This document shows positions 1 to 64,000 of a DNA stretch of 64,000 nucleotides, piece after piece (the stretch's first letter is position 1; each line of letters opens with the position of its first letter). The notes beneath the pieces were generated by a model, which saw only the letters and a list, made by a program, of their open reading frames with translations, was not told where the DNA came from and searched no databases. The DNA is from Polaribacter sp. MED152 (GTDB lineage Bacteria; Bacteroidota; Bacteroidia; Flavobacteriales; Flavobacteriaceae). The stretch lies in the NCBI RefSeq assembly GCF_000152945.2, contig NC_020830.1, positions 496,001-560,000 on the forward strand. The letters run 5' to 3'. Position numbers and translations under genes: made by a program.

Positions 1-1
1 T

Positions 2-346
2 TTTTTAATTGGTGCTAGTATTAGTTCTATTGGGGTGTATTTTTTCTGGCAAAAGAAAAACGCCACTTTTGATTATGGTATGGATGCTAGAACGCTTAAA
101 ACTATTAGAATTAGAGAAAGAGTCTATTCTAATGAGGCCAAAAAAGTGATGCAAACTTCAGATATTGATAGCCTTAAGATAGAAAAGATTTTAAACTTTG
201 GCGATGTGGATTTTGGGAAAGGAAAACCAAGACAGAAGCCTTGTGCTGAGTACTTTGTTACTGGAAAGAAAGAATTAGAAAATGTTAGTTTATACATTTC
301 TAGATGCGACTCTACTTCTACTATTCAAAAAATAATGATACAATAA
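2..346 (+). CDS. Membrane-anchored hypothetical protein, 5' end cut off by window
   Basis: The reading frame is open from the first bases of the window, so the N terminus lies outside it. A GTG at 35 could be read as a start, but the frame upstream of it encodes more of a hydrophobic helix (ending GVYFFWQ), so I treat the gene as partial. What remains is the end of one transmembrane helix, a basic KK flank and about 90 polar residues with two cysteines. I do not recognise the family. It converges with the YdeI-like gene, with its stop touching that gene's stop. Confidence 0.6.
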   Translation, partial: FLIGASISSIGVYFFWQKKNATFDYGMDARTLKTIRIRERVYSNEAKKVMQTSDIDSLKIEKILNFGDVDFGKGKPRQKPCAEYFVTGKKELENVSLYISRCDSTSTIQKIMIQ

Positions 347-934
347 TTATTTATATTTATCATTTAAGCCTTTTCCTGCTTTAATTAGAGGAATAATTTT
401 CTCAATTCTAGAATTTTTAGTGTTTTCTCTTTTGGCTGTAGAAATATACTCAGCATATTCTCTTTGCTTTGATAAGGTTAACTTATAAAATGCAACCTTT
501 AGAGCTTTATTAGAATTCAAAACCAATTTAAGTTCAGAAGGTAAAGCAACAGGCTTGGTATTTCTAGTTGGTTTAATTTCTTTACCAGCTTTACAGTTTT
601 CAATTGCTTCTAAAACATAAATCTTAACTAGCTCTTTATCAATTTCAGCAATAGAGCTAAATCTCATTTGCCTTAAAGCTTTTGTTTTATTCTCTTGAGC
701 ATTGATTAATAGATTTGCTTTATCCTTTAAAAATACCCCTTGATGAAACCAAAGACCCACATAATTTTTAAAAGCTGACATTCCTAAAATATTTTTACCA
801 TTAAAAATATAAGCAGGTATACCCCATTTTATATCTTCAACTAAAGGCAACTCATTTAAAATTGAACGAAGTAAAACTAACTCTTCTTTCCAAAAATCTT
901 GTTTGGTAATGTATTCCGTAATTTCCTTATTCAT
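347..934 (-). CDS. YdeI/OmpD-associated-like protein with DUF1801 domain
   Basis: The 195-residue protein has an N-terminal DUF1801-type fold: a helical start, then a VEDIKWGIPAY segment and a GLWFHQGVFL strand, both typical of the family. The C-terminal half is a basic YdeI-like region (LSKQREYAEYISTAKR...RIEKII). Proteins of this architecture are common in Bacteroidota and their biochemical role is not established. Its start lies inside the end of trmH (8-nt overlap), so the two are probably co-transcribed. No signal peptide or membrane segment is visible. Confidence 0.75.
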   Translation of the reverse strand: MNKEITEYITKQDFWKEELVLLRSILNELPLVEDIKWGIPAYIFNGKNILGMSAFKNYVGLWFHQGVFLKDKANLLINAQENKTKALRQMRFSSIAEIDKELVKIYVLEAIENCKAGKEIKPTRNTKPVALPSELKLVLNSNKALKVAFYKLTLSKQREYAEYISTAKRENTKNSRIEKIIPLIKAGKGLNDKYK

Positions 935-1604
935 CCTCTAATTGTTGGTAAAACCTTTCTTCTATTTTAGTAACATTCTTAATAGTTTCTTTAATCCATT
1001 GCAGATATAGTTGTTCCTTTTCATCGTTAGAAAGCATCCAATCAATACGTGAATTTTTAAGTCTAGTTGTTACATCTTGTAAAATAATAGCTGCAGCTAC
1101 AGAAATGTTAAAACTTTCTGTAAACCCAACCATCGGAATTTTTAAAAAACCATCTGCATGTTCTTTTACAGTATCTGAAATACCTGTTGCTTCTGCTCCA
1201 AAAACAAAAGCCGTTTTTTTATCAATTTTGAAATCTTGTAAAAGATTGGCATCAGCATGTGGAGAGGTTGCTATAATCTGATATCCAGCTGTTTTTAAAT
1301 GATTTAAACATGTTTTCGTATTATCACCATCTGTTTTGTATCTTTTAGTGGTAATCCATTTCTGGGCACCTTTTGTAACATATTTAGATACTCTATTAAT
1401 GTACCTATTCTCTATAACATGTAAATCTTGAACACCAAAAATATCGCAGGTTCTAACTACTGCACTTGCATTATGAGGTTGATAAATATCTTCTAAAACA
1501 ACTGTAAAATGTCTAGTTCTTTCTGCCAAAACTTTCTGAAAAGTCTGTTTTCTTTTGTCAGTCAAAAAACCTTCTAGATACTCCAATAACTTTTTATCTA
1601 CCAT
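927..1604 (-). CDS. trmH: tRNA (guanosine-2'-O-)-methyltransferase TrmH (SPOUT family)
   Basis: This is a SpoU/TrmH-type 2'-O-methyltransferase, expected to methylate G18 of tRNA with SAM. The SPOUT motifs are present: an early NASAVVRTCDIFG block with the catalytic-type Asn and Arg, FGAEATGIS (motif 2) and IPMVGFTESFNISVAAAI (motif 3, trefoil knot). A basic C-terminal extension follows, as in TrmH. I prefer the second in-frame ATG (1604, MVDKK) because the first ATG at 1616 overlaps a TAnnTTTG-like box at 1610-1617, but either start is possible. It reads divergently from the sirtuin gene 38 nt away. Confidence 0.85.
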   Translation of the reverse strand: MVDKKLLEYLEGFLTDKRKQTFQKVLAERTRHFTVVLEDIYQPHNASAVVRTCDIFGVQDLHVIENRYINRVSKYVTKGAQKWITTKRYKTDGDNTKTCLNHLKTAGYQIIATSPHADANLLQDFKIDKKTAFVFGAEATGISDTVKEHADGFLKIPMVGFTESFNISVAAAIILQDVTTRLKNSRIDWMLSNDEKEQLYLQWIKETIKNVTKIEERFYQQLEDE

Positions 1605-1642
1605 AAATACAAACATATCATTTTATTATTATTTTTACTAAT

Positions 1643-2326
1643 ATGAAAAATGTAGTAGTACTTACAGGTGCAGGAATTTCCGCAGATAGTGGTATAAAAA
1701 CTTTTAGAGATGCTGATGGTTTATGGGAAGGTCATGATGTTATGGAAGTTGCCTCTCCAAGAGGTTTTAGAAATAATCCTGAATTAGTTTTAGACTTTTA
1801 TAATCAAAGAAGAAGGCAATTGTTAGAGGTAGAACCTAATAAAGCGCATTTAAATTTAAAGAAATTAGAAAAATATTATAAGGTAAATATCATTACTCAA
1901 AATGTAGATGATTTGCACGAAAGAGCAGGTAGTATTGCTATTACTCATTTGCATGGAGAGCTATTAAAAGTTAGAAGCACTAAAAATGAAGCAGATGTTC
2001 TAAATTGGAAGAAAGATTTAAATTTAGGTGATGTTTGTAAATTAGGATATCAATTAAGACCACATATTGTATGGTTTGGAGAAATGGTACCTATGTTAGA
2101 TAAAGCAATAGAAATTACGAAAAGAGCTGATATTCTAGTGGTAATTGGCACTTCTATGCAAGTATATCCTGCAGCTAGTTTAATTGAGTTTATAGGTAAT
2201 GAAGTTCCTATTTATTTTATAGACCCTAAACCAAATATAAATAGGCATTTATTTAATAAGCTAACAGTTATTAGTGATAATGCAACTAACGGAACTGATA
2301 AATTATTAGAAATTCTTAAGCTGTAA
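1643..2326 (+). CDS. cobB: Sir2-family NAD-dependent protein deacylase (sirtuin)
   Basis: This is a compact 227-residue sirtuin that removes acyl groups from lysines using NAD+. It has the NAD-binding GAGISADSGIKTFR motif, TQNVDDLHERAG, the catalytic His in HLHGEL (about residue 104), PHIVWFGE and GTSMQVYPAA. Tyr53 and Arg56 in DFYNQRR match the Y-x-x-R signature of class III (SIRT5/CobB) desuccinylases. The small zinc module has lost its four cysteines, since only one Cys is left in that segment. The ATG start directly precedes the conserved first strand. The 3' end overlaps the convergent small exported ORF. Confidence 0.9.
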   Translation: MKNVVVLTGAGISADSGIKTFRDADGLWEGHDVMEVASPRGFRNNPELVLDFYNQRRRQLLEVEPNKAHLNLKKLEKYYKVNIITQNVDDLHERAGSIAITHLHGELLKVRSTKNEADVLNWKKDLNLGDVCKLGYQLRPHIVWFGEMVPMLDKAIEITKRADILVVIGTSMQVYPAASLIEFIGNEVPIYFIDPKPNINRHLFNKLTVISDNATNGTDKLLEILKL

Positions 2327-2564
2327 ACGGTCTTACTAAACTTTTTCTACCCATTTCAGAAACACACATTAACTCTGCAATGTGAATTACTTTTAGAAAG
2401 GTTAAGCTTAGTCCCATATTAACACTTTCATCAAGGGTTACTTCGTTTTCAGTTTTTATAGAAGATTTGGCTTTTTCAATCTGACGTTCACTAAGATCGC
2501 CATAAGAGTTGATATTTAAAGCTGTAACAATTAAGGAAACTAGAATTATTAGGGATTTTCTCAT
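2316..2564 (-). CDS. Small exported hypothetical protein
   Basis: The 82-residue ORF has a credible signal peptide (MRKSL, hydrophobic core, cleavage near NSYG) and a short polar mature part. A TAAATTTG box at 2630-2637 on the same strand fits the flavobacterial -7 element. No family is recognised. The last 11 nt overlap the end of the sirtuin gene on the other strand. The gene may be real given the signal peptide and promoter, but its length and overlap keep confidence moderate. Confidence 0.5.
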   Translation of the reverse strand: MRKSLIILVSLIVTALNINSYGDLSERQIEKAKSSIKTENEVTLDESVNMGLSLTFLKVIHIAELMCVSEMGRKSLVRPFTA

Positions 2565-2639
2565 GATATTTTCTTTATATCATAAAGATAACCCCAATTT
2601 GAACCTTAAAGATTAAACTTCGCTTTGTACAAATTTACT

Positions 2640-2661
2640 GTAGACGAATGAAACTTAAGTT
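2640..2661. repeat. Short repeated motif, copy 1
   Basis: This 22-nt stretch matches 6668-6689 at 19 of 22 positions; both contain GACGAATGAAA. Each copy sits a few bases beyond the stop codon of a minus-strand gene (LytTR regulator here, DUF6495-like gene at the other). It may be a small dispersed intergenic element or a processing site; its function is unknown. Confidence 0.4.
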
Positions 2662-2673
2662 ACGATTAGAAAC

Positions 2674-3378
2674 TTATAACAGATCTAAACGCTTCATTAA
2701 TTCTGGTCTGTTAGATCTACTTACAGGAATTACATCCTTTTTAATTAAAACACTATTATCCTCTATATCAATAATATGTTTTACATTTATTATATAAGAT
2801 CTATGGACTTTTAGAAATAAAGAATCTGGTAACTTTTCCTCTATTTTTTTAAGTGTAGAGTGCACTATATAATTCTTCTCTTCAGTTTTAATATTGATAT
2901 AATCACCTTTAGCTTCAATTAGATAAATACTAGGCAAATCAATCTTTATAAGCCTTCTATCAATATTTACATAAAAGTCATTTTTTATTACTGGAGCAGG
3001 AGTTGCTTTTTCTTTTTTAGCAACTGCTAATGCCTTTTGCGCTTTCTGTATTGCCTTTTTAAATCTAGGTAATTCTACTGGCTTTAAAAGGTAATCTACA
3101 ATAAAATCAAACTCAAAAGCCTCTATTGCATACTTTGCATCTGTTGTAGTAAAAATAACTTTTGGTGGGTCTTTTAATGTTTTTATAAAATCTACTCCAC
3201 TAAAAGCTGGCATATGAATATCTAAGAAAATTAAATCTACCTTATTTTCATTTAAATACTTTATGGCCTCAATAGCATCAGAAAATTCTTCAACTAGGTT
3301 TACATCTTTAATTTCATTACACAGCGTTTTAATAATTACGCGTGCCATTTTTTCATCGTCTATTACTATACAATTCAT
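2674..3378 (-). CDS. LytTR-family response regulator (FIST phosphorelay output)
   Basis: The protein is 234 residues: a receiver domain (1-120) and a LytTR DNA-binding domain (about 135-234). The receiver has acidic DDE at 7-9, phospho-acceptor Asp53 in FLDIHMPAFSG, and the conserved Thr and Lys (FTTTD, LLKPVE). The LytTR domain shows the HSTLKKIEEKLP and FLKVHRSYIIN motifs. It is the last gene of a FIST-kinase-HPt-regulator run with gaps of only a few bases, so it is probably the transcriptional output of that relay. LytTR proteins usually bind paired direct repeats; the target here is unknown. Confidence 0.85.
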   Translation of the reverse strand: MNCIVIDDEKMARVIIKTLCNEIKDVNLVEEFSDAIEAIKYLNENKVDLIFLDIHMPAFSGVDFIKTLKDPPKVIFTTTDAKYAIEAFEFDFIVDYLLKPVELPRFKKAIQKAQKALAVAKKEKATPAPVIKNDFYVNIDRRLIKIDLPSIYLIEAKGDYINIKTEEKNYIVHSTLKKIEEKLPDSLFLKVHRSYIINVKHIIDIEDNSVLIKKDVIPVSRSNRPELMKRLDLL

Positions 3379-3382
3379 GTTT

Positions 3383-3706
3383 CTAAATAGTTTTTAAATA
3401 TTTAGTAATTGCTGCAAGTGTATTTTCAAATTCTTCTTGTAAACCTTGGTTGGATTGATTGTTTCGAAGTACTTCTTCTAATTTCACAGCACTGTTATAA
3501 CTAGTTTCTAAGCCCAAAATACTAAATTTATGTTTAATGCGATGAACGTTACTCGCAATAATTTCAGAATTTTTAGTTTTTAAGCATTCAAAATATTCTT
3601 TTTTCTCATCAGGAAATTCATCTTTAATCACTTGAATTAAAGTTTGTCTTATTGAGTCATCTCCTCTGGCCAATTGTTCTATATAATTTAAATTGGGTTC
3701 TATCAT
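3383..3706 (-). CDS. Stand-alone HPt (histidine phosphotransfer) domain protein
   Basis: The 107-residue, largely helical protein has the HPt signature VHRIKHKFSILGLE, with His55 as the likely phosphorylated residue. HPt proteins relay phosphate between receiver domains. It lies between the kinase gene (2-nt gap) and the LytTR regulator gene (4-nt gap), which places it in the same pathway. The kinase itself has no receiver domain, so the phosphate donor for this HPt would have to be a separate receiver. The single-domain receiver at 6144-6557 is the obvious candidate. Confidence 0.75.
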   Translation of the reverse strand: MIEPNLNYIEQLARGDDSIRQTLIQVIKDEFPDEKKEYFECLKTKNSEIIASNVHRIKHKFSILGLETSYNSAVKLEEVLRNNQSNQGLQEEFENTLAAITKYLKTI

Positions 3707-3708
3707 AG

Positions 3709-4755
3709 CTACTTTCTTAAAGTAAATATTACAAGTGTTTCTTCACCTGGGTTCGATTTTATTTCAATATTACCATAATAAACTTCCACAATCTTTTTGG
3801 CAATAGATAGACCTATACCTGAAGATTGATTGTCATTATTTAATTTTTGAAAAGCATTAAAAATTTTATCTAAATACTGATTTTCTATTCCTTTTCCATT
3901 ATCCTTAACACAAAATTTCCAGTAGTTTTTCTCTTCTTCAAATAGAATTTCAACCAAGCCATTCTCACCTTTATCATTGTATTTAATGGCGTTATCTATT
4001 AAATGATAAAAAAGTAAATTTAATCGATATGTATCACCACTAATTATTGGTAGATTGTCTTGAATTTTGATTTCTATTTTATTAGGATTTTTGATTAATT
4101 TTAATAAACTTTTTAATAAATCATTTAAATCAATATCTCGCTTTTTATTGTGAATTTTATCAATATTAGTATACTCGTAAACATTTTTTATTAGAGAATC
4201 CATCTTTTCTACATTCTCGCCAATTAAACGAAGTATATCTTTACCACCTTCATCTATTTGATCTTGATAATCTGTCTTTAACCAAGTAGTTAACGCTTCT
4301 ATACTTTGTAAGGGTGATTGTAAATCATGAGAAATCATTTGAGCATAATCATTCAGTTCTGCATTTTGCTTTTCTAAATTAGAAAGTAAAAGATCTTTCT
4401 GCTTATTAATTTCTATAATTTCTTTGGTTTGATTATCAATAAAATCTACTAATTTTAAAGAATCTGATTCTTCTAAATTATTGGTTTCATCTAAACCATA
4501 AAACTTTAATGTATTAATTACATTATTAAGTTTAGCTATTATTTCTTTTTGAGCTTCTGATTCTTCTCTTAACTGCTGATTAGATTCAAAAAGTTCTTCT
4601 GAACTTATAGATGCAGCTCTTTGCAACATTTTAAATTGCTCATCAGAAGTATTATAAGACCTTTCAATGGCCTCTAAAAATTCATTTAAGTCATCATCTG
4701 ACTTAAATTTTTCGGGTAAATATTTACGAATTTGTCTTTTAAGTAAAGAGTTCAT
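3709..4755 (-). CDS. Soluble histidine kinase partnered with FIST protein
   Basis: The 348-residue kinase has no membrane segment. An N-terminal helical region and coiled coil (about 45-135) lead to HisKA with ISHDLQSPLQ (His143), followed by a HATPase domain with N box (NAIKYND), G1 (DNGKG) and G2 (GIGLSIA). A longer frame starts 16 codons upstream at 4803, but I chose the ATG at 4755 because it forms a TAATG stop/start overlap with the FIST gene, a sign of translational coupling. Sensing is presumably delegated to the FIST protein. The kinase and HPt genes are 2 nt apart. Confidence 0.85.
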   Translation of the reverse strand: MNSLLKRQIRKYLPEKFKSDDDLNEFLEAIERSYNTSDEQFKMLQRAASISSEELFESNQQLREESEAQKEIIAKLNNVINTLKFYGLDETNNLEESDSLKLVDFIDNQTKEIIEINKQKDLLLSNLEKQNAELNDYAQMISHDLQSPLQSIEALTTWLKTDYQDQIDEGGKDILRLIGENVEKMDSLIKNVYEYTNIDKIHNKKRDIDLNDLLKSLLKLIKNPNKIEIKIQDNLPIISGDTYRLNLLFYHLIDNAIKYNDKGENGLVEILFEEEKNYWKFCVKDNGKGIENQYLDKIFNAFQKLNNDNQSSGIGLSIAKKIVEVYYGNIEIKSNPGEETLVIFTLRK

Positions 4756-5897
4756 TACTCGCTTATTAATGTAATTGCCATTGTTTGATTGTGCAGTTGA
4801 CAATTAGTTTCATCTTCAAAAGGAGCAATTTCTCCATAAGAATAAAAACCGCTTACTAACGTATTTGCACCAATTACTTCCATAACTTCTTCTACTTCCT
4901 CCTCTACTCTTTGATCTAGCACCAATTTTCTACCAATACAACTAACTAATATGGCTAATTCAGGTGCATTTTTTCTTTCAGCTAATGCTTTTTCAGCACC
5001 AATTTCTGCTGCATTTACAATGCTATCTACATTTGTCATCATTAACTGTACTTGAGATCCTTCTAAAATATCTCCAGCTAAAATCATAGAATTGTCTTCT
5101 TCATTAATATTTAAAATGGTTCTAACAATCGATTTTTTATCATCTTTAGATTTTACATTTAAAGGATATAATAAGGCAGCACCTGGTAATTCTTTAGATT
5201 TTTCTCCTAAATAGGTTTTGTATAAGTCTAAGGCTGGTTTACCATCAATTTCGTACAATATATTATCTTTCGATTTGGTAACTAATCTTTCTGGTCCAAA
5301 AGGTGTCCATCCTCCATTAGAGGCAAAAGAAATTTCTAAAGATTCTCCATACAAACCAATAGCAATAATTTCACCTTCTTTTGGCAACTCGTTGTAAGAA
5401 GAAAGTGTTTTTTCAAATCTTGCTGCATCTCCACATAGTGCGCCTGTAACAATTAAATCTTGGTCTGAAGCTGAGTTCATACCAATAGCCAATTGACTTC
5501 CATTAATAAAACTACCATCAGAAATAATAAAAACGTGTTTTAAATTTTCTTGAGGTAATTGTTTTATAAGTTCTTTACCAACTTCTGTACTATTTAAACT
5601 TTCTTGATTCTCGCTAATTACGTTGGTAGTTTTAATAACAAAACTACTTTTTTCAAACTCTATAGCTGTTACAACAATAGATTCATCATCTACAGACTCT
5701 GATGTAATATTACCCGAGGTTGAACCAAAAACAAGATGACCATCAGGAAAAATAGATTTAATTTCATCATAAACAGATTCTGCTTCTAACAAATATCTAC
5801 TGCCAAAAATTAAAACCAAAGGTGCTTTTAAAGTTTGTTTATCAGTAATAAATTTAAACTCTGAATTTGCTTCCCTTTTTAATTGTACAGTTTTCAT
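4755..5897 (-). CDS. FIST-domain sensory protein (FIST_N + FIST_C)
   Basis: The 380-residue cytoplasmic protein has FIST_N (about 25-215; GSTSGNITS, ISDGSFINGSQ, GALCGDAARF) and FIST_C (about 220-375), ending in the typical CQLHNQTMAITL segment. FIST domains are proposed sensors of small ligands, possibly amino acids, coupled to signal transduction; the ligand here is unknown. It is the first gene of a four-gene run (FIST, kinase, HPt, LytTR) and is translationally coupled to the kinase. The 246 bp upstream to the receiver gene contain AT-rich sequence without a clear consensus promoter. Confidence 0.85.
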   Translation of the reverse strand: MKTVQLKREANSEFKFITDKQTLKAPLVLIFGSRYLLEAESVYDEIKSIFPDGHLVFGSTSGNITSESVDDESIVVTAIEFEKSSFVIKTTNVISENQESLNSTEVGKELIKQLPQENLKHVFIISDGSFINGSQLAIGMNSASDQDLIVTGALCGDAARFEKTLSSYNELPKEGEIIAIGLYGESLEISFASNGGWTPFGPERLVTKSKDNILYEIDGKPALDLYKTYLGEKSKELPGAALLYPLNVKSKDDKKSIVRTILNINEEDNSMILAGDILEGSQVQLMMTNVDSIVNAAEIGAEKALAERKNAPELAILVSCIGRKLVLDQRVEEEVEEVMEVIGANTLVSGFYSYGEIAPFEDETNCQLHNQTMAITLISE

Positions 5898-6128
5898 TAT
5901 TCTATATTTGGTTAGAGGTTTACTAAGTTATAATATTGATTGTATTATGCATAGTATAAGCACTAAATTTACAATCTTTTTGGCAATACATAATCTATTT
6001 CTGTAAGAATATTATAACAAAAATAAAAAATTATTAAAAAGAACGTTAAAACAAAGTTGCTGATAGCCAAAAGTTTAAAAAACAGATTTAGAAATTAAAA
6101 TGATGATAAAGTAGGTAATAAAGAATTT

Positions 6129-6153
6129 AAAAAAGTAAAGTTTTTATACTTTT
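6129..6153 (-). terminator. Weak AT-only hairpin after receiver gene
   Basis: On the minus strand AAAAGTA and TACTTTT can pair across a 9-nt loop and are followed by a run of T. The stop codon of the receiver gene lies in the hairpin. The stem has little GC, so a terminator role is only possible. Confidence 0.3.
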
Positions 6154-6557
6154 CTTAATTCATTCACGCTCCAATATGCCAAAACTTTTTCAATTTTTTT
6201 GACATAATCCTCATATTTAAGTGGCTTTAATACATAACCAGACATCCCTGTTTTGTAACATTCAATTAGGTCTGATTGATTACTAGAAGTAGTTAATATT
6301 ACTGTAGGAATATGTAACAATTCCTCATTAGCTTTAATGATTTTCAAAAATTCAATTCCGCTAATTTTAGGCATGTTAAGATCTAATAAAATTAAATCTG
6401 GTATGTTTGATTTATCTTCTAAAAATTTTAGAGCTTCCTCTCCATTCTTTGCCTCATGAAGCGTATGGTTTAATTTTAATAATGAAATGGTTCTTTTCAT
6501 TTTCATTATTTCGATTAAATTATCTTCTACAAGTAATATTTTAAGGTTTTTTTCCAA
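6144..6557 (-). CDS. Single-domain response regulator (CheY/Rcp1-like)
   Basis: The 137-residue protein consists of only a receiver domain: acidic ED near residue 11, phospho-acceptor Asp59 in LILLDLNMPKISG, ILTTSS, and the conserved Lys in YVLKPLKYEDY. It has the Rcp1-type long spacing and no output domain. It is upstream of and on the same strand as the FIST-kinase-HPt-LytTR run. A kinase without a receiver next to a free HPt needs an intermediate receiver, so I infer that this protein may be the Spo0F-like carrier. It may equally act alone. Confidence 0.85.
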   Translation of the reverse strand: MEKNLKILLVEDNLIEIMKMKRTISLLKLNHTLHEAKNGEEALKFLEDKSNIPDLILLDLNMPKISGIEFLKIIKANEELLHIPTVILTTSSNQSDLIECYKTGMSGYVLKPLKYEDYVKKIEKVLAYWSVNELRKV

Positions 6558-6667
6558 CTCTGCAATTTTTGTTTTAATATTAACTACAGCAAAGTAAATC
6601 TAAACTAATTTACTTTATTAAAATTAGTGTTAGAAAGTAATTTGCATTCGATTAAATACCAATAAGT

Positions 6668-6689
6668 GTCGACGAATGAAATTTAACTT
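6668..6689. repeat. Short repeated motif, copy 2
   Basis: This is the partner of 2640-2661 (19 of 22 identical, same orientation), 4 nt beyond the stop of the DUF6495-like gene. Unlike copy 1, its right half is not palindromic. Confidence 0.4.
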
Positions 6690-6692
6690 TAT

Positions 6693-7160
6693 TTAAGAGA
6701 CTAAACTATTTATATAATCGTAAATCTCTCCTTTAGAAATTGAACTACCTTTTTCTATTAAATCAAAGATTTCTAAATTTCTTTCACCATTGTAAGATTT
6801 ACTTCCTTTAAAAATTTCTACAGAATTGTCCATAGGGTTTTGCATGAGCCATTCAAAACCTTTTTGCTCTAATAAATTAATATCCCAATTGACTTTAATA
6901 GCAATTCTGTGAATTTGTTCATCTTCACATTTAAACAAGTTTGCAGAAGTTTTAGAAAAATGTTCTACATAGTTTACTTTTGTTAAAACATCATCCCAAA
7001 CCAAATCCGAAAAAATATTCATTTCTTCTTCTGCTACCTTAGGTTTATTGGTCTTAATATCTTGCCATTCTTTTACGTCTATACTTTGTGTTGCTAAAAA
7101 CTGAGCAAACTCTTTATGCAAACTTTCAAATTGTTCTTTGGTAAGTTGTCTATATTTCAT
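6693..7160 (-). CDS. DUF6495-like conserved flavobacterial protein
   Basis: The 155-residue cytoplasmic protein begins MKYRQLTKEQFESLHKEF and contains FLATQSIDVKEW and EEEMNIFSDLVWDDVL. I recall this pattern as a conserved hypothetical family of Bacteroidota (DUF6495). No catalytic motif, signal peptide or membrane helix is evident, and the function is unknown. The gene lies downstream of the TonB receptor on the same strand, with a strong terminator between them, so it is probably transcribed separately. Confidence 0.7.
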   Translation of the reverse strand: MKYRQLTKEQFESLHKEFAQFLATQSIDVKEWQDIKTNKPKVAEEEMNIFSDLVWDDVLTKVNYVEHFSKTSANLFKCEDEQIHRIAIKVNWDINLLEQKGFEWLMQNPMDNSVEIFKGSKSYNGERNLEIFDLIEKGSSISKGEIYDYINSLVS

Positions 7161-7170
7161 TTTGTTCCAT

Positions 7171-7201
7171 TAAAAAACCGCTCAAAAAGTTTTGAGCGGT
7201 T
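7171..7201 (-). terminator. Rho-independent terminator of the Oar-like receptor gene
   Basis: A perfect 12-bp inverted repeat (AACCGCTCAAAA, 7176-7187, with 7190-7201) closes a tiny loop, and on the minus strand it is followed by a run of six T. It lies 25 nt past the receptor stop codon. Confidence 0.85.
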
Positions 7202-7225
7202 CAAATATCTATTTATTATTTTGGT

Positions 7226-10200
7226 TTAGAAAATATAACGTAAACCAATTTGTGCTTGCCATCTAGATTGTAAACTACTATCAAAAGCAAACGTGTCTGT
7301 TAACGTTTCATCAAAAGTATAAGTTGGTTGCAATGTATTAGCATCAACAGAAACTCCTAATGGTTGTACATTTCTTGGTTGTTGAACAACACCCCAATCT
7401 GAATTAATTAAGTTACCAAGGTTTAAAATATCTAAACTTATTTGAATAGTATTTTCTTTACCATCTGCAACATTAAAGTTAAAGTCTTGTAATACTTTTA
7501 AATCCCAACGACCTCTCCATGGAGCTAAAGCACCATATCTTTCTACATACTGCCCTCTTCTTTCACTTAAATAATCATCTTGCTGAATGTAAGATTCAAA
7601 TGCAGCAGCTTGTCCTGCACCTGTAAACTGCATTGAATTTAATTCTGATGCTGTTGGTACATATAATAAATCATTTACAGAAGAACCATCGTTATTGATG
7701 TCTCCTCCATAAGTATAATTAAATCTACCTCCTTTAGCATATTCAAAGAATGTAGTAAAAGTTGTTGGAGCTTTTTCTCCAAAAAAGTTGAACTTCTTAG
7801 AAGCAACACCAATAATTCTATGTGTATCTCCATATTTAGAGTACGCTAAAACATCGTTGTTAGCATTTCCTACAACTGGATTAAATGCGAATGCATCTCC
7901 TGTAATTTCAGCTTCAATTGAGTTTACATCTTTTGAGTTTAAGTAACTATATGCAATGTTTGTATACAAACCGTTGTCAAACGTCTTTTCTACTTTAGTA
8001 GTAAAGTTGTAAGTTCTACCTTTATTTGAGTTTGTAAATACATAACCATTGTTACCTTTATCTGAGTCTAAATAATATGCTCTATTATCTGCACCAGATA
8101 AGTTTCCTGTAGGATTTCTTAATCCCCAGTTTTGTACATGTGCACCATTGATATCTTTACTGTAAGATAAATCTGTAGAGATTACATAGTTGCTTTCTAA
8201 TTTATAATCTACACCAATGTTGGTTCTCCAAACTTGTGGAAATTGAAAATCTGGATCAACTGCTTGATAAAAGAAAGCCTCTGGATTTGCAATTTGGTTT
8301 CCAATCCAAACAAAAGGCAATCTACCTGTAAAGATACCTGTTCCTCCTCTTAATTGTAATTTTCCTTCTCCATTAGCATCCCAGTTAAACCCTAATCTTG
8401 GAGAAAATAACCACTTGTCTGTTGGCATTTTTCTGTTATCTAAAGTAACTTCTTGTTGTGTATTTGGATTGTAATAAGGAATATCAGGAGCAAAACAACA
8501 TGCATTATCTATAACATCTTGCGCTTTCTGAGTTGTATCAAAGAATAAAGGTTTGTCAAAACGTACTCCGTAAGTAATTTTTAAATCATCACTTGCATTC
8601 CATTCGTCCTGCACATAAAAAGCCAATTGACCTACATTAGTTTCTGCTAATGCAAAACCACCAGGATTTCCTGTACCATTTGCTAATCTTGAATTGTTTG
8701 CAGCAATTGCAGCATCAAATTGTGCTTGATAGTTTGCTACTAAAGCAGCTTCTGCTGTTGGGTTACCCACTGTGTTTCTAAAGTCTGCAATATCTCCTGA
8801 AGGGAAAAATACACCTTGAGCACCAAAAGCACCTAAGTTAAAAGAGTTATCAAACATAAATTTCTCAAAAGAAAAACCAACTGTATAAGTATGATCTCCT
8901 TTAAAAAAGCTCATGTTATTTGTAATTTGTAATACTTTTTGATCTAACTTGTTATTAATAGAAAATGGTTCATGCCCAGCAATGATGTAATTAGAACCTC
9001 CATTTAATAAAGTAATTGATGGTGCTGGAGTAGATAATGGCGTTCTAAAATCATCAAAATGAGTATACCCAACTTGAAGTTTGTTAGAAGTTTCATCATT
9101 AAAAGTTGAATTTAATTCTACTAAGAATGAATTGATATTATTATTTATTTGATAACCTGCATTCTCAAATTGTAACGTAGTTGCATTTGGCCCTCTAAAA
9201 CCTAATGCTGTTGGGTGTGCTGGTTTTTCTTTAGATGCTATTAAAAAATTGTATACAAAGGCTAATCTATGATTTTCATTAATATTCCAATCTAACTTAA
9301 ATAAACCTTTCGTTGAATTTGCATCGTAAGTAAACCCTTCATAAGCCCCTGGGTTATATGTTTGGCCATTTCCAATATTAACCTGGCTTAAAATACTACT
9401 TACTAATTGTAAGTCAGATTCTAAAACTCTAGACTCGTTTAGTGCTCCAGAACCTGTATTTGGTACAAATGAAGAACCTAATTCAGTAACTTCATCTTTC
9501 TCAAAATTGGCAAAAAAGAATAATTTATTTTTAATAATTGGCCCTCCAATACTAACTCCATACTGATTTTGAGTTAAACTTGGTTTGAAAACATCTTGAC
9601 CATTGATTTTACCTCCTGTTAAATCTTCGTTTCTGTAAAAACCATAAACAGTTCCACGAAACTCATTTGTACCACTTTTTGTAACTGCATCTACAGAAGC
9701 TCCTGTAAATCCTGATTGAGTAACATCATAAGGTGCTACAGAAACAGAAATTTGTTCAATTGCATCTAAAGAAATTGGCTGAGCGTTCGTTTGTCCTCCT
9801 GGTGTTGCAGCATCTAATCCAAAAGGATTATTAAAAATAGAACCGTCTAAAGAAAAGTTGTTAAACTGATCGTTTCTACCCCCAAAAGAACCATTACTTG
9901 CTGTAGGCTCTAACCTAGTAAAATCTGATGCTGATCTAGAAATTGTAGGCAAAACTTTTAATTGAGTAGCTGTTACACTTGTTTGTGCTCCAGTTCTATC
10001 ATTATTAAAAATTTTATTTTTTGCAGAGGAAATAACAATCTCGTCTAAAGATTCTCCTTCTTCTACTAATTTTGCATCAATGTTTGTTGTTTTACCTAAG
10101 GTTAAATAAACATCATTAACTACTTGTTCTTTAAAACCTAAATAACTAAAAGTAATTTTATACGGTCCTCCAACTCTTAAGTTTAAAACGGTATACCTAC

Positions 10201-10387
10201 CATTATCTTGAGCAGTTGTTCCTCTTAACGTACCTGTTGGAACATGTAAAACAGAAATTGTAGCCCCAAAAAGTGCTTCTCCTGTTTCGTCTGTAACAGT
10301 ACCTTTAATTTTAGATGTTGTAACCTGTGCAAACAGAACAACATTTAACATTAAAAATAATGTTGTGAAAAATAATTTTTTGTTCAT
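7226..10387 (-). CDS. TonB-dependent outer-membrane receptor, Oar-like
   Basis: The 1053-residue protein starts with a signal peptide (MNKKLFFTTLFLMLNVVLFAQ) and a CarboxypepD_reg domain (about 25-110, GTVTDETGEALFGATISV). A plug follows (about 125-250, with PTISRSASDFTRLEP and FNNFSLDGSIFNNPFG), then a long beta-barrel ending in the aromatic RYIF. The Oar-type plug and lack of a neighbouring SusD gene argue for an Oar-like receptor rather than a glycan SusC. It imports or exports an unknown substrate using TonB energy. A TACTTTTG box lies 41 nt upstream and a strong terminator follows, so it is monocistronic. Confidence 0.9.
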   Translation of the reverse strand: MNKKLFFTTLFLMLNVVLFAQVTTSKIKGTVTDETGEALFGATISVLHVPTGTLRGTTAQDNGRYTVLNLRVGGPYKITFSYLGFKEQVVNDVYLTLGKTTNIDAKLVEEGESLDEIVISSAKNKIFNNDRTGAQTSVTATQLKVLPTISRSASDFTRLEPTASNGSFGGRNDQFNNFSLDGSIFNNPFGLDAATPGGQTNAQPISLDAIEQISVSVAPYDVTQSGFTGASVDAVTKSGTNEFRGTVYGFYRNEDLTGGKINGQDVFKPSLTQNQYGVSIGGPIIKNKLFFFANFEKDEVTELGSSFVPNTGSGALNESRVLESDLQLVSSILSQVNIGNGQTYNPGAYEGFTYDANSTKGLFKLDWNINENHRLAFVYNFLIASKEKPAHPTALGFRGPNATTLQFENAGYQINNNINSFLVELNSTFNDETSNKLQVGYTHFDDFRTPLSTPAPSITLLNGGSNYIIAGHEPFSINNKLDQKVLQITNNMSFFKGDHTYTVGFSFEKFMFDNSFNLGAFGAQGVFFPSGDIADFRNTVGNPTAEAALVANYQAQFDAAIAANNSRLANGTGNPGGFALAETNVGQLAFYVQDEWNASDDLKITYGVRFDKPLFFDTTQKAQDVIDNACCFAPDIPYYNPNTQQEVTLDNRKMPTDKWLFSPRLGFNWDANGEGKLQLRGGTGIFTGRLPFVWIGNQIANPEAFFYQAVDPDFQFPQVWRTNIGVDYKLESNYVISTDLSYSKDINGAHVQNWGLRNPTGNLSGADNRAYYLDSDKGNNGYVFTNSNKGRTYNFTTKVEKTFDNGLYTNIAYSYLNSKDVNSIEAEITGDAFAFNPVVGNANNDVLAYSKYGDTHRIIGVASKKFNFFGEKAPTTFTTFFEYAKGGRFNYTYGGDINNDGSSVNDLLYVPTASELNSMQFTGAGQAAAFESYIQQDDYLSERRGQYVERYGALAPWRGRWDLKVLQDFNFNVADGKENTIQISLDILNLGNLINSDWGVVQQPRNVQPLGVSVDANTLQPTYTFDETLTDTFAFDSSLQSRWQAQIGLRYIF

Positions 10388-10427
10388 TTAATTTTGAATT
10401 TAAATTAGAATTTGAATTTAATTTCGG

Positions 10428-10435
10428 CAAAAGTA
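10428..10435 (-). promoter_or_regulatory. -7 promoter box of the Oar-like receptor
   Basis: TACTTTTG on the minus strand matches the Bacteroidota TAnnTTTG element, 41 nt before the ATG. A TTG 23 nt upstream could be the -33 element, but it lies inside the preceding terminator. Confidence 0.5.
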
Positions 10436-10443
10436 ATAAAAAC

Positions 10444-10478
10444 AAAAAACGCTTACTACAATAGTAAGCGTTTTTTTT
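10444..10478. terminator. Terminator of the rpsF-rpsR-rplI operon
   Basis: Fourteen-bp arms containing CGCTTACT/AGTAAGCG around a 5-nt loop, with runs of A before and T after, so it can work on both strands. It follows rplI by 25 nt on the minus strand. Confidence 0.85.
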
Positions 10479-10502
10479 AACGTTTAGTTAACAGTTTATT
10501 AA

Positions 10503-10949
10503 CTATTCTGAAACTACTTCAAAATTAATATCTGCAACTACCTCTCTATGTAATCTAACAGATGCTTCATAAACTCCTAATCTTTTTACAGAACCACCAA
10601 CAACTTTAATAAATTTCTTGTCGATTTCTGTTCCTTCTTTTGCTAAAGCTGCAGCTAAATCTATGTTGTTTACAGAACCAAATAATTTGTCTCCTGAACC
10701 AGTTTTAGATGCAATTTTAATATCATATCCTTTAATTGTTTCTGCAACTTTGTTTGCATCTTCAATTAATTTAGCTTCTTTATAAGCACGTTGTTTTAAA
10801 TTCTCTGCTAAAACTTTCTTTGCAGATGTAGTAGCTAAAACTGCTTGTCCTGTAGGGATTAAAAAGTTTCTACCATAACCGTTTTTCACGTCTACGATGT
10901 CATCTTTAAATCCTAAATTTTCTACGTCTTGTCTTAAAATCAATTCCAT
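10503..10949 (-). CDS. rplI: 50S ribosomal protein bL9
   Basis: The 148-residue protein has the bL9 N-terminal domain (MELILRQDVENLGFKDDIVDVKNGYGRNFLIP), a connecting helix rich in Ala and Lys, and a C-terminal domain (GSGDKLFGSVNNIDLAAAL). It binds 23S rRNA near the L1 stalk. Length and order are standard. It is the last gene of rpsF-rpsR-rplI, 15 nt after rpsR, and is followed by a terminator. Confidence 0.97.
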   Translation of the reverse strand: MELILRQDVENLGFKDDIVDVKNGYGRNFLIPTGQAVLATTSAKKVLAENLKQRAYKEAKLIEDANKVAETIKGYDIKIASKTGSGDKLFGSVNNIDLAAALAKEGTEIDKKFIKVVGGSVKRLGVYEASVRLHREVVADINFEVVSE

Positions 10950-10964
10950 GTCTCTACCTCTTTA

Positions 10965-11261
10965 TTATTTTAACATATCTCCAACGTAAGGCATTAACGC
11001 TAAATGACGCGCTCTTTTAATTGCTTGCGCAACTTTACGTTGATACTTTAATGAAGTTCCTGTTAAACGTCTAGGTAAGATTTTACCTTGCTCGTTTACT
11101 AAATACATTAAGAAGTCTGCATCTTTATAATCGATATACTTAATACCTTTTTTCTTAAATCTACAGTATTTAGCTTCTTTTTTAGTTTCAATGTCTAATG
11201 GTGTTAAATATCTTACATCTGCAGATTTACCACCTTTTGCTTGTTGTTCTATTGATGCCAT
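10965..11261 (-). CDS. rpsR: 30S ribosomal protein bS18
   Basis: The 98-residue protein shows the bS18 core [20 protein letters not shown], followed by [10 protein letters not shown] and [21 protein letters not shown]. It pairs with bS6 on the 30S platform. The N terminus is about 20 residues longer than in E. coli, which is usual for Bacteroidota. It lies between rpsF (3-nt gap) and rplI. Confidence 0.97.
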
Positions 11262-11264
11262 ACC

Positions 11265-11606
11265 TTATTTTTTAGTAGATTTAACACGTTCTCTTCTTTT
11301 CTCTGCCCATGCAGCTGCATGTTTGTCTAGTCTTACAGTTAAATAACGCATAACGCTATCGTCTCTTCTAAACTCTAATTCAAAAGCAGTAATTTCTTCT
11401 CCTGCAATTTTAAATTCAAATAAGTGATAAAAACCACTTTTCTTTTTTTGAATTGGGTAAGCTAATTTTTTTAAGCCCCAATCTTCTTTAGAAATCATTT
11501 CGGCACCTTTAGAAACCAAATAGTCATTAAACTTTTGTACTGTTTCCTTTATCTGAGTATCAGATAAAACGGGATTCAAAATGAAAACAGTTTCGTAATG
11601 ATTCAT
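11265..11606 (-). CDS. rpsF: 30S ribosomal protein bS6
   Basis: The 113-residue bS6 has MNHYETVFILNPVLSD, WGLKKLAYPIQKKKSGFYHLFEF and the RRDDSVMRYLTVRLD segment. It is the first gene of the operon. The 5' leader is only about 30 nt from a TATATTTG box and is AT-rich without obvious folding, so the S6:S18 autoregulatory leader known in other phyla is not evident here. Confidence 0.97.
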   Translation of the reverse strand: MNHYETVFILNPVLSDTQIKETVQKFNDYLVSKGAEMISKEDWGLKKLAYPIQKKKSGFYHLFEFKIAGEEITAFELEFRRDDSVMRYLTVRLDKHAAAWAEKRRERVKSTKK

Positions 11607-11638
11607 AATTAAAAATTTATTGTTTATTTTTAAGGGTG

Positions 11639-11646
11639 CAAATATA
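11639..11646 (-). promoter_or_regulatory. -7 promoter box of rpsF operon
   Basis: TATATTTG on the minus strand matches TAnnTTTG, 33 nt before the rpsF start. The -33 region lacks a clear TTG. Confidence 0.5.
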
Positions 11647-11729
11647 ATAACTTTTTTCTATTTAACACATAAATAAGCCATTTATAATTAAGTAATTTAT
11701 TGACTGCTAATTAAACCTAAAACACTGAA

Positions 11730-12620
11730 ATGCAAATACCTGAAATACCAGATTTAATTCATTATGCGATTCCTTTTTTTGTAGCTACTGTAATCTTAGA
11801 AATAGTACTTACTATTAAAGTTAAAATGCAGGAATACGAATATAAAGATGCAGGAACCTCAATTATTATGGGTTTAGGGAACGTATTTATAGGTTTATTT
11901 ACAAAAGCACTTGTATTAAGTTTGTTTTATTTCTTTTATCAATTCAGAGTTTTTACCATTCCTTTTGCACTTTGGTCTTGGGTTGTTTTATTATTTGCTG
12001 AAGACTTCTGTTATTATTGGTTTCACAGAATTAGTCATGAAAGTAGGTTTTTTTGGGCTAGCCATGTTGTCCATCACTCTTCTAAAGAATATAATCTTAG
12101 CACAGCTTTAAGGCAAACTTGGTCTGGTAGTTTTTTTAGCTTTATTTTCTGGATTCCATTAGTTGTCATTGGTTTTCATCCAATTATGGTTTTGGTTCAG
12201 ATGTCTGTAAGTTTAATCTACCAATACTGGATTCATACCAAATTAATTGATAAAATGCCAAGATGGTTTGAAGCCATTTTTAATACTCCCAGTCATCATA
12301 GAGTGCATCATGCAACAAATGCTCAGTATTTAGATAGAAATCATGCTGGAATATTTATTATCTGGGATAAATTATTCAACACTTACGAACCTGAGGTTGA
12401 AGAACCTGTCTATGGTTTGGTAGCCAATATAGATACATATAATCCTATTAAAGTAGCTTTTTTAGAGTGGTATCAAATGTTTAAAGATGCTTTTACAACT
12501 AAAACTTCTTTAAGGAATAGGCTTAATTACTTTATAAAACCTCCTGGATGGAAACATGATGGTTCTAGCATTTTATCATCTGACTTAAGAAAATCTTGGG
12601 AAGAAAAAAGAGATAAGTAA
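11730..12620 (+). CDS. Sterol desaturase / fatty acid hydroxylase superfamily membrane protein
   Basis: The 296-residue membrane protein has about four to five hydrophobic helices and the di-iron histidine clusters of the family: HRISH (near 101), HVVHHSS (near 114) and SHHRVHHATN, with the downstream NHAG. Members hydroxylate or desaturate lipids at a non-haem di-iron centre; the substrate here is not predictable. It reads divergently from rpsF and ends in a shared terminator with alanine dehydrogenase. Confidence 0.88.
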   Translation: MQIPEIPDLIHYAIPFFVATVILEIVLTIKVKMQEYEYKDAGTSIIMGLGNVFIGLFTKALVLSLFYFFYQFRVFTIPFALWSWVVLLFAEDFCYYWFHRISHESRFFWASHVVHHSSKEYNLSTALRQTWSGSFFSFIFWIPLVVIGFHPIMVLVQMSVSLIYQYWIHTKLIDKMPRWFEAIFNTPSHHRVHHATNAQYLDRNHAGIFIIWDKLFNTYEPEVEEPVYGLVANIDTYNPIKVAFLEWYQMFKDAFTTKTSLRNRLNYFIKPPGWKHDGSSILSSDLRKSWEEKRDK

Positions 12621-12640
12621 AACTACTTATCTCTTTTTTA
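12605..12640. terminator. Bidirectional terminator between converging genes
   Basis: Sixteen-bp arms (GAGATAAGTA core plus six A/T pairs) around a 4-nt AAAC loop, with A-run and T-run on the two sides. It spans the stop codon of the hydroxylase gene and lies 18 nt from the end of the alanine dehydrogenase gene. Confidence 0.9.
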
Positions 12641-12658
12641 AAATAAACAATTCTTGAA

Positions 12659-13741
12659 TTATTCAAAAATACCTTCTAGTTCTTTATAAGTAATTTCACC
12701 TTTTACAATATTTAATCCTTTTGCTAAACTTTCATCGGTTTCACAGGCCTTTTCCCAACCTAAATTAGCCAATTTTAATATATAAGATAAAGTTACATTG
12801 GTTAATGCCATAGTTGATGTGTAAGGCACAGCACCTGGCATATTTGCGACACAATAGTGTACTACATCATCTATAATATAGGTAGGCTCTTCATGTGTGG
12901 TTGCTTTTGTTGTTTCAAAACATCCACCTTGATCTACTGCTACATCTACAACAACAGTACCTGGCCTCATTTCTTTAAGCATATCTTTAGTAATTAATTT
13001 TGGAGCTTTACCTCCTTTAACTAAAACACCACCCACTATTAAATCGTGAGTTTTGATATGTTGACGAATACTATACTCACTAGAAAAACCAGTAATTACA
13101 TGATTTGGTAATACATCATTCACATAACGCAAACGTTTCATATTAATATCTAAAATGGTAACATGAGCACCTAAACCTGCTGCCATTTTTGCTGCTTGCA
13201 CTCCAACAACACCTGCGCCTAAAATTAACACTTTACCTGGTGTAACACCTGGAACACCACCCAATAAAATCCCTCTACCCTTCACAGGTTTTTCTAAATA
13301 TTTTGCTCCTTGCTGTATAGACATTCTTCCTGCAACTTCAGACATTGGTGTTAATAATGGTAAGGTACCCTCTGAATCTTCTACAGTTTCATAGGCAATA
13401 CAAATAGACTTACTTTCTATCATTGCCTTTGTTAAAGGCTCACTAGATGCAAAATGGAAATAAGTAAAAACAATTTGATTTTCTTTAATTAAAGGATATT
13501 CTGAAGCTATTGGCTCTTTTACCTTTACAATCATTTCGCTTTTAGCGTAAACATCTTCTATAGTAGGTAAAATTTCTGCTCCAACTTCTAGGTAATCTTC
13601 ATCAAAAAAACCACTTCCTTCACCAGCTGTAGATTGTACATAGACTGTATGATTATTTTTTACTAAGGCAAAAACACCTGCTGGTGTCATACCTACTCTA
13701 CTTTCGTTATTTTTAATTTCTTTTGGAATACCAACTATCAT
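12659..13741 (-). CDS. ald: Alanine dehydrogenase
   Basis: The 360-residue protein converts L-alanine, NAD+ and water to pyruvate, NADH and ammonia. The N-terminal domain begins IVGIPKEIKNNESRVGMTPAG, with VKVKEP and the active-site His in YFHFASS. The NAD-binding domain has LGAGVVGVQAAKMAAGLG and later VDQGGCFETT and PGAVPYTSTMALTN, all typical of Ald. Length is close to the usual 370. It probably links alanine to central carbon and nitrogen metabolism. Upstream, a TACTTTTA near-match may be its -7 box. Confidence 0.95.
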   Translation of the reverse strand: MIVGIPKEIKNNESRVGMTPAGVFALVKNNHTVYVQSTAGEGSGFFDEDYLEVGAEILPTIEDVYAKSEMIVKVKEPIASEYPLIKENQIVFTYFHFASSEPLTKAMIESKSICIAYETVEDSEGTLPLLTPMSEVAGRMSIQQGAKYLEKPVKGRGILLGGVPGVTPGKVLILGAGVVGVQAAKMAAGLGAHVTILDINMKRLRYVNDVLPNHVITGFSSEYSIRQHIKTHDLIVGGVLVKGGKAPKLITKDMLKEMRPGTVVVDVAVDQGGCFETTKATTHEEPTYIIDDVVHYCVANMPGAVPYTSTMALTNVTLSYILKLANLGWEKACETDESLAKGLNIVKGEITYKELEGIFE

Positions 13742-13875
13742 CTTTAAGGTTTAAAAAATATAGACTAAAAGTAATAGGATTATTTAATATAATCTAAAAT
13801 AGAATTCTGATTTTAAAAACTTTTATCATATCAACAAAAAAGCTTTTAGAAAATCATAAATCAATAATTATTTAG

Positions 13876-13910
13876 CACAAAAAAAGTCAATGTAATTACA
13901 TTGACTTTTT
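13876..13910 (-). terminator. Terminator of the sigma/anti-sigma/OMP operon
   Basis: A 30-bp perfect palindrome (13881-13910; half-site AAAAAGTCAATGTAA) is followed by more T on the minus strand, 20 nt past the stop of the outer-membrane protein gene. Confidence 0.85.
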
Positions 13911-13930
13911 GATAATATTGTTTTTAAAGA

Positions 13931-15037
13931 TTAGTTTAAATCTAAACGAATTCCCATTGAAATATTTCTAGTTTCAGAGTTCTTAAATAATGGATTTAAA
14001 TCATATTTTACATAAAAACTAGTTGATTTGTAACCAATATAACTGCTAATACCATAGTTAAATGTATTCATATTAAAGTTATCATATTGCACTTGTTTTG
14101 TTTCTACACCTGCAGCATCTGCAAACTCTAAATATTGTCGTGTACCCAATTTAAAACCAAAGAATCCACCAACTCCCAAACGTACAGATTCGTTTGTTCT
14201 ATCTCTAACTCTACCATCTTTGTACACCTTGTTTCTAGATAAATCCCATTCTAAATGTAAAGGGAAAATCATTTGTACATGACGTAATCTACTTTCTGAA
14301 AGTGGATCTCCAAAGTCTTGAATTTCAGTCATATCTCCATTTTTAACGTGAATTCTATTGTCTTCTAATCTTAAGTTATTCCAAAGAAAAGAGAAACCAT
14401 ACTTTACATATAACTGAGATGGTTTTCTAGAAAAACGTGTTTTCCAAGTAAAGCCAAGTTCATAAAAACGAGATCTCCAAAATTGATATTCAGAATCATT
14501 TAAAGAAGATAATTCATTATCATTCAAAACATTATTAACACCCATTGCAAAAACGAATTGAGTTGTAGTTGTTCTTTGATGTTTATTTTTGTAGCTCCAT
14601 CTTTCTTCTCTTTTTTTATTGCGCTCTTCAATGTCTCCTTCAGAAATATTTAGTTTAAAAACCTTATTACCTATTGTAAAGGTATTATCTTCATCTTCAT
14701 TAGTAATTGAGTCTTCTGAACTTGCAATTTTACCATTAGTCTTTGCTTGTACTAAAATTTGCAACAACGCTTCTTGCTCTCCTACTAATTTTTCTATTCT
14801 CTCTGCATGATATTCTGCAGCCTCCTTCTTTAAATCATCAGCAGTATCTTTTGTTATTTTGCCTCCAGCCAAACGTTTATCGATGTTTAATACCTTAGCC
14901 TTTAATGAGTCTTTTTGCTGTTTTGTTATTAACTCTATTCTTTTAGAAATTTTGGCAACTTCTTTCTCAAATGTTTTTTCTTGAGATTGCATCATAGTTG
15001 TACATAACACAACTAATATTAGTAGTATTCCTTTCAT
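13931..15037 (-). CDS. Predicted outer-membrane beta-barrel protein of a sigma-factor operon
   Basis: The 368-residue protein has a signal peptide (MKGILLILVVLCTTMMQSQ), a charged coiled coil (about 20-95), a linker, and from about 160 alternating amphipathic strands with aromatic ends (FVFAMGVN, FYELGFTWKTRF, LYVKYGFSFLW, FYVKYDLNPLF), ending SMGIRLDLN. I infer a small barrel with a periplasmic coiled coil. It is the third gene after an ECF sigma factor and a membrane-anchored putative anti-sigma factor and shares their terminator, so it may be a target or sensor of that system. No named family is recognised. Confidence 0.7.
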   Translation of the reverse strand: MKGILLILVVLCTTMMQSQEKTFEKEVAKISKRIELITKQQKDSLKAKVLNIDKRLAGGKITKDTADDLKKEAAEYHAERIEKLVGEQEALLQILVQAKTNGKIASSEDSITNEDEDNTFTIGNKVFKLNISEGDIEERNKKREERWSYKNKHQRTTTTQFVFAMGVNNVLNDNELSSLNDSEYQFWRSRFYELGFTWKTRFSRKPSQLYVKYGFSFLWNNLRLEDNRIHVKNGDMTEIQDFGDPLSESRLRHVQMIFPLHLEWDLSRNKVYKDGRVRDRTNESVRLGVGGFFGFKLGTRQYLEFADAAGVETKQVQYDNFNMNTFNYGISSYIGYKSTSFYVKYDLNPLFKNSETRNISMGIRLDLN

Positions 15038-15084
15038 TTTTATTGATTTTAAGATTGTTAGATTATTTTATTTTGTAGAATTAA

Positions 15085-15894
15085 TTAATCGTTTCTACTG
15101 GCAATTGCAGAGGCAATATCTGATACTTTGCTTTTTAATGATTTTAAGAAATTATTCTGAAAATCGTCATCATCTATTGTTCTTTCTACTTCTGCTAAAA
15201 TGGTATTAGGATTAACTTTTAAATTCGACTTTTTGAGCTCAATTTTTATCGTATTCAAAATAGCATCTCTATCCATATTATATTTAGCATAATACTGTTT
15301 TACTTCTTGAGAAGTATGCGTAACTGCAAAAAGTAAGTCTTCTGCATTTACTTTAATTTTACTATTCTTATAGCCTTTTTTTATTGTTGATGCCTTTTTG
15401 ATATCATCTATTTGTTGTTTCTTTTTATCTACCTCAGGCTCAACATCAACAATAGCTAAGCCTTTATTTTGTCTTTTATCAGTTGCTATTTTCTTCGTTT
15501 TTTTCTTGTAAACACTATTCTTTACAACTATTTTATCTTCGGATTTCGAGAATTTATCAGCATCAATTTCTTCTTTTACTAAAGCTTCTTCTACAGGAAT
15601 TTCATTTATGAATTCTTCTATTTTAGAATCGATGCTATTTTTATCTACTGGTTTTACAACCACCTCTTTTACAGGTTTAAAATCACTAGAATCTTTAGAG
15701 AATAATTGAACTCCTATAGTAACCAATAACAAAATACTTGCTGCTACACCTATATAAAAAAACCAACCAATTTTCTTTTGTTTCGGTTGCTCATCTAATT
15801 GTACAGACAAGCGTTCCCAAGCAGAAGCTGATGGCTCAAAAGTTCTGTTTTCGAACTTCTTTTTTATTTGTTGATCTAATTTATTTGTCTTCAT
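15085..15894 (-). CDS. Putative membrane-anchored anti-sigma factor
   Basis: The 269-residue protein has a short cytoplasmic N-terminal helix region (1-42, with the SASAWERLSVQLDEQP block often seen in flavobacterial sigma-factor partners), one transmembrane helix (about 44-65) and a lysine/glutamate-rich periplasmic tail. It overlaps the sigma gene by 14 nt and lies directly behind it. Topology and position fit an anti-sigma factor, but no zinc-binding ZAS motif is present, so the role is inferred from context. Confidence 0.65.
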   Translation of the reverse strand: MKTNKLDQQIKKKFENRTFEPSASAWERLSVQLDEQPKQKKIGWFFYIGVAASILLLVTIGVQLFSKDSSDFKPVKEVVVKPVDKNSIDSKIEEFINEIPVEEALVKEEIDADKFSKSEDKIVVKNSVYKKKTKKIATDKRQNKGLAIVDVEPEVDKKKQQIDDIKKASTIKKGYKNSKIKVNAEDLLFAVTHTSQEVKQYYAKYNMDRDAILNTIKIELKKSNLKVNPNTILAEVERTIDDDDFQNNFLKSLKSKVSDIASAIASRND

Positions 15895-16441
15895 GAACTA
15901 CCTTATTCATTTTTATATAATTTTTCTGCAAAAGTTTACGCGCTTTAAACAATTGAGATTTTGATGTACTTTCAGAAATTTCTAGTTTTTCAGCAATTTC
16001 TGAGTGCTTATAACCTTCTATGGCATACAAATTAAATACCATTTTGTAACCTTCAGGCAATTGGTCTATCAACTTTTGAATATCTTCAACAGATGTGTTT
16101 TCTAAACTTTCTGTTGCAGAATCATTAAAAACATAATCTTCATCAGATAAATCAATAACATTTTTTTTACGCAAATAAGAAATACAGGTATTCACCATTA
16201 TTCTTCTTATCCAACCTTCAAAACTACCTTCGTGTTTGAACCTATGTAAATTGTTAAAAACCTTTAAAAAACCTTGTAGTAATAAATCTTCTGCATGATG
16301 CAAATCTTTTACATATTGCCTGCAAACGCCTAACATTTTAGGAGAATATTGCTCAAACAACATTTGCTGCGCTTCTCTATTGTTGGCAATCGCTTTTTTA
16401 ATTAGCGATTTTTCTTTGTTATGCAATTTTATAATTTTCAA
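15881..16441 (-). CDS. ECF-type sigma-70 family RNA polymerase sigma factor
   Basis: The 186-residue protein has region 2 (QQMLFEQYSPKMLGVCRQYVKD, AEDLLLQGFLKVFNNLHRF, EGSFEGWIRRIMVNTCISYLRK) and region 4 (LPEGYKMVFNLYAIEGYKHSEIAEKLEISESTSKSQLFKARKLL). Region 3 is missing, as in ECF factors. It heads a three-gene operon with a putative anti-sigma factor and an outer-membrane protein. A GGCAACC-N17-GTCTA pattern upstream may be an autoregulated promoter. Confidence 0.9.
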   Translation of the reverse strand: MKIIKLHNKEKSLIKKAIANNREAQQMLFEQYSPKMLGVCRQYVKDLHHAEDLLLQGFLKVFNNLHRFKHEGSFEGWIRRIMVNTCISYLRKKNVIDLSDEDYVFNDSATESLENTSVEDIQKLIDQLPEGYKMVFNLYAIEGYKHSEIAEKLEISESTSKSQLFKARKLLQKNYIKMNKVVHEDK

Positions 16442-16478
16442 GTCTCTTTAGTTGGTTTTAACTGCCTTACAAATATAT

Positions 16479-16507
16479 AGACTACAAGGTTTTAAAAAAG
16501 GTTGCCT
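16479..16507 (-). promoter_or_regulatory. Candidate ECF-sigma promoter (with overlapping housekeeping -7 box)
   Basis: On the minus strand GGCAACC (16507-16501) is separated by 17 nt from GTCTA (16483-16479), resembling the GCAACC/GTCTA elements I remember in front of Bacteroidota ECF operons. A TATATTTG housekeeping-type -7 box begins just downstream (16471-16478). This suggests both basal and autoregulated transcription. Confidence 0.45.
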
Positions 16508-16590
16508 CATTCTATTTTTTATTTATAAATTTTTAAAGAATAGTTATTAAGGCATGAAATTTGATAAATTTATAGCGTTAAATAAAATCT

Positions 16591-18246
16591 ATGAAAGCAA
16601 AGCTAACTATCCTATTATTTGTATGTTCTCTTTTATCTTTAGCTCAAACAACTAAAGATGCTGAACTAAAAACCATATCTGGTTTTATCTATCATAAAAA
16701 CAAACCACTAAAGAATGTAACTATTTTAGTCGATAAAACAATTAGATATACTGTTTCCGATGAAAATGGTTTTTATTCAATAGAAGTAAAACCAAATGAG
16801 TATTTAACTTATAATTATGTAGGTCTAAATGAAGTAAAAGTTTTAATTGAAGATATTACAAAAACGTTAAATATAGATTTAAAACTAAAATCTAGTATTA
16901 CTAGTATTGAACATGAAAAGGTTGTTAATTTAGGTGAAAGTACTTTTGGTGAAAACTTATCTAATTTTAAAGCTATAAAAATAGATCCTAAAAAGCTAAA
17001 CCCCAATGCTACCACAATTACACAAGCTCTAGCAGAGAAAATTCCAGATATTCTAGTTCGTTATAATGATTATGGGCAAGAGATTATTTATTTAAGGGGT
17101 AAAGAATTAGATGGCCCAACAATTTGGGAAATAGATGAAGTAATTTTTGATTTTCCATATCCTATTTATATTTCTGAAGTAAAAGATCTTTTAATAGTTA
17201 CTAGTTCAGAATTTTATCCTCAGTTAGAAATTACCAATCCACTTATAAAAGTTTCAACATCAATAGATTATAAAAAAATCAAGAATTTAAATTATAATAA
17301 TTATTACTTCACAAAAGATCATTACTATTCAGGTGATGCTAAAAAAAATAAGTTTATAGAAAGTAAATATCCTTTCTTAGATAAGTTTAATAAAGTATCT
17401 AAAGATGATGAACTACTTAGTATTTATAAAAATAGTTACAATACAGATAAAAACCTTACTAATTATCATTTTGCTGTTTTTAACTATTTCAAAGAAGAAA
17501 AAGTCGATAAATCTTTACTATTGAATGTATTGTCAGACTTTGAAAAATTCACAGATAATCCAGAAGATTTAAAGGCAATTGCGTACAATTATCAGGAGAT
17601 AAATGAAGGTTTAAAGGCAATAGAAGTTTATAAAAGAATTTTAAAAATTAGACCTAAGAAAAGGCAATCGTTTAGAGATTTAGCTAATGCATTTTATGAA
17701 CAAAAACAATACAAGAATTTTCTTAAAACTTATGCTTATTATTTACAAAAAGGTTTAAAAATAGATGCAACTGATGTTGGTGCTATAATGTCATCAGAAA
17801 TTATGTCTGTTTATAATATGGATTTGGAAACTATAAATTCTACACAAAAAATTAAAATTAGTAATCCTTTAAAAAATGAGGAAAGTGATGTAAGAGTTGT
17901 AATTGAATGGAATGTTTCTGAAGCTGAATTTGTTTTGGAATTGGTAAATCCTGAATTAGAACGATACACGTTAAAAAATACATCTTCTCATAACCCTGCT
18001 TTAATTGTAGATCAAAAAGAAAAAGGGTATCAATCTAAAGAATTAATTATAAGAGAATTAAATCCTAGAAATTACCTTTTAAATTTAACCTATTTAGGTA
18101 ATAAACAATACAAACCTACCTATTTTAAAATTACAACTTATTATAATTGGGGTAGAAAAAACCAATCAAAAAAAATAGAAGTTTTTGAATTGTCTGAAAA
18201 AAATAAAAAAGTAAGATTGGGTAAAATAAATCGTAGAAATTTATAA
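16591..18246 (+). CDS. Secreted CarboxypepD_reg / plug-like / TPR / DUF2135-like composite protein
   Basis: The 551-residue protein has a signal peptide (MKAKLTILLFVCSLLSLAQ), a CarboxypepD_reg-like domain (about 28-105), then a TonB-receptor plug-like piece (about 135-195: TITQALAEKIPDILVRY..., YLRGKEL). About 290-400 reads as TPR-like helices (IEVYKRILKIRPKKRQSFRDLANAFYEQ). The C-terminal part (about 425-540, DVRVVIEWNVSEAEFVLELVNPE) resembles DUF2135. There is no barrel. It looks like a receptor N terminus fused to a periplasmic or surface scaffold; function unknown. It reads divergently from the sigma factor. Confidence 0.65.
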   Translation: MKAKLTILLFVCSLLSLAQTTKDAELKTISGFIYHKNKPLKNVTILVDKTIRYTVSDENGFYSIEVKPNEYLTYNYVGLNEVKVLIEDITKTLNIDLKLKSSITSIEHEKVVNLGESTFGENLSNFKAIKIDPKKLNPNATTITQALAEKIPDILVRYNDYGQEIIYLRGKELDGPTIWEIDEVIFDFPYPIYISEVKDLLIVTSSEFYPQLEITNPLIKVSTSIDYKKIKNLNYNNYYFTKDHYYSGDAKKNKFIESKYPFLDKFNKVSKDDELLSIYKNSYNTDKNLTNYHFAVFNYFKEEKVDKSLLLNVLSDFEKFTDNPEDLKAIAYNYQEINEGLKAIEVYKRILKIRPKKRQSFRDLANAFYEQKQYKNFLKTYAYYLQKGLKIDATDVGAIMSSEIMSVYNMDLETINSTQKIKISNPLKNEESDVRVVIEWNVSEAEFVLELVNPELERYTLKNTSSHNPALIVDQKEKGYQSKELIIRELNPRNYLLNLTYLGNKQYKPTYFKITTYYNWGRKNQSKKIEVFELSEKNKKVRLGKINRRNL

Positions 18247-18249
18247 TTT

Positions 18250-20691
18250 TTAGTAAGCATCTACGTCTGCAATAAATCGAATTGGTCTAAATTCTTTTAC
18301 AGCTTCAAAAGTATTTTTGATTTTAGCCACTTGCTGTTTAGTGTTCGCTAAACTTTGTTTTGGCGGAATTTTTATAACAATGTTTTTAATATATTGATTT
18401 CGTATTCTAGATACTGCTGGTGCTGTTGGGCCTAATACATGTTCACCAAATGAAGAATACAAAGCTTTAAATAACCAATTTACTCCAGTATCTACTTTAT
18501 TATAATCTCTATGTTTTAGAGTTATTTTTATAAGTCTATAATAAGGTGGATATTTATACTGCCAACGTTCTTGCAATTGTTCCTTATACATTTCTGTATA
18601 ATTTGTTGTAGATACCTGTTGCAGTATTTGATGGTATGGATTATAGGTTTGAATGGCAACATTACCTTGTTTTTTACTTCTACCTGCTCTACCAGAAACT
18701 TGTACCATCATTTGGTAAGCTCTTTCATGAGCTCTAAAATCTGGGAAATTAAGCATGGTATCAGCATTTAAAATACCAACAAGAGAAACATTATCAAAAT
18801 CTAAACCTTTAGATAGCATTTGTGTACCCACCAAAATATCTATTTCTCGAGCTTCAAAAGCTCCTATAATTTTTTGATAACCAAATTTACCACGAGTGGT
18901 ATCTAAATCCATTCTACCAACTTTAAAGTCTGGAAACAATTCTTTAAGTTCTAGTTCTATTTGTTCTGTTCCAAACCCTTTTGTATCTAATGTATTACTA
19001 CCACAAGCCGAACATGAATTTGGCATTGATCTTTGATAACTGCAATAGTGACAACGCAACTCATTTCTATATTTATGAAAAGTTAAACTTACATCACAAT
19101 TAGGGCACTGAGGAGCAACCCCACAAGTTTTACATTCTACTATAGGTGAGTAACCTCGCCTATTTTGAAATAAAATGACCTGCTCTTTTTCATCTAAAGC
19201 TTCTTGAATTAATTTTAACAATCGATCTGAGAAATGACCTTTCATTTCTTTTTTCTTATGCTTGTCTTTTACATCGATCAATTCAATTTTTGGCAACTGT
19301 AAATTTCCAAAACGCCTATTTAATTCAACAAAACCATATTTATTTTGTTTGGCATTAAAATAACTTTCTAAAGACGGAGTTGCAGAACCTAATAAAATTT
19401 TAGCATTGTGCATCTTTGCCAAAACAATGGCAGAATCTCTAGCATTATATCTTGGTGAAGGTTCAAATTGCTTATAAGAGGTTTCATGTTCTTCATCTAC
19501 CACAATCAAACCCAAATTAGAAAAGGGTAAAAAAACGGATGATCTTGCACCTAAAATAATCTGTGCTTTTGATTTTTTGTTAAGCAAGTTATTCCATACT
19601 TCTACTCTTTCATTAACAGTATATTTAGAGTGAAAAACAGAAATTTGTTCTCCGAAATAAATTTGTAACCTTTTAATAATTTGAGTGGTTAAGGCTATTT
19701 CTGGTAACAAAAACAATACTTGTTTACCTTCATCTAAAACATTCTGAATTAATTTGGTATATATTTCTGTTTTACCCGAACTTGTTATTCCATGCAAAAG
19801 CGTTACATCCTTATTTTTAAAACTCTCATTAATTTCGGAGTATGCTTTTTCTTGAAATTCATTCAAACTTTTTAAAGCATTAGATTCACCTTTAAAACTT
19901 ATTCTATCTGTTTGTATTTCGTAGAACTCAAGGATGTTTTTTTCTACTAGAGATTTTAAAACTGCAGCAGAAACACTTGCTTTTACTTCTAGATCTTTAG
20001 CTTTAATGGGTTTTTTAGAAGTGGTTAATTGGAAAAATGTTAATACAGCTTCTCTTTGTTTTTTAGCTCTAGATAATTCTTCTAATAATGAGTTCAATGA
20101 ATCATCAGAAGTATAATCTGAATGCAAGCGAACATATTTTACCAATTTTGGTTTGTATTGTTCGTAGATTTTTTCTTGAATGAATATTGCTGATTTTTTA
20201 ATAAGTTCATTAACAATAGGCATCACCTTTTTCTTACCTAAAATATCTGCTACTTGATGAATTGTGAGTTGAGATTGATGTTGTAAAGCCTCATAAATTA
20301 AAAATTCTTCGTCCTCTAAAATATCTTCGTTTATAAAACCTTCATTTTTAGAAATACTAGTTTCACTTTCTAATAAAAAAGCAGATGGTAATGCAGCTCT
20401 ATAAACATCTCCCAAAGAACACATATAGTAATTGGCAATCCATTGCCAATGTTTAAGTTGTAATTCATTAACTATAGGTTTCTCATCTAATATTTGAATA
20501 ATATCTGTAGTATCATATAAAGTAGGCTTTTTAGTATGTATGCTAAACACTAAACCTGTATACATATTTTTATTACCAAAAGATACTGCTACTCTCATTC
20601 CCTTTTTTAGAAAACTAGCTTCCTCATCTGTAATAGAATAGGTAAAAGTTTTAGGAATTGGTATTGGTAATATTACGTCTATGAAGTTGAT
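18250..20691 (-). CDS. priA: Primosomal protein N' (PriA replication restart helicase), start codon unusual
   Basis: This 3'-5' DEXH helicase restarts stalled forks. It shows Walker A GITSSGKTEIY, DEEH, LGSATPSLES, the zinc-binding cysteines (CKTCGVAPQCPNCD, CHYCSYQ, CSACGS) and GTQMLSKGLDF. The first ATG in frame (20598, MRVAVSFGN) lies about 30 residues inside the conserved 3'-DNA-binding domain. The open frame upstream encodes FIDVILPIPIPKTFTYSI, a typical PriA N terminus, but has no ATG, GTG or TTG before the stop at 20704. I place the start at the ATC (20691), where homologues begin; the ATT at 20703 is an alternative. It converges with the preceding gene with a 3-nt gap. Confidence 0.85.
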   Translation of the reverse strand: MNFIDVILPIPIPKTFTYSITDEEASFLKKGMRVAVSFGNKNMYTGLVFSIHTKKPTLYDTTDIIQILDEKPIVNELQLKHWQWIANYYMCSLGDVYRAALPSAFLLESETSISKNEGFINEDILEDEEFLIYEALQHQSQLTIHQVADILGKKKVMPIVNELIKKSAIFIQEKIYEQYKPKLVKYVRLHSDYTSDDSLNSLLEELSRAKKQREAVLTFFQLTTSKKPIKAKDLEVKASVSAAVLKSLVEKNILEFYEIQTDRISFKGESNALKSLNEFQEKAYSEINESFKNKDVTLLHGITSSGKTEIYTKLIQNVLDEGKQVLFLLPEIALTTQIIKRLQIYFGEQISVFHSKYTVNERVEVWNNLLNKKSKAQIILGARSSVFLPFSNLGLIVVDEEHETSYKQFEPSPRYNARDSAIVLAKMHNAKILLGSATPSLESYFNAKQNKYGFVELNRRFGNLQLPKIELIDVKDKHKKKEMKGHFSDRLLKLIQEALDEKEQVILFQNRRGYSPIVECKTCGVAPQCPNCDVSLTFHKYRNELRCHYCSYQRSMPNSCSACGSNTLDTKGFGTEQIELELKELFPDFKVGRMDLDTTRGKFGYQKIIGAFEAREIDILVGTQMLSKGLDFDNVSLVGILNADTMLNFPDFRAHERAYQMMVQVSGRAGRSKKQGNVAIQTYNPYHQILQQVSTTNYTEMYKEQLQERWQYKYPPYYRLIKITLKHRDYNKVDTGVNWLFKALYSSFGEHVLGPTAPAVSRIRNQYIKNIVIKIPPKQSLANTKQQVAKIKNTFEAVKEFRPIRFIADVDAY

Positions 20692-20783
20692 GTTTTCTAA
20701 AATTTAAAGCTTTGAAAAATCAAAATTAAAGAAAAAATAGTATCTTTAGGTTTATTAACTAATATTTAATCCCCCCACATATA

Positions 20784-21668
20784 ATGACTGCCGAGAATTG
20801 GAAAAAACTAGGTAAATATGTAACTATTGATGACAAACGTATTTTTGTTATTGATACTGGAGACCATCCTGATACTTTGGTAATCTTACATGGTTACCCA
20901 ACTTCATCATACGATTATTTTAGAGTTATACCAGAACTATCTCATTACTACAGAATTGTAGTTCATGATCATTTAGGTTTTGGATTTTCAGATAAACCAG
21001 ATTCATTAACTTATTCTCTAATTGATCAAGCTGATGTTGCTTTAGAATTATGGAGAAAATTGGGTTTAAAAAAAGTGTCTATACTAGCACATGATTATGG
21101 TACATCTATAGCCAAAGAAATTTTAGCTAGAAGAAATCATAATTTAATTCCGCTTAAAATTGATAAAATGTATTTGTGTAGCAGTAGTATGCGATTAGAG
21201 CACTTGCATTTAAAAAATATTGGTGTTTTACTAAGAGACAGAAAAATAGGAAAATACATTTCTAGACTTACCAACTTTGGATATCGAAAAATAAGACGTC
21301 GTTTTAAGAAAGATAATATCAATTATCAAATAAGTAAAAACTACGATATTAAAGATATGTGGAATCAAATGGATTCTTCTGAAGGTCAAAAAGAAATACA
21401 TTTTGTTAGTAATTTTATTAATGAACGTTATACTTTTTTTCATAGATGGACGAATGCTTTAAGAGAAACCACAGTACCTGTTAAAATATTTTGGTCTAAA
21501 ACAGATTCTTTAGCCATTAAAGAAATTGCAATTGTTTTAGCAACAGAAGAAGAAAACGAAAAACTTACTTGGGTAGAAAATGTTAAACATTATTCAATTT
21601 TAGAAACACCTAATAGTTGGATAAAGTTAGTTTTTGAATATCAAAACAGAACTAAACCTGTATTTTAA
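20784..21668 (+). CDS. MEST-like alpha/beta hydrolase with Asp nucleophile
   Basis: The 294-residue alpha/beta hydrolase has the oxyanion motif HGYPTSS, GFGFSDKP, nucleophile elbow AHDYG (Asp104), a late acid in WSKTDS and the catalytic His269 in KHYSILETP. An Asp nucleophile is characteristic of epoxide hydrolases and haloalkane dehalogenases. The cap and end (DMWNQMD...FFHRWTNAL) strongly resemble animal MEST/PEG1 proteins as I remember them. No substrate is known. Its tandem paralogue begins 12 nt downstream. Confidence 0.85.
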   Translation: MTAENWKKLGKYVTIDDKRIFVIDTGDHPDTLVILHGYPTSSYDYFRVIPELSHYYRIVVHDHLGFGFSDKPDSLTYSLIDQADVALELWRKLGLKKVSILAHDYGTSIAKEILARRNHNLIPLKIDKMYLCSSSMRLEHLHLKNIGVLLRDRKIGKYISRLTNFGYRKIRRRFKKDNINYQISKNYDIKDMWNQMDSSEGQKEIHFVSNFINERYTFFHRWTNALRETTVPVKIFWSKTDSLAIKEIAIVLATEEENEKLTWVENVKHYSILETPNSWIKLVFEYQNRTKPVF

Positions 21669-21680
21669 ATCTAAATTTTT

Positions 21681-22538
21681 ATGGACGTAAAAGCATGGTC
21701 AGAAAAAGGTAAAATGTTTTCTGTTTTGGGTAAAGAAGTTTTTGTTATTGATGAAGGTAGAAGTGAAAATACACTTGTTATCTTGCATGGTTATGGAACA
21801 TCGACCATAGATTATCATAAAATTTTACCAGAATTAACAAAGCACTATAGAGTAGTTTTACAAGATTTAGTTGGTTTCGGCTTTTCTGATAAACCTAACA
21901 AACAATATTTTAGCATTCTAGATCAAACTGACGTAATTTTAGAATTATGGAAAATACTAGAGCTTGAAAATATAACACTGGTAAGCCATAATTTAGGTGC
22001 AGCTATTGCTTTAGAATTAATGGCTAGAAATAAAACACAGCTTTTAGATATCAAATTTAAAGAATTCGTTTTCTTAAATAGTACAGTATCTTTTAATCAT
22101 GAAATAGAAGATGAAGAACATGATAACATTAGTCCTTTACAAGATTTTTCTCGTAAAATGCAATTGATGTTTTCTTCTTTTGCCTTTTATAAAATTAAAG
22201 TAAAGGACTTCTTTTTTGATGCCAATCATTTTAGTGAGGAAGACATGAAAGCAAGATGGATTTTAATGGATCATAAAGATGGAAGAGAAATTATAGATTT
22301 CCTTGCCAACTATGGTACAGAATGCAGATTGTTATGGAACAGATGGTTTACTGCTTTAGATAAAAATATATTGCCTTGTAAAATTATTATTGGTAAAAAT
22401 GATATTATCTATAGCGAAATTGAAGCAGGACATTTTGCAAATCATATTAGAGATTGCAAACTACACAATATCGAAAATTGTGGGCACTACCCTATGTTAG
22501 AAAAACCAAATGAATTGATTAACTTAATCCTAAATTAA
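21681..22538 (+). CDS. MEST-like alpha/beta hydrolase paralogue with Asn at nucleophile position
   Basis: The 285-residue paralogue of the upstream hydrolase shares its layout (HGYGTST, GFGFSDKP, GKND, His269 in GHYPMLEKP, and the RWILMDHKDG...LLWNRWFTAL cap). The nucleophile elbow reads SHNLG, so position 104 is Asn where the neighbour has Asp. Asn is not a usual nucleophile, so this copy may be a pseudoenzyme, a binding partner of its neighbour, or an unusual catalyst. The stop codon overlaps the convergent methyltransferase stop (shared TTAA). Confidence 0.85.
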   Translation: MDVKAWSEKGKMFSVLGKEVFVIDEGRSENTLVILHGYGTSTIDYHKILPELTKHYRVVLQDLVGFGFSDKPNKQYFSILDQTDVILELWKILELENITLVSHNLGAAIALELMARNKTQLLDIKFKEFVFLNSTVSFNHEIEDEEHDNISPLQDFSRKMQLMFSSFAFYKIKVKDFFFDANHFSEEDMKARWILMDHKDGREIIDFLANYGTECRLLWNRWFTALDKNILPCKIIIGKNDIIYSEIEAGHFANHIRDCKLHNIENCGHYPMLEKPNELINLILN

Positions 22539-23704
22539 ATATCAACTGCATTTTTTTTTAGTTTTCTAGAACCTTCATACAATTCATATTTTACAAACTT
22601 ACAATCCAAATCTCCGTTTTTAAGAGCAATTCGTTTAGAAGTACGTAAACCAACAGATTTTAAAGCATCTGTATCTGAGGTAATTAGCCAAGCTGTAGAA
22701 CCAGGATAATTGTGCTTTAAAGTATCTCCTATTTTTTTATAGAACTCATTGGTATCTATATTCAAACGTTCTCCATAAGGAGGATTAAATAATATAGTAG
22801 TATTACCAAAAACTTCTTTTGTAGAGTTGAAGAAGTTTACATGATGCACACCAATAAACTCTTCTAAATTTGCAGATATTACATTGGCTTTTGCCTTTTG
22901 AATAGCAGAAGGTGCTTTATCAAAGCCCATAATCTTAAAATGCGATGATCTTATTTTTTTAAGTAAAGCATCTTGAATGGTAAAATATAGGTCCTCATCA
23001 TAATCTTTCCAATTTTCGAATGCAAAAAGCTTTCTATTAATATTTGCAGGAATATTATTGGCAATCATTGCTGCCTCAATTAAAATAGTTCCTGAACCAC
23101 ACATTGGGTCTATAAAGTTTTCATCTCCTGTATAACCTGAAAGTAAAACCATACCTGCAGCCAAAACCTCGTTAATTGGTGCAATATTGGTTGCTGTTCT
23201 GTAGCCCCTTTTATGTAGAGAATCTCCAGAAGAATCTAAAGAAACTGTTAACCAATCTTTCTGAATATGAATATGGATTTTTACATCTGGATATTTTAAA
23301 TCTACATTTGGTCTTTTATGATATTTGTGTCTAAAATAATCTGCAATTGCATCTTTAGACTTTAATGATATATAATGTGAGTTAGAGGTAAAGTTTTTTG
23401 AGTTTACTACTGCTCCAATTGCAAAAGTACCTTCTGCATCTAAATAGTTTTCCCATTTAATTTTTTGAATAGACTCATACAAATCTTCTTCATCATAGAT
23501 TTTACAGGTTTTAATTGGTTTTAAAATTCGAACAGCAGTTCTTAATGCAATATTAGCCTTATACATAAAACCTTTATCACCTCTAAAAGAAACACTTCTT
23601 ACAGCCTCTTTTATATCTTGTGCACCTAACTTTTTAAGCTCTTCTGCCAAAACACTTTCTAAACCAAAAAGTGTTGTTGCTGTCATTTTAAAATCTCTAT
23701 TCAT
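22535..23704 (-). CDS. rlmL: THUMP-domain 23S rRNA guanine-N2 methyltransferase (RlmL/YcbY N-terminal type)
   Basis: The protein has an N-terminal ferredoxin-like/THUMP region (about 1-160) and a Rossmann methyltransferase domain with FIDPMCGSGTILIEAAMIA and the catalytic NPPYGERL. This matches the m2G-forming half of RlmL; the C-terminal RlmK half of the E. coli fusion is absent, as usual in Bacteroidota. I chose the ATG at 23704 (MNRDFKMTATTLFG), which fits relatives better than the ATG at 23725. The target is expected to be G2445 of 23S rRNA. Confidence 0.85.
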   Translation of the reverse strand: MNRDFKMTATTLFGLESVLAEELKKLGAQDIKEAVRSVSFRGDKGFMYKANIALRTAVRILKPIKTCKIYDEEDLYESIQKIKWENYLDAEGTFAIGAVVNSKNFTSNSHYISLKSKDAIADYFRHKYHKRPNVDLKYPDVKIHIHIQKDWLTVSLDSSGDSLHKRGYRTATNIAPINEVLAAGMVLLSGYTGDENFIDPMCGSGTILIEAAMIANNIPANINRKLFAFENWKDYDEDLYFTIQDALLKKIRSSHFKIMGFDKAPSAIQKAKANVISANLEEFIGVHHVNFFNSTKEVFGNTTILFNPPYGERLNIDTNEFYKKIGDTLKHNYPGSTAWLITSDTDALKSVGLRTSKRIALKNGDLDCKFVKYELYEGSRKLKKNAVDI

Positions 23705-23815
23705 ACTCATTATTATAGACTGCAAAAATACATTTTCTTAAAGTATATATCAGATTTTCTTAATTTCATTTTTAGAAACGTAAGATTTAACTACTTTTGT
23801 TGACTTAGTTTATTT

Positions 23816-24541
23816 ATGAAAACAAAAGAGTGGTTTACAGATTGGTTTAATACACCTTACTATCATATACTTTATAAGGATAGAAATGATGCTGATGCAC
23901 AGTTATTTATGACAAACATAACTGAGTTTTTAGCATTACCAAGAACTACTCATATTCTAGATTTACCTTGTGGTAAAGGTCGTCATTCAGTTTATTTAAA
24001 TTCTTTAGGATATAAAGTTACAGGTGGTGATTTAGCTGAAAATAGCATTACTAAAGCCAAAGTCTTTGAAAATGATACTTTAAAATTTAAAGTTCATGAC
24101 ATGAGAGAACCTTTCAACAATTCTTATGATGCCATTTTTAATTTGTTTACTAGTTTTGGGTATTTTGAAGACGATAAAGAAGATTTATTAATTTTAGAAA
24201 ACATTAAAAACGGTTTAAAGAATAAGGGCTATTTTGTTTTTGATTTTTTAAATGTAGAGTTGGTTAAACGCAATTTAGTGGCTTCTGAAACAAAAATTGT
24301 AGAAGACATTACTTTTAATATAACAAGAGAAATTAAAGATGGTTTTATTATTAAAACCATTAATTTCTTTGCTGATGATGAACATAGAAGCTACACAGAA
24401 AGGGTAAAGTATTTAGATGAAGCCAAAATAAGAGCGTACTTTCATAAAGTTGGTTTTACCATTGAAAACACATTTGGAAATTATCATTTAAATACATTTG
24501 ATGTAAATAATTCTAATCGATTAATTTTTGTAGCAAGGTGA
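23816..24541 (+). CDS. Class I SAM-dependent methyltransferase
   Basis: The 241-residue protein has SAM-binding motif I (ILDLPCGKGRHSVYLNSLGY), motif II acid in GGDLAENS and the post-motif VHDMREPF. The N terminus (WFTDWFNTPYYHILYKDRND) is typical of a bacterial family whose substrate is unknown. The stop overlaps the GTG start of the ZIP transporter gene (GTGA), so the two are coupled translationally. Confidence 0.8.
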   Translation: MKTKEWFTDWFNTPYYHILYKDRNDADAQLFMTNITEFLALPRTTHILDLPCGKGRHSVYLNSLGYKVTGGDLAENSITKAKVFENDTLKFKVHDMREPFNNSYDAIFNLFTSFGYFEDDKEDLLILENIKNGLKNKGYFVFDFLNVELVKRNLVASETKIVEDITFNITREIKDGFIIKTINFFADDEHRSYTERVKYLDEAKIRAYFHKVGFTIENTFGNYHLNTFDVNNSNRLIFVAR

Positions 24542-25215
24542 ATTACATTCTATTAATTATATCTGTTTTATTTGGTGCGCTGCTGGTTTTGTATAAAAAA
24601 CCGAATAAAAATATTGTTCGATTATTATTGGCTTTTAGTGGTTCATACCTTCTATCAGTAACCATTTTACATTTATTACCAGATGTCTACACCATTACTT
24701 CAAGCGATAATTTAATAGGTATATTAATCTTAATAGGTATCATTTTACAGTCGGTTTTAGAATCATTTTCTAAAGGTGCAGAACATGGGCATATTCATAT
24801 TCATTCAGATAATAAAAAATTTCCTACACTATTATTTGTGAGTTTGTGTATACACGCATTTTCTGAAGGATTACCCATTCATAATGCAGATGAAAATTTA
24901 CTTTGGGCTATAATTGTTCATAAAATCCCGATTGCAATTGTACTAACTACCTTTTTACTCCATGCTAAATACAGCAAAAAAATAGTATTTACTTTCTTAA
25001 CATTATTCGCTTTAATGAGTCCTTTAGGCTTGTTATTGGGAGATAAGATTAATTTCTTTCAAGCATATAATACAGAAATTACTGCGCTAATTATTGGAGT
25101 ATTTTTACATATTTCAACAATAATTTTATTTGAAAGTACAGAAAATCATAAGTTTAATTTTCAGAAATTTTTGGCAATAATTTTAGGAATTGTCCTTACG
25201 CTAATAACTTTGTAG
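24538..25215 (+). CDS. ZIP-family metal transporter
   Basis: The 225-residue membrane protein has about eight hydrophobic helices. ZIP signatures are the HLLPD in helix 2, a His-rich cytoplasmic loop (HGHIHIHSD), HAFSEGLPI in helix 4 and VHKIPIA in helix 5, with metal-binding His and Glu. It probably imports zinc or another divalent metal into the cytoplasm. It starts at GTG overlapping the upstream stop (GTGA). It converges with recQ. Confidence 0.88.
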   Translation: MNYILLIISVLFGALLVLYKKPNKNIVRLLLAFSGSYLLSVTILHLLPDVYTITSSDNLIGILILIGIILQSVLESFSKGAEHGHIHIHSDNKKFPTLLFVSLCIHAFSEGLPIHNADENLLWAIIVHKIPIAIVLTTFLLHAKYSKKIVFTFLTLFALMSPLGLLLGDKINFFQAYNTEITALIIGVFLHISTIILFESTENHKFNFQKFLAIILGIVLTLITL

Positions 25216-25244
25216 AACGATCTTCACCCTGAACGGGTTGAACT

Positions 25245-27428
25245 TTAATTGGCAACCTCATTTATGAATTTAATTCGCATTAAACGTAATTCATCCTCAT
25301 CATAATCACCATCAAATTCATCTAAAGCTTCTTGTATTTTATCGGTTTCAGCTTCCATAAAATATTCATGAATTTCTTCTTGCTGATCTTCATCTAACAA
25401 ATCATCTAAGGCATAATTAATGTCTAATTTAGTTCCAGAAAAAATAATTCTTTCCATCTCTTTAATTAGTTCATTAATTTCTAATCCTTTCGACTTTGCA
25501 ATATCTTCTAAAGGTAATTTTCTGTCTGTATTCTGAATGATGTAAAGCTTTAATCCAGAATTTACACCAGTACTTTTTACGATTAAATCATCTGGTCTTA
25601 AAACATCGTTTTCTTTTACGTAAGTTTCAATAAGTTTTACAAAATCTTTACCAAATTTTCTAGCCTTACCTTCACCTACTCCATGAACTTTGGAAAGTTC
25701 TTCTAAATTTACAGGATACTTTAAAGCCATATCATCTAAAGATGGGTCTTGAAATACTGCAAATGGTGGTACTCCTTGTTTGGTAGCTACTTTTTTACGT
25801 AGATCCTTTAGTAACTTCACTAATTTTTCGTCAGTAACTCCACCTAATGATTTTGCATTGGTAATGATTGCATTATCATTGTCTTCATTATATTCATGAT
25901 CTTCTGTCATCATAAATGAAGTTGGGTTTTCTAAATATGCTTCACCTTCTTTGGTAATTTTAATAACACCATATTGCTCAATCTCTTTTTTGATATAATT
26001 CACCACCAAAATTTGACGAATTAAAGCCATCCAATAAGCAGCAGATTTACTTTTACCAATTCCAAAAAATGGTTGTAAATGTGTTTTGTGTGAAGTTAGT
26101 AATGCATTTTCTTTACCAACTATGGTATTTACAACTTCTTTAGGTTTGTATTTTTGTAAAGTATCTTTAATTACATTAAGTAAAAGCACAACATCATCTT
26201 TTGCTTCGTGCTTTTTCTTAGGATTTCTAGAATTATCATCCATATCTGCACCTTCACCATTTACTTCATCAAAATCCTCACCAAAATAATGCAATAGATA
26301 TTTACGTCTGTTCATAGAAGTTTCTGCATAACCCACAACTTCTTGCAATAGAGCATGCCCAATTTCTTGCTCAGCAACTGGTTTGCTTGCCATAAATTTT
26401 TCTAACTTCTCAATATCTTTATACGCATAAAAAGCCAAACAATATCCTTCTCCATCATCTCTACCTGCTCTACCAGTTTCTTGATAATAACTTTCTAAGC
26501 TTTTAGGAATATCATGATGAATTACATAACGAACATCAGGTTTATCTATACCCATTCCGAATGCAATAGTGGCAACAACCACATCACAATCTTCCATTAA
26601 AAACATATCTTGATGCTTAACTCTAGTTTTGGCATCTAAACCTGCATGATAAGGAACAGCTTTAATTCCATTTACTTGTAAAATTTGAGCAATCTCCTCA
26701 ACTTTTTTTCTACTTAAGCAATAAATAATTCCAGATTTACCTTCTCTTTGTTTTACAAATCGAATAATATCTTTTTCAACCTCTTTTGTTTTAGGCCTTA
26801 CTTCATAAAACAAATTAGGCCTATTAAATGATGCTTTAAATCTATTTGCATCAGTAATACCAAGTGTTTTTAAAATATCTTCTTGTACTTTTTCTGTTGC
26901 AGTTGCAGTTAAGCAAATTACAGGCACATTATCAATTGCCTTAATAATGTGTTTTAAATTTCTATACTCAGGTCTAAAATCATGTCCCCATTCAGAAATA
27001 CAATGTGCCTCATCAATAGCTACAAATGAAATGGTTTGCGTTCTTAAAAAAGTAACATATTCTTCTTTTATTAAAGATTCAGGAGCAACATATAAAAGTT
27101 TGGTAATTCCGTTAGAAATATCAGCTTTAACTTGTGCTACCTCTGTTTTATTTAAAGATGAGTTTAATACATGAGCAACTCCATGTTGTTCAGAAATACC
27201 TCTAATAGCATCTACTTGATTTTTCATTAGTGCTATCAATGGAGATACAACAATGGCAGTTCCTTCTTTCATCAAAGCTGGTAGTTGGTAACATAAAGAT
27301 TTACCACCACCTGTTGGCATAATTACAAAGGTATTATTGCTCTCTACAATACTTTTTATAACCTGTTCTTGTAACCCTTTAAATTTATTAAATCCAAAAA
27401 ACTTTTTCAGAGGACCATGTAAATCCAT
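25245..27428 (-). CDS. recQ: ATP-dependent DNA helicase RecQ
   Basis: The 727-residue RecQ has Walker A MPTGGGKSLCYQLP, DEAH in AIDEAHCISEWGHDFRPEY, TATAT, the helicase C domain (ATIAFGMGIDKPDVRYVIH, QETGRAGRD), an RQC region (about 350-510), an HRDC domain (about 535-615) and a C-terminal acidic extension. It unwinds recombination intermediates 3' to 5'. I do not see the usual four zinc cysteines in the RQC, which matches many Bacteroidota RecQ proteins of this subtype. It is divergent from kdsD. Confidence 0.93.
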   Translation of the reverse strand: MDLHGPLKKFFGFNKFKGLQEQVIKSIVESNNTFVIMPTGGGKSLCYQLPALMKEGTAIVVSPLIALMKNQVDAIRGISEQHGVAHVLNSSLNKTEVAQVKADISNGITKLLYVAPESLIKEEYVTFLRTQTISFVAIDEAHCISEWGHDFRPEYRNLKHIIKAIDNVPVICLTATATEKVQEDILKTLGITDANRFKASFNRPNLFYEVRPKTKEVEKDIIRFVKQREGKSGIIYCLSRKKVEEIAQILQVNGIKAVPYHAGLDAKTRVKHQDMFLMEDCDVVVATIAFGMGIDKPDVRYVIHHDIPKSLESYYQETGRAGRDDGEGYCLAFYAYKDIEKLEKFMASKPVAEQEIGHALLQEVVGYAETSMNRRKYLLHYFGEDFDEVNGEGADMDDNSRNPKKKHEAKDDVVLLLNVIKDTLQKYKPKEVVNTIVGKENALLTSHKTHLQPFFGIGKSKSAAYWMALIRQILVVNYIKKEIEQYGVIKITKEGEAYLENPTSFMMTEDHEYNEDNDNAIITNAKSLGGVTDEKLVKLLKDLRKKVATKQGVPPFAVFQDPSLDDMALKYPVNLEELSKVHGVGEGKARKFGKDFVKLIETYVKENDVLRPDDLIVKSTGVNSGLKLYIIQNTDRKLPLEDIAKSKGLEINELIKEMERIIFSGTKLDINYALDDLLDEDQQEEIHEYFMEAETDKIQEALDEFDGDYDEDELRLMRIKFINEVAN

Positions 27429-27465
27429 ATAAATATTTATTTGATTGAATAGAAAAAAGAAACCA

Positions 27466-27481
27466 CAAACTATATAGTTTG
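27466..27481. repeat. 16-bp palindrome in the recQ-kdsD intergenic region
   Basis: CAAACTATATAGTTTG is a perfect palindrome that includes the TTTG -33 element of the kdsD promoter. It could be an operator or a symmetrical promoter element serving both directions. Confidence 0.4.
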
Positions 27482-27508
27482 ATGAAAGCTAATTTTATAG
27501 TAAATTTG
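27478..27508 (+). promoter_or_regulatory. Housekeeping promoter of kdsD operon
   Basis: TTTG (27478-27481), 19-nt spacer, TAAATTTG (27501-27508). This matches the Bacteroidota TTTG-N19-TAnnTTTG consensus exactly, about 55 nt upstream of kdsD. Confidence 0.75.
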
Positions 27509-27563
27509 CCTGTTTCCTATATCTAAAGATATAACTTTTTTTTATTCTGAAAAAATATAAAAC

Positions 27564-28532
27564 TTGAAAGATAAATCATCAATAATTGCCAATGCTAAAG
27601 AGACGATTTTAGCTGAAAGTAAAGCTATTTCTCAAATGGCAGAACTAGTAGATATCAATTTTGAAAACGCTATAAATTGCATATATAATTCAAAAGGTAG
27701 AGTTATTATTACTGGTATTGGAAAAAGTGCTAATATTGCTTCAAAAATAGTAGCAACCTTTAATTCTACTGGAACACCTGCAGTTTTTATGCATGCTGCA
27801 GATGCCATTCATGGAGATTTAGGAAATGTTTTAGAAGATGATGTTGTAATCTGTATATCTAAAAGTGGTAACACTCCAGAAATTAAAGTTTTACTTCCCT
27901 TAATAAAAAATTATGGAAATAAAGTAATTGCAATTACAGGAAATATTGATTCTTTTTTAGGTAAAAATGCAGACTTTGTATTAAACACTTTTGTAGAAAA
28001 GGAAGCTTGTCCAAATAATTTAGCACCAACTACAAGTACTACTGCTCAATTAGTTATGGGTGATGCTCTTGCAGTTTGTTTATTAAAATTAAAGGGTTTT
28101 ACAAGTAAAGACTTTGCCAAATATCATCCAGGAGGTGCATTAGGTAAAAGATTGTATTTACGTGTTTCTGATTTGATTAAAAATAATGAATTGCCCAAAG
28201 TAGAAAAAGATGATTCTATTGCTAAGGTAATTGTTGAAATTTCCGAAAAAAGATTAGGAGTAACAGCTGTTATGGACAATAATACCATTGTTGGAATTAT
28301 CACTGATGGAGATGTTAGAAGAATGCTAACCAAAACAACGCAAATAGAAAACTTTACAGCGAAAGACATTATGGGTAAAAACCCAAAAACTATAAATTCT
28401 GAAGCAATGGCTATAGAAGCATTAGAGGCATTAGAAAATGATAGTATTACACAAATTTTAGCTGTAGATGACAATAATAATTACGCAGGTGTTGTACATT
28501 TGCATGATTTAATAAAGGAAGGAATCTTTTAA
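27564..28532 (+). CDS. kdsD: D-arabinose-5-phosphate isomerase (KpsF/GutQ family)
   Basis: The 322-residue protein interconverts ribulose-5-phosphate and arabinose-5-phosphate, the first step to the LPS sugar Kdo. It has a SIS domain (about 35-175: GRVIITGIGKSANIASKIVATFNSTG, SKSGNTPE, ACPNNLAPTTSTTAQ) and two CBS domains (about 200-322). It starts at TTG 27564 and its stop overlaps the tatC start (TAATG). The same run ends with lptB, also an LPS function. Confidence 0.93.
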   Translation: MKDKSSIIANAKETILAESKAISQMAELVDINFENAINCIYNSKGRVIITGIGKSANIASKIVATFNSTGTPAVFMHAADAIHGDLGNVLEDDVVICISKSGNTPEIKVLLPLIKNYGNKVIAITGNIDSFLGKNADFVLNTFVEKEACPNNLAPTTSTTAQLVMGDALAVCLLKLKGFTSKDFAKYHPGGALGKRLYLRVSDLIKNNELPKVEKDDSIAKVIVEISEKRLGVTAVMDNNTIVGIITDGDVRRMLTKTTQIENFTAKDIMGKNPKTINSEAMAIEALEALENDSITQILAVDDNNNYAGVVHLHDLIKEGIF

Positions 28533-29353
28533 TGGCTGCAGAACAAAAAGAAATGTCTTTTTTAGGACATTTAGAAGAATTAAGATGGCATTTGGTTAGA
28601 AGTGCAGCTGCAATATTTATACTTGCAATTGTATTTTTTGTTTTTGCCAAACAAGTGTATACACATTTTCTTTTAGCTCATCTTCAACCAGATTTTATTA
28701 CCTATCAATTGTTTTGTGATTTTTTTAATTTATTTGGAATGGATAGCTCTTTTTGTAGCATCAATTTTGGAGAAAAGAAATTACAGAGTATTAAAGTAAC
28801 ATCACAGTTAATGAACTCTATTTGGTCTTCATTAATTTTAGGAGTGATAGTTGCTTTCCCTTACATTTTATGGGAAATTTGGAGGTTTGTTTCTCCAGGA
28901 TTAACTGAAAAAGAAATTAAAAAATCTAGAGGTTTTATCTTAATTGCTTCTTTCTTATTTTTTATAGGTGTCTTTTTTAGTTTCTATGTAATTGCTCCAA
29001 TATCAATTCAGTTTTTATACAATTATCAAATTACAGAAGCAATTGAAAACAGTTTTACATTAGAATCTCATATTGGCTTAGTAACTAATATGTTATTAGG
29101 GGTTTCTGTTTTATTTGAGCTACCTGTGTTAATCTATTTTCTAACCAAAATAGGTTTAATAACACCAGCATTTTTAAGAAAATATAGAAAGCATGCATTA
29201 GTAGTTGTATTAATATTAGCAGCTATCATTACCCCTCCAGATGTTGCAAGTCAAGTTATTGTAGCAATACCAATTTTAATATTGTACGAAATAAGTATAA
29301 GAGTTTCAGCAAGAGTTATAAAAAATCAAGAAAAGAATGCCAACAAAAGTTAA
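28532..29353 (+). CDS. tatC: Sec-independent protein translocase subunit TatC
   Basis: The 273-residue protein has six transmembrane helices. The N-terminal MSFLGHLEELRWHLVRSA motif (twin-arginine signal binding), PYILWEIWRFVSPGL and FEFPV-like FELPVLIYFLTKIGL are TatC hallmarks. The first periplasmic loop is longer than in E. coli and contains two cysteines (about residues 67 and 80). It couples by TAATG to kdsD and overlaps the AhpD-like gene by 17 nt. TatA is not in the window. Confidence 0.93.
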   Translation: MAAEQKEMSFLGHLEELRWHLVRSAAAIFILAIVFFVFAKQVYTHFLLAHLQPDFITYQLFCDFFNLFGMDSSFCSINFGEKKLQSIKVTSQLMNSIWSSLILGVIVAFPYILWEIWRFVSPGLTEKEIKKSRGFILIASFLFFIGVFFSFYVIAPISIQFLYNYQITEAIENSFTLESHIGLVTNMLLGVSVLFELPVLIYFLTKIGLITPAFLRKYRKHALVVVLILAAIITPPDVASQVIVAIPILILYEISIRVSARVIKNQEKNANKS

Positions 29354-29681
29354 AGAATTTAATGATTATCGTCAGAAAATGAACGATAAAATTTTAGCTT
29401 CAGATAATAAGGTTATCAAAAGAATTTTTAACCTAGATACAAATGCCTTTAAAGAAGGTCATTTACCTGTAAAAACAAAAGAATTATTAGGCTTAGTTGC
29501 ATCTATGGTTTTAAGATGTGACGATTGTGTACAATATCACCTAGAGGCTTCTATGAAAAACGGAGTTACGAAAGAAGAAGTAATGGAAACTTTATCTATT
29601 GCCAATCTTATTGGAGGTACTATTGTAATTCCTCATTTACGAAGAGCTGTAGAATATTGGGAAGCGTTAGAAAACGAATAA
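29337..29681 (+). CDS. AhpD-like carboxymuconolactone decarboxylase family protein
   Basis: The 114-residue helical protein has the AhpD-type redox motif CDDCVQYH (Cys61, Cys64, His68), followed by the helix MKNGVTKEEVMETLSIANLIGG. Such proteins act as alkylhydroperoxidase-like reductases or related enzymes. It overlaps tatC by 17 nt, so it belongs to the kdsD-tatC operon; the link with Tat export is not obvious. Confidence 0.85.
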   Translation: MPTKVKEFNDYRQKMNDKILASDNKVIKRIFNLDTNAFKEGHLPVKTKELLGLVASMVLRCDDCVQYHLEASMKNGVTKEEVMETLSIANLIGGTIVIPHLRRAVEYWEALENE

Positions 29682-29781
29682 ATCTATTCAACAATAGGTA
29701 ACGTTTAAGATTCTATTAAGAGGATTTAGATTTAGATTACCTACATTTACCTAGTATTTAATTAAGATTCGTTTTAATTCT

Positions 29782-30525
29782 ATGATTTTAAGAGCAGATA
29801 ATATTCAAAAACTTTATGGTAGTAGAAAGGTTGTAAAAGGCATTTCTTTAGAAGTACAGCAAGGTGAAATTATTGGTTTATTAGGCCCAAATGGTGCAGG
29901 TAAAACCACATCTTTTTACATGATTGTTGGTATGATAAAACCAAATTCTGGCCAAATATTTTTGAATGATTTAGAAATAACTAAAGACCCTATGTACAAA
30001 CGTGCACAAAAAGGTATTGGCTATTTGGCTCAGGAAGCATCTGTTTTTAGAAAGTTGTCTGTAGAAGATAATATCATGTCTGTTTTACAATTTACTGATC
30101 TTTCTAAAAAAGAACAGAAAATGAAATTAGAGTCTTTAATTGAGGAATTCAATATAGGACATGTACGTAAAAATAGAGGAGATTTACTTTCTGGTGGTGA
30201 GCGTAGAAGAACCGAAATTGCGCGTTGTTTGGCTTCTGATCCTAAATTTATTTTATTAGATGAGCCTTTTGCAGGTGTAGATCCTATTGCTGTTGAAGAT
30301 ATTCAAAGTATTGTAGCTCAGTTGAAAGATAAAAATATTGGTATTCTAATTACAGATCATGATGTGCAAGCTACTTTAGCCATTACTGATAAAACGTATT
30401 TGATGTATAATGGAAGCATTCTAAAAGAAGGAACTCCAGAAGAATTGGCTGCAGATGAAATGGTAAGAAAAGTATATTTAGGAAAAGACTTTGAGCTTAA
30501 AAAGAAACGTGTTTTTAGTTCTTAA
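29782..30525 (+). CDS. lptB: LPS export ABC transporter ATPase LptB
   Basis: The 247-residue ATPase has Walker A GPNGAGKTT, Q-loop region GIGYLAQEASVFRKLS, signature LSGGERRRTEIARCLA, Walker B FILLDEPFAGVDP and H-loop ITDHD. The FRKLSVEDN and LLSGGERRR segments are specific to LptB. It powers transfer of LPS to the outer membrane with LptFG. A 100-bp gap separates it from the AhpD-like gene. Its 3' end overlaps the convergent VOC gene by 11 nt. Confidence 0.94.
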   Translation: MILRADNIQKLYGSRKVVKGISLEVQQGEIIGLLGPNGAGKTTSFYMIVGMIKPNSGQIFLNDLEITKDPMYKRAQKGIGYLAQEASVFRKLSVEDNIMSVLQFTDLSKKEQKMKLESLIEEFNIGHVRKNRGDLLSGGERRRTEIARCLASDPKFILLDEPFAGVDPIAVEDIQSIVAQLKDKNIGILITDHDVQATLAITDKTYLMYNGSILKEGTPEELAADEMVRKVYLGKDFELKKKRVFSS

Positions 30526-30871
30526 AATTACCTATATGCCAAAGGATTCCTGAAGGGTCATGTAAAAAGAATTCTTGTCCCCAATCATTCTTAACAATTT
30601 TAGATAAACGAACTTTTTCGTATTTCTTATCTAAGTTTTTCGCTTTTATTTCTTTATAATATTCAGTTAGATTTTCAACTTCTAGAAATAACATTGAATT
30701 ATCTACCCAATCTTTTACATATGCTTTTTGTAAATAGAAGCCTAAATTATCATGAATAGAAAAATAAAGCATACTGTCTAAATCTACATAGCTAAAACCT
30801 AAATCTAGATAGAACTGTTTTGACTCTTCAAAGTTTTTTGCGCCAATAAATGCTCTAACTGATTTAAACAT
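30515..30871 (-). CDS. VOC-family (glyoxalase/bleomycin-resistance-like) protein
   Basis: The 118-residue single-module VOC protein shows VRAFIGAKNFEESKQFYLDLGF at the start and the end pattern WGQEFFLHDPSGILWHIGNF, typical of the fold. The metal-ligand pattern is incomplete, so it may be a binding protein rather than a metalloenzyme. It sits 1 nt after the GAF kinase gene on the same strand and probably shares its transcript. Confidence 0.75.
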   Translation of the reverse strand: MFKSVRAFIGAKNFEESKQFYLDLGFSYVDLDSMLYFSIHDNLGFYLQKAYVKDWVDNSMLFLEVENLTEYYKEIKAKNLDKKYEKVRLSKIVKNDWGQEFFLHDPSGILWHIGNFKN

Positions 30872-30872
30872 T

Positions 30873-32087
30873 TTATGCTGTAATATCCTTAATTAACACT
30901 TTAAATTGAAAACAAATACCTTCAGCATTATCAGCAGGATCTTCTAAAGAATACGTACCTCCTAGCCTTTCTATTATAGATTTTACTGTGGTTAAACCAA
31001 TACCTGTATTATTATTTTTTTCGTTAGAAAGTGTTTCAAACATATTAAAAACTTTATCTCGATATGCTTTTGGAATTCCTGGTCCATTATCACAGTAAAC
31101 AAAAGTATAATACTCGTTATCTTTAGTAAGTTCAATGCTTAATTCTACGTTTTCTTTATCTGTAAACTTAATAGAATTTGATATCAAGTTTTGAAAAACT
31201 TGCATCAATCCTATTTTAGAACTAATTATAGAAGTATTCACTAAATTGTAAGAACAAGAAACCAAGTTTTCATGGTCAATATTTGTAATAATACTCTCTA
31301 TTGTCTCCTGAATATTAAATTTACTGTAAACAATATTCTCATTATTTACTTTAGTATAATGCAATATATCATCTACAAGGTTACTCATGTAACCCATTCT
31401 ATCAGCAATCAAATTTAAATAATTCTTGGCTTCTTCATCAATAAATAAAGCTGCATGATCTGTTTTTAAAACTTCCACCAAAAAATTCACTCCATTTATA
31501 GGCGATTTTAAATCGTGTGTTAAACGATATGCAAAATTATTTAACTGTTCGTTTAAGTTAGAAACTTCTTTATTTACATTTTCAAGTTCGCGGTTTTTCT
31601 TTCTAAGTTCCAGTAAGTTTACTACCTGATTTGCAAGTAATTTTAATGCTTCTTTTTGCTCTTCATTTAAAGTTTTAGGCTCATTATCAATTACACATAA
31701 AGTTCCTAAAGGATAGCCATCTTCAGTGTTTAAAGGTGCACCTGCATAAAAAATTACGTTAGGATCTCCTGTAGTTAATGGATTATCGAAAAAGCGATCG
31801 TCTTTGGTAGCATCATTTATGATGAACAATTCATCTGGTTCTAAAATGCTATGGGCACAAAAAGCAAAATCTCTTGGTGTTTCTCTTGCATCTAAACCAT
31901 GATTTGCTTTAAACCATTGCCTGTCTTTATCTATTAAAGATATAAGCGCAATTGGTGTATTACAAATACTTGAAGCTATTTTAGCAATAGCATCATAGTC
32001 TTCTTCTGGCAAAGAGTCTAGTATTTTATAATTCTGTAAAGATTTTAATCTTTCAGATTCGTCTTTTGGGGGAGTTGCAATGATCAT
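30873..32087 (-). CDS. GAF-domain sensor histidine kinase (soluble)
   Basis: The 404-residue protein has no membrane helices. A GAF domain covers about 25-160 ([49 protein letters not shown]), followed by a short coiled coil, HisKA with [13 protein letters not shown] (His191), and a HATPase with [17 protein letters not shown] and [10 protein letters not shown]. The GAF subtype with FCAHSI is frequent in redox or light-responsive kinases, but no chromophore cysteine can be assigned. No response regulator lies adjacent. Confidence 0.85.
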
Positions 32088-32090
32088 CTA

Positions 32091-32816
32091 TTATTTCTTA
32101 GTTACTACGTTCTTTAGTATCGATAAAAGAACATACAATATTATAATGATTGGAATTGAGATGTAATTTAAGAAAATTATAAATAATAACGAAATGATTA
32201 AAAATAAATAAACAAACCAATTCTTTTGAACAGAAAAACTCTTGAGTTTTAAAGAGAATAATGGTATTTCTGCATTCATTAAATAACTTAAAGTACAGGT
32301 TACAATAATTAAAAAGTAATTGCTGCCAATTAAATTATTTACAAAATCGATATTAGAATTCTCATAGATTAATGGTAATGATATTACAAACAAACACATT
32401 GCAGGCGTTGGCAAACCAATAAAGGAATCTGTTTGTCTGGTATCTAAATTAAAATTAGCTAACCTGTAACAAGCTGCTAATGTTAGCAACAATCCAATTA
32501 ATGCAACATCTAAAAATGAATCATTATAAAATTCAGTTTCTCCAAAAAAATTCAATTCTATAAGTTTAAACATAATTACACCTGGTACAACTCCACTTGT
32601 AACCATATCAGCTAAAGAATCTAATTGTTTACCTAACTCACCAGAAACTTTTAACAGCCTTGCCACAAATCCATCAAAAAAATCAAGTACAATACCTAAA
32701 ACTACAAATAAAGCTGCATAACTAAAATCACCTGAAACAGCGTAAATAGTTGCAATTGTTCCACATAATAAATTTCCAAGCGTTATTAAATTTGGTATAT
32801 GTTGTTTAATCTTCAT
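32091..32816 (-). CDS. pssA: CDP-diacylglycerol-serine O-phosphatidyltransferase
   Basis: The 241-residue integral membrane enzyme has the CDP-alcohol phosphotransferase motif DG-x2-AR-x8-G-x3-D-x3-D (FFDGFVARLLKVSGELGKQLDSLAD). It makes phosphatidylserine, the precursor of phosphatidylethanolamine. The IPNLITLGNLLCGTIA start and helix pattern are typical of PssA. The gene precedes the GAF kinase with a 3-nt gap. Confidence 0.9.
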   Translation of the reverse strand: MKIKQHIPNLITLGNLLCGTIATIYAVSGDFSYAALFVVLGIVLDFFDGFVARLLKVSGELGKQLDSLADMVTSGVVPGVIMFKLIELNFFGETEFYNDSFLDVALIGLLLTLAACYRLANFNLDTRQTDSFIGLPTPAMCLFVISLPLIYENSNIDFVNNLIGSNYFLIIVTCTLSYLMNAEIPLFSLKLKSFSVQKNWFVYLFLIISLLFIIFLNYISIPIIIILYVLLSILKNVVTKK

Positions 32817-32910
32817 TGTATTTTTTTTGATGTAGCTAAAGTAATAAAAGCAAATTGGGTTGTTTTCTATATTGTTAATTTTTTGTCATATTTGTCATAT
32901 AATTATACAG

Positions 32911-33894
32911 ATGCCAATTTTACCTTCTAATTTTTCGCCAACCATTCCTTTTAGAAATGGTCATTTTAATACCATGTACAGACCATTATTTATGAAAGGT
33001 GTTGTTAACTATAAAAGAGAAAGATTACATACTTGGGATAATGATTTTCTAGATTTAGATTTTTCAAAAGTTGGTTCTAAGACCTTGGCAGTTTTAATTC
33101 ATGGCTTAGAAGGTAGTTCATCTTCTCATTACATTACAGCAACTATTAAGCATCTTAATAATAAAAACTTAGATGCAGTATGCATTAATTTAAGGGGTTG
33201 TAGTGGCGAAGATAATAACCTGCTTGCTACTTATCATAGTGGAAAAACTGAGGATGTTAGTTTTGTAATGAATCATCTTTTAGATAAATATAGCTACGAA
33301 AATATTGTAATTATTGGTTTTAGTTTAGGTGGTAACTTAACCCTTAAATATTTAGGGGAACAAGGAAAAGAATTGCCATCAGAAATTAAAGGAGGTATTG
33401 CTTGTTCTGTGCCTGTAGATATTGCTTCTGCAGAAAAAGAAATGGATAAATTAAAGAATAAACTCTATATGGAAGTGTTTTTTAAAACCATGAAAAATAA
33501 AATTTTAGAAAAAGCACATAAGTTTCCTGAATATAAATTAGACAAAGACAAACTGTTTAAAGCAACCAAATTTAAACACTTAGAGCATTTATATACAGTG
33601 CCTGTTTTCGGATTTGAAAGTCCTGAAGATTATTGGCAGAAAGCTAGTTCTAAACCTTACATTCCTTCTATTAATAGACCTGCACTACTTATTAATGCTA
33701 AAGACGATACTTTCTTATCTAAAGAATGTTATCCGAAAGAAGAAGCTAAGACTTCAGATAATTTCTTTTTAGAAATTACCAAATATGGAGGTCATTGTGG
33801 GTTTATGTCTTCTTTTAAACCATCAGATAATACTTGGCTAGAAGAAAGAATTGCAAAGTTTATTCAGAGAAACATCAATATTGATATGCCCTAA
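32911..33894 (+). CDS. YheT-type alpha/beta hydrolase
   Basis: The hydrolase has IPFRNGHFNTMYRPLF at the start, LIHGLEGSSSSHY as oxyanion region, nucleophile elbow GFSLGGN (Ser), and a catalytic His in YGGHCGFM. This is the YheT/ABHD1-3 family, likely a lipid or acyl-ester hydrolase. I chose the ATG at 32911 because the 17 residues encoded from 32860 are not conserved-looking and would overlap the promoter region shared with pssA. Confidence 0.85.
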   Translation: MPILPSNFSPTIPFRNGHFNTMYRPLFMKGVVNYKRERLHTWDNDFLDLDFSKVGSKTLAVLIHGLEGSSSSHYITATIKHLNNKNLDAVCINLRGCSGEDNNLLATYHSGKTEDVSFVMNHLLDKYSYENIVIIGFSLGGNLTLKYLGEQGKELPSEIKGGIACSVPVDIASAEKEMDKLKNKLYMEVFFKTMKNKILEKAHKFPEYKLDKDKLFKATKFKHLEHLYTVPVFGFESPEDYWQKASSKPYIPSINRPALLINAKDDTFLSKECYPKEEAKTSDNFFLEITKYGGHCGFMSSFKPSDNTWLEERIAKFIQRNINIDMP

Positions 33895-33965
33895 ACAATA
33901 ACTGTTAAAAAGAACTGTTATTTTAGTAGGTTTTTAGATATTTGTTATTGGTAATTTTCAATTTT

Positions 33966-35036
33966 GTGAAATACAAATTTTTACTTCTTAGTATACTTTT
34001 TTCTTCCCTTTTAAGTGCACAAGCATTTAGAAATTATTCCAACGAATTTTTAAATATTGGTGTAGATGCAGCTGCTTTAGGTATGAGTAAAGCTGTTGTT
34101 GCAACTACAAATAATGTAAATGCTAGTTACTGGAATCCTGCAGGTTTAGTAGGTATAGAAGATTATCAAGGCTCATTAATGCACTCTTCTTATTTTGCAG
34201 GAATTGCCAATTACAATCATGCTGCATTTGCTATGCCCATAGATAAACAAAGTGCTTTAGGTATTTCTGTAATTCGTTTTGGAGTAGATGATATTTTAAA
34301 TACTACAGCTCTAATTGATAACGATGGTAATATAGATTTTAATAGAATTAGCCTTTTTTCTGCTGCTGATTATGCATTTAACTTTTCTTACGCTAGAAAT
34401 TTAATTTTCAAGGATTTAAAACTTGGGGTGAATGCAAAGTTAATTCGAAGAATTATTGGTGATTTTGCTACTTCTTGGGGTTTTGGCTTTGATGTCGGAC
34501 TTCAATTTGAGAGAAATTCTTGGAAATTTGGGGTAATGGCTAGAGATTTAACTACAACTTACAATAGTTGGGCTATAGATGAAGAAGAGTTTGAAAGTAT
34601 AAGAAATGCCATTCCTGGTCAAAATCAAGAATTGCCAGAAACAACAGAAATTACCAAACCAAAATTACAAATTGGTGTTGCCAAAGACTGGAAAATTGGT
34701 CGTTTTTTCAACTTACAATCCGAATTTGATTTGAATATAAGGTTTGAACAAACCAATGACATTTTTTCATCTGAAGTTGCAAGTATAGATCCTGCATTAG
34801 GTTTGCAATTAGATTATGAAAAACTCGTTTATTTAAGATTAGGAGTTGGGAATTTTCAATACACTACAGAGTTCGATAATTCAAAATCATTATCTACACA
34901 ACCCAATTTTGGAGTTGGCTTTAACTATAAAGGCATTCAAGTAGATTACGCTTTAACAAATATAGGAAGTGTTGGAAACGCACTTTATTCTAATATTTTC
35001 TCTATTACTTTCGATTATTCTTTTTTTAGAAGATAA
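33966..35036 (+). CDS. PorV/PorQ-family outer-membrane barrel protein
   Basis: From the GTG at 33966 the product is about 356 residues: signal peptide MKYKFLLLSILFSSLLSAQ, then FLNIGVDAAALGMSKAVVATTNNVNASYWNPAGLVG, which is the PorV/PorQ (FadL-like) signature, and repeated barrel strands ending in FSITFDYSFFRR. An upstream TTG at 33942 is possible but would spoil the signal peptide. PorV and PorQ are type IX secretion-associated; which paralogue this is cannot be decided here. It is followed by the DUF4105 gene 6 nt on. Confidence 0.8.
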   Translation: MKYKFLLLSILFSSLLSAQAFRNYSNEFLNIGVDAAALGMSKAVVATTNNVNASYWNPAGLVGIEDYQGSLMHSSYFAGIANYNHAAFAMPIDKQSALGISVIRFGVDDILNTTALIDNDGNIDFNRISLFSAADYAFNFSYARNLIFKDLKLGVNAKLIRRIIGDFATSWGFGFDVGLQFERNSWKFGVMARDLTTTYNSWAIDEEEFESIRNAIPGQNQELPETTEITKPKLQIGVAKDWKIGRFFNLQSEFDLNIRFEQTNDIFSSEVASIDPALGLQLDYEKLVYLRLGVGNFQYTTEFDNSKSLSTQPNFGVGFNYKGIQVDYALTNIGSVGNALYSNIFSITFDYSFFRR

Positions 35037-35042
35037 CATTAC

Positions 35043-36221
35043 ATGAAGAAAAAATACTTAATTTATATACTGTTTTTATTTTTTGCTAAATCAAGTTTTG
35101 CACAACTGCAACTATCTGTTTATTCTGAGGTAAGTATTATTACTGCTGGTCCTGGTACTGAATTGTATGAGGCTTTTGGTCATTCTGCATTGCGAATTAA
35201 AGATCCTGTTTTACAACTCGATCTAATTTATAATTATGGAATGTTCGATTTTAATGCGCCTAATTTTTATAGCAATTTTACAAAAGGAAAGCTCATTTAC
35301 AAATTAGGGAGATATCGTTTTGATTATTTTTTAAGAGGTTATAATGCTGACAAACGTTGGATAAAAGAACAAGTATTAAATTTAACTAGAGATGAAAAAC
35401 AAGCTTTCTTTACCTATTTAGAGAAAAATGCTGCACCTCAAAATGCCTCCTATTTTTATGATCCTTATTTTAATAATTGTGCTACAAAACTAAGAGATAT
35501 TACTCAAGAAGTTCTAGGTGATAAAATTAGTTGGAATGATGAAGATATTGAAGCTAATCTATCTTTCAGGCAATTAATGAATAGAGAAATACCTTGGAAT
35601 ACTTGGGGTAGCTTTGGTATTAATTTGGCTTTAGGAAGTAAACTTGATCAAAAAGCTGATTTTAAAGAATACATGTATTTACCAGACTATGTTTATTTAA
35701 TTTTTAAAAACAGTACAATAAAATTAAACAATAAAAATACTAGCTTAGTCAAAAAAGAAAATACAATTTTACAATATGATGAATTAGAGCAAAACACCTC
35801 TTTATTAAGTCCTTTATTAATTTTTAGTTTACTAAGCTTATTAGGTTTATTCGTTACCTTTAAAGACTGCAAAAATAAGGTTAGAACAAAAGCTTTAGAT
35901 TTCATTTTATTATTCGTTACTGGCATTATAGGAGCGTTAATTGTCTTTTTATGGTTCTTTACAGACCATTCTACAACACCTAACAATTTTAATGTTTTGT
36001 GGGGATTTGCACCCAATTTAATTCTAGCCTTTTTATTACTAAAGCGAAGAAATTCAGCTTGGTTTCATAAGTATTTTATTGTGCTCATTGGTTTTCTAAT
36101 CGTCATACCAATGATATGGATTTCAGGAATACAATTATTTCCAACTTCAATAATTCCTTTATTGATATTATTTTTCGTTAGATATTTATATTTATTAACG
36201 TATTTCAAAACTAAATCTTAA
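35043..36221 (+). CDS. DUF4105 membrane protein
   Basis: The 392-residue protein has a signal peptide (ending SSFAQ), a DUF4105 domain (about 22-200: SIITAGPGTELYEAFGHSALRIKD, FNNCATKLRDIT) and four to five C-terminal transmembrane helices (about 255-390). The AFGHSALR His and NNC Cys are a Cys-His pair resembling NlpC/P60-like enzymes, but the catalytic activity is unproven. It is probably co-transcribed with the PorV-like gene. Confidence 0.8.
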   Translation: MKKKYLIYILFLFFAKSSFAQLQLSVYSEVSIITAGPGTELYEAFGHSALRIKDPVLQLDLIYNYGMFDFNAPNFYSNFTKGKLIYKLGRYRFDYFLRGYNADKRWIKEQVLNLTRDEKQAFFTYLEKNAAPQNASYFYDPYFNNCATKLRDITQEVLGDKISWNDEDIEANLSFRQLMNREIPWNTWGSFGINLALGSKLDQKADFKEYMYLPDYVYLIFKNSTIKLNNKNTSLVKKENTILQYDELEQNTSLLSPLLIFSLLSLLGLFVTFKDCKNKVRTKALDFILLFVTGIIGALIVFLWFFTDHSTTPNNFNVLWGFAPNLILAFLLLKRRNSAWFHKYFIVLIGFLIVIPMIWISGIQLFPTSIIPLLILFFVRYLYLLTYFKTKS

Positions 36222-36228
36222 TACAATC

Positions 36229-36693
36229 ATGAATGCAGATTTAGAAATTATTCCTTTTAAAGAGAAATATTCACAACAATTTTATGCTTTAAATGCAGCA
36301 TGGCTAGAGAAATATTTTTACATAGAGCCTTATGATGAAAAAGTACTTAGCAAGCCTAAAAAATACATTATTGATGAAGGTGGCTATATCTTTTTTGCAA
36401 AATATAAAAATGAGATAGTTGGTGTGGTGTCATTAATCAATCAAAAAAACTATTTTGAATTGAGTAAAATGGCTGTGGACCCTAAGTTTCAAGGTTTAAA
36501 AATTGGTAAATCACTGGTTAAATTTTGTATCGATTTTGCTAAGAATAAAAAATGGGATAATATAATTCTATATTCTCATCGATCTTTAGAAACGGCAATT
36601 CATTTATATAGAAATATGGGTTTTGTGGAAATTCCTGTAGAAGAAAACTCACATTATGAAAGGGCAGATATAAAAATGATTTTAGAGTTGTAA
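36229..36693 (+). CDS. GNAT-family N-acetyltransferase
   Basis: The 154-residue GNAT has the acetyl-CoA-binding segment MAVDPKFQGLKIGKSLVKFCIDFA (motif A, Q/RxxGxG/A-like) and LETAIHLYRNMGFVEIP near the end. The acceptor substrate is unknown. It lies 7 nt after the DUF4105 gene and converges with aroQ. Confidence 0.85.
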   Translation: MNADLEIIPFKEKYSQQFYALNAAWLEKYFYIEPYDEKVLSKPKKYIIDEGGYIFFAKYKNEIVGVVSLINQKNYFELSKMAVDPKFQGLKIGKSLVKFCIDFAKNKKWDNIILYSHRSLETAIHLYRNMGFVEIPVEENSHYERADIKMILEL

Positions 36694-36695
36694 GC

Positions 36696-37109
36696 CTACA
36701 AAAAGCTCTGAATGGCCAAATCGTAACCTTTTAAACCAAAACCAAAAAGTACACCTTTAGCAGCAGGAGCTATAAAACTTTTATGCCTAAAATCTTCACG
36801 AGCATGAACGTTAGAAATATGTAATTCAACAACAGGTGTTTCTATACCTTTTACTGCATCACCAATACCAACAGAGGTATGCGTGTAAGCTGCTGCGTTT
36901 AAAATAATTCCATCATAATCAAAACCAACTTCGTGCAACTTATCTATAATTTCACCTTCTATATTCGATTGAAAATAGCTAAGCTCTACAGTATCAAACT
37001 TCATTTGTAAAGTTCTGTAATACTCTTTAAAAGTTTGCGAACCATAAATTTCTGGTTCACGTTTACCTAATAGATTTAGGTTTGGCCCGTTAATAATGAT
37101 AATCTTCAT
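36696..37109 (-). CDS. aroQ: Type II 3-dehydroquinate dehydratase
   Basis: The 137-residue enzyme of the shikimate pathway has INGPNLNLLGKREPEIYG, with the catalytic Arg and Tyr, the QSNIEGEIID block, LNAAAYTHTSVGIGDA and ELHISNVHAREDFRHKS with the catalytic His. Type II enzymes form dodecamers. It stands alone among unrelated genes, as usual. Confidence 0.95.
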   Translation of the reverse strand: MKIIIINGPNLNLLGKREPEIYGSQTFKEYYRTLQMKFDTVELSYFQSNIEGEIIDKLHEVGFDYDGIILNAAAYTHTSVGIGDAVKGIETPVVELHISNVHAREDFRHKSFIAPAAKGVLFGFGLKGYDLAIQSFL

Positions 37110-37131
37110 AAATTCAAAAATACAATTATTT

Positions 37132-37162
37132 ACATAAAAAAAGGAGGCTAAAAGCCTCCTTT
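37132..37162 (-). terminator. Terminator of the small OMP gene
   Basis: AAAGGAGGCT and AGCCTCCTTT pair around AAA, and a T-run follows on the minus strand, 23 nt past the stop codon. Confidence 0.85.
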
Positions 37163-37184
37163 AAATTTTATTGATGATATTAGA

Positions 37185-37673
37185 TTATAACGCGAACGTA
37201 AATCCTAATCCTACATTATTTGCATTTGCACCATCATCACTTATACCTTCAAAGTATAGTGATAAACTAGTAGCATCACCAACCATGTAACTTAACATTG
37301 GTTTATAGTAAAAACCACCATCATTACCATCATTAATTCCAAATGCATAACCAATTTTAGATCCTGCAGAGAAATTATTAGAAATTCTATAATGTAATGA
37401 ACCAGCTACTGGTAAAAACTGAATTGATTCTGCTTCTACTGTTGTGCCTAAAAACTCATACTCTTCACCAAAATAATTAATGAATCCAGCTGAAACTCCT
37501 AACATTAAATTGCTATCTGTAGCAAAAGAGTAACCTAAATCTCCACTTAATGCAAAAGAACTTGCATCTTCTAAATCACCAACTGGTAAACCTCCATTAA
37601 CGCTTACTGTAAATTGAGCGCTTGCTGCTAAACTGCTTAAAACTAAAGCACATACTAAAATTACTTTTTTCAT
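37185..37673 (-). CDS. Small outer-membrane beta-barrel protein
   Basis: From the ATG at 37673 the protein is 162 residues: signal peptide MKKVILVCALVLSSLAASAQ and about eight amphipathic strands (FTVSVNGGLPVGD, LGYSFATDSNLMLGVSAGF, NNVGLGFTFAL). This is an OmpA/OmpX-type porin-like domain without a peptidoglycan-binding tail. The upstream ATG at 37724 adds 17 residues before the signal peptide and is rejected. It has its own terminator. Confidence 0.8.
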   Translation of the reverse strand: MKKVILVCALVLSSLAASAQFTVSVNGGLPVGDLEDASSFALSGDLGYSFATDSNLMLGVSAGFINYFGEEYEFLGTTVEAESIQFLPVAGSLHYRISNNFSAGSKIGYAFGINDGNDGGFYYKPMLSYMVGDATSLSLYFEGISDDGANANNVGLGFTFAL

Positions 37674-37785
37674 ATTTCTTAATTTTAAATTATAATACGA
37701 AACTAGAAATAATAGCATTTTCAATTTAACTCATTCACTATTTTTAAGAACGATATCAATTCAGTAAAAAGAGAAATAATTTGAG

Positions 37786-38700
37786 TTATTTATTATTTTT
37801 TTTAGGCTTTACAGTAAGTTTTACAATGTTTAATATTGCTGCTTCACCTTTCTTTAAATTTGCAACAACCTCATACTCTCTTCGAAAATCGTACAATTTT
37901 AATTTAGTAGTATTTGTTTCTAACTTACCTGCATCAACAGTAATAATTTTAAAGGTATTTACCTTTTCGTTTAAGTTTAACACAAAAGACTGTTTGCGTC
38001 TTGATACTTTAATGTTCTCTATAACTGGTTTATCATTTTGTAATATGGTAATTATATCACCATCTTCAATTCCATAATCCCAAACATCAATTTCTATTTT
38101 GCTAGAATAAACGAATACAGAAACTTTTTCTCCGGAATTAATTTTAGTTTCACTAAACTTTTTAAGGTAATTCTCTGGCTTCAAGTTGTCTTTAACAATA
38201 CTATCTACTCTTTTTACCTTCTTAATTTTTTTATAAACCTTTTTAACTTTCTTTTTAATGAATTTTTTACCTACTAATTTAATCTTACCAGTAGCACAAG
38301 TATCTTTATCATCGTAAATACCAACAAAATTGCCATCTAACAACTTTTTATTAGAATCGCCTTTAAAATCTCCTTCAAAACTTACAAAGCAGAATTCCTC
38401 TGGCAAAAATTTAGATTTGGTATATAGAATATCACTTTCTTTAAACTGAATTTTATTTGTCTTTTTATTGTAGTAACCTCTTATATAAGATTTGGTTTCA
38501 TCTTCACCATCAATGTCTGTAATAGAATAACCTTGAATAAAATTATTCTTTTCTAAGTCAAATTGAATTTTATAAGATATAAGTTGATTTTCATCTAGAA
38601 CAATTGCTCCAAGCAACTCAAAATCGAATTTTTTAAGATCTTGAGCGTTAAAACTAAAAATAGCGACCAAACAAATTAATAAGCAAAAATTAAATTTCAT
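37786..38700 (-). CDS. Secreted lysine-rich hypothetical protein
   Basis: The 304-residue protein has a signal peptide (MKFNFCLLICLVAIFSFNAQ), an N-terminal beta-rich half with two cysteines, a strongly basic linker (about 145-170, KKKVKKVYKKIKKVKR) and a C-terminal beta domain (SVFVYSSKIEIDVWDYGIED, GDIITILQND, TFKIITVDAG). The last domain recurs in flavobacterial exported proteins I remember, but no function is attached. It reads divergently from the TM2 gene. Confidence 0.65.
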   Translation of the reverse strand: MKFNFCLLICLVAIFSFNAQDLKKFDFELLGAIVLDENQLISYKIQFDLEKNNFIQGYSITDIDGEDETKSYIRGYYNKKTNKIQFKESDILYTKSKFLPEEFCFVSFEGDFKGDSNKKLLDGNFVGIYDDKDTCATGKIKLVGKKFIKKKVKKVYKKIKKVKRVDSIVKDNLKPENYLKKFSETKINSGEKVSVFVYSSKIEIDVWDYGIEDGDIITILQNDKPVIENIKVSRRKQSFVLNLNEKVNTFKIITVDAGKLETNTTKLKLYDFRREYEVVANLKKGEAAILNIVKLTVKPKKNNK

Positions 38701-38740
38701 AGATATTTTTTAGTTAACTTTAGAACAAATTAACTAAAAT

Positions 38741-38748
38741 TATATTTG
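38741..38748 (+). promoter_or_regulatory. -7 promoter box of TM2-domain gene
   Basis: TATATTTG matches TAnnTTTG, only 5 nt before the ATG at 38754. Transcription would start at or next to the start codon, i.e. a leaderless or nearly leaderless mRNA. Confidence 0.5.
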
Positions 38749-38753
38749 TAATT

Positions 38754-39125
38754 ATGAAAAAATCATTAACTATTTATGCATTCCTAGTTGCCTTTTTAGC
38801 ATTCTCTTTTAATGCAGAAGCTTCTTTTCCTGTAAAGAAGAAAACAAAAACTGTAGAAGTTGTAAAAGGAGATAAGGTAGAAAAATCAGAAGTTACTACA
38901 TTTTCTTCTGCAGCAAGTTCAGGTAAAAGTCAAACAACAGCTTTATTACTATCTATCTTTTTAGGAGGTTTAGGTATTGATAGATTTTACCTTGGTTATA
39001 CCTTATTAGGTGTTTTAAAACTAATTACTTTAGGTGGATTTGGTATTTGGTATATTATAGATTTAATTATGATTATTACTGGTGATTTACAGCCTAAAAA
39101 TGGTAGTTATTCAGAAACATTGTAA
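38754..39125 (+). CDS. TM2-domain membrane protein
   Basis: The 123-residue protein has an N-terminal hydrophobic segment that may be a signal peptide (cleavage near NAEA), a Lys/Glu-rich linker and a TM2 domain (about 60-120: LLLSIFLGGLGIDRFYLGYTLLG, LITLGGFGIWYIIDLIMI). TM2 domains form a helix hairpin; the function is unknown. The gene has its own promoter and terminator. Confidence 0.85.
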   Translation: MKKSLTIYAFLVAFLAFSFNAEASFPVKKKTKTVEVVKGDKVEKSEVTTFSSAASSGKSQTTALLLSIFLGGLGIDRFYLGYTLLGVLKLITLGGFGIWYIIDLIMIITGDLQPKNGSYSETL

Positions 39126-39147
39126 TACATATTTACTTATAAATTAT

Positions 39148-39176
39148 AAACCATCCAATTTTGGATGGTTTTTTTT
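39148..39176 (+). terminator. Terminator of TM2 gene
   Basis: Arms AAACCATCCAA and TTGGATGGTTT are followed by a run of T, about 20 nt past the TM2 stop. Confidence 0.9.
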
Positions 39177-39189
39177 ATATTAGTATTTA

Positions 39190-40086
39190 ATGAATTGGAA
39201 AAACGCCATCAACGATTATCAATTATTTTTAAAAATTGAAAGAGGTTTATCTCAAAACACCATAGATAGTTATACTAGAGATTTAAATAAACTAACCCAA
39301 TTTTTAAATGTAAATGATATTGAAATATCACCTATAAAAATCGATAAAGAAATTGTACAGCAGTTTATTTATGATGTTGCAAAAGGGGTGAATCCTAGAA
39401 GCCAAGCAAGAATTATTTCTGGTTTACGTAGTTTTTTTGACTATTTGGTTTTCGAAGACTTTAGAGAAACAAATCCTACAGATTTAATAGAAGCACCCAA
39501 AATTGGTAGAAAGTTACCAGACACACTTTCTGAAGATGAAATAAATTCGCTGATTCAATCTATAGATCTAAGTCATCCTCAAGGAGAAAGAAATAGAACA
39601 ATTCTAGAAACCTTGTACAGTTGTGGTTTGCGTGTAAGTGAATTAATTACACTTAAAATATCTGATCTTTATTTTGACGAAGGCTTTATTAAAGTAACTG
39701 GAAAAGGAAATAAAGAGCGTTTTGTACCTATTCATTACAATGCACAGAAATACATCACAACTTATATTCATCAAATTAGAAATCAGGTAAAACCGGTTAA
39801 ATCTTTTGAGGATACTTTGTTTTTAAATAGAAGAGGCAAAGGTTTAACCAGACAAATGATTTTTACCATTCTTAAAGATTTGGCTATTAAAATTGACTTG
39901 AATAAGAAAATAAGTCCACATACACTAAGACATTCATTTGCAACTCATTTATTAAAAAACGGAGCAGATTTGAGAGCCATTCAGCAAATGTTAGGACATG
40001 AAAGTATAACTACTACTGAGGTTTATGTACATTTGGATAATAGTTATTTAAAAGAAATTGTAGAAACCTATCATCCTAGAAAATAA
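39190..40086 (+). CDS. xerD: Site-specific tyrosine recombinase XerD
   Basis: The 298-residue protein has an N-terminal SAM-like core-binding domain (LSQNTIDSYTRDLNKL) and a catalytic domain with Arg in TLYSCGLRVSEL, Lys in TGKGNKERF, HTLRHSFATHLL (His, Arg), LGHESITTTEVYVHL (His, Tyr). It resolves chromosome dimers at dif, normally with XerC or alone in some Bacteroidota. The context (rny, zapA, core genes) favours the housekeeping recombinase over a mobile-element integrase. Confidence 0.92.
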   Translation: MNWKNAINDYQLFLKIERGLSQNTIDSYTRDLNKLTQFLNVNDIEISPIKIDKEIVQQFIYDVAKGVNPRSQARIISGLRSFFDYLVFEDFRETNPTDLIEAPKIGRKLPDTLSEDEINSLIQSIDLSHPQGERNRTILETLYSCGLRVSELITLKISDLYFDEGFIKVTGKGNKERFVPIHYNAQKYITTYIHQIRNQVKPVKSFEDTLFLNRRGKGLTRQMIFTILKDLAIKIDLNKKISPHTLRHSFATHLLKNGADLRAIQQMLGHESITTTEVYVHLDNSYLKEIVETYHPRK

Positions 40087-40112
40087 AAAATCCCACAAAA
40101 GTGGGATTTTTA
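40085..40112. terminator. Bidirectional terminator between xerD and rny
   Basis: AAAAATCCCAC and GTGGGATTTTT pair around an AAAA loop; A and T runs flank both sides. It separates two converging genes. Confidence 0.9.
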
Positions 40113-40133
40113 ATATCAATAAATTTTTAGATT

Positions 40134-41702
40134 CTATTTAGCTACATTCACAGCTCTAGTTTCTCTAATTACTGTTACTTTAACTTGACCAGGATAAGTC
40201 ATGTCATTTTGTATTTTCTGAGAAATATTAAATGACAACTCAGAAGCTTTAGAATCGTTTACTTTAGTACTTTCTACCATAACTCTCAATTCACGTCCAG
40301 CTTGAATAGCATAAGCCTTCTGAACTCCTGTAAAACCAAAAGCAATTGCTTCCAAATCTTTCAAACGCTGAATGTAAGAATCTAATACTTGACGTCTTGC
40401 ACCTGGTCTTGCACCAGAAATAGCATCACAAACCTGTACTATTGGAGAAATTAAACTTTTCATTTCAATTTCATCATGGTGTGCACCAATTGCATTACAT
40501 ACATCTGGCTTTTCTCCATATTTCTCAGCCCATTCCATACCTAATAAAGCATGTGGTAATTCACTTTCTGCATCTGGCACTTTACCAATATCATGCAATA
40601 AACCAGCACGTTTTGCAACCTTAGAATTTAAGCCCATTTCTGCAGCCATAATTCCACATAAATTTGCAACTTCTCTAGAGTGCTGCAATAAATTTTGTCC
40701 ATAAGAAGAACGATATTTCATTCTACCTACTGCTTTCACCAATTCTGGATGTAAACCATGAATTCCTAAATCAATTACTGTTCTTTTACCAACTTCGATA
40801 ATTTCTTGAGAAATTTGTTTTTCGGTTTTCTTTACAATCTCTTCAATTCTAGCAGGGTGAATTCTACCATCTGTTACTAATTTGTGCATAGACAAACGAG
40901 CTATTTCTCTACGGACAGGATCAAAACAAGATAAAATAATTGCTTCTGGAGTATCATCTACTATAATTTCTACACCTGTAGCAGATTCTAAAGCCCTAAT
41001 ATTACGCCCTTCTCTACCAATAATTCTACCCTTAACATCATCAGATTCTAAGTTAAATACAGAAACACAATTCTCTACAGCCTGCTCTACACCTACTCTT
41101 TGTATAGTTCCTAAAACAACTTTTCTTGCTTCTTGCTCTGCAGTAAGTTTTGCTTCTTCAATAGATGTTTGTACAAAAGCCATTGCTTCTGTTTTTGCTT
41201 CATCTTTTAAAGAACTTACCAATTCTTTTTTAGCTTCTTCTGCAGATAAACCAGAAATTTGCTCAAGCATATCTACATGCCTTTTATGCATTTTTTCAAG
41301 TTCGTTTTCTTTCTTTTCTAAGAAATCTAGCTTAAAATCGTAGTCTTTTTCTTTTTGTTCTAAAGATTGGTTTAACCTTTTATTTTTATCGAGTTCAGAA
41401 GCTACCTTAGATTCTCTATCTCTAATTCGCTTTTCTACATCAGAAATCTTCTTTTCTCTAGATAAAATTACTTTCTCGTGTTCAGATTTTAATTCTATAA
41501 ACTTTTCTTTTGCTTGTAAAATTTTATCTTTTTTAATTGATTCTGCATCAATTTTTGCTTCTTTTAGAATAGAGCTAGCTTCTTTTCTTGTGCCATTTAA
41601 AATCTTCTTTCCTTTAGATTTCTCAATTGATTTAAATATTATAAAACCTAAAGCGATTCCTACTAAAACTCCCAAAATAAGGGGAAGTATTATTCCTTCC
41701 AT
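40134..41702 (-). CDS. rny: Ribonuclease Y
   Basis: The 522-residue endoribonuclease has an N-terminal membrane helix (about 3-24), a long coiled coil (about 25-190), a KH domain ([31 protein letters not shown]) and an HD domain with [13 protein letters not shown] and AIGAHHDE. It initiates mRNA turnover at the membrane. The position next to zapA and a 6S-like RNA recurs in flavobacteria as far as I remember. Confidence 0.95.
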
Positions 41703-41719
41703 AATTAAAATTTGTATAT

Positions 41720-41882
41720 AAAAAAAGCCTACATTAGTTGGTTTTTTTTAAACTCCATAATGACATATATAGGACTAACTAACTGTTCAAGGATCCACTC
41801 AAGGTGGCTTGCTTTAGTAGTTAAGACTCATCCTTCATAATAGAATAGTGTTGAGTTTAATAAACAATTACTAACGTAGGCA
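41720..41882 (-). ncRNA. ssrS: 6S-like RNA (6S-Flavo type)
   Basis: The intergenic region encodes on the minus strand an RNA of about 155-160 nt whose ends pair: GCCTACGTTAG with CTAATGTAGGC (11 bp, one G-U), then TTAAACTC with GAGTTTAA (8 bp). A T-run follows the 3' arm, as in a terminator. Inside there is a large unpaired section and an inner arm (AAGGAT/ATCCTT enclosing CCAC/GTGG). A rod with a central bubble directly downstream of zapA is what 6S RNA looks like; in E. coli ssrS also follows zapA. 6S RNA binds the housekeeping RNA polymerase holoenzyme. No separate promoter is obvious, so it may be processed from the zapA transcript. Confidence 0.7.
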
Positions 41883-41909
41883 GTGTGTTGTTAATGTATT
41901 TTAATGAAC

Positions 41910-42200
41910 TTATTCTAAATGAGTTTTTACCAAATTGGTAAGCTCATTTAACTTTTGCATTTCTTCTTTATTTGTGTCGTTTTTGTTTAAAGATAGTATT
42001 TCTAATTTAGATGCAAATTGCAAAGCAGACATGGCTAAAACATCTTGTTTATCGCTCACAGCATAGTTTTGCTCATACATAGCAATTAGTTTATTAATAG
42101 CATTTGCAGCTTTACGCATACCTTCTTCTTCTTTAGTGTTATTCACACTTAAAGGATATGTTCTACCAGCAATAACTATATTAATCTTTAATTTACCCAC
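41910..42200 (-). CDS. zapA: Cell division protein ZapA
   Basis: The 96-residue protein has KINIVIAGRTYPLSVNNTKEEEGMRKAANAIN, the ZapA beta-strand and first helix, followed by a long C-terminal helix (LAMSALQFASKLEILSLNK). It bundles FtsZ filaments. It lies 13 nt after the coiled-coil gene and just before the 6S-like RNA. Confidence 0.9.
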   Translation of the reverse strand: MGKLKINIVIAGRTYPLSVNNTKEEEGMRKAANAINKLIAMYEQNYAVSDKQDVLAMSALQFASKLEILSLNKNDTNKEEMQKLNELTNLVKTHLE

Positions 42201-42213
42201 AATGTAAAGAACT

Positions 42214-42504
42214 TTATTCTTGAAGCTGAGTTATACATTTATCAATTTCTTTGATTAATGAATTTATTTTCAGCTTTGTATCTTTTGTATTTGAACTACT
42301 GCCTTCAATAGTTTTTGCAATTTTTAAAGATTCAAATTCTTTTTTTTGAAAGCTTAAAGCTTGCTCTTTTTCTATAAGTTCTTTTTGTAATGAAGTGTTA
42401 TTTTGAAGCAAGATTTCGTTTTCTTTCTTTAAAAATTCATAATTAGAAAGAAGGTTTTTCAACGATTTTTCTAGTAAATGAATTGCTTCTAGTGTGTTAC
42501 TCAT
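42214..42504 (-). CDS. Coiled-coil protein upstream of zapA (ZapB-like in shape)
   Basis: The 96-residue protein is almost one continuous coiled coil (about 1-70: LEKSLKNLLSNYEFLKKENEIL, LQNNTSLQKELIEKEQALS). Small coiled-coil genes directly upstream of zapA are usual in Bacteroidota and have been suggested as division-related partners; no sequence homology to ZapB can be claimed from this alone. The two genes are probably co-transcribed. Confidence 0.75.
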   Translation of the reverse strand: MSNTLEAIHLLEKSLKNLLSNYEFLKKENEILLQNNTSLQKELIEKEQALSFQKKEFESLKIAKTIEGSSSNTKDTKLKINSLIKEIDKCITQLQE

Positions 42505-42650
42505 TTTAAACTTTAGAATAAACTATCTCCACAAAGTTAGCATTCTGTTTTAAATATTACAACATTTAATCGCTTTTTTAATAACCTTATGATAACTAAC
42601 CTTTTACATAAACAATCATTTTTGCTATTTTTACGTAAAAATATTGTCGT

Positions 42651-44354
42651 TTGAAAAGATTATTAATTTTTGCATTATTTTTAGTGCAAAGTATTTGTTT
42701 TGCTCAAAAAGAGTATCCTCAAAATTATTTTAGAAACCCATTAGATATCCCTATTTATTTAGGTGGATCTTTTGGAGAGTTACGTAGCAATCACTTTCAT
42801 GCTGGTATAGATATTAAAACTCAAGGAAAGGAAGGGTTAAACGTCTATGCTGCTGCCGATGGTTACGTTTCTAGAATTAAAGTACAGCAATTTGGTTATG
42901 GTAAAGCATTATACATTACTCATCCTAATGGGTTTACAACCGTTTATGGGCATTTAAAAAAGTTTAATGATGAAATTGATGCCTATGTAAAATCGATACA
43001 GTATAAGAAAGAGAATTATGCAACAGGTAATTTGTATTTTAAAGAAAATCAGTTTCCTGTTTCTAAAGGAGAAATAGTTGCAATTTCTGGAGATACAGGT
43101 GGTTCAGGTGGCCCTCATTTGCATTTTGAAATTAGAAATACTGCTACAGAAAACATTATAAATCCGCTATTATTTGGTTTAAAGGTAAAAGATGATATAC
43201 CACCAATCATTCAAGCAATAAAGGGGTATTCTTTAAGTGCTGATGCTAGAATAAATCAACAAAGAAATAGTTTTCAAATACCTATTAAAAAAATTTCAAA
43301 GGGTAATTATGTTGCGGATAGAATAGCTGCAAGCGGGTTAATTGGATTTGGTGTTAGTGTTTTTGATCGACTTAATGGTGCACCAAATAAAAACGGAATT
43401 TATAGTTTAGAGATGAAAGTAAATGGAAAACGATATTATTATCATGATGTTGAAACCTTTGCCTTTTCTGAAAGTAAATTTATTAACTTACACATAGATT
43501 ATGCACATTACAAGCGTTATAAACGTAAATATCAACGAACATATAAGCTTACACCTAACAAACTATCTACTTATGAAGAACTTATAAATTATGGCAGAAT
43601 AAGCACAAAAGAAGGTTTTAATTACATTGTAGAGATTATTGCAAAAGATTTTGAAGGAAATACAAGCATTGTAAAAATACCTGTTGCTGGGAAAAAACCA
43701 AATGCAATTTTTGATGAAGAACCAGATTCTACAGCTTATTTCATTGCTTCTAAAAAGTTCAATAAATTTTCTTCAAATAAGGTTACAGTCGCTTTTCCAA
43801 AGAATTCTTTTTACGAAGACTTGTATTTAGACTTTAAAGTCGAAGATGGTATTGCTCAAGTTCACAACTCAACAGTTCCTCTAGATAAAAATTTTACGTT
43901 AACTTTTGACGTATCTGATTATGATGAAGCTGAAAAACAACAACTTTATATTGCTAGTTTGGCTTATCCTAAATATCCAAGATATCAATATACTAGAAAG
44001 AAAGATAGTACATTTTTTACAACAAGTAAAACTTTAGGTAATTACACTTTATTAATTGATAATGAAAGACCTAAAATAAGTTTATTGTATTTTAAAGATC
44101 AACAATGGATTAGCAATTCAAAAACAATTCAAGTAAAAATTACAGATGTTGGTTCAGGTATTAAAAACTGGAGAGCTACTATTGATGGTGAATGGATTTT
44201 AATGCAATACAATCACAAAAAAAAGATTTTGACCTATAATTTTAGTGATAAAAAATTGGTTGGTAGCAAACATATCTTTAAACTTGTAGTTCAAGACAAT
44301 GTTGGAAATACGAATACGCTTTCTACAACGTTCTTTAAAAAACAACTAAACTAA
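42651..44354 (+). CDS. Exported M23-family (LytM) metallopeptidase
   Basis: The 567-residue protein starts at TTG 42651 with signal peptide MKRLLIFALFLVQSICFAQ. The M23 domain (about 35-180) keeps zinc ligands and catalytic His: NHFHAGID (His50, Asp54) and GPHLHFEIR. After it come about 380 residues of beta-rich, Ig-like structure without a recognised domain name. It probably cleaves peptidoglycan cross-bridges or acts as a wall-associated activator. The TonB receptor gene starts 6 nt after it, suggesting co-transcription. Confidence 0.88.
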   Translation: MKRLLIFALFLVQSICFAQKEYPQNYFRNPLDIPIYLGGSFGELRSNHFHAGIDIKTQGKEGLNVYAAADGYVSRIKVQQFGYGKALYITHPNGFTTVYGHLKKFNDEIDAYVKSIQYKKENYATGNLYFKENQFPVSKGEIVAISGDTGGSGGPHLHFEIRNTATENIINPLLFGLKVKDDIPPIIQAIKGYSLSADARINQQRNSFQIPIKKISKGNYVADRIAASGLIGFGVSVFDRLNGAPNKNGIYSLEMKVNGKRYYYHDVETFAFSESKFINLHIDYAHYKRYKRKYQRTYKLTPNKLSTYEELINYGRISTKEGFNYIVEIIAKDFEGNTSIVKIPVAGKKPNAIFDEEPDSTAYFIASKKFNKFSSNKVTVAFPKNSFYEDLYLDFKVEDGIAQVHNSTVPLDKNFTLTFDVSDYDEAEKQQLYIASLAYPKYPRYQYTRKKDSTFFTTSKTLGNYTLLIDNERPKISLLYFKDQQWISNSKTIQVKITDVGSGIKNWRATIDGEWILMQYNHKKKILTYNFSDKKLVGSKHIFKLVVQDNVGNTNTLSTTFFKKQLN

Positions 44355-44359
44355 TCTTT

Positions 44360-46807
44360 GTGAAGCAACTTTTTTTAATTCTATGTTTACTACCTAGTTT
44401 TTTCTATGCCCAAAAAACAACCATAGTAAAAGGTACAGTAAAAAATAGCCAGAAAGAAGGTATTGAAAAAGTTTCTATAAAATTTAATAATACAGGAACT
44501 GTAACAGATGAAAATGGTAATTATTCCATTAGAATCCCTTTAGACAAAGAAGTAACCATCACTTTTAGCCATGTTTCTTATACTACCTTTATAAAAAAGA
44601 TTACAGCGAAAAACAGAAATATAATTCGCTTCTCTCCTATTTTACTTACAAAAACTGAAAACCTTAAAGAGGTTATCATAAGAGATAACAGGAAAGAAGC
44701 TGCAGGAATTACAAAAATTGACATCAATAAAGCAAAAAATATTGTTGGGCCAAATGCAGGTGTAGAAAATGTGTTAATGACTTTACCTGGGGTAAACAAC
44801 AATAATGAATTGAGTACGCAATATAATGTTAGAGGTGGTAATTTTGATGAAAATCTAGTGTATGTAAATGGCATTCAGGTGTATAGACCTTTTTTGATAA
44901 GATCTGGCCAGCAAGAAGGTTTAAGTTTTATAAATTCTAACATGGTGCAAAATATTGATTTCTCTGCAGGAGGTTTTCAAGCAAAGTATGGAGATCGATT
45001 ATCATCTGTTTTAGATATTACTTACAGAAAACCAACTGAAACTGCTTTAGCCATCGATGCTAGTCTTTTAGGTGCTAGTGCAACTTTTGAAGGATTGTTT
45101 TTGAATAATAAATTGAGCGCAATTACAGGAGTTAGGTATAGAGATAATAGCTTATTTGTAAATAGTAAACAAGTAGAAACGAATTTTAGACCAAGATTTA
45201 CTGATGTTCAAACCTATTTATCTTATGAGTCTTCAGAAAAATTTCAACTTAGCTTTTTAGGTAATTTCTCACTTAACAATTACAATTATCAACCTTTAAC
45301 AAGAAGAACACGTTTTGGAACTGTGGCTAATCCTTTAGAATTAACTGTGTTTTATCAAGGCCAAGAAGAAGATAAATATTTAACACTTTTTGGAGCGTTA
45401 GCAGCAGAATATAAAGTAAAAGATTCGTTTACATTAACCACAACTGCATCTAGATATAACACCCAAGAAGAAGAACATTTCGATATTTCTGCTCAATATA
45501 GTTTGGGAGAGGTAGATGCCAATATTGGTTCTGATAATTTTGGTGATGTTCAATTTTCTCAAGGAATTGGTTCTCAATTAAATCATGCAAGAAACGATTT
45601 GGATGCGTTAATAACCAATGTAGAACTGAAAGGAACAGTAAAGCAAGGGTCAAAACAATGGAACTTTGGAGTAAAATATCAAAAAGAAGATATTATTGAT
45701 CGAATTCGTGAATGGGAAGTAATAGATTCTTTGGGCTTTTCAATTAGACCTCCTTTTCACTCTTCTAACAATCAACCTTATGAACCTTTTGAAGGTGAGA
45801 TTACACCTTTTCAAAATATTAGAAAAGACAACAATGTCCAAATAAATAGAATTACGGGTTTTGCTCAATTTAATCAACGTTCTTTTTGGAACGATCATGA
45901 AGTATTTTACAATTTAGGAGTTAGAGGGCATTCATGGACAGTTACAGGAAATGGTTCTAAATCTGAGAATAAAATAATAGTGAGTCCACGTGCTCAGTTT
46001 GCAATTAAACCAAACTGGGACAAAGACATGCTTTTTAGAATTTCGGGAGGTTTGTATGCACAACCACCTTCATATAGGGAATTAAGGGATTTTAACGGAG
46101 ATATCAACATAAATGTAGAAGCGCAAAAGTCTTATCATTTGGTTACTGGAATGGATTATAGTTTTAATCTTTGGAATAGACCATTTAAGTTTACTTCTGA
46201 AGCTTATTATAAGAATTTAACAGATGTTAATTCGTACACTATAGATAATGTTAGAATTAGATATAGAGCAGATAACGTTACTGAAGCTTATGCATATGGA
46301 GTTGATTTACGTTTGAATGGTGAATTTGTTCCTGGTAGTGAAAGTTGGGTGAGTTTAGGCTATTTAAAAACAGAAGAAAATATTAATGATCGAGGTTATA
46401 TTGCTAGGCCATCTGATCAAAGAGTGAAATTTGGAATTCTATTTCAAGATTATGTACCTAATTTACCTGATTTAAAAGCGTATTTAAATCTGGTTTATAA
46501 TACTGGAGTTCCTGGTGGTTCACCTTCCTATTCAGATCCTTATAACTTTCAAGAGCGTTTAAGAGATTATAGGCGTGCAGATTTAGGTGTATCTTATATT
46601 TTTGTAGATGCTAATAAACAATATAGCTCAGGGTGGCTATCTAATTTTAAAGAATTAAGTGCTGGTTTAGAACTTTTTAATATGTTCGATATCCAGAATG
46701 CGATTACCAATACTTGGGTTAGAGATGTTTATACAAAAACTCAATTTGGAATCCCTAATTTTATGACAGGTAGAGTGTTAAACTTTAAATTAGCGATGAA
46801 GTTTTAA
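44360..46807 (+). CDS. TonB-dependent receptor with CarboxypepD_reg N terminus
   Basis: The 815-residue receptor starts at GTG 44360: signal peptide (MKQLFLILCLLPSFFYAQ), CarboxypepD_reg domain (about 20-100: VKGTVKNSQKEGIEKVSIKF), plug (about 125-230: VENVLMTLPGVNNNNELSTQYNVRGGNFDENLVYVNG) and barrel ending LNFKLAMKF. The plug is of the common receptor type rather than SusC, and no SusD gene is near. Substrate unknown. Co-transcription with the M23 gene is likely. Confidence 0.9.
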   Translation: MKQLFLILCLLPSFFYAQKTTIVKGTVKNSQKEGIEKVSIKFNNTGTVTDENGNYSIRIPLDKEVTITFSHVSYTTFIKKITAKNRNIIRFSPILLTKTENLKEVIIRDNRKEAAGITKIDINKAKNIVGPNAGVENVLMTLPGVNNNNELSTQYNVRGGNFDENLVYVNGIQVYRPFLIRSGQQEGLSFINSNMVQNIDFSAGGFQAKYGDRLSSVLDITYRKPTETALAIDASLLGASATFEGLFLNNKLSAITGVRYRDNSLFVNSKQVETNFRPRFTDVQTYLSYESSEKFQLSFLGNFSLNNYNYQPLTRRTRFGTVANPLELTVFYQGQEEDKYLTLFGALAAEYKVKDSFTLTTTASRYNTQEEEHFDISAQYSLGEVDANIGSDNFGDVQFSQGIGSQLNHARNDLDALITNVELKGTVKQGSKQWNFGVKYQKEDIIDRIREWEVIDSLGFSIRPPFHSSNNQPYEPFEGEITPFQNIRKDNNVQINRITGFAQFNQRSFWNDHEVFYNLGVRGHSWTVTGNGSKSENKIIVSPRAQFAIKPNWDKDMLFRISGGLYAQPPSYRELRDFNGDININVEAQKSYHLVTGMDYSFNLWNRPFKFTSEAYYKNLTDVNSYTIDNVRIRYRADNVTEAYAYGVDLRLNGEFVPGSESWVSLGYLKTEENINDRGYIARPSDQRVKFGILFQDYVPNLPDLKAYLNLVYNTGVPGGSPSYSDPYNFQERLRDYRRADLGVSYIFVDANKQYSSGWLSNFKELSAGLELFNMFDIQNAITNTWVRDVYTKTQFGIPNFMTGRVLNFKLAMKF

Positions 46808-46808
46808 T

Positions 46809-47840
46809 TTATAGTACCTTTTTTTCTTCAATTAAAGCACCAAATTCTTTTTTATAAATTCTTACAACTACTAAGAATAAACTTATTAATAAGGGTCCAA
46901 AAATCAAACCAATAAAACCAAATAAAGGAACACCAACGATTACCCCAATAAGGGTGATTAAAGGATGAACGTTATCTAGTTTTTTAAGTAAAAATAAGCG
47001 AATAATATTATCTGTAGAACCCACCACAACCAAACCATAAATTAAGATTCCCCAAGCACCAACAGTATTACCATAAGACATACTTAATATAAAAACAGGT
47101 AAAATTCCAATTAAAGTACCTACAAAAGGAATCATAGAACCAATAGTTACTATAATAAACCAGAAAAACGGATCTCTAATACCAAAAATCAAAAATCCAA
47201 TTAAGGCAATAATTCCTTGTGCTATTGCTACTAAAGGTATTCCAATGGCATTAGAACGAACCATGGCTTGAGATTCTGCTCCAATAATTTTTAAATTTTT
47301 ATTACTAATAGGTATATATTCATACAGCGAATCTTTAAGTCTACGTCTATTAGTTAACATATAATAAAGAATAAAGTACATTAAACCAATACCAATAAAA
47401 ATATTAAACGTACTACCAGCAAAGGTTTCCAAGTTACTTGAAATCCATGTAGAAATTTCTTCTGTATTTATTCTAGAACTTAAATCATAACCATATTCGC
47501 TTTCTATTGTTCTTATTTTGTTTTGAACTACTCTAGCTATTTCTTCTGAATTTTCTACAGCTTCACCAATTTTTTCGCCCAACATAAAAATAATACCGGT
47601 TACTGGTAAGAGAATACAAATAAAAGAGAGAAACATTAGTAGAATAGCTGCAACATCTGGATTCCAGTTTTTCTTAATTAAAATAACCATCCATTTTCTA
47701 AGAAGTACATAAATGGTAATTGCACCTAACACACCTGATAAATAAGGAATTAACTCTGTAAATATCAAGACTGCAAAAAATACTATAAGTAATAAAACAA
47801 ATACCTGTCTAATAATTTTTGGTGCGATAACATCATTCAT
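46809..47840 (-). CDS. AI-2E family transporter
   Basis: The 343-residue membrane protein has about eight helices in the 2-3-3 pattern of the AI-2E (YdiK/PerM/TqsA) family, with GTLIGILPVFILSM and LIGVIVGVPLFGFIGLIFGPLLISL as the conserved C-terminal part. The physiological cargo varies in this family (autoinducer, Na+/H+, others). It converges with the TonB receptor with a 1-nt gap. Confidence 0.88.
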   Translation of the reverse strand: MNDVIAPKIIRQVFVLLLIVFFAVLIFTELIPYLSGVLGAITIYVLLRKWMVILIKKNWNPDVAAILLMFLSFICILLPVTGIIFMLGEKIGEAVENSEEIARVVQNKIRTIESEYGYDLSSRINTEEISTWISSNLETFAGSTFNIFIGIGLMYFILYYMLTNRRRLKDSLYEYIPISNKNLKIIGAESQAMVRSNAIGIPLVAIAQGIIALIGFLIFGIRDPFFWFIIVTIGSMIPFVGTLIGILPVFILSMSYGNTVGAWGILIYGLVVVGSTDNIIRLFLLKKLDNVHPLITLIGVIVGVPLFGFIGLIFGPLLISLFLVVVRIYKKEFGALIEEKKVL

Positions 47841-47930
47841 AGTAGCGTAATTTTATGGCAATTTAGAAATTTATTGAACTATAAAATGTAAAAATCCGAT
47901 ATAAAATTAATGCATTTAAAAATAGGAATG

Positions 47931-48299
47931 CTACTCCTCTTCTCTATTTACTAAATCCATAGAAAAAGCTGGGGTACAAATCGCTATATACTCGCATTCT
48001 TCTTGAAAAGGATTTGAATATTGTACTCGCACGTTTTTCTCAATCTTAATAGACTCTCCTGCACTTAAAACTATTTTCTCATCCTCTATAATAAATTGCT
48101 TTTTACCTTTAATGATGTATGTATATTCATCAAATTGTGGTGTTTGAAAAGGTTCTTTCCAATTTGGAGGAGCCACCATATGTGCAATACTTATATCTGA
48201 TTGTTTTGTAGTGGCATTACCAAAATGTTCTTCAATTAATTTACCATCAGTTGTTGGCACAACAAAAGGACTTTTTTGAATTTTATATTTTTTCATCAA
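47931..48299 (-). CDS. Cupin-domain protein
   Basis: The 122-residue single cupin has motif 1 residues in PQFDEYTYIIKGKKQFIIEDE and motif 2 in YSNPFQEECEYIAICTPAF. One of the usual motif-1 histidines is missing (FDEYTY rather than HxHxxxE), so metal binding may be weak or altered. No operon partner suggests a function. Confidence 0.75.
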   Translation of the reverse strand: MMKKYKIQKSPFVVPTTDGKLIEEHFGNATTKQSDISIAHMVAPPNWKEPFQTPQFDEYTYIIKGKKQFIIEDEKIVLSAGESIKIEKNVRVQYSNPFQEECEYIAICTPAFSMDLVNREEE

Positions 48300-48321
48300 T
48301 ACTCAGAATAAATTAGAACAG

Positions 48322-48882
48322 TTATTGAAACCAAATTATAAATAGCTTAATTTTTGCTAAATCAGGAATTTGCTCTAAAGAAACTTTTTGATTCATGCCA
48401 AAATCTCTTAATCCTAATTCTTCTTTATCAATAGCAATTGTTGTATTTAATTCGTCTAAAAATAAAGTTACAGATTGTAACGTAGTTTCAGGTCTTGCAG
48501 CATAATTTGCATTAATTTCAGAAAATGTAGAATTTAAATTAATTCCAGATTTTGTTTTGTAACGAGAATCGTGAATTTCGATACTTTTAATAGTAGAAGT
48601 GCTATCTAGTTGCTCTTTTGGAACAATAGTTAATAAATGCTTACCTCCTTTTTCATATATTAAATAGGTGTCATCATCTTGAAAATAGTTATCTCCTAAA
48701 GCACCTTCGCTTAAGTTTTTAACGATAGAATCGTTTTTAAAAATTTCATCTAAATCAGATACAGTAGTTGTTGTAGTAATTTCACCAACTGTGCCTTTGG
48801 CTATTCCAAATTTATCGTTGTTGGTACAACTTACTATACATAATGAAAATAGTACTAGGGATAAAAAACTTCTTTTGATCAT
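48322..48882 (-). CDS. Hypothetical lipoprotein
   Basis: The 186-residue protein has a lipoprotein signal (MIKRSFLSLVLFSLCIVSC, lipobox IVSC with Cys19) followed by a Thr-rich stretch and an alpha/beta mature part. I recognise no family. It lies 22 nt upstream of the cupin gene on the same strand and may be co-transcribed with it. Confidence 0.65.
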   Translation of the reverse strand: MIKRSFLSLVLFSLCIVSCTNNDKFGIAKGTVGEITTTTTVSDLDEIFKNDSIVKNLSEGALGDNYFQDDDTYLIYEKGGKHLLTIVPKEQLDSTSTIKSIEIHDSRYKTKSGINLNSTFSEINANYAARPETTLQSVTLFLDELNTTIAIDKEELGLRDFGMNQKVSLEQIPDLAKIKLFIIWFQ

Positions 48883-48926
48883 TCTATTTGGTTTTTATTA
48901 ACGTTAACGCTAATATTCTTAATTTG

Positions 48927-50486
48927 TTATTTAATTACTTTTTTTAAAATTCCAAAAACTGCTCTAATAAATGTTGCGCTTGTTAGCACTTTTACTAAAG
49001 GATCTTGTCTTGTACTTCTTCGTCTAGAGCCTCTTCTGTACTTTTCTTCTCTTGCTTTTTGTTTGGCTAAACGTTCAATTTCTTTCTGTCTTTCAGCATC
49101 TTCAATTGCTTTTTGTTCAGCTTCATTAATATCTTTTATTTTCTGATTTAACAACTCGTAAGCACTTTCTCTGTCTAATTCATTATTGTATTTATGAATT
49201 AGTCTAGAATTATTGATAACTTGATTCAATTCTTGATCAGTTAAAATATCCATTCTACTCATAGGAGCACGTAACATGGTTCTCGCTAATGGTGTAGGAA
49301 TACCTTTTTCGTTTAAAACAGAAACAAACGCTTCACCAATACCTAATTGTGTTAGAACTTCCTTGGTATCATAATATTCTGAAGTTGGATAATTCTCTGC
49401 AGCTAATTTAATTGCTTTTCTATCTTTTGCTGTAAAAGCTCTTAAAGCATGCTGAATTTTTAAACCTAACTGCGCCAAAATATCTTCTGGAACATCTTTA
49501 GGGTTTTGTGTTACAAAGTACAATCCAATTCCTTTAGAACGAATTAACTTTACAATACTTTCTATTTGATTTAATAAGGCTTTAGAAGCTTCTTCAAAAA
49601 CCAAATGTGCTTCGTCTATAAATATCACCAATTCTGGTCTGCCAGAATCACCTTGTTCAGGGAAAGTTTCATAAACTTCAGCCAACAACTGCAACATAAA
49701 AGTAGAAAACAGTTTTGGCTTATCTTGTATATCTGTTAATCTTAAAACAGAAATAACTCCTCTACCATCATCATCTATTCTAGTTAAATCTTCTACTTCA
49801 AAAGATTTTTCTCCAAAAAACAAGTCTCCTCCTTGTTGTTCTATCTCAATAATTTTACGCAAAATTGCTCCTGTAGAAGAAGTCGAAATTCTACCATATT
49901 CAGCCTGAATAGCTTCTTTACCTTCTTGCGTTACAAATTGCAATACTTTCTTAAAATCTTTAATGTCTAAAAGTGGCAATTTATGATCATCACAGTATTT
50001 AAAAATAATAGCAACAATTCCACTTTGTGTCTCTGTTAAATCTAAAATTCTAGATAATAATACTGGTCCAAATTCAGAAATGGTAGCACGCATTTTAGTA
50101 CCATTTTGTTCTGAAATTGATAAAACTTCTATTGGAAATTTTTTGGCTTCAAAAGGAATACCAATTTTCTGATGACGTTCATCAATTTTTGGATGTCCAG
50201 GACTTGCTTTGGCCAAACCTGAAAGATCCCCTTTAATATCCATCAATAATACAGGAATACCCTTTTCTGATAAATTCTCGGCTAAAACCTGTAAGGTTTT
50301 TGTTTTACCAGTACCTGTTGCACCAGCAATTAAACCATGCCTATTTAATGTTTTAAGTGGCACTTTTACAATAGCATTTGTAACAGTTTCTTCACCCAAC
50401 ATTGCAGCACCAAGTGCTATAAAATCGCCTTTGGATTTATAGCCCTCATTTATGTATTCAAAAAACGCTTCTTTTTGACTCATCAA
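48927..50486 (-). CDS. HerA-like ATPase with DUF853
   Basis: The 519-residue protein has Walker A GATGTGKTKT (about 54-62), LLMDIKGDLSGLAKA, Walker B LVIFIDEAHLVF and an AVENYP-like sensor region (KLAAENYPTSEYY), matching the DUF853/HerA-FtsK subset of ASCE ATPases. The C-terminal about 80 residues form a charged coiled coil and an arginine-rich tail (RGSRRRSTRQD). No nuclease partner such as NurA is adjacent, so a DNA end-resection role is not supported; function remains unknown. Confidence 0.82.
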   Translation of the reverse strand: MMSQKEAFFEYINEGYKSKGDFIALGAAMLGEETVTNAIVKVPLKTLNRHGLIAGATGTGKTKTLQVLAENLSEKGIPVLLMDIKGDLSGLAKASPGHPKIDERHQKIGIPFEAKKFPIEVLSISEQNGTKMRATISEFGPVLLSRILDLTETQSGIVAIIFKYCDDHKLPLLDIKDFKKVLQFVTQEGKEAIQAEYGRISTSSTGAILRKIIEIEQQGGDLFFGEKSFEVEDLTRIDDDGRGVISVLRLTDIQDKPKLFSTFMLQLLAEVYETFPEQGDSGRPELVIFIDEAHLVFEEASKALLNQIESIVKLIRSKGIGLYFVTQNPKDVPEDILAQLGLKIQHALRAFTAKDRKAIKLAAENYPTSEYYDTKEVLTQLGIGEAFVSVLNEKGIPTPLARTMLRAPMSRMDILTDQELNQVINNSRLIHKYNNELDRESAYELLNQKIKDINEAEQKAIEDAERQKEIERLAKQKAREEKYRRGSRRRSTRQDPLVKVLTSATFIRAVFGILKKVIK

Positions 50487-50616
50487 AATAAATTTTGATA
50501 AAAATAAGTAAAGTTTAAGAAGTGGGAAATAATTTAGGGCTTTTGTGAAATATTTGTTTATATCAAAATATAAATATCGAAATCAACATTAATTAAAAAA
50601 GAGTAGTAAAAAATAA

Positions 50617-51099
50617 TTAGCGTCTTTGTTTTCTTATCGCTTTATCTTTTTGCACCTTATCCCAGTATTTTTTAGCAACAAGTAATAAACCAAAACTTTC
50701 GCCTTTCTCTTTTCCTAAATGCTTATGATGCATTTTATGTGCCCATTTTATAGCCTTTACATAGGTATTATTACTTCTAGAAAACCATTTAAAACGTTGA
50801 TGAATAATGACATCATGCACTAGAAAATAAGCAAAGCCATAAAGTGCTATACCAAAACCAATACCTGCAAGCCAGAAGACTTTATCTTGCAAACCAAACA
50901 TTATACATAACCAACTTGGAATAGCAAAGATTAAAAAGAATGCATCATTTTTTTCAAAAAAGTGAGCATTTGGTTTGTGATGATCTTCATGCAAATACCA
51001 TAAAAATCCGTGCATTACATATTTGTGCATTACCCAAGTTACACCCTCCATTATAACGAACGTTAGTAAAGTAATTGATAAGATATAAAGAAAAATCAT
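50617..51099 (-). CDS. crtZ: Carotenoid beta-ring hydroxylase CrtZ
   Basis: The 160-residue membrane enzyme has the four His clusters of CrtZ: HKYVMHG, HEDHH, HDVIIHQRF and HKMHHKH, around three to four helices. It adds 3-hydroxyls to beta-rings using a di-iron centre. It is the last gene of the carotenoid run; its ATG overlaps the stop of the cruF gene (ATGA, 4 nt). Confidence 0.9.
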   Translation of the reverse strand: MIFLYILSITLLTFVIMEGVTWVMHKYVMHGFLWYLHEDHHKPNAHFFEKNDAFFLIFAIPSWLCIMFGLQDKVFWLAGIGFGIALYGFAYFLVHDVIIHQRFKWFSRSNNTYVKAIKWAHKMHHKHLGKEKGESFGLLLVAKKYWDKVQKDKAIRKQRR

Positions 51100-51791
51100 T
51101 TATAAAATAAACTAATAGTTATGAAAAATATAAGTTGAATTACATACAGATAAACAGCAAATTTATTCTGTTTATTAAAACTCAAATTTACGAATAAATA
51201 CTGTAAAATTAAACTTCCAAAAAACCAACATACATAGTTATAAATTGGAATTTCTCCAAGAGGATACCACTGCCAGAAATTTAATTTGATTGCAACAGGT
51301 TCTAAAAATAAATCTAAAAATACTGCAGCAAAGGCTCCAGTTATCGCCAATACATGAAACTCTAAACCCTTAGAAATGGATAAGTTATATTTAACCTTCA
51401 GCCAAGTATAGGTTTGAAAAGTTAAACTACCAACGGAATACATAGTGATAAACCATAAATTACCCAATAAAATAGGAACACCCCAAATTTTATACCCCAT
51501 AACACTGGAATATTCATAATCTCCAAAAAGAAAACCTGTGTTGATACCAATAATTTCATAAATAAGACCTGCAAAAATACAAGCTAGAAAAAAGAGCCAA
51601 AGTGATTTATTAATTTTTTGATGCGTAAAAATCAACAACACCAAGGAAATAATTAAATTTAATGGTGTATTATTAATAAAAAAATCATCGTAATCAGTAA
51701 AAAGTAAACCAATAATGGCACTCACATGAAATAATAAAGTTATTCCTAAGGCTAATTTATATTTATGTAAGGTTAATTTATTCAATGTCAT
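51096..51791 (-). CDS. cruF: CruF-type carotenoid 1,2-hydratase (DUF422)
   Basis: The 231-residue protein has seven to eight membrane helices with LIYEIIGINTGFLFGDYEYSS and FLDLFLEPVAIKLNFWQWY, the hallmark motifs of CruF/bisanhydrobacterioruberin hydratase (DUF422). It hydrates the psi-end at C-1' of a monocyclic carotenoid. It overlaps the desaturase gene by 14 nt and crtZ by 4 nt. Confidence 0.85.
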   Translation of the reverse strand: MTLNKLTLHKYKLALGITLLFHVSAIIGLLFTDYDDFFINNTPLNLIISLVLLIFTHQKINKSLWLFFLACIFAGLIYEIIGINTGFLFGDYEYSSVMGYKIWGVPILLGNLWFITMYSVGSLTFQTYTWLKVKYNLSISKGLEFHVLAITGAFAAVFLDLFLEPVAIKLNFWQWYPLGEIPIYNYVCWFFGSLILQYLFVNLSFNKQNKFAVYLYVIQLIFFITISLFYK

Positions 51792-53235
51792 CTGCTACTA
51801 ATTTTGCACTTTTAAAACACAAAGGAATTCCTCCTCCTGGATGAACACTTCCTCCACAGAAATATAAATTTTTATAATGCTTACTTCTATTTTGTTGCCT
51901 GAAAAAAGCAGCCATTTTACTGTTACTACTAGTTCCATATAAAGAGCCCATAAAGCTTGCCGTTTTTTCTTGAATGTTTAACGGAGATAATGTCTCTTCT
52001 ACAACAATATGATTTTCAAGATTAGTATTTAATTGTTTATTTATTTGTTTAATAATAAACTTTTTAACTTTTTCTTTCTGTTCCTCCCAGTTATGCTCTT
52101 TGTGTGCAGGAGCATTTACCATTACAAACCAGTTTTCACTATTATTTGGAGCATGACTTTTGTCAAATTTAGAAGTTACATTTACATAAATGGTTGGCTC
52201 ATCAGGTAAAATTGATTCTTCAAATATTTGTTGAAACTCTTTCTTATAATCTTCGCTAAAAAAGATATTGTGCAAACCTAATTCTGAAAAAGTAGTATCA
52301 ATGCCCCAATAGAATATAAAAGCACTACTACTTCTTTCTTGTTTCAAAACTTTGTCAGCAAACTTTTTATCAGAAAGTAAATTTTTATAGGTGTAATAAA
52401 TATCCATATTACTTACTACAATATCAGCTTCATGCTTTTTCCCATTTACAAAAACACCTGTTACTGTTTCTTTTAAAGTTTCAATTTTTTCAACTTTACT
52501 CTCTAGTTGAAATTTAACACCAATATCTTTTGCAAGTTGCACTAAAGCTTTGGTAATACTTATCATTCCTCCATCTGGATAAAAAGTTCCCTGGCTTTGC
52601 TCTAAACTTGAAATCATACTTAGCATTGCAGGCGCTTTATAAGGATTACTACCATTATAAGTTGCAAATCGATTAAAAAGCTGAATCATTTCTGGCGTTT
52701 TAAAACTTGATTCATTATAACTATTTAGTGACTTAGCAATGTATGGAAACTTAACACTAAACAACGCTTTGTAAGTTACACTTTTGGTAATTAAACTTAA
52801 ATCTAAAGGAAAATCTAAAAAAAGTTCTCCTATATTTTGATAGGCTTTTTTACTGTTTTGAAGATACTTTAAAGTATTTTCTGCTGGTTCTCCAAAAACT
52901 TTTTCTGCTTCATCAGCAAATACCTTAATGCTTTTCTTTGCTACTATTTTTTTTCCGTTTGCAAAAAAATAACGACAACTTTCATCTAAATCTCGATAGG
53001 TAAAATAGCTAGAAATGTCTTTTTTGGCCAGACTAAATAGTGCTTCTATATTTTCTGGAGCTGTAAAAAGTGAAGGCCCAGCATCAAAAGTAAAACCCTC
53101 TTTTTCAATTGAAGATAGTTTTCCTCCAAAGTACGAATTTGCTTCAAAAACAGAAACATCATAATTCTTTAAAGCTAATCGAATAGAAGTTGCTAAACCA
53201 CCTATTCCACTGCCTATAACAGCTACTTTCTTCAT
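51778..53235 (-). CDS. Carotenoid desaturase, CrtD-like (or CrtI)
   Basis: The 485-residue FAD enzyme has the dinucleotide motif VIGSGIGGLATSIRL, YFGGKLSS, FDAGPSLFT and the C-terminal CrtI-family signature FCGGSVHPGGGIPLCFKSAKLVADD. CrtI and CrtD are close paralogues. I favour CrtD (1'-hydroxycarotenoid 3',4'-desaturase) because the neighbour is CruF, which makes its substrate, and no phytoene synthase (crtB) is adjacent; CrtI cannot be excluded from sequence alone. The gene is the first of the crtZ-side run. Confidence 0.8.
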   Translation of the reverse strand: MKKVAVIGSGIGGLATSIRLALKNYDVSVFEANSYFGGKLSSIEKEGFTFDAGPSLFTAPENIEALFSLAKKDISSYFTYRDLDESCRYFFANGKKIVAKKSIKVFADEAEKVFGEPAENTLKYLQNSKKAYQNIGELFLDFPLDLSLITKSVTYKALFSVKFPYIAKSLNSYNESSFKTPEMIQLFNRFATYNGSNPYKAPAMLSMISSLEQSQGTFYPDGGMISITKALVQLAKDIGVKFQLESKVEKIETLKETVTGVFVNGKKHEADIVVSNMDIYYTYKNLLSDKKFADKVLKQERSSSAFIFYWGIDTTFSELGLHNIFFSEDYKKEFQQIFEESILPDEPTIYVNVTSKFDKSHAPNNSENWFVMVNAPAHKEHNWEEQKEKVKKFIIKQINKQLNTNLENHIVVEETLSPLNIQEKTASFMGSLYGTSSNSKMAAFFRQQNRSKHYKNLYFCGGSVHPGGGIPLCFKSAKLVADDIE

Positions 53236-53373
53236 TTGTTTAATGTTTATGTAAAAGTATGAAACAAAACAATACTAAACCTTAATTTTTAATTAAAAAT
53301 CTCATAATAATTAACAGCTTAATAAATCAAATTAAAAAAGAGGAAGCATTTGCCATAAGAGAAAATCAACATA

Positions 53374-54036
53374 TTATTTTTCAATTTTTTGCAGAATAGT
53401 AAAACGTGTAAACATATCTTCACTATACCATTTTTGTTTTCTAGTTTTTTTGATAACAGCTTTATGTTGTGGCATTTTGTAAGCAAAATTTTTCATCATT
53501 GCTTTTGATTCCCAAACACTAAAAGTTGCTTGTTTAATCCAAGGAATTTCGCCAACTCCGTAAGAATTTACAAATCCTTCTGCAGTAGCCATTTGCGATG
53601 CAATTGGAGCTACATTTTTCCAAAAATAACGTAATTTGTTTAGGCGAATTGTGGCTCTAGTTAACACAGCTATTACACCTTCATAATCTGTAGTTGCTGG
53701 TAAATTGCCAAAAACCTTTTTCTTATCCCATAAACCATGACCTTCAATTGGTTTTAAGAAATAGATGGTTTGCCTTTTACAGAATAAATCAAACCATTTT
53801 AAAATGAAGCTTCCAAATTGGGATTTTAAATTCAAATCACCTTCGAAAGTTACTAAAATAGCCCATTGAGATAAATCTGGAATTTTATCAAAGGTGCCAT
53901 TTTTACCAGTACCCATTAATTTATAAAATTGGATGTTTTTATTAAAAAATAATGGAATTCTAAAAATCGCCATCGATAAAAATCCAAAAATGGCAAAAAT
54001 TGGGTAGTATTTTACAATGATTAAACTTGTTCTCAA
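53374..54036 (-). CDS. CrtA-like (spheroidene monooxygenase family) protein
   Basis: The 220-residue protein has a short hydrophobic N terminus, then FYKLMGTG, VIAVLTRATIR, GVGEIPWIKQATFSVWES and WYSEDMFTRFTIL, which match my memory of CrtA (spheroidene monooxygenase) nearly block for block. CrtA is a haem-dependent enzyme that adds a keto group at C-2 of acyclic carotenoids. It stands 138 bp upstream of the desaturase on the same strand. A keto-carotenoid product is inferred, not shown. Confidence 0.75.
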   Translation of the reverse strand: MRTSLIIVKYYPIFAIFGFLSMAIFRIPLFFNKNIQFYKLMGTGKNGTFDKIPDLSQWAILVTFEGDLNLKSQFGSFILKWFDLFCKRQTIYFLKPIEGHGLWDKKKVFGNLPATTDYEGVIAVLTRATIRLNKLRYFWKNVAPIASQMATAEGFVNSYGVGEIPWIKQATFSVWESKAMMKNFAYKMPQHKAVIKKTRKQKWYSEDMFTRFTILQKIEK

Positions 54037-54186
54037 AATAGTATCTATACTTCTATGAAATTATACTCAAATATAGATAAAGTTATTGAGGTGGATTCGT
54101 ATTTAATTTACTGTTTTGAATATTATTTTAGATTATTTATTTCCTAAAAAAATAGTAATTAAAACTTAAGAACTCAAATTGAAAGG

Positions 54187-54942
54187 TTAGTCAATCCAAT
54201 TTTTAAAATCTTTTACACGCTCTCTACTTACAATTATTTCTTGCTCATTATAAGAGTGTAGAATTAGTTTTAAACGTGAATTTGAATAAGCAACAATATC
54301 TTTTATTGCGTTTATATGAATAATAAACGTTCTATTTACCCTAAAAAATTGTTCTGGATCTAATTGTTCTTGCCAGTTTTCTAAAGAGTTGTCTAACAAG
54401 TAATTTCGGTTTTCTGAAGTATGAATGTAGGTCGATTTATTTTCGCTGTAAAAGCATTCAATCTCATCAATATGAATAATCTTTATATGTTGACCAACTT
54501 TAATTGAAAGTCTTTTCTTAAATTTTCTATCAACAGGATTTACCAAAAGCTTTCGAATATCATCTAGATTTACTTGTACATCAGTTTGTTTTGGTTGTTG
54601 TTTTTTAAACTGCTCTACTGCTGCAGCTAACTCATCATCATCTATTGGCTTTAAAAGATAATCTATACTATTTAGTTTAAAGGCCTTTAGAGCATACTCA
54701 TCATAAGCTGTTGTAAAGATTATAGCAGATTTTACCTCTATTTCTTCAAAAATCTCGAAAGACAAACCATCAGATAATTGAATGTCTAAAAATATTAATT
54801 CTGGATGTTCATTGTTCTGCAGCCAATTTAAAGATTCTTCTACAGAGTGCAACATTTGTTGTACTTCTATACCTAGTTCTGCAAGCATTCTACTTAGTCT
54901 TCTTGCAGCAGGCTTTTCATCTTCTATAATTAATACGTTCAT
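54187..54942 (-). CDS. LytTR-family response regulator (2TM system)
   Basis: The 251-residue regulator has a receiver (EDEKPAARRL, Asp53 in FLDIQLSDG, FTTAYDEYALKAFKLNSIDYLLKPI) and a LytTR domain (about 145-251, with FYSENKSTYIHT and FRVNRTFIIHI). It is the output of the adjacent LytS-like kinase; the two are separated by three 2TM-domain genes. A pair of ACAGTTCAG-like repeats upstream of the operon (58006-58055) is a candidate binding site. Confidence 0.9.
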   Translation of the reverse strand: MNVLIIEDEKPAARRLSRMLAELGIEVQQMLHSVEESLNWLQNNEHPELIFLDIQLSDGLSFEIFEEIEVKSAIIFTTAYDEYALKAFKLNSIDYLLKPIDDDELAAAVEQFKKQQPKQTDVQVNLDDIRKLLVNPVDRKFKKRLSIKVGQHIKIIHIDEIECFYSENKSTYIHTSENRNYLLDNSLENWQEQLDPEQFFRVNRTFIIHINAIKDIVAYSNSRLKLILHSYNEQEIIVSRERVKDFKNWID

Positions 54943-54952
54943 AGTTTTAATG

Positions 54953-55285
54953 CTAAAATCTTCTTTTTTCTTCTTCTTTTTCTAAATAAGCTTGTATTTT
55001 TCTTTCTTCCCAGTTTTTATCAAACCCTAAAGATTTAAAACCGAAAACTCCCATCCAATGAAAGAAGATTCCAATTCCCCAGAAAATCCAAGTTGAATAT
55101 ACACCAAAATTAGAAAATGCATCTGTTATTGAATAATTACTTTGCAGTAAACCAAAAATAATTATACCACTTAAAAATATATTTACAAGTACATAGACTA
55201 TAGCATGAATGTAAAACCCTTTAATGGCTTTAACTCGTTTTTTAGCTCTCATGTAGTTTTGCTCTTGAATAAATTTATTGTCCAT
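54953..55285 (-). CDS. 2TM-domain protein
   Basis: The 110-residue protein contains one 2TM domain: an amphipathic start AKKRVKAIKGFYIHAIVYV, two membrane helices, a GIFFHWMGVFGF turn and the end GFDKNWEERKIQAYLE. Such domains are common in flavobacteria and lie beside LytS/LytTR pairs; function unknown. It is 10 nt before the LytTR gene. Confidence 0.85.
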   Translation of the reverse strand: MDNKFIQEQNYMRAKKRVKAIKGFYIHAIVYVLVNIFLSGIIIFGLLQSNYSITDAFSNFGVYSTWIFWGIGIFFHWMGVFGFKSLGFDKNWEERKIQAYLEKEEEKRRF

Positions 55286-55290
55286 AAATC

Positions 55291-55857
55291 TTAACTCATT
55301 TTATTTATAAATTCTTGAATCTTTTTTTCTTCCCAGTTTTTACCAAAACCTAATTTATCAAATCCAAATACACCAAACCAATGAAAGAATAAAGCAATAC
55401 AAATACCAGCAACAGCATACCAAAAGAAATAAAAATCGGGCACAAATTGTAAATTAACTAGCACTATAATAAATACTGCAAGAATAGAAACTCCAAAATG
55501 TACATAAAAACCTTTTATTTCATTGACCTTCTTTTTGGTTTTTAAATAATACTGTTCTTGAATAAATTCTGATTTATCTTCATGATCTTCTAAAACTTCA
55601 TTTAGTTTCTTAGCTTCCCATTCATCTAAAAATTGTGCAGAACCAAATACATAAAACCAATGTATAATTAAGCCTACAAACCAAGCTGCTATTGCAATCC
55701 AAAACCAGTGAAATTGAGGTGCTGTTTGTAAATTGATAAACACTAAAAAAGGCGGAATAATAAATGTAGCCACTAAATGCGTATAGAAACCTTTAATCTC
55801 CTCTACTCTTTTTGCTGCCTTTAGTCTAAGCTTATGGTTGTTTGATTCGATATTCAT
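55291..55857 (-). CDS. Tandem double 2TM-domain protein
   Basis: From the ATG at 55857 the 188-residue protein carries two 2TM modules in a row (AAKRVEEIKGFYTHLVAT ... DEWEAKKLNEVL, then KKVNEIKGFYVHFGVS ... GKNWEEKKIQEFI). The upstream ATG at 55881 would run into the previous gene; the 55857 start follows that gene's stop by 1 nt. Four membrane helices in total. No known activity. Confidence 0.8.
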   Translation of the reverse strand: MNIESNNHKLRLKAAKRVEEIKGFYTHLVATFIIPPFLVFINLQTAPQFHWFWIAIAAWFVGLIIHWFYVFGSAQFLDEWEAKKLNEVLEDHEDKSEFIQEQYYLKTKKKVNEIKGFYVHFGVSILAVFIIVLVNLQFVPDFYFFWYAVAGICIALFFHWFGVFGFDKLGFGKNWEEKKIQEFINKMS

Positions 55858-55858
55858 G

Positions 55859-56182
55859 TTAAAAGTTTTTATTTTGTTCATCTAAATATTGCTGTACTTT
55901 TCTTTGCTCCCATTCTTTGTTGAACAACAAGCTAATGCCAAAAGTATTAATTGCTTGAAAGGCAATACCAATTCCCCAATAAAACCAAATTTTGTAATTA
56001 TGATAATTGTAAAATGCTTGGCTAAATGTGTCCCCATCATTCATATCACCAACTATAAATATTGCCGATAAAAATGTGTTTACAATAAGATAAACCGCTA
56101 AATGCTTATAGAATTTACCTATTTTTTCTATACGTTTACGAGCCAAAATATACTTTTGTTCTTGTGTGTATTCTCTTTCCAT
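55859..56182 (-). CDS. 2TM-domain protein
   Basis: The 107-residue protein holds one 2TM domain (ARKRIEKIGKFYKHLAVYLI ... FNKEWEQRKVQQYL). Its ATG overlaps the kinase stop (TAATG), so translation is coupled. It belongs to the same operon as the LytS-like kinase. Confidence 0.85.
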   Translation of the reverse strand: MEREYTQEQKYILARKRIEKIGKFYKHLAVYLIVNTFLSAIFIVGDMNDGDTFSQAFYNYHNYKIWFYWGIGIAFQAINTFGISLLFNKEWEQRKVQQYLDEQNKNF

Positions 56183-57552
56183 TATCTTAATCTTTTTTGT
56201 TGATTTTCTTTATCCATCATTTCTTTAATCTTTCTTTCTTCCCAATTTCTCCCTAAGAATATATTATAGTTATTTACTTCTAAGAAGTGGAATAATAAGC
56301 CTATTCCCCATCCAAAAGCTGGAAACCAAAACCAGTAAAAACCTGGCGAGAATCTTAAATTGATAAATATTAAAAATGGTATTACTAAACAGTATGAAGC
56401 CAAATTTTGATAAAATTCTTTTAATTTTTCTACTCTTTCTACTGCTTTTACGTATTTGCTATTTTCTAAATCTTCTGTAAACATAATTTCGTTCATTTTA
56501 TATAAGAGAGGTAAACTCACCTTAAATGTTTTATTGTAATTTTCTATTCTAACCCCCTTTTTGGTTAATAAACCATACCTATCTGCAATATTTTGTAAGC
56601 CTACTTTGGTGCTTTTACCTATTGCTTCTTTTGGGTTAATGTTATTTTCTATAATTAAAAAACTACCTTCTTGATATATAGTTATGGTTAATGGTTTAGA
56701 AGGTGAAACCACATTGTGTTTTACTGCATTCTCTAACAATAGTTGTAAAGATAAAGGCACAATCTTTAATGCTGGATCTTTAACATCTTCTGGAATATTA
56801 AACTTCACAGCCTCTTCAAATCGCATTTCTAGCAATTGCATATAGGTTTTAGCAAACTTCAATTCTTCAGAAATTGGTACTAAATCTTTATTTCTTTGCT
56901 CTAAAACATATCTATAAACCTTAGATAGTTTTGTGGTAAATTTTTCTGCTTGATATGGATTCTCGCCAATTAAACTGGTTAATACATTTAAACTATTAAA
57001 TAAAAAATGTGGATCTAATTGATTTTTTAGTGACTCAAACTTTGCAGTTTCTGTTTTGGCTACAATTTGTTGTTTGGTACTTTCTTGTTTTACCGATTTT
57101 TTCCATGCAATCATAAATCCTCTAGCATGCAAAAATGCTGATACTCCAAAAGATAAAATGATGTAGAAAATGTGCATCAATAAGTAATTACCACTAAAAA
57201 AATAATCGGGATTATTTTCATTGATGATTATAAAATTCACATAATCAATTAAAAGAACTACAGGAATTGTATATAGTATCGTAGAAACTATACCTGCCCA
57301 AACTCTGGTATTTGTATCCTCTACCCAAGACCATTTTTTACTAAGAGCGTGATTAATTACACCTTGTGCAAAACCTAATCCAAAAGAATACATAGCAGAA
57401 ATCAAAAAGGTGTAAGCAATATTTAATATGCTAAAATTTTGGTTGATTAAAGTAAAAACTACTGCAAAAATGATAGTAATTTTTAAACTTACAGAAACAC
57501 CTTCTTTTATATTGCTTCTTACTATTCTGCTATTTGTATTCATACTTGGCAA
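56182..57552 (-). CDS. LytS-like histidine kinase with C-terminal 2TM domain
   Basis: The 456-residue kinase has about four membrane helices (20-145), the His_kinase motif LKNQLDPHFLFNSLNVLTSL (His182) and a HATPase region (LQLLLENAVKHNVV, KVGLQNIADRYGLL). From about 353 a 2TM module is fused at the C terminus (AVERVEKLKEFYQNLASY ... GRNWEERKIKEMM). The fusion ties the kinase to the stand-alone 2TM proteins encoded next to it. It starts near MNTN or MPSMNTN; both are possible. Confidence 0.88.
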   Translation of the reverse strand: MPSMNTNSRIVRSNIKEGVSVSLKITIIFAVVFTLINQNFSILNIAYTFLISAMYSFGLGFAQGVINHALSKKWSWVEDTNTRVWAGIVSTILYTIPVVLLIDYVNFIIINENNPDYFFSGNYLLMHIFYIILSFGVSAFLHARGFMIAWKKSVKQESTKQQIVAKTETAKFESLKNQLDPHFLFNSLNVLTSLIGENPYQAEKFTTKLSKVYRYVLEQRNKDLVPISEELKFAKTYMQLLEMRFEEAVKFNIPEDVKDPALKIVPLSLQLLLENAVKHNVVSPSKPLTITIYQEGSFLIIENNINPKEAIGKSTKVGLQNIADRYGLLTKKGVRIENYNKTFKVSLPLLYKMNEIMFTEDLENSKYVKAVERVEKLKEFYQNLASYCLVIPFLIFINLRFSPGFYWFWFPAFGWGIGLLFHFLEVNNYNIFLGRNWEERKIKEMMDKENQQKRLR

Positions 57553-57561
57553 TTGTTTTTA

Positions 57562-57975
57562 CTAAAATTTTATAATTAAAGATACATTTTTATCAGCAAC
57601 TACAAACTTAGCGTTTTCATAATTTGGAGGTCCAAAACTCATATTGTTATTAGAAACTCCATAATCTTCTAATGGCATTCTGTATTCTGAAAAGTCCATT
57701 TTGTCATTATCATTTTTATCATGGTAACAAATAACTGCATATTCTCCAGGTGTAATGTTTTCAAAATCAATTTCTGTTTTACCATTTACAATCTTGGCAT
57801 TTTTAGCTTGTACTGGCTCTTTCATAAAATTGTCTTTATTGTATAATGCAAAACCAACTTTACCTTCATCTGAAGAAATATTTTCTATAGTTACTGTAAT
57901 TGTTTTTGTTTGAGCTGTAATTGTAGTTGAAATAAACATTACAGTTGCGAATAAAAGTGATACTACAAGTTTCAT
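57562..57975 (-). CDS. DUF2141 secreted protein
   Basis: The 137-residue protein has a signal peptide (MKLVVSLLFATVMFISTTITAQ) and a DUF2141 domain: ITVTIENISSDEGKVGFALYNKDNFM, PGEYAVICYHDKNDNDKMDF and YGVSNNNMSFGPPNYENAKF, a compact periplasmic or surface beta-domain. It is the first gene of the LytS/2TM/LytTR operon (9 nt before the kinase), so it may be either a sensed or a co-regulated product. Confidence 0.85.
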   Translation of the reverse strand: MKLVVSLLFATVMFISTTITAQTKTITVTIENISSDEGKVGFALYNKDNFMKEPVQAKNAKIVNGKTEIDFENITPGEYAVICYHDKNDNDKMDFSEYRMPLEDYGVSNNNMSFGPPNYENAKFVVADKNVSLIIKF

Positions 57976-58005
57976 AATTTTTAGTTTTTTAGATTAATTA
58001 TGTTA

Positions 58006-58055
58006 CAAATATGCAACTGAACTACAGTTTTTAAAACTAAAGATTACTGAACTGT
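58006..58055 (-). promoter_or_regulatory. Candidate LytTR operator and promoter of the DUF2141-LytS operon
   Basis: On the minus strand AGTTCAGT occurs twice in direct orientation (58053-58046 and 58023-58016), 30 bp apart, i.e. about three helical turns. The upstream copy reads ACAGTTCAG, which fits the AgrA/LytTR-type consensus. A CATATTTG box (58013-58006; one mismatch to TAnnTTTG) follows 31 nt before the ATG. Binding by the operon's own LytTR regulator is inferred. Confidence 0.4.
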
Positions 58056-58230
58056 ATTTTTTTTAGGCTGAATTGTAATTTTATATATCGTCCACTATCA
58101 AGCACTTATAATTTAGTTAGAGATTTGCAAGTTCTATTATGGATTTCAAAAAAACCTATGTCGTTTTTTTCTAATTTGATAAAAATTTTAAAAAAATGAT
58201 TAATAGTTACCAAGCATAATAAAAAATAAA

Positions 58231-58238
58231 TACATTTG
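58231..58238 (+). promoter_or_regulatory. -7 promoter box of the arginine operon
   Basis: TACATTTG matches TAnnTTTG. Transcription from about 58245 would give a leader of roughly 195 nt before the first structural gene, containing the candidate leader ORF. The -33 region is not a clear match. Confidence 0.5.
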
Positions 58239-58260
58239 TCACATAATCTTACTATATATT

Positions 58261-58362
58261 TTGATTAAACAACATTACATATCAGCAATTTTAAATTTTA
58301 CTCCTAGTAGTAAAATTGCTTTTGTGCGTCGCTCTTTCTCTGAGCGCCCTTTGGGTGTTTAA
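58261..58362 (+). CDS. Candidate arginine leader peptide (uORF)
   Basis: A 33-codon frame starts at TTG 58261 and stops at TAA 58360-58362; an internal GTG at 58324 would give a 12-residue version, MRRSFSERPLGV. The last part contains three arginine codons (CGT, CGC, CGC), while this genome mostly uses AGA for Arg. It lies between the predicted promoter and the first gene of an arginine biosynthesis operon, and overlaps alternative hairpins. This is the arrangement expected for ribosome-mediated attenuation, but translation is not shown and no clear T-run terminator follows, so the mechanism is open. Confidence 0.4.
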   Translation: MIKQHYISAILNFTPSSKIAFVRRSFSERPLGV

Positions 58363-58441
58363 TAATTCTTAGGAATTAGGTGCGTCCAATTCCACACTTC
58401 AAAACTTTACAAAATAATTCAAACCTTAACAAATCAATACA

Positions 58442-59059
58442 ATGCAAATTGTTATTGCAAATAAATCGCATATTATTTATGCCAACATCATCTGCGAAAC
58501 TATAGCTGAAGCTGCTAAAGTTAGAGGTACAGGTATTGCTAAAAGAAAACCTGAATATGTTGCCAAAAAAATGGAAAATGGTAATGCTGTTATCGCTTTA
58601 GATGGCGATAATTTTGCTGGCTTTTGTTACATAGAACAATGGGGTCATGGAAAATTTGTAGCCAATTCTGGTTTAATTGTTCATCCTAATTATAGAAATA
58701 TTGGTTTAGCAAAACAGATTAAAGAAGTCATTTTTAAACATTCTAGAACCAAGTTTCCAGATGCAAAAGTATTTAGCATAACAACTGGTCTAGCTGTTAT
58801 GAAATTAAATAGCGATTTAGGTTACAAACCAGTAACCTTTTCTGAATTAACAGATGATCAAACCTTTTGGAATGGCTGCCAAACCTGCAAGAACTTCGAT
58901 ATTTTAACAAGAACAGAAAGAAAAATGTGTTTGTGTACAGGAATGCTTTTTGATCCTAAAAATCAAGATGAATCAGAATCAAAAGAGGTTAAAGAAAACG
59001 TATTTAAAAGATTAAAATCAATGAAACAAAATCTGTTTCTAAAAAAAGATAAAAAATGA
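58442..59059 (+). CDS. GNAT acetyltransferase heading the arginine operon (putative N-acylglutamate synthase)
   Basis: The 205-residue protein has a GNAT domain (about 1-140; GLIVHPNYRNIGLAKQIKEVIF is the acetyl-CoA-binding motif A). The C-terminal part has Cys146-x2-Cys149 and Cys163-x-Cys165, which look like a metal-binding site. A stand-alone GNAT at the head of argGC in Bacteroidota is the usual candidate for the first step, acylation of glutamate, since classical ArgA or ArgJ is absent from this stretch. The stop overlaps argG (ATGA). Confidence 0.75.
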   Translation: MQIVIANKSHIIYANIICETIAEAAKVRGTGIAKRKPEYVAKKMENGNAVIALDGDNFAGFCYIEQWGHGKFVANSGLIVHPNYRNIGLAKQIKEVIFKHSRTKFPDAKVFSITTGLAVMKLNSDLGYKPVTFSELTDDQTFWNGCQTCKNFDILTRTERKMCLCTGMLFDPKNQDESESKEVKENVFKRLKSMKQNLFLKKDKK

Positions 59060-60231
59060 AAAAATTAGTTATTGCTTACAGTGGTGGTTTAGACACTTCT
59101 TATTGTGCTGTAAGTTTATCGAAAGAATTCGAAGTACATGCAGTAAGTGTAAATACAGGTGGTTTTACTGAAAATGAAGTTAAAAATATAGAGCGTAATG
59201 CTTATAAAATGGGGGTTACTACTTATAAAAATATAGATGCTGTAGCTACCTTTTACAATAAGGTTGTAAAATATTTAATTTTTGGTAATGTATTAAAAAA
59301 TGCTACTTACCCACTTTCTGTGAGTGCTGAAAGAATTATACAAGCTATAGAAATCATTGAATATGCTAAAAGTATAAATGCAGAATATATTGCTCATGGA
59401 AGTACAGGTGCAGGAAATGACCAAGTTCGTTTTGATATGATTTTTCAAACGCTTGCTCCAGGAATTAAAATTATTACACCAATCAGAGATCAAAAATTAT
59501 CTAGACAAGAAGAAATTGATTATCTAAAAGCTGAGGGCATAGATATGAATTGGGAGAAATCAAAATACTCTGTAAACAAAGGTCTTTGGGGAACTAGTGT
59601 TGGTGGTGTAGAAACTTTAGAATCAGAAAAACCATTACCTAGTGAGGCTTATCCTTCTCAATTGATAAAAGAAGGTGAAGAAAAAGTTACATTGACTTTT
59701 AAAAATGGAGAGTTTGTTGCTTTAAATAATCAAGAAAATGCTCCTGAGGTAAATATCGAAAAGTTAAATGAAATTGCTTCTAAATACGCAATTGGTAGAG
59801 ATATTCATGTTGGAGATACAATTGTTGGTACTAAAGGTAGAGTTGGTTTTGAGGCAGCTGCTGCACTAATTGTGGTAAAAGCTCATCATTTATTAGAGAA
59901 ACACACCCTTACCAAATGGCAATTACAACATAAGGAATATCTGTCTAGTTTTTACGGAATGCACTTGCATGAAGGACAATATTTAGACCCTGTAATGAGA
60001 GATACTGAAGCCTTTTTGCAAAGTTCTCAAAAAATGGTTTCTGGTAATGTAGTTGTTACTTTAAAACCTTATCACTTTACACTAGATGGTATCGTTTCTA
60101 AACACGATTTAATGTCAAGTAAGTTCAGTACTTATGGTGAAGAGAATAAAGCTTGGTCTGCAGATGATGCAAAAGGTTTTATTAAGATTCTTGGTAATCA
60201 AAACAAAATATATCAACAAGTAAACTCATAA
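59056..60231 (+). CDS. argG: Argininosuccinate synthase
   Basis: The 391-residue enzyme condenses citrulline and aspartate with ATP. The P-loop AYSGGLDTSYC opens the protein, followed by AHGSTGAGNDQVRFD (aspartate and AMP site) and KYSVNKGLWGTSVGG. Length and order are normal. It is coupled to the upstream GNAT by a 4-nt overlap and to argC by a 2-nt gap. Confidence 0.95.
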   Translation: MKKLVIAYSGGLDTSYCAVSLSKEFEVHAVSVNTGGFTENEVKNIERNAYKMGVTTYKNIDAVATFYNKVVKYLIFGNVLKNATYPLSVSAERIIQAIEIIEYAKSINAEYIAHGSTGAGNDQVRFDMIFQTLAPGIKIITPIRDQKLSRQEEIDYLKAEGIDMNWEKSKYSVNKGLWGTSVGGVETLESEKPLPSEAYPSQLIKEGEEKVTLTFKNGEFVALNNQENAPEVNIEKLNEIASKYAIGRDIHVGDTIVGTKGRVGFEAAAALIVVKAHHLLEKHTLTKWQLQHKEYLSSFYGMHLHEGQYLDPVMRDTEAFLQSSQKMVSGNVVVTLKPYHFTLDGIVSKHDLMSSKFSTYGEENKAWSADDAKGFIKILGNQNKIYQQVNS

Positions 60232-60233
60232 TT

Positions 60234-61211
60234 ATGTTAGAAGTAGGTATAATTGGTGGTGCAGGTTACACAGCAGGTGAATTAATACGTTTATTATTAA
60301 ATCACCCAAAAACAAATATCAATTTTGTGTTTAGTACTTCTAATGCTGGCAATAAATTGTATAAAGTTCATCAAGATTTAATAGGAGCTACAGAAATTAG
60401 TTTTTCAAGCGAAATAAATGCTGATGTAGATGTATTGTTTCTTTGCTTAGGACATGGAAATTCAACTGCTTTTTTACAAAAAAACAGCTTTTCAAAAAAT
60501 ACAAAAATTATAGATTTAAGTAATGATTTTAGATTACTTGACGATAAAAATTTTGAGGGTAAAGAGTTTGTTTATGGTTTGCCTGAGTTAAACAAAAAAG
60601 CAATTCAATCTACTAATTACATTGCGAATCCCGGTTGTTTTGCTACAGCTTTACAGTTGGCTATTTTACCTTTAGCTTCTCATGGATTATTAAAAAATGA
60701 TGTTCATATTAATGCTGTAACTGGTGCAACTGGTGCAGGAACGTCATTAACTGCAACTACGCATTTTACTTGGAGAGACAATAATTTTTCCCATTACAAA
60801 GCATTTAATCATCAGCATTTAGGCGAAATAAACCAAACAGTTCATCAGTTACAATCTGATTTTAAAAGTGAGATAAATTTTATGCCAAATAGAGGCGATT
60901 TCTCAAGAGGAATTTTTGCGACTACATACACAAAATGTGATGAACCTCTAGAGGAAGTCATAAAAATGTATGAAGCGTACTATAAAGATGCTGCCTTTAC
61001 ATTTGTTACCAACCAAAATTTATTTTTAAAACAAGTGGTGAATACCAACAATTGTTTTATTCAACTAGAAAAACATGGTGAAAAATTATTAATCACTAGT
61101 ATGATAGATAATTTATTAAAAGGAGCTTCTGGTCAAGCCATTCAAAACATGAATTTGATGTATGGTTTTCAAGAAGATACAGGTTTAAAATTAAAGGCAA
61201 ATTATTTTTAA
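60234..61211 (+). CDS. argC: N-acetyl-gamma-glutamyl-phosphate reductase
   Basis: The 325-residue NADPH-dependent reductase has the dinucleotide motif GIIGGAGYTAGELIRLLLNHP, the catalytic Cys in NPGCFATALQLA, and VTGATGAGTSLTATTHFTWR. It belongs to the shorter ArgC type. It lies between argG and proC, followed by a 100-bp gap with a repeat-like hairpin. Confidence 0.94.
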   Translation: MLEVGIIGGAGYTAGELIRLLLNHPKTNINFVFSTSNAGNKLYKVHQDLIGATEISFSSEINADVDVLFLCLGHGNSTAFLQKNSFSKNTKIIDLSNDFRLLDDKNFEGKEFVYGLPELNKKAIQSTNYIANPGCFATALQLAILPLASHGLLKNDVHINAVTGATGAGTSLTATTHFTWRDNNFSHYKAFNHQHLGEINQTVHQLQSDFKSEINFMPNRGDFSRGIFATTYTKCDEPLEEVIKMYEAYYKDAAFTFVTNQNLFLKQVVNTNNCFIQLEKHGEKLLITSMIDNLLKGASGQAIQNMNLMYGFQEDTGLKLKANYF

Positions 61212-61229
61212 GCCCTGCAAAAGCTTTAC

Positions 61230-61250
61230 ATACTGAACTTGTTTCAGTAT
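61230..61250. repeat. REP-like hairpin between argC and proC
   Basis: ATACTGAA and TTCAGTAT pair around CTTGT. The core CTGAACTTGTTTCAG resembles a dispersed intergenic palindrome I remember from flavobacterial genomes (CATGCTGAACTTGTTTCAGC). It has no T-run, so it is more likely a repeat or an RNA-stability element than a terminator. Confidence 0.5.
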
Positions 61251-61311
61251 CTAATTATTAACAGTTTTAACTTTTGAAAAATTTCAACTTTAAAACTCTG
61301 AAATACAAAAA

Positions 61312-62112
61312 ATGAAAATAGCAATTATAGGTACAGGGAATTTAGGTAAATCAATTGCCAAAGGTTTAATCACCAACAATGCAATTACATCTTTATACTT
61401 AACCAAAAGAAATATTGAAGGACTTGCTGAATTTGATGGATATTCAAACGTCTTTTTAACCATAGACAATATAACTGCAGTAAAAAATTCTGATATATTG
61501 ATTTTTGCAGTGCAACCTGCACATTTTGAAAATATTCTAAAAGATATTAAACCTCATTTAACAGAAAAGCATGTTGTAATTTCTACGATAACCGGTTTCT
61601 TAATTCCGCAAATTGAAGAAGAAATTGGTGCAGATAAATATATAATACGTGCCATGCCAAATACAGCCATTGCTGTTGGTAAGTCTATGACCTGTTTATG
61701 TAGCAATACACAAGGAGAAAAAAGAATACCAATTGCAGAAGCTATTTTTAATAGATTAGGCCATTCTTTAAGTATACCAGAATCTCAAATGCAAGCTGCA
61801 ACTGTAGTTTGTGCAAGTGGAATTGCATTTTGGATGCGTTTAATTCGTGCTACAACTCAAGCAGCTATACAATTAGGTTTTGATGCAAAAGAGGCACAAG
61901 AATTAGCCATGTTTACCAGTGAAGGTGCAGCCAATTTATTGATAACAAATGGCAATCATCCTGAAGAAGAAATTGATAGAGTAACAACACCTAAAGGTTG
62001 TACTATAGAAGGATTGAATGAAATGGAACATAAAGGTTTAAGCTCTTCATTAATTCAAGGTATGGTTGCATCTTTCAATAAAATTAACAATATTAAAAAA
62101 GAACAAATATGA
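61312..62112 (+). CDS. proC: Pyrroline-5-carboxylate reductase
   Basis: The 266-residue enzyme has IAIIGTGNLGKSIAKGLI (Rossmann motif), FAVQPAH, RAMPNTAIAVGKSMT and the C-terminal MFTSEGAANLL / VTTPKGCTIEGLNEME, with the usual family order. It makes proline from pyrroline-5-carboxylate. Its place between argC and argD ties proline to the arginine-pathway operon. Its stop overlaps the argD start (ATGA). Confidence 0.93.
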   Translation: MKIAIIGTGNLGKSIAKGLITNNAITSLYLTKRNIEGLAEFDGYSNVFLTIDNITAVKNSDILIFAVQPAHFENILKDIKPHLTEKHVVISTITGFLIPQIEEEIGADKYIIRAMPNTAIAVGKSMTCLCSNTQGEKRIPIAEAIFNRLGHSLSIPESQMQAATVVCASGIAFWMRLIRATTQAAIQLGFDAKEAQELAMFTSEGAANLLITNGNHPEEEIDRVTTPKGCTIEGLNEMEHKGLSSSLIQGMVASFNKINNIKKEQI

Positions 62113-63233
62113 GTTTATTTAATGTTTACCCTTTGTTCGATATTACCCCAGTAAAAGCAAAAGATGTTTTTGTATACGATGAGAATAATACTCAATATTT
62201 AGATTTGTATGGTGGTCATGCAGTAATATCAATTGGGCATTCGCATCCTAAATATGTAGCTGCAATTTCTGATCAAGTTTCAAAAATGGGATTTTATAGT
62301 AACTCTATTCAGAATCCTCTACAGTCTAATTTGGCAAAGAAAATAGTTTCACTTTCTGGCTGTAAAGATTACACGTTATTTTTATGTAATTCAGGTGCAG
62401 AAGCCAACGAAAATGCTTTAAAATTAGCTTCATTTCACAATCAGAAACATAAAGTTATTGCCTTTAAAAATGGTTTTCATGGTAGAACATCTGCTGCAGT
62501 TGCAGCTACAGATAATCAAAAAATTATTGCGCCTTTAAATGCACAACAAGAAGTAGAAATTTTAGAGTTGGGCGATTTAAAAGGTTTAGAAACTGCATTA
62601 AGAAAGAACGATGTTTGTGCTGTAATCATTGAATTTATTCAGGGTGTTGGTGGTTTAGACCAAAGTACAGCTGAATTTTATGAAGGTGCAGACGCTCTAT
62701 GCAAAAAATACAATACCTGTTTTATAGCAGATGAAGTGCAATCTGGTTTTGGTAGATCTGGAGATTTCTTCGCTTTCCAAAAATTTAAAGTTACTCCTGA
62801 TATTATTTCAATTGCAAAAGGAATGGGTAATGGATTTCCTATTGGCGGAATTCTAATTCACCTAAATATAAAAGCATCTTTTGGTTTATTAGGTACAACC
62901 TTTGGTGGAAATCACCTAGCCTCTGTTGCCTGCACAACTGTTTTAGAAGTGATAGAGGAAGAAAAGTTGATGGAAAATGTAAAGATGATTTCAAAATACT
63001 TTGTTGAGAAAGCCAAAAGCATTCCTGAAATTAAAAATATAAAAGGCCGTGGTTTAATGTTAGGTTTAGAGTTCGATGCACCTATTGCAGACTTAAGAAA
63101 AAGACTAATATTCAATCAACATGTTTTTACAGGGAGTGCAAAGAATCCTAATTTGTTAAGAATTCTTCCTCCTTTAACACTAAAAAAAGAACATGTAGAT
63201 GCATTTTTTGATGCTTTAAAATCTGAGTTATAA
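62109..63233 (+). CDS. argD: Acetylornithine/succinylornithine aminotransferase
   Basis: The 374-residue PLP enzyme of class III has LYGGHAVISIGHSHPKYVAAI, LFLCNSGAEANENALKLA, FKNGFHGRTSAAVAAT, ADEVQSGFGRSG and the PLP-lysine motif ISIAKGMGNGFPIGG. It transaminates the acylated glutamate semialdehyde. It is slightly shorter than the E. coli enzyme. The stop overlaps the next ATG (TAATG). Confidence 0.93.
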   Translation: MSLFNVYPLFDITPVKAKDVFVYDENNTQYLDLYGGHAVISIGHSHPKYVAAISDQVSKMGFYSNSIQNPLQSNLAKKIVSLSGCKDYTLFLCNSGAEANENALKLASFHNQKHKVIAFKNGFHGRTSAAVAATDNQKIIAPLNAQQEVEILELGDLKGLETALRKNDVCAVIIEFIQGVGGLDQSTAEFYEGADALCKKYNTCFIADEVQSGFGRSGDFFAFQKFKVTPDIISIAKGMGNGFPIGGILIHLNIKASFGLLGTTFGGNHLASVACTTVLEVIEEEKLMENVKMISKYFVEKAKSIPEIKNIKGRGLMLGLEFDAPIADLRKRLIFNQHVFTGSAKNPNLLRILPPLTLKKEHVDAFFDALKSEL

Positions 63234-64000
63234 TGAAAAAGTACACTTCTATAAATGATATTTCAGATATCAATGATTGGATAGCTGAAGCCAAAGAATT
63301 AAAAGCAAATCCGCTTCAAAATATCGAAATTGGTAAAAATAAAACCTTAGGATTATTATTTTTTAATTCGAGTTTAAGAACTAGACTCAGCACTCAAAAA
63401 GCTGCATTAAATTTAGGTATGGAGCCTATAGTGATGAATGTTTCTGGTGATGCTTGGGGCATTGAATTTGAAGATGGTACAGTTATGAATGGTTCTACAG
63501 CTGAGCACATAAAAGAGGCTGCTGCTGTTGTTTCTCAATATTGTGATGTAATTGCTGTAAGAGCTTTTCCAAGTTTAACAGACAAACAAAAAGATGAATC
63601 TGAACAAGTTTTAAGCGCATTTGTAAAACATGCTTCAGTGCCTATTATAAGTATGGAAAGCGCTACAGGTCATCCTTTACAAGGCTTAACAGATGCAATA
63701 ACCATATCTGAAAATTGCAAGAAGAAAAAGGTAAAAGTGGTTTTAAGTTGGGCACCTCATATAAAACCTTTGCCACATGCAGTAGCGAATAGTTTTACAC
63801 AAGCTATGCAAAAAATGGATGTTGAATTTGTTATTGCAAATCCTAAAGGATATAATCTTAACAAAGAAATTACAAAGGACACACCTATTTATCACAATCA
63901 AGAAGAAGCTTTTAAAAATGCTGATTTTGTTTACGCTAAAAATTGGAGTTCTTATGAATCTTATGGAGAAATTTTAGATGTTGATGATAATTGGACCATC
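63233..64000 (+). CDS. argF': N-acyl-ornithine carbamoyltransferase, 3' end beyond window
   Basis: The first 256 residues are visible. FFNSSLRTRLSTQKAALNLG is the carbamoyl-phosphate-binding SxRT motif, followed by EHIKEAAAVVSQYCDVIAVRAFP, MESATGHPLQGL and VVLSWAPHIKPLPHAVANS, the pattern of the Bacteroidota/Xanthomonas enzyme that uses N-succinyl- or N-acetyl-ornithine. Residue 90 is Ala; as I recall, Glu there favours acetyl and Pro favours succinyl substrates. It starts at the ATG overlapping the argD stop. Confidence 0.92.
   Translation, partial: MKKYTSINDISDINDWIAEAKELKANPLQNIEIGKNKTLGLLFFNSSLRTRLSTQKAALNLGMEPIVMNVSGDAWGIEFEDGTVMNGSTAEHIKEAAAVVSQYCDVIAVRAFPSLTDKQKDESEQVLSAFVKHASVPIISMESATGHPLQGLTDAITISENCKKKKVKVVLSWAPHIKPLPHAVANSFTQAMQKMDVEFVIANPKGYNLNKEITKDTPIYHNQEEAFKNADFVYAKNWSSYESYGEILDVDDNWTI

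Follow-up and report, generated by a model that had tools for sequence, protein, structure and literature searches.

The window analysed here, a stretch of 64,000 nucleotides from Polaribacter sp. MED152, ends in a run of arginine biosynthesis genes preceded by a gene for a GNAT acetyltransferase. Upstream of the latter lie a predicted promoter box, a short open reading frame (ORF2) with arginine codons towards its end, and three RNA hairpins, designated A, B and C (Table 1). The GNAT protein is perhaps the first enzyme of a succinylated arginine pathway, a role deduced from the position of its gene, and BT3761, as presented in the accessible text of an earlier report (PMC7311316), is a putative candidate for its counterpart. 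Cysteine pairs (CQTC and CLC) are visible by eye near the end of the protein.

Table 1. Features of the arginine leader region and the genes that follow it, in window coordinates
Feature	Position	Strand	Remarks
TACATTTG box	58231..58238	+	Predicted flavobacterial -7 promoter box, read from sequence
Leader ORF (ORF2)	58261..58362	+	TTG start, LIKQHYISAILNFTPSSKIAFVRRSFSERPLGV, TAA stop; 33 codons
Hairpin A	58294..58317	+	Within ORF2, directly 5' of the Arg codons
First two Arg codons	58327..58332	+	CGT (58327-29) and CGC (58330-32), codon positions -6 and -5
Hairpin B	58345..58357	+	CGCCC-TTT-GGGTG; includes the third Arg codon, CGC (58345-58347)
Hairpin C	58372..58393	+	GGAATT-A-GG-TGCGT-CC-AATTCC; bulged A, conserved core GGTGNGTCC
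GNAT acetyltransferase	58442..59059	+	First operon gene; below every NCBIfam cut-off
argG, argC, proC, argD, argF'	59056..64000	+	NCBIfam; several best matches below the curated cut-off; argF' exits the window

Direct reading of the window agrees with a first-pass annotation of the same DNA in the placement of the box, which conforms to TAnnTTTG, the consensus of the flavobacterial -7 promoter box, and in that of the 33-codon frame and the GGAATT/AATTCC hairpin. The three CGN codons near the end of the frame are its sole arginine codons, and the downstream gene order is as described, with NCBIfam matches for argG onward. The remark that the genome mostly uses AGA is likewise correct, since AGA supplies 390 of the 577 arginine codons in 50 window ORFs and CGN 138. 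No clear T run follows the window hairpins, just as had been observed. The exact choice of the ORF2 start codon in the window is uncertain. Hairpin B sits at the end of ORF2, and C follows another 25-30 nt along. The window leader as a whole folds better than its shuffles (z -3.2, with 1 of 200 shuffles equally good), and its sole terminator-like match is hairpin B, which has a poor tail; 0.4 such matches are expected by chance.

Comparison with relatives strongly supports the central proposal of that annotation, namely an arginine-codon leader peptide ahead of the arginine operon. Two collections of upstream regions were assembled, one from a GNAT protein search, of which the best 80 of 126 confirmed loci were taken (L002-L081), and one from a same-genus search, in which 47 of 58 genomes matched and 30 loci, one of them the window, were used. 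Together these provided 110 upstream regions including the window; when their last 200 nt are compared, 103 are distinct, and some genomes are present in both collections. An ORF with CGN-CC at the expected place is found in 101 of these 103 regions, which derive from the best 80 of 126 loci and the same-genus loci. Relatives that lacked the frame or had replaced its arginine codons had been named as evidence that would count against a leader; by the search rule these amount to just two regions, L069, whose leader seems to have decayed, and L107, a variant in which arginine codons can still be read by eye (RRFFLPRLLRV). Over the 23 codons that precede the final CGC, stops occur in 0 of 101 loci in frame 0, in 89 in frame 1 and in 98 in frame 2; because frame 0 was chosen by its end, its stop-free count gains meaning through the comparison with the other two frames. 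Alignment gaps are a multiple of three in 204 of 204 cases inside ORF2, compared with 2 of 629 beyond it. Among codons with a single change, synonymous changes number 114 of 267 in the arginine-rich part, 65 of 284 in the N-terminal part and 19 of 117 downstream, and the N-terminal part is weakly constrained as protein. ORF2 start codons over a set of 129 loci are GTG (48), ATG (44) and TTG (37); this set comprises those of 143 sequences in which both anchors are present, the other 14 having been dropped. What lies between the predicted promoter and the first gene is a conserved short ORF that, to judge from its conservation, is probably translated. The TACATTTG box itself can be seen by eye ahead of ORF2 in L002, L003, L026, L084, L093 and several distant loci. 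As a general claim it is weak, because a TAnnTTTG sequence within 90 nt before ORF2 occurs in 17 of 129 loci, which barely exceeds the shuffle maximum of 16 (mean 7.5).

The arginine codons are enriched and constrained, as would be expected of codons for the end product of an attenuated operon. Counted from the last CGC as position 0, arginine is encoded at -6 in 80, at -5 in 66 and at -1 in 59 of the 101 loci. Its presence at position 0 in 101 of 101 is by construction, since that codon is the search anchor, and is partly explained by hairpin B. From -12 to -1, with the anchor excluded, CGN codons outnumber AGR codons by 235 to 31, a marked departure from the window ORFs, where CGN accounts for the 138 of 577 given above. 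How many of the last ten codons are CGN is itself constrained over the 129 loci, with a variance of 0.78 versus 1.18 +/- 0.14 when columns are shuffled; 3 of 2000 column shuffles were as low, a comparison that ignores kinship. CGN codons swap places while their number stays, as in RPIFRRRP versus RRIFPRRP. The peptide ends RR..F.RRP* in one lineage and RR....RPLGV* in the Polaribacter lineage, and in the RRP* lineages the stop codon falls, by eye, within the loop of hairpin B.

Arrest peptides that act at a stop codon are exemplified by TnaC and the fungal arginine attenuator peptide (AAP). A device of this type, in which nascent RRxFxRRP would sense free arginine and stall at the stop codon, the stalled ribosome acting as the switch, could account for the conserved C-terminal arginines and for the proline directly before the stop in the RRP* lineages. 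The surroundings of the stop are not fixed, however, because the Polaribacter-lineage frame continues past RP (RPLGV* and longer), and in the lineages compared no conserved nascent chain stands at a fixed distance from the stop. The remainder of the peptide varies, its arginines trade places, and the invariant CGCCC, besides being the search anchor, is accounted for by hairpin B. We regard peptide arrest as highly improbable.

The RNA structure around these codons is also conserved, again a property expected of an attenuator. The core of hairpin C, GGTGNGTCC with T or C permitted at two places, is present in 99 of 103 regions, with stems of at least five pairs in 96 of the 99. Pairing between the arms of C scored 639, compared with 486 +/- 15 (maximum 531, n=1000) when 3' arms were redealt among loci. 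In an alignment fitted to the model (93 matches drawn from 95 sources), two-sided changes filled 220 cells, whereas shuffling left 53 +/- 10 and slid controls no more than 75; the fitting leans toward structure, and kinship inflates the shuffle test. By helix, such changes fell on 6 of 6 pairs in A, 7 of 7 in outer C, 1 of 2 in the GG/CC pairs of C and 0 of 5 in B; B lacks covariation evidence because its sequence hardly varies in relatives. An unfitted alignment of 20 sequences, picked for equal spacing, contained 17 two-sided changes versus 5.7. Over the 129 loci hairpin A scored z 1.18, versus -0.36 and 0.28 in flanking stretches, and mean folding energies against dinucleotide shuffles of 81 loci were modest (z -1.2 for A, -1.1 for B plus C). 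RNAalifold on a plain MAFFT alignment missed the outer stem of C because of gaps of 1-2 nt in that alignment, and anchor-based parsing was used instead. The frame, the arginine codons and the hairpins of the leader are confirmed as real and conserved.

Four loci that were compared (L028, L066, L079 and L147) have lost the GGTGNGTCC core together with the -6/-5 arginines while keeping RRP. That the two losses are linked is suggested by this pattern, which probably represents one or two independent events.

These observations bear on two further explanations. One holds that the frame is a functionless product of chance in a conserved promoter region, a reading with which the weakly constrained N-terminal part and the TTG start in the window would agree; given the arm pairing of C, the pattern of frames and gaps, the constraint on CGN number and the covariation, its probability is next to nil. 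The other takes the hairpins as an arginine-binding riboswitch or a protein-binding site to which the ORF is incidental. Hairpin C, with its bulged A, its GG/CC pair and its nearly fixed UGNGU loop, does resemble a binding site, and no alternative pairing is conserved. An open frame, gaps in threes and a constrained CGN count would nevertheless be unexpected of an RNA-only device, and no Rfam family reached its gathering score in the window leader or in 11 relatives, so that this explanation receives very little probability from us. Four sub-threshold Rfam matches in the leader region were taken as chance, and the strict hairpin-C pattern matches no second site in the MED152 genome. Complementarity between AGGTG and the 16S tail was set aside as an explanation, since the base that follows AGGTG is variable.

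The his, trp and leu operons possess the classical leader-peptide transcription attenuators for amino acids. Like these and like a histidine leader in the same genome (see below), the arginine leader is a short ORF bearing codons for the pathway product ahead of a biosynthetic operon. The classical systems rely on a terminator and an antiterminator, whereas the arginine module displays neither an intrinsic terminator nor a conserved pair of that kind. The first-pass annotation had described two mutually exclusive hairpins within the frame. Overlapping registers can indeed be drawn in the window (58285-58293 with 58311-58319, or 58294-58302 with 58309-58317), while conservation of their exclusivity did not hold up: by eye, the closest relatives (L084, L002 and L003) retain at most one of the two intact, and shuffling tests disclosed no conserved alternative partner for C and none between A and C. 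Pairing of the B-C spacer with the 5' arm of C is unsupported (4.02 versus 3.92 +/- 0.07 in shuffles, maximum 4.09), and so are pairings between the 3' arm of C and the sequence beyond it (4.09 versus 4.13) and between hairpins A and C (6.03 versus 6.09). A column association scan was dominated by relatedness and by Arg/Pro swaps between codons, and no long-range pair from it was believed. At least five consecutive T within 14 nt after C occur in just 1 of 129 loci, and over those loci the ORF2 module offers no mutually exclusive terminator and antiterminator with a U tract. Because neither a U tract after C nor a conserved alternative pairing was found, a classical switch is not demonstrated. 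Distant loci that lack the second leader described below do possess at least 8 T in 12 nt further 3' of C, in 21 of 25 cases and at a median of 17 nt past it; no such T-rich stretch is present in the window.

Our preferred interpretation is that the region is very probably a ribosome-mediated attenuator of the arginine operon which would sense Arg-tRNA at the CGN codons; we claim that it works like a leader-peptide attenuator, and do not claim it as a classical one. When charged tRNA-Arg for CGN codons is short, the ribosome would halt at -6/-5. Estimates of reach from ribosome footprint sizes suggest that its leading edge would then lie at about the foot of hairpin B and that, on the upstream side, it would cover the 3' arm of A, while B and C stayed intact ahead of it. 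When arginine is plentiful, the ribosome would reach the stop codon and melt B, and A would refold. Since these distances fix what the ribosome covers, A and B are likely to be read-outs of its position and C a constant effector. The position of the ribosome would set which hairpins RNA polymerase or a nuclease encounters in the leader, and shortage would lead to higher expression of GNAT-argGC-proC-argDF'.

The output in this organism is not a classical intrinsic terminator. We give about an even chance to Rho-dependent or pause-linked transcription attenuation through hairpin C. Rho is encoded, and the stretch before GNAT would suit it, being G-poor (4.0% G in the last 45 nt versus 10.1% before 41 window ORFs). 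We think that this output ranks ahead of mRNA decay, and mRNA decay ahead of translation of GNAT, which had been offered earlier as an example and for which the lack of conserved pairing between the 3' arm of C and downstream sequence is unfavourable.

Control of mRNA decay by a leader peptide would have a model in Salmonella speF orf34, where, according to the accessible text of the report, arginine codons decide whether a hairpin past the stop forms (PMC6386406). Consecutive arginine codons, a hairpin past the stop and the lack of an intrinsic terminator are shared by the two systems to the extent that this text describes them (PMC6386406). The speF case differs in belonging to a polyamine gene, in its peptide and RNA, and in its gammaproteobacterial host (PMC6386406, same text). 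Its gene product makes polyamines and its leader hides its own ribosome-binding site, and no such sequestration is conserved here. Decay as the controlled step is unlikely, though it deserves consideration.

In many relatives a second, further upstream leader accompanies the ORF2 module. This frame, ORF1, is arginine-rich and was found in 95 of 129 loci (for example L052, L005, L021 and L030), its end separated from ORF2 by 27-89 nt; 5 of the 129 offer less than 130 nt of upstream sequence to the search. It has 20-24 codons, begins with ATG (91) or GTG (4), and contains 371 CGN and 104 AGR codons, an arginine content that is partly by construction since CGN codons served to select the frame. 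Applied to dinucleotide shuffles, this rule selected 1.6 loci (maximum 4), and applied to the reverse strand it selected 0; no tRNA was found in 5 loci in which a tRNA was considered as the source of the frame. In 75 of 95 loci the 30 nt ahead of ORF1 contain a TAnnTTT[GA] box, and in 68 of 95, versus 11.3 in shuffles, the box ends 4-5 nt before the start codon; ORF1 therefore probably begins very near the RNA start. The spacer between ORF1 and ORF2 contains at least 9 T in 12 nt in 89 of 95 loci. A long-range stem that joins ORF1 to the bases immediately 5' of this T tract scores above shuffles (13.46 versus 11.88 +/- 0.24). Taken singly, the hairpins near ORF1 are weak (z 0.87 and 0.35), and the folding energy of the whole region has z -1.82 (48 of 95 loci). 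Through the T tract and the long-range stem, ORF1 of relatives may constitute a terminator/antiterminator pair, and it resembles an attenuator of the terminator type coupled in series to the ORF2 module, giving a tandem of arginine leaders. By the same rule ORF1 is absent from the window, L002, L003, L084, L026, L046, L049, L075, L093 and 25 distant loci.

From these data one may tentatively sketch, at somewhat less than even confidence, a two-stage sensor in Flavobacteriaceae: a near-leaderless ORF1 peptide with its T tract, followed by ORF2 with a terminator-free A-B-C arrangement in which C (bulged A, GG-UGNGU-CC) would have a protein, or the transcription machinery itself, as its reader, some lineages, that of the window included, having the second stage only. 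Were this reading true, the second stage would be a new way to convert ribosome position into gene expression. The one-leader and two-leader versions form a natural series, and the system offers a terminator-free attenuator open to dissection together with a conserved hairpin that may have a reader. It would also show control of arginine synthesis in a family without detected ArgR and a class without Shine-Dalgarno recognition.

The ArgR repressor (PF01316) was found neither in the MED152 genome nor in any of the 149 genomes of the family, of which 125 have a completeness of 90% or more; a control search was positive in 9 of 14 well-known genomes, including a Bacteroides. Leader-peptide control probably exists in the MED152 genome, because hisG is preceded by a histidine leader (MTFIQNHHHHFYNCSQAI*, with HHHH; L185 1186-1242) and a strong terminator-like hairpin with a T tract (L185 1274-1309). 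It is in its HHHH run and strong terminator that the histidine leader is unlike the arginine leader. No Ile/Val/Leu leader was seen by eye upstream of ilvD in this genome.

Ribosomes in the class to which Flavobacteriaceae belong fail to recognise Shine-Dalgarno sequences, according to the accessible text of PMC9976891. Published precedents for arginine-codon leaders come from elsewhere. Besides speF, the accessible account of Staphylococcus aureus rbfL describes rare arginine codons that pause the ribosome under arginine shortage; there the paused ribosome blocks the rbf ribosome-binding site, the codons are AGA/AGG and no arginine operon is involved (PMC13009471). The present architecture looks like a new variant of such leaders. 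Two leader peptides in series, like ORF1 and ORF2, are described in the available part of a report on ermB, which senses an antibiotic and not an amino acid (PMC8274638). Within the family, the accessible text on Flavobacterium psychrophilum gives clues for leader-peptide attenuation and does not name arginine (PMC9723704). Of the other uORF motifs listed in PMC8632094, a word search of its accessible text returned none in Bacteroidota, and a survey of 2010, in the part available, records leader peptides as known from Proteobacteria and Actinobacteria and adds Firmicutes (PMC2965389). Our search of the literature on arginine leaders in Bacteroidota, Flavobacteria and bacteria at large, which covered few subscription papers, found no report of the element.

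With a covariance model of the leader (R1), matches at E <= 1 were obtained in 96 of the 149 family genomes, 92 of which have a single matching place. The GNAT gene is present in 98 of the 149; both occur in 92 genomes, GNAT alone in 6 and the match alone in 4. G118 has its match 234 nt ahead of GNAT. We read 40 stretches, picked for missing or weak matches and divergent GNAT. Among the six GNAT genomes without a match, by eye, two show no leader (L149 of G184 and L146 of G126), one has a decayed leader (L150 of G196), two have altered leaders (L145 of G122 and L147 of G167), and one retains a complete leader that ends 199 nt upstream (L148 of G172). The matches without GNAT comprise a genuine leader in G141, a place without a leader in G108, and putative matches in G069 (E 0.90) and G111 (E 0.74). 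In distant members among the 40 stretches, the peptide ends RRRP* or RRRRP*, with hairpins B and C as elsewhere.

In a class-wide sample under strict filters R1 matched 3 of 247 genomes, all three within the family. A broader model, R2, was run across the order, where 38 of 395 genomes gave a match and 35 of these belong to the family. Outside the family, G474 (E 0.04) has a genuine leader ending RRPLGV* ahead of GNAT and argG; the matches in G453 and G805 fall within or next to other genes, have no arg gene in their vicinity and were dismissed as chance. The large genus g128 has an R2 match in none of 19 genomes, among those listed, and its member G184 is the one noted above as having GNAT without a visible leader. 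Downstream of matched leaders, argG is found in 32 of 32 loci and GNAT in 31 of 32. In G141 (L133/L152) and G795 (L214) another gene replaces GNAT, and the leader still precedes argG.

Elsewhere in the window, a 6S-Flavo RNA at 41750-41856 on the reverse strand (Rfam RF01685, 104.8 bits) is the sole match at gathering score. Also on the reverse strand, at 54953-57552, several short ORFs and a histidine-kinase-like gene share, by eye, a repeated two-helix membrane domain, and these genes adjoin one for a LytTR-like response regulator, likewise recognised by eye.
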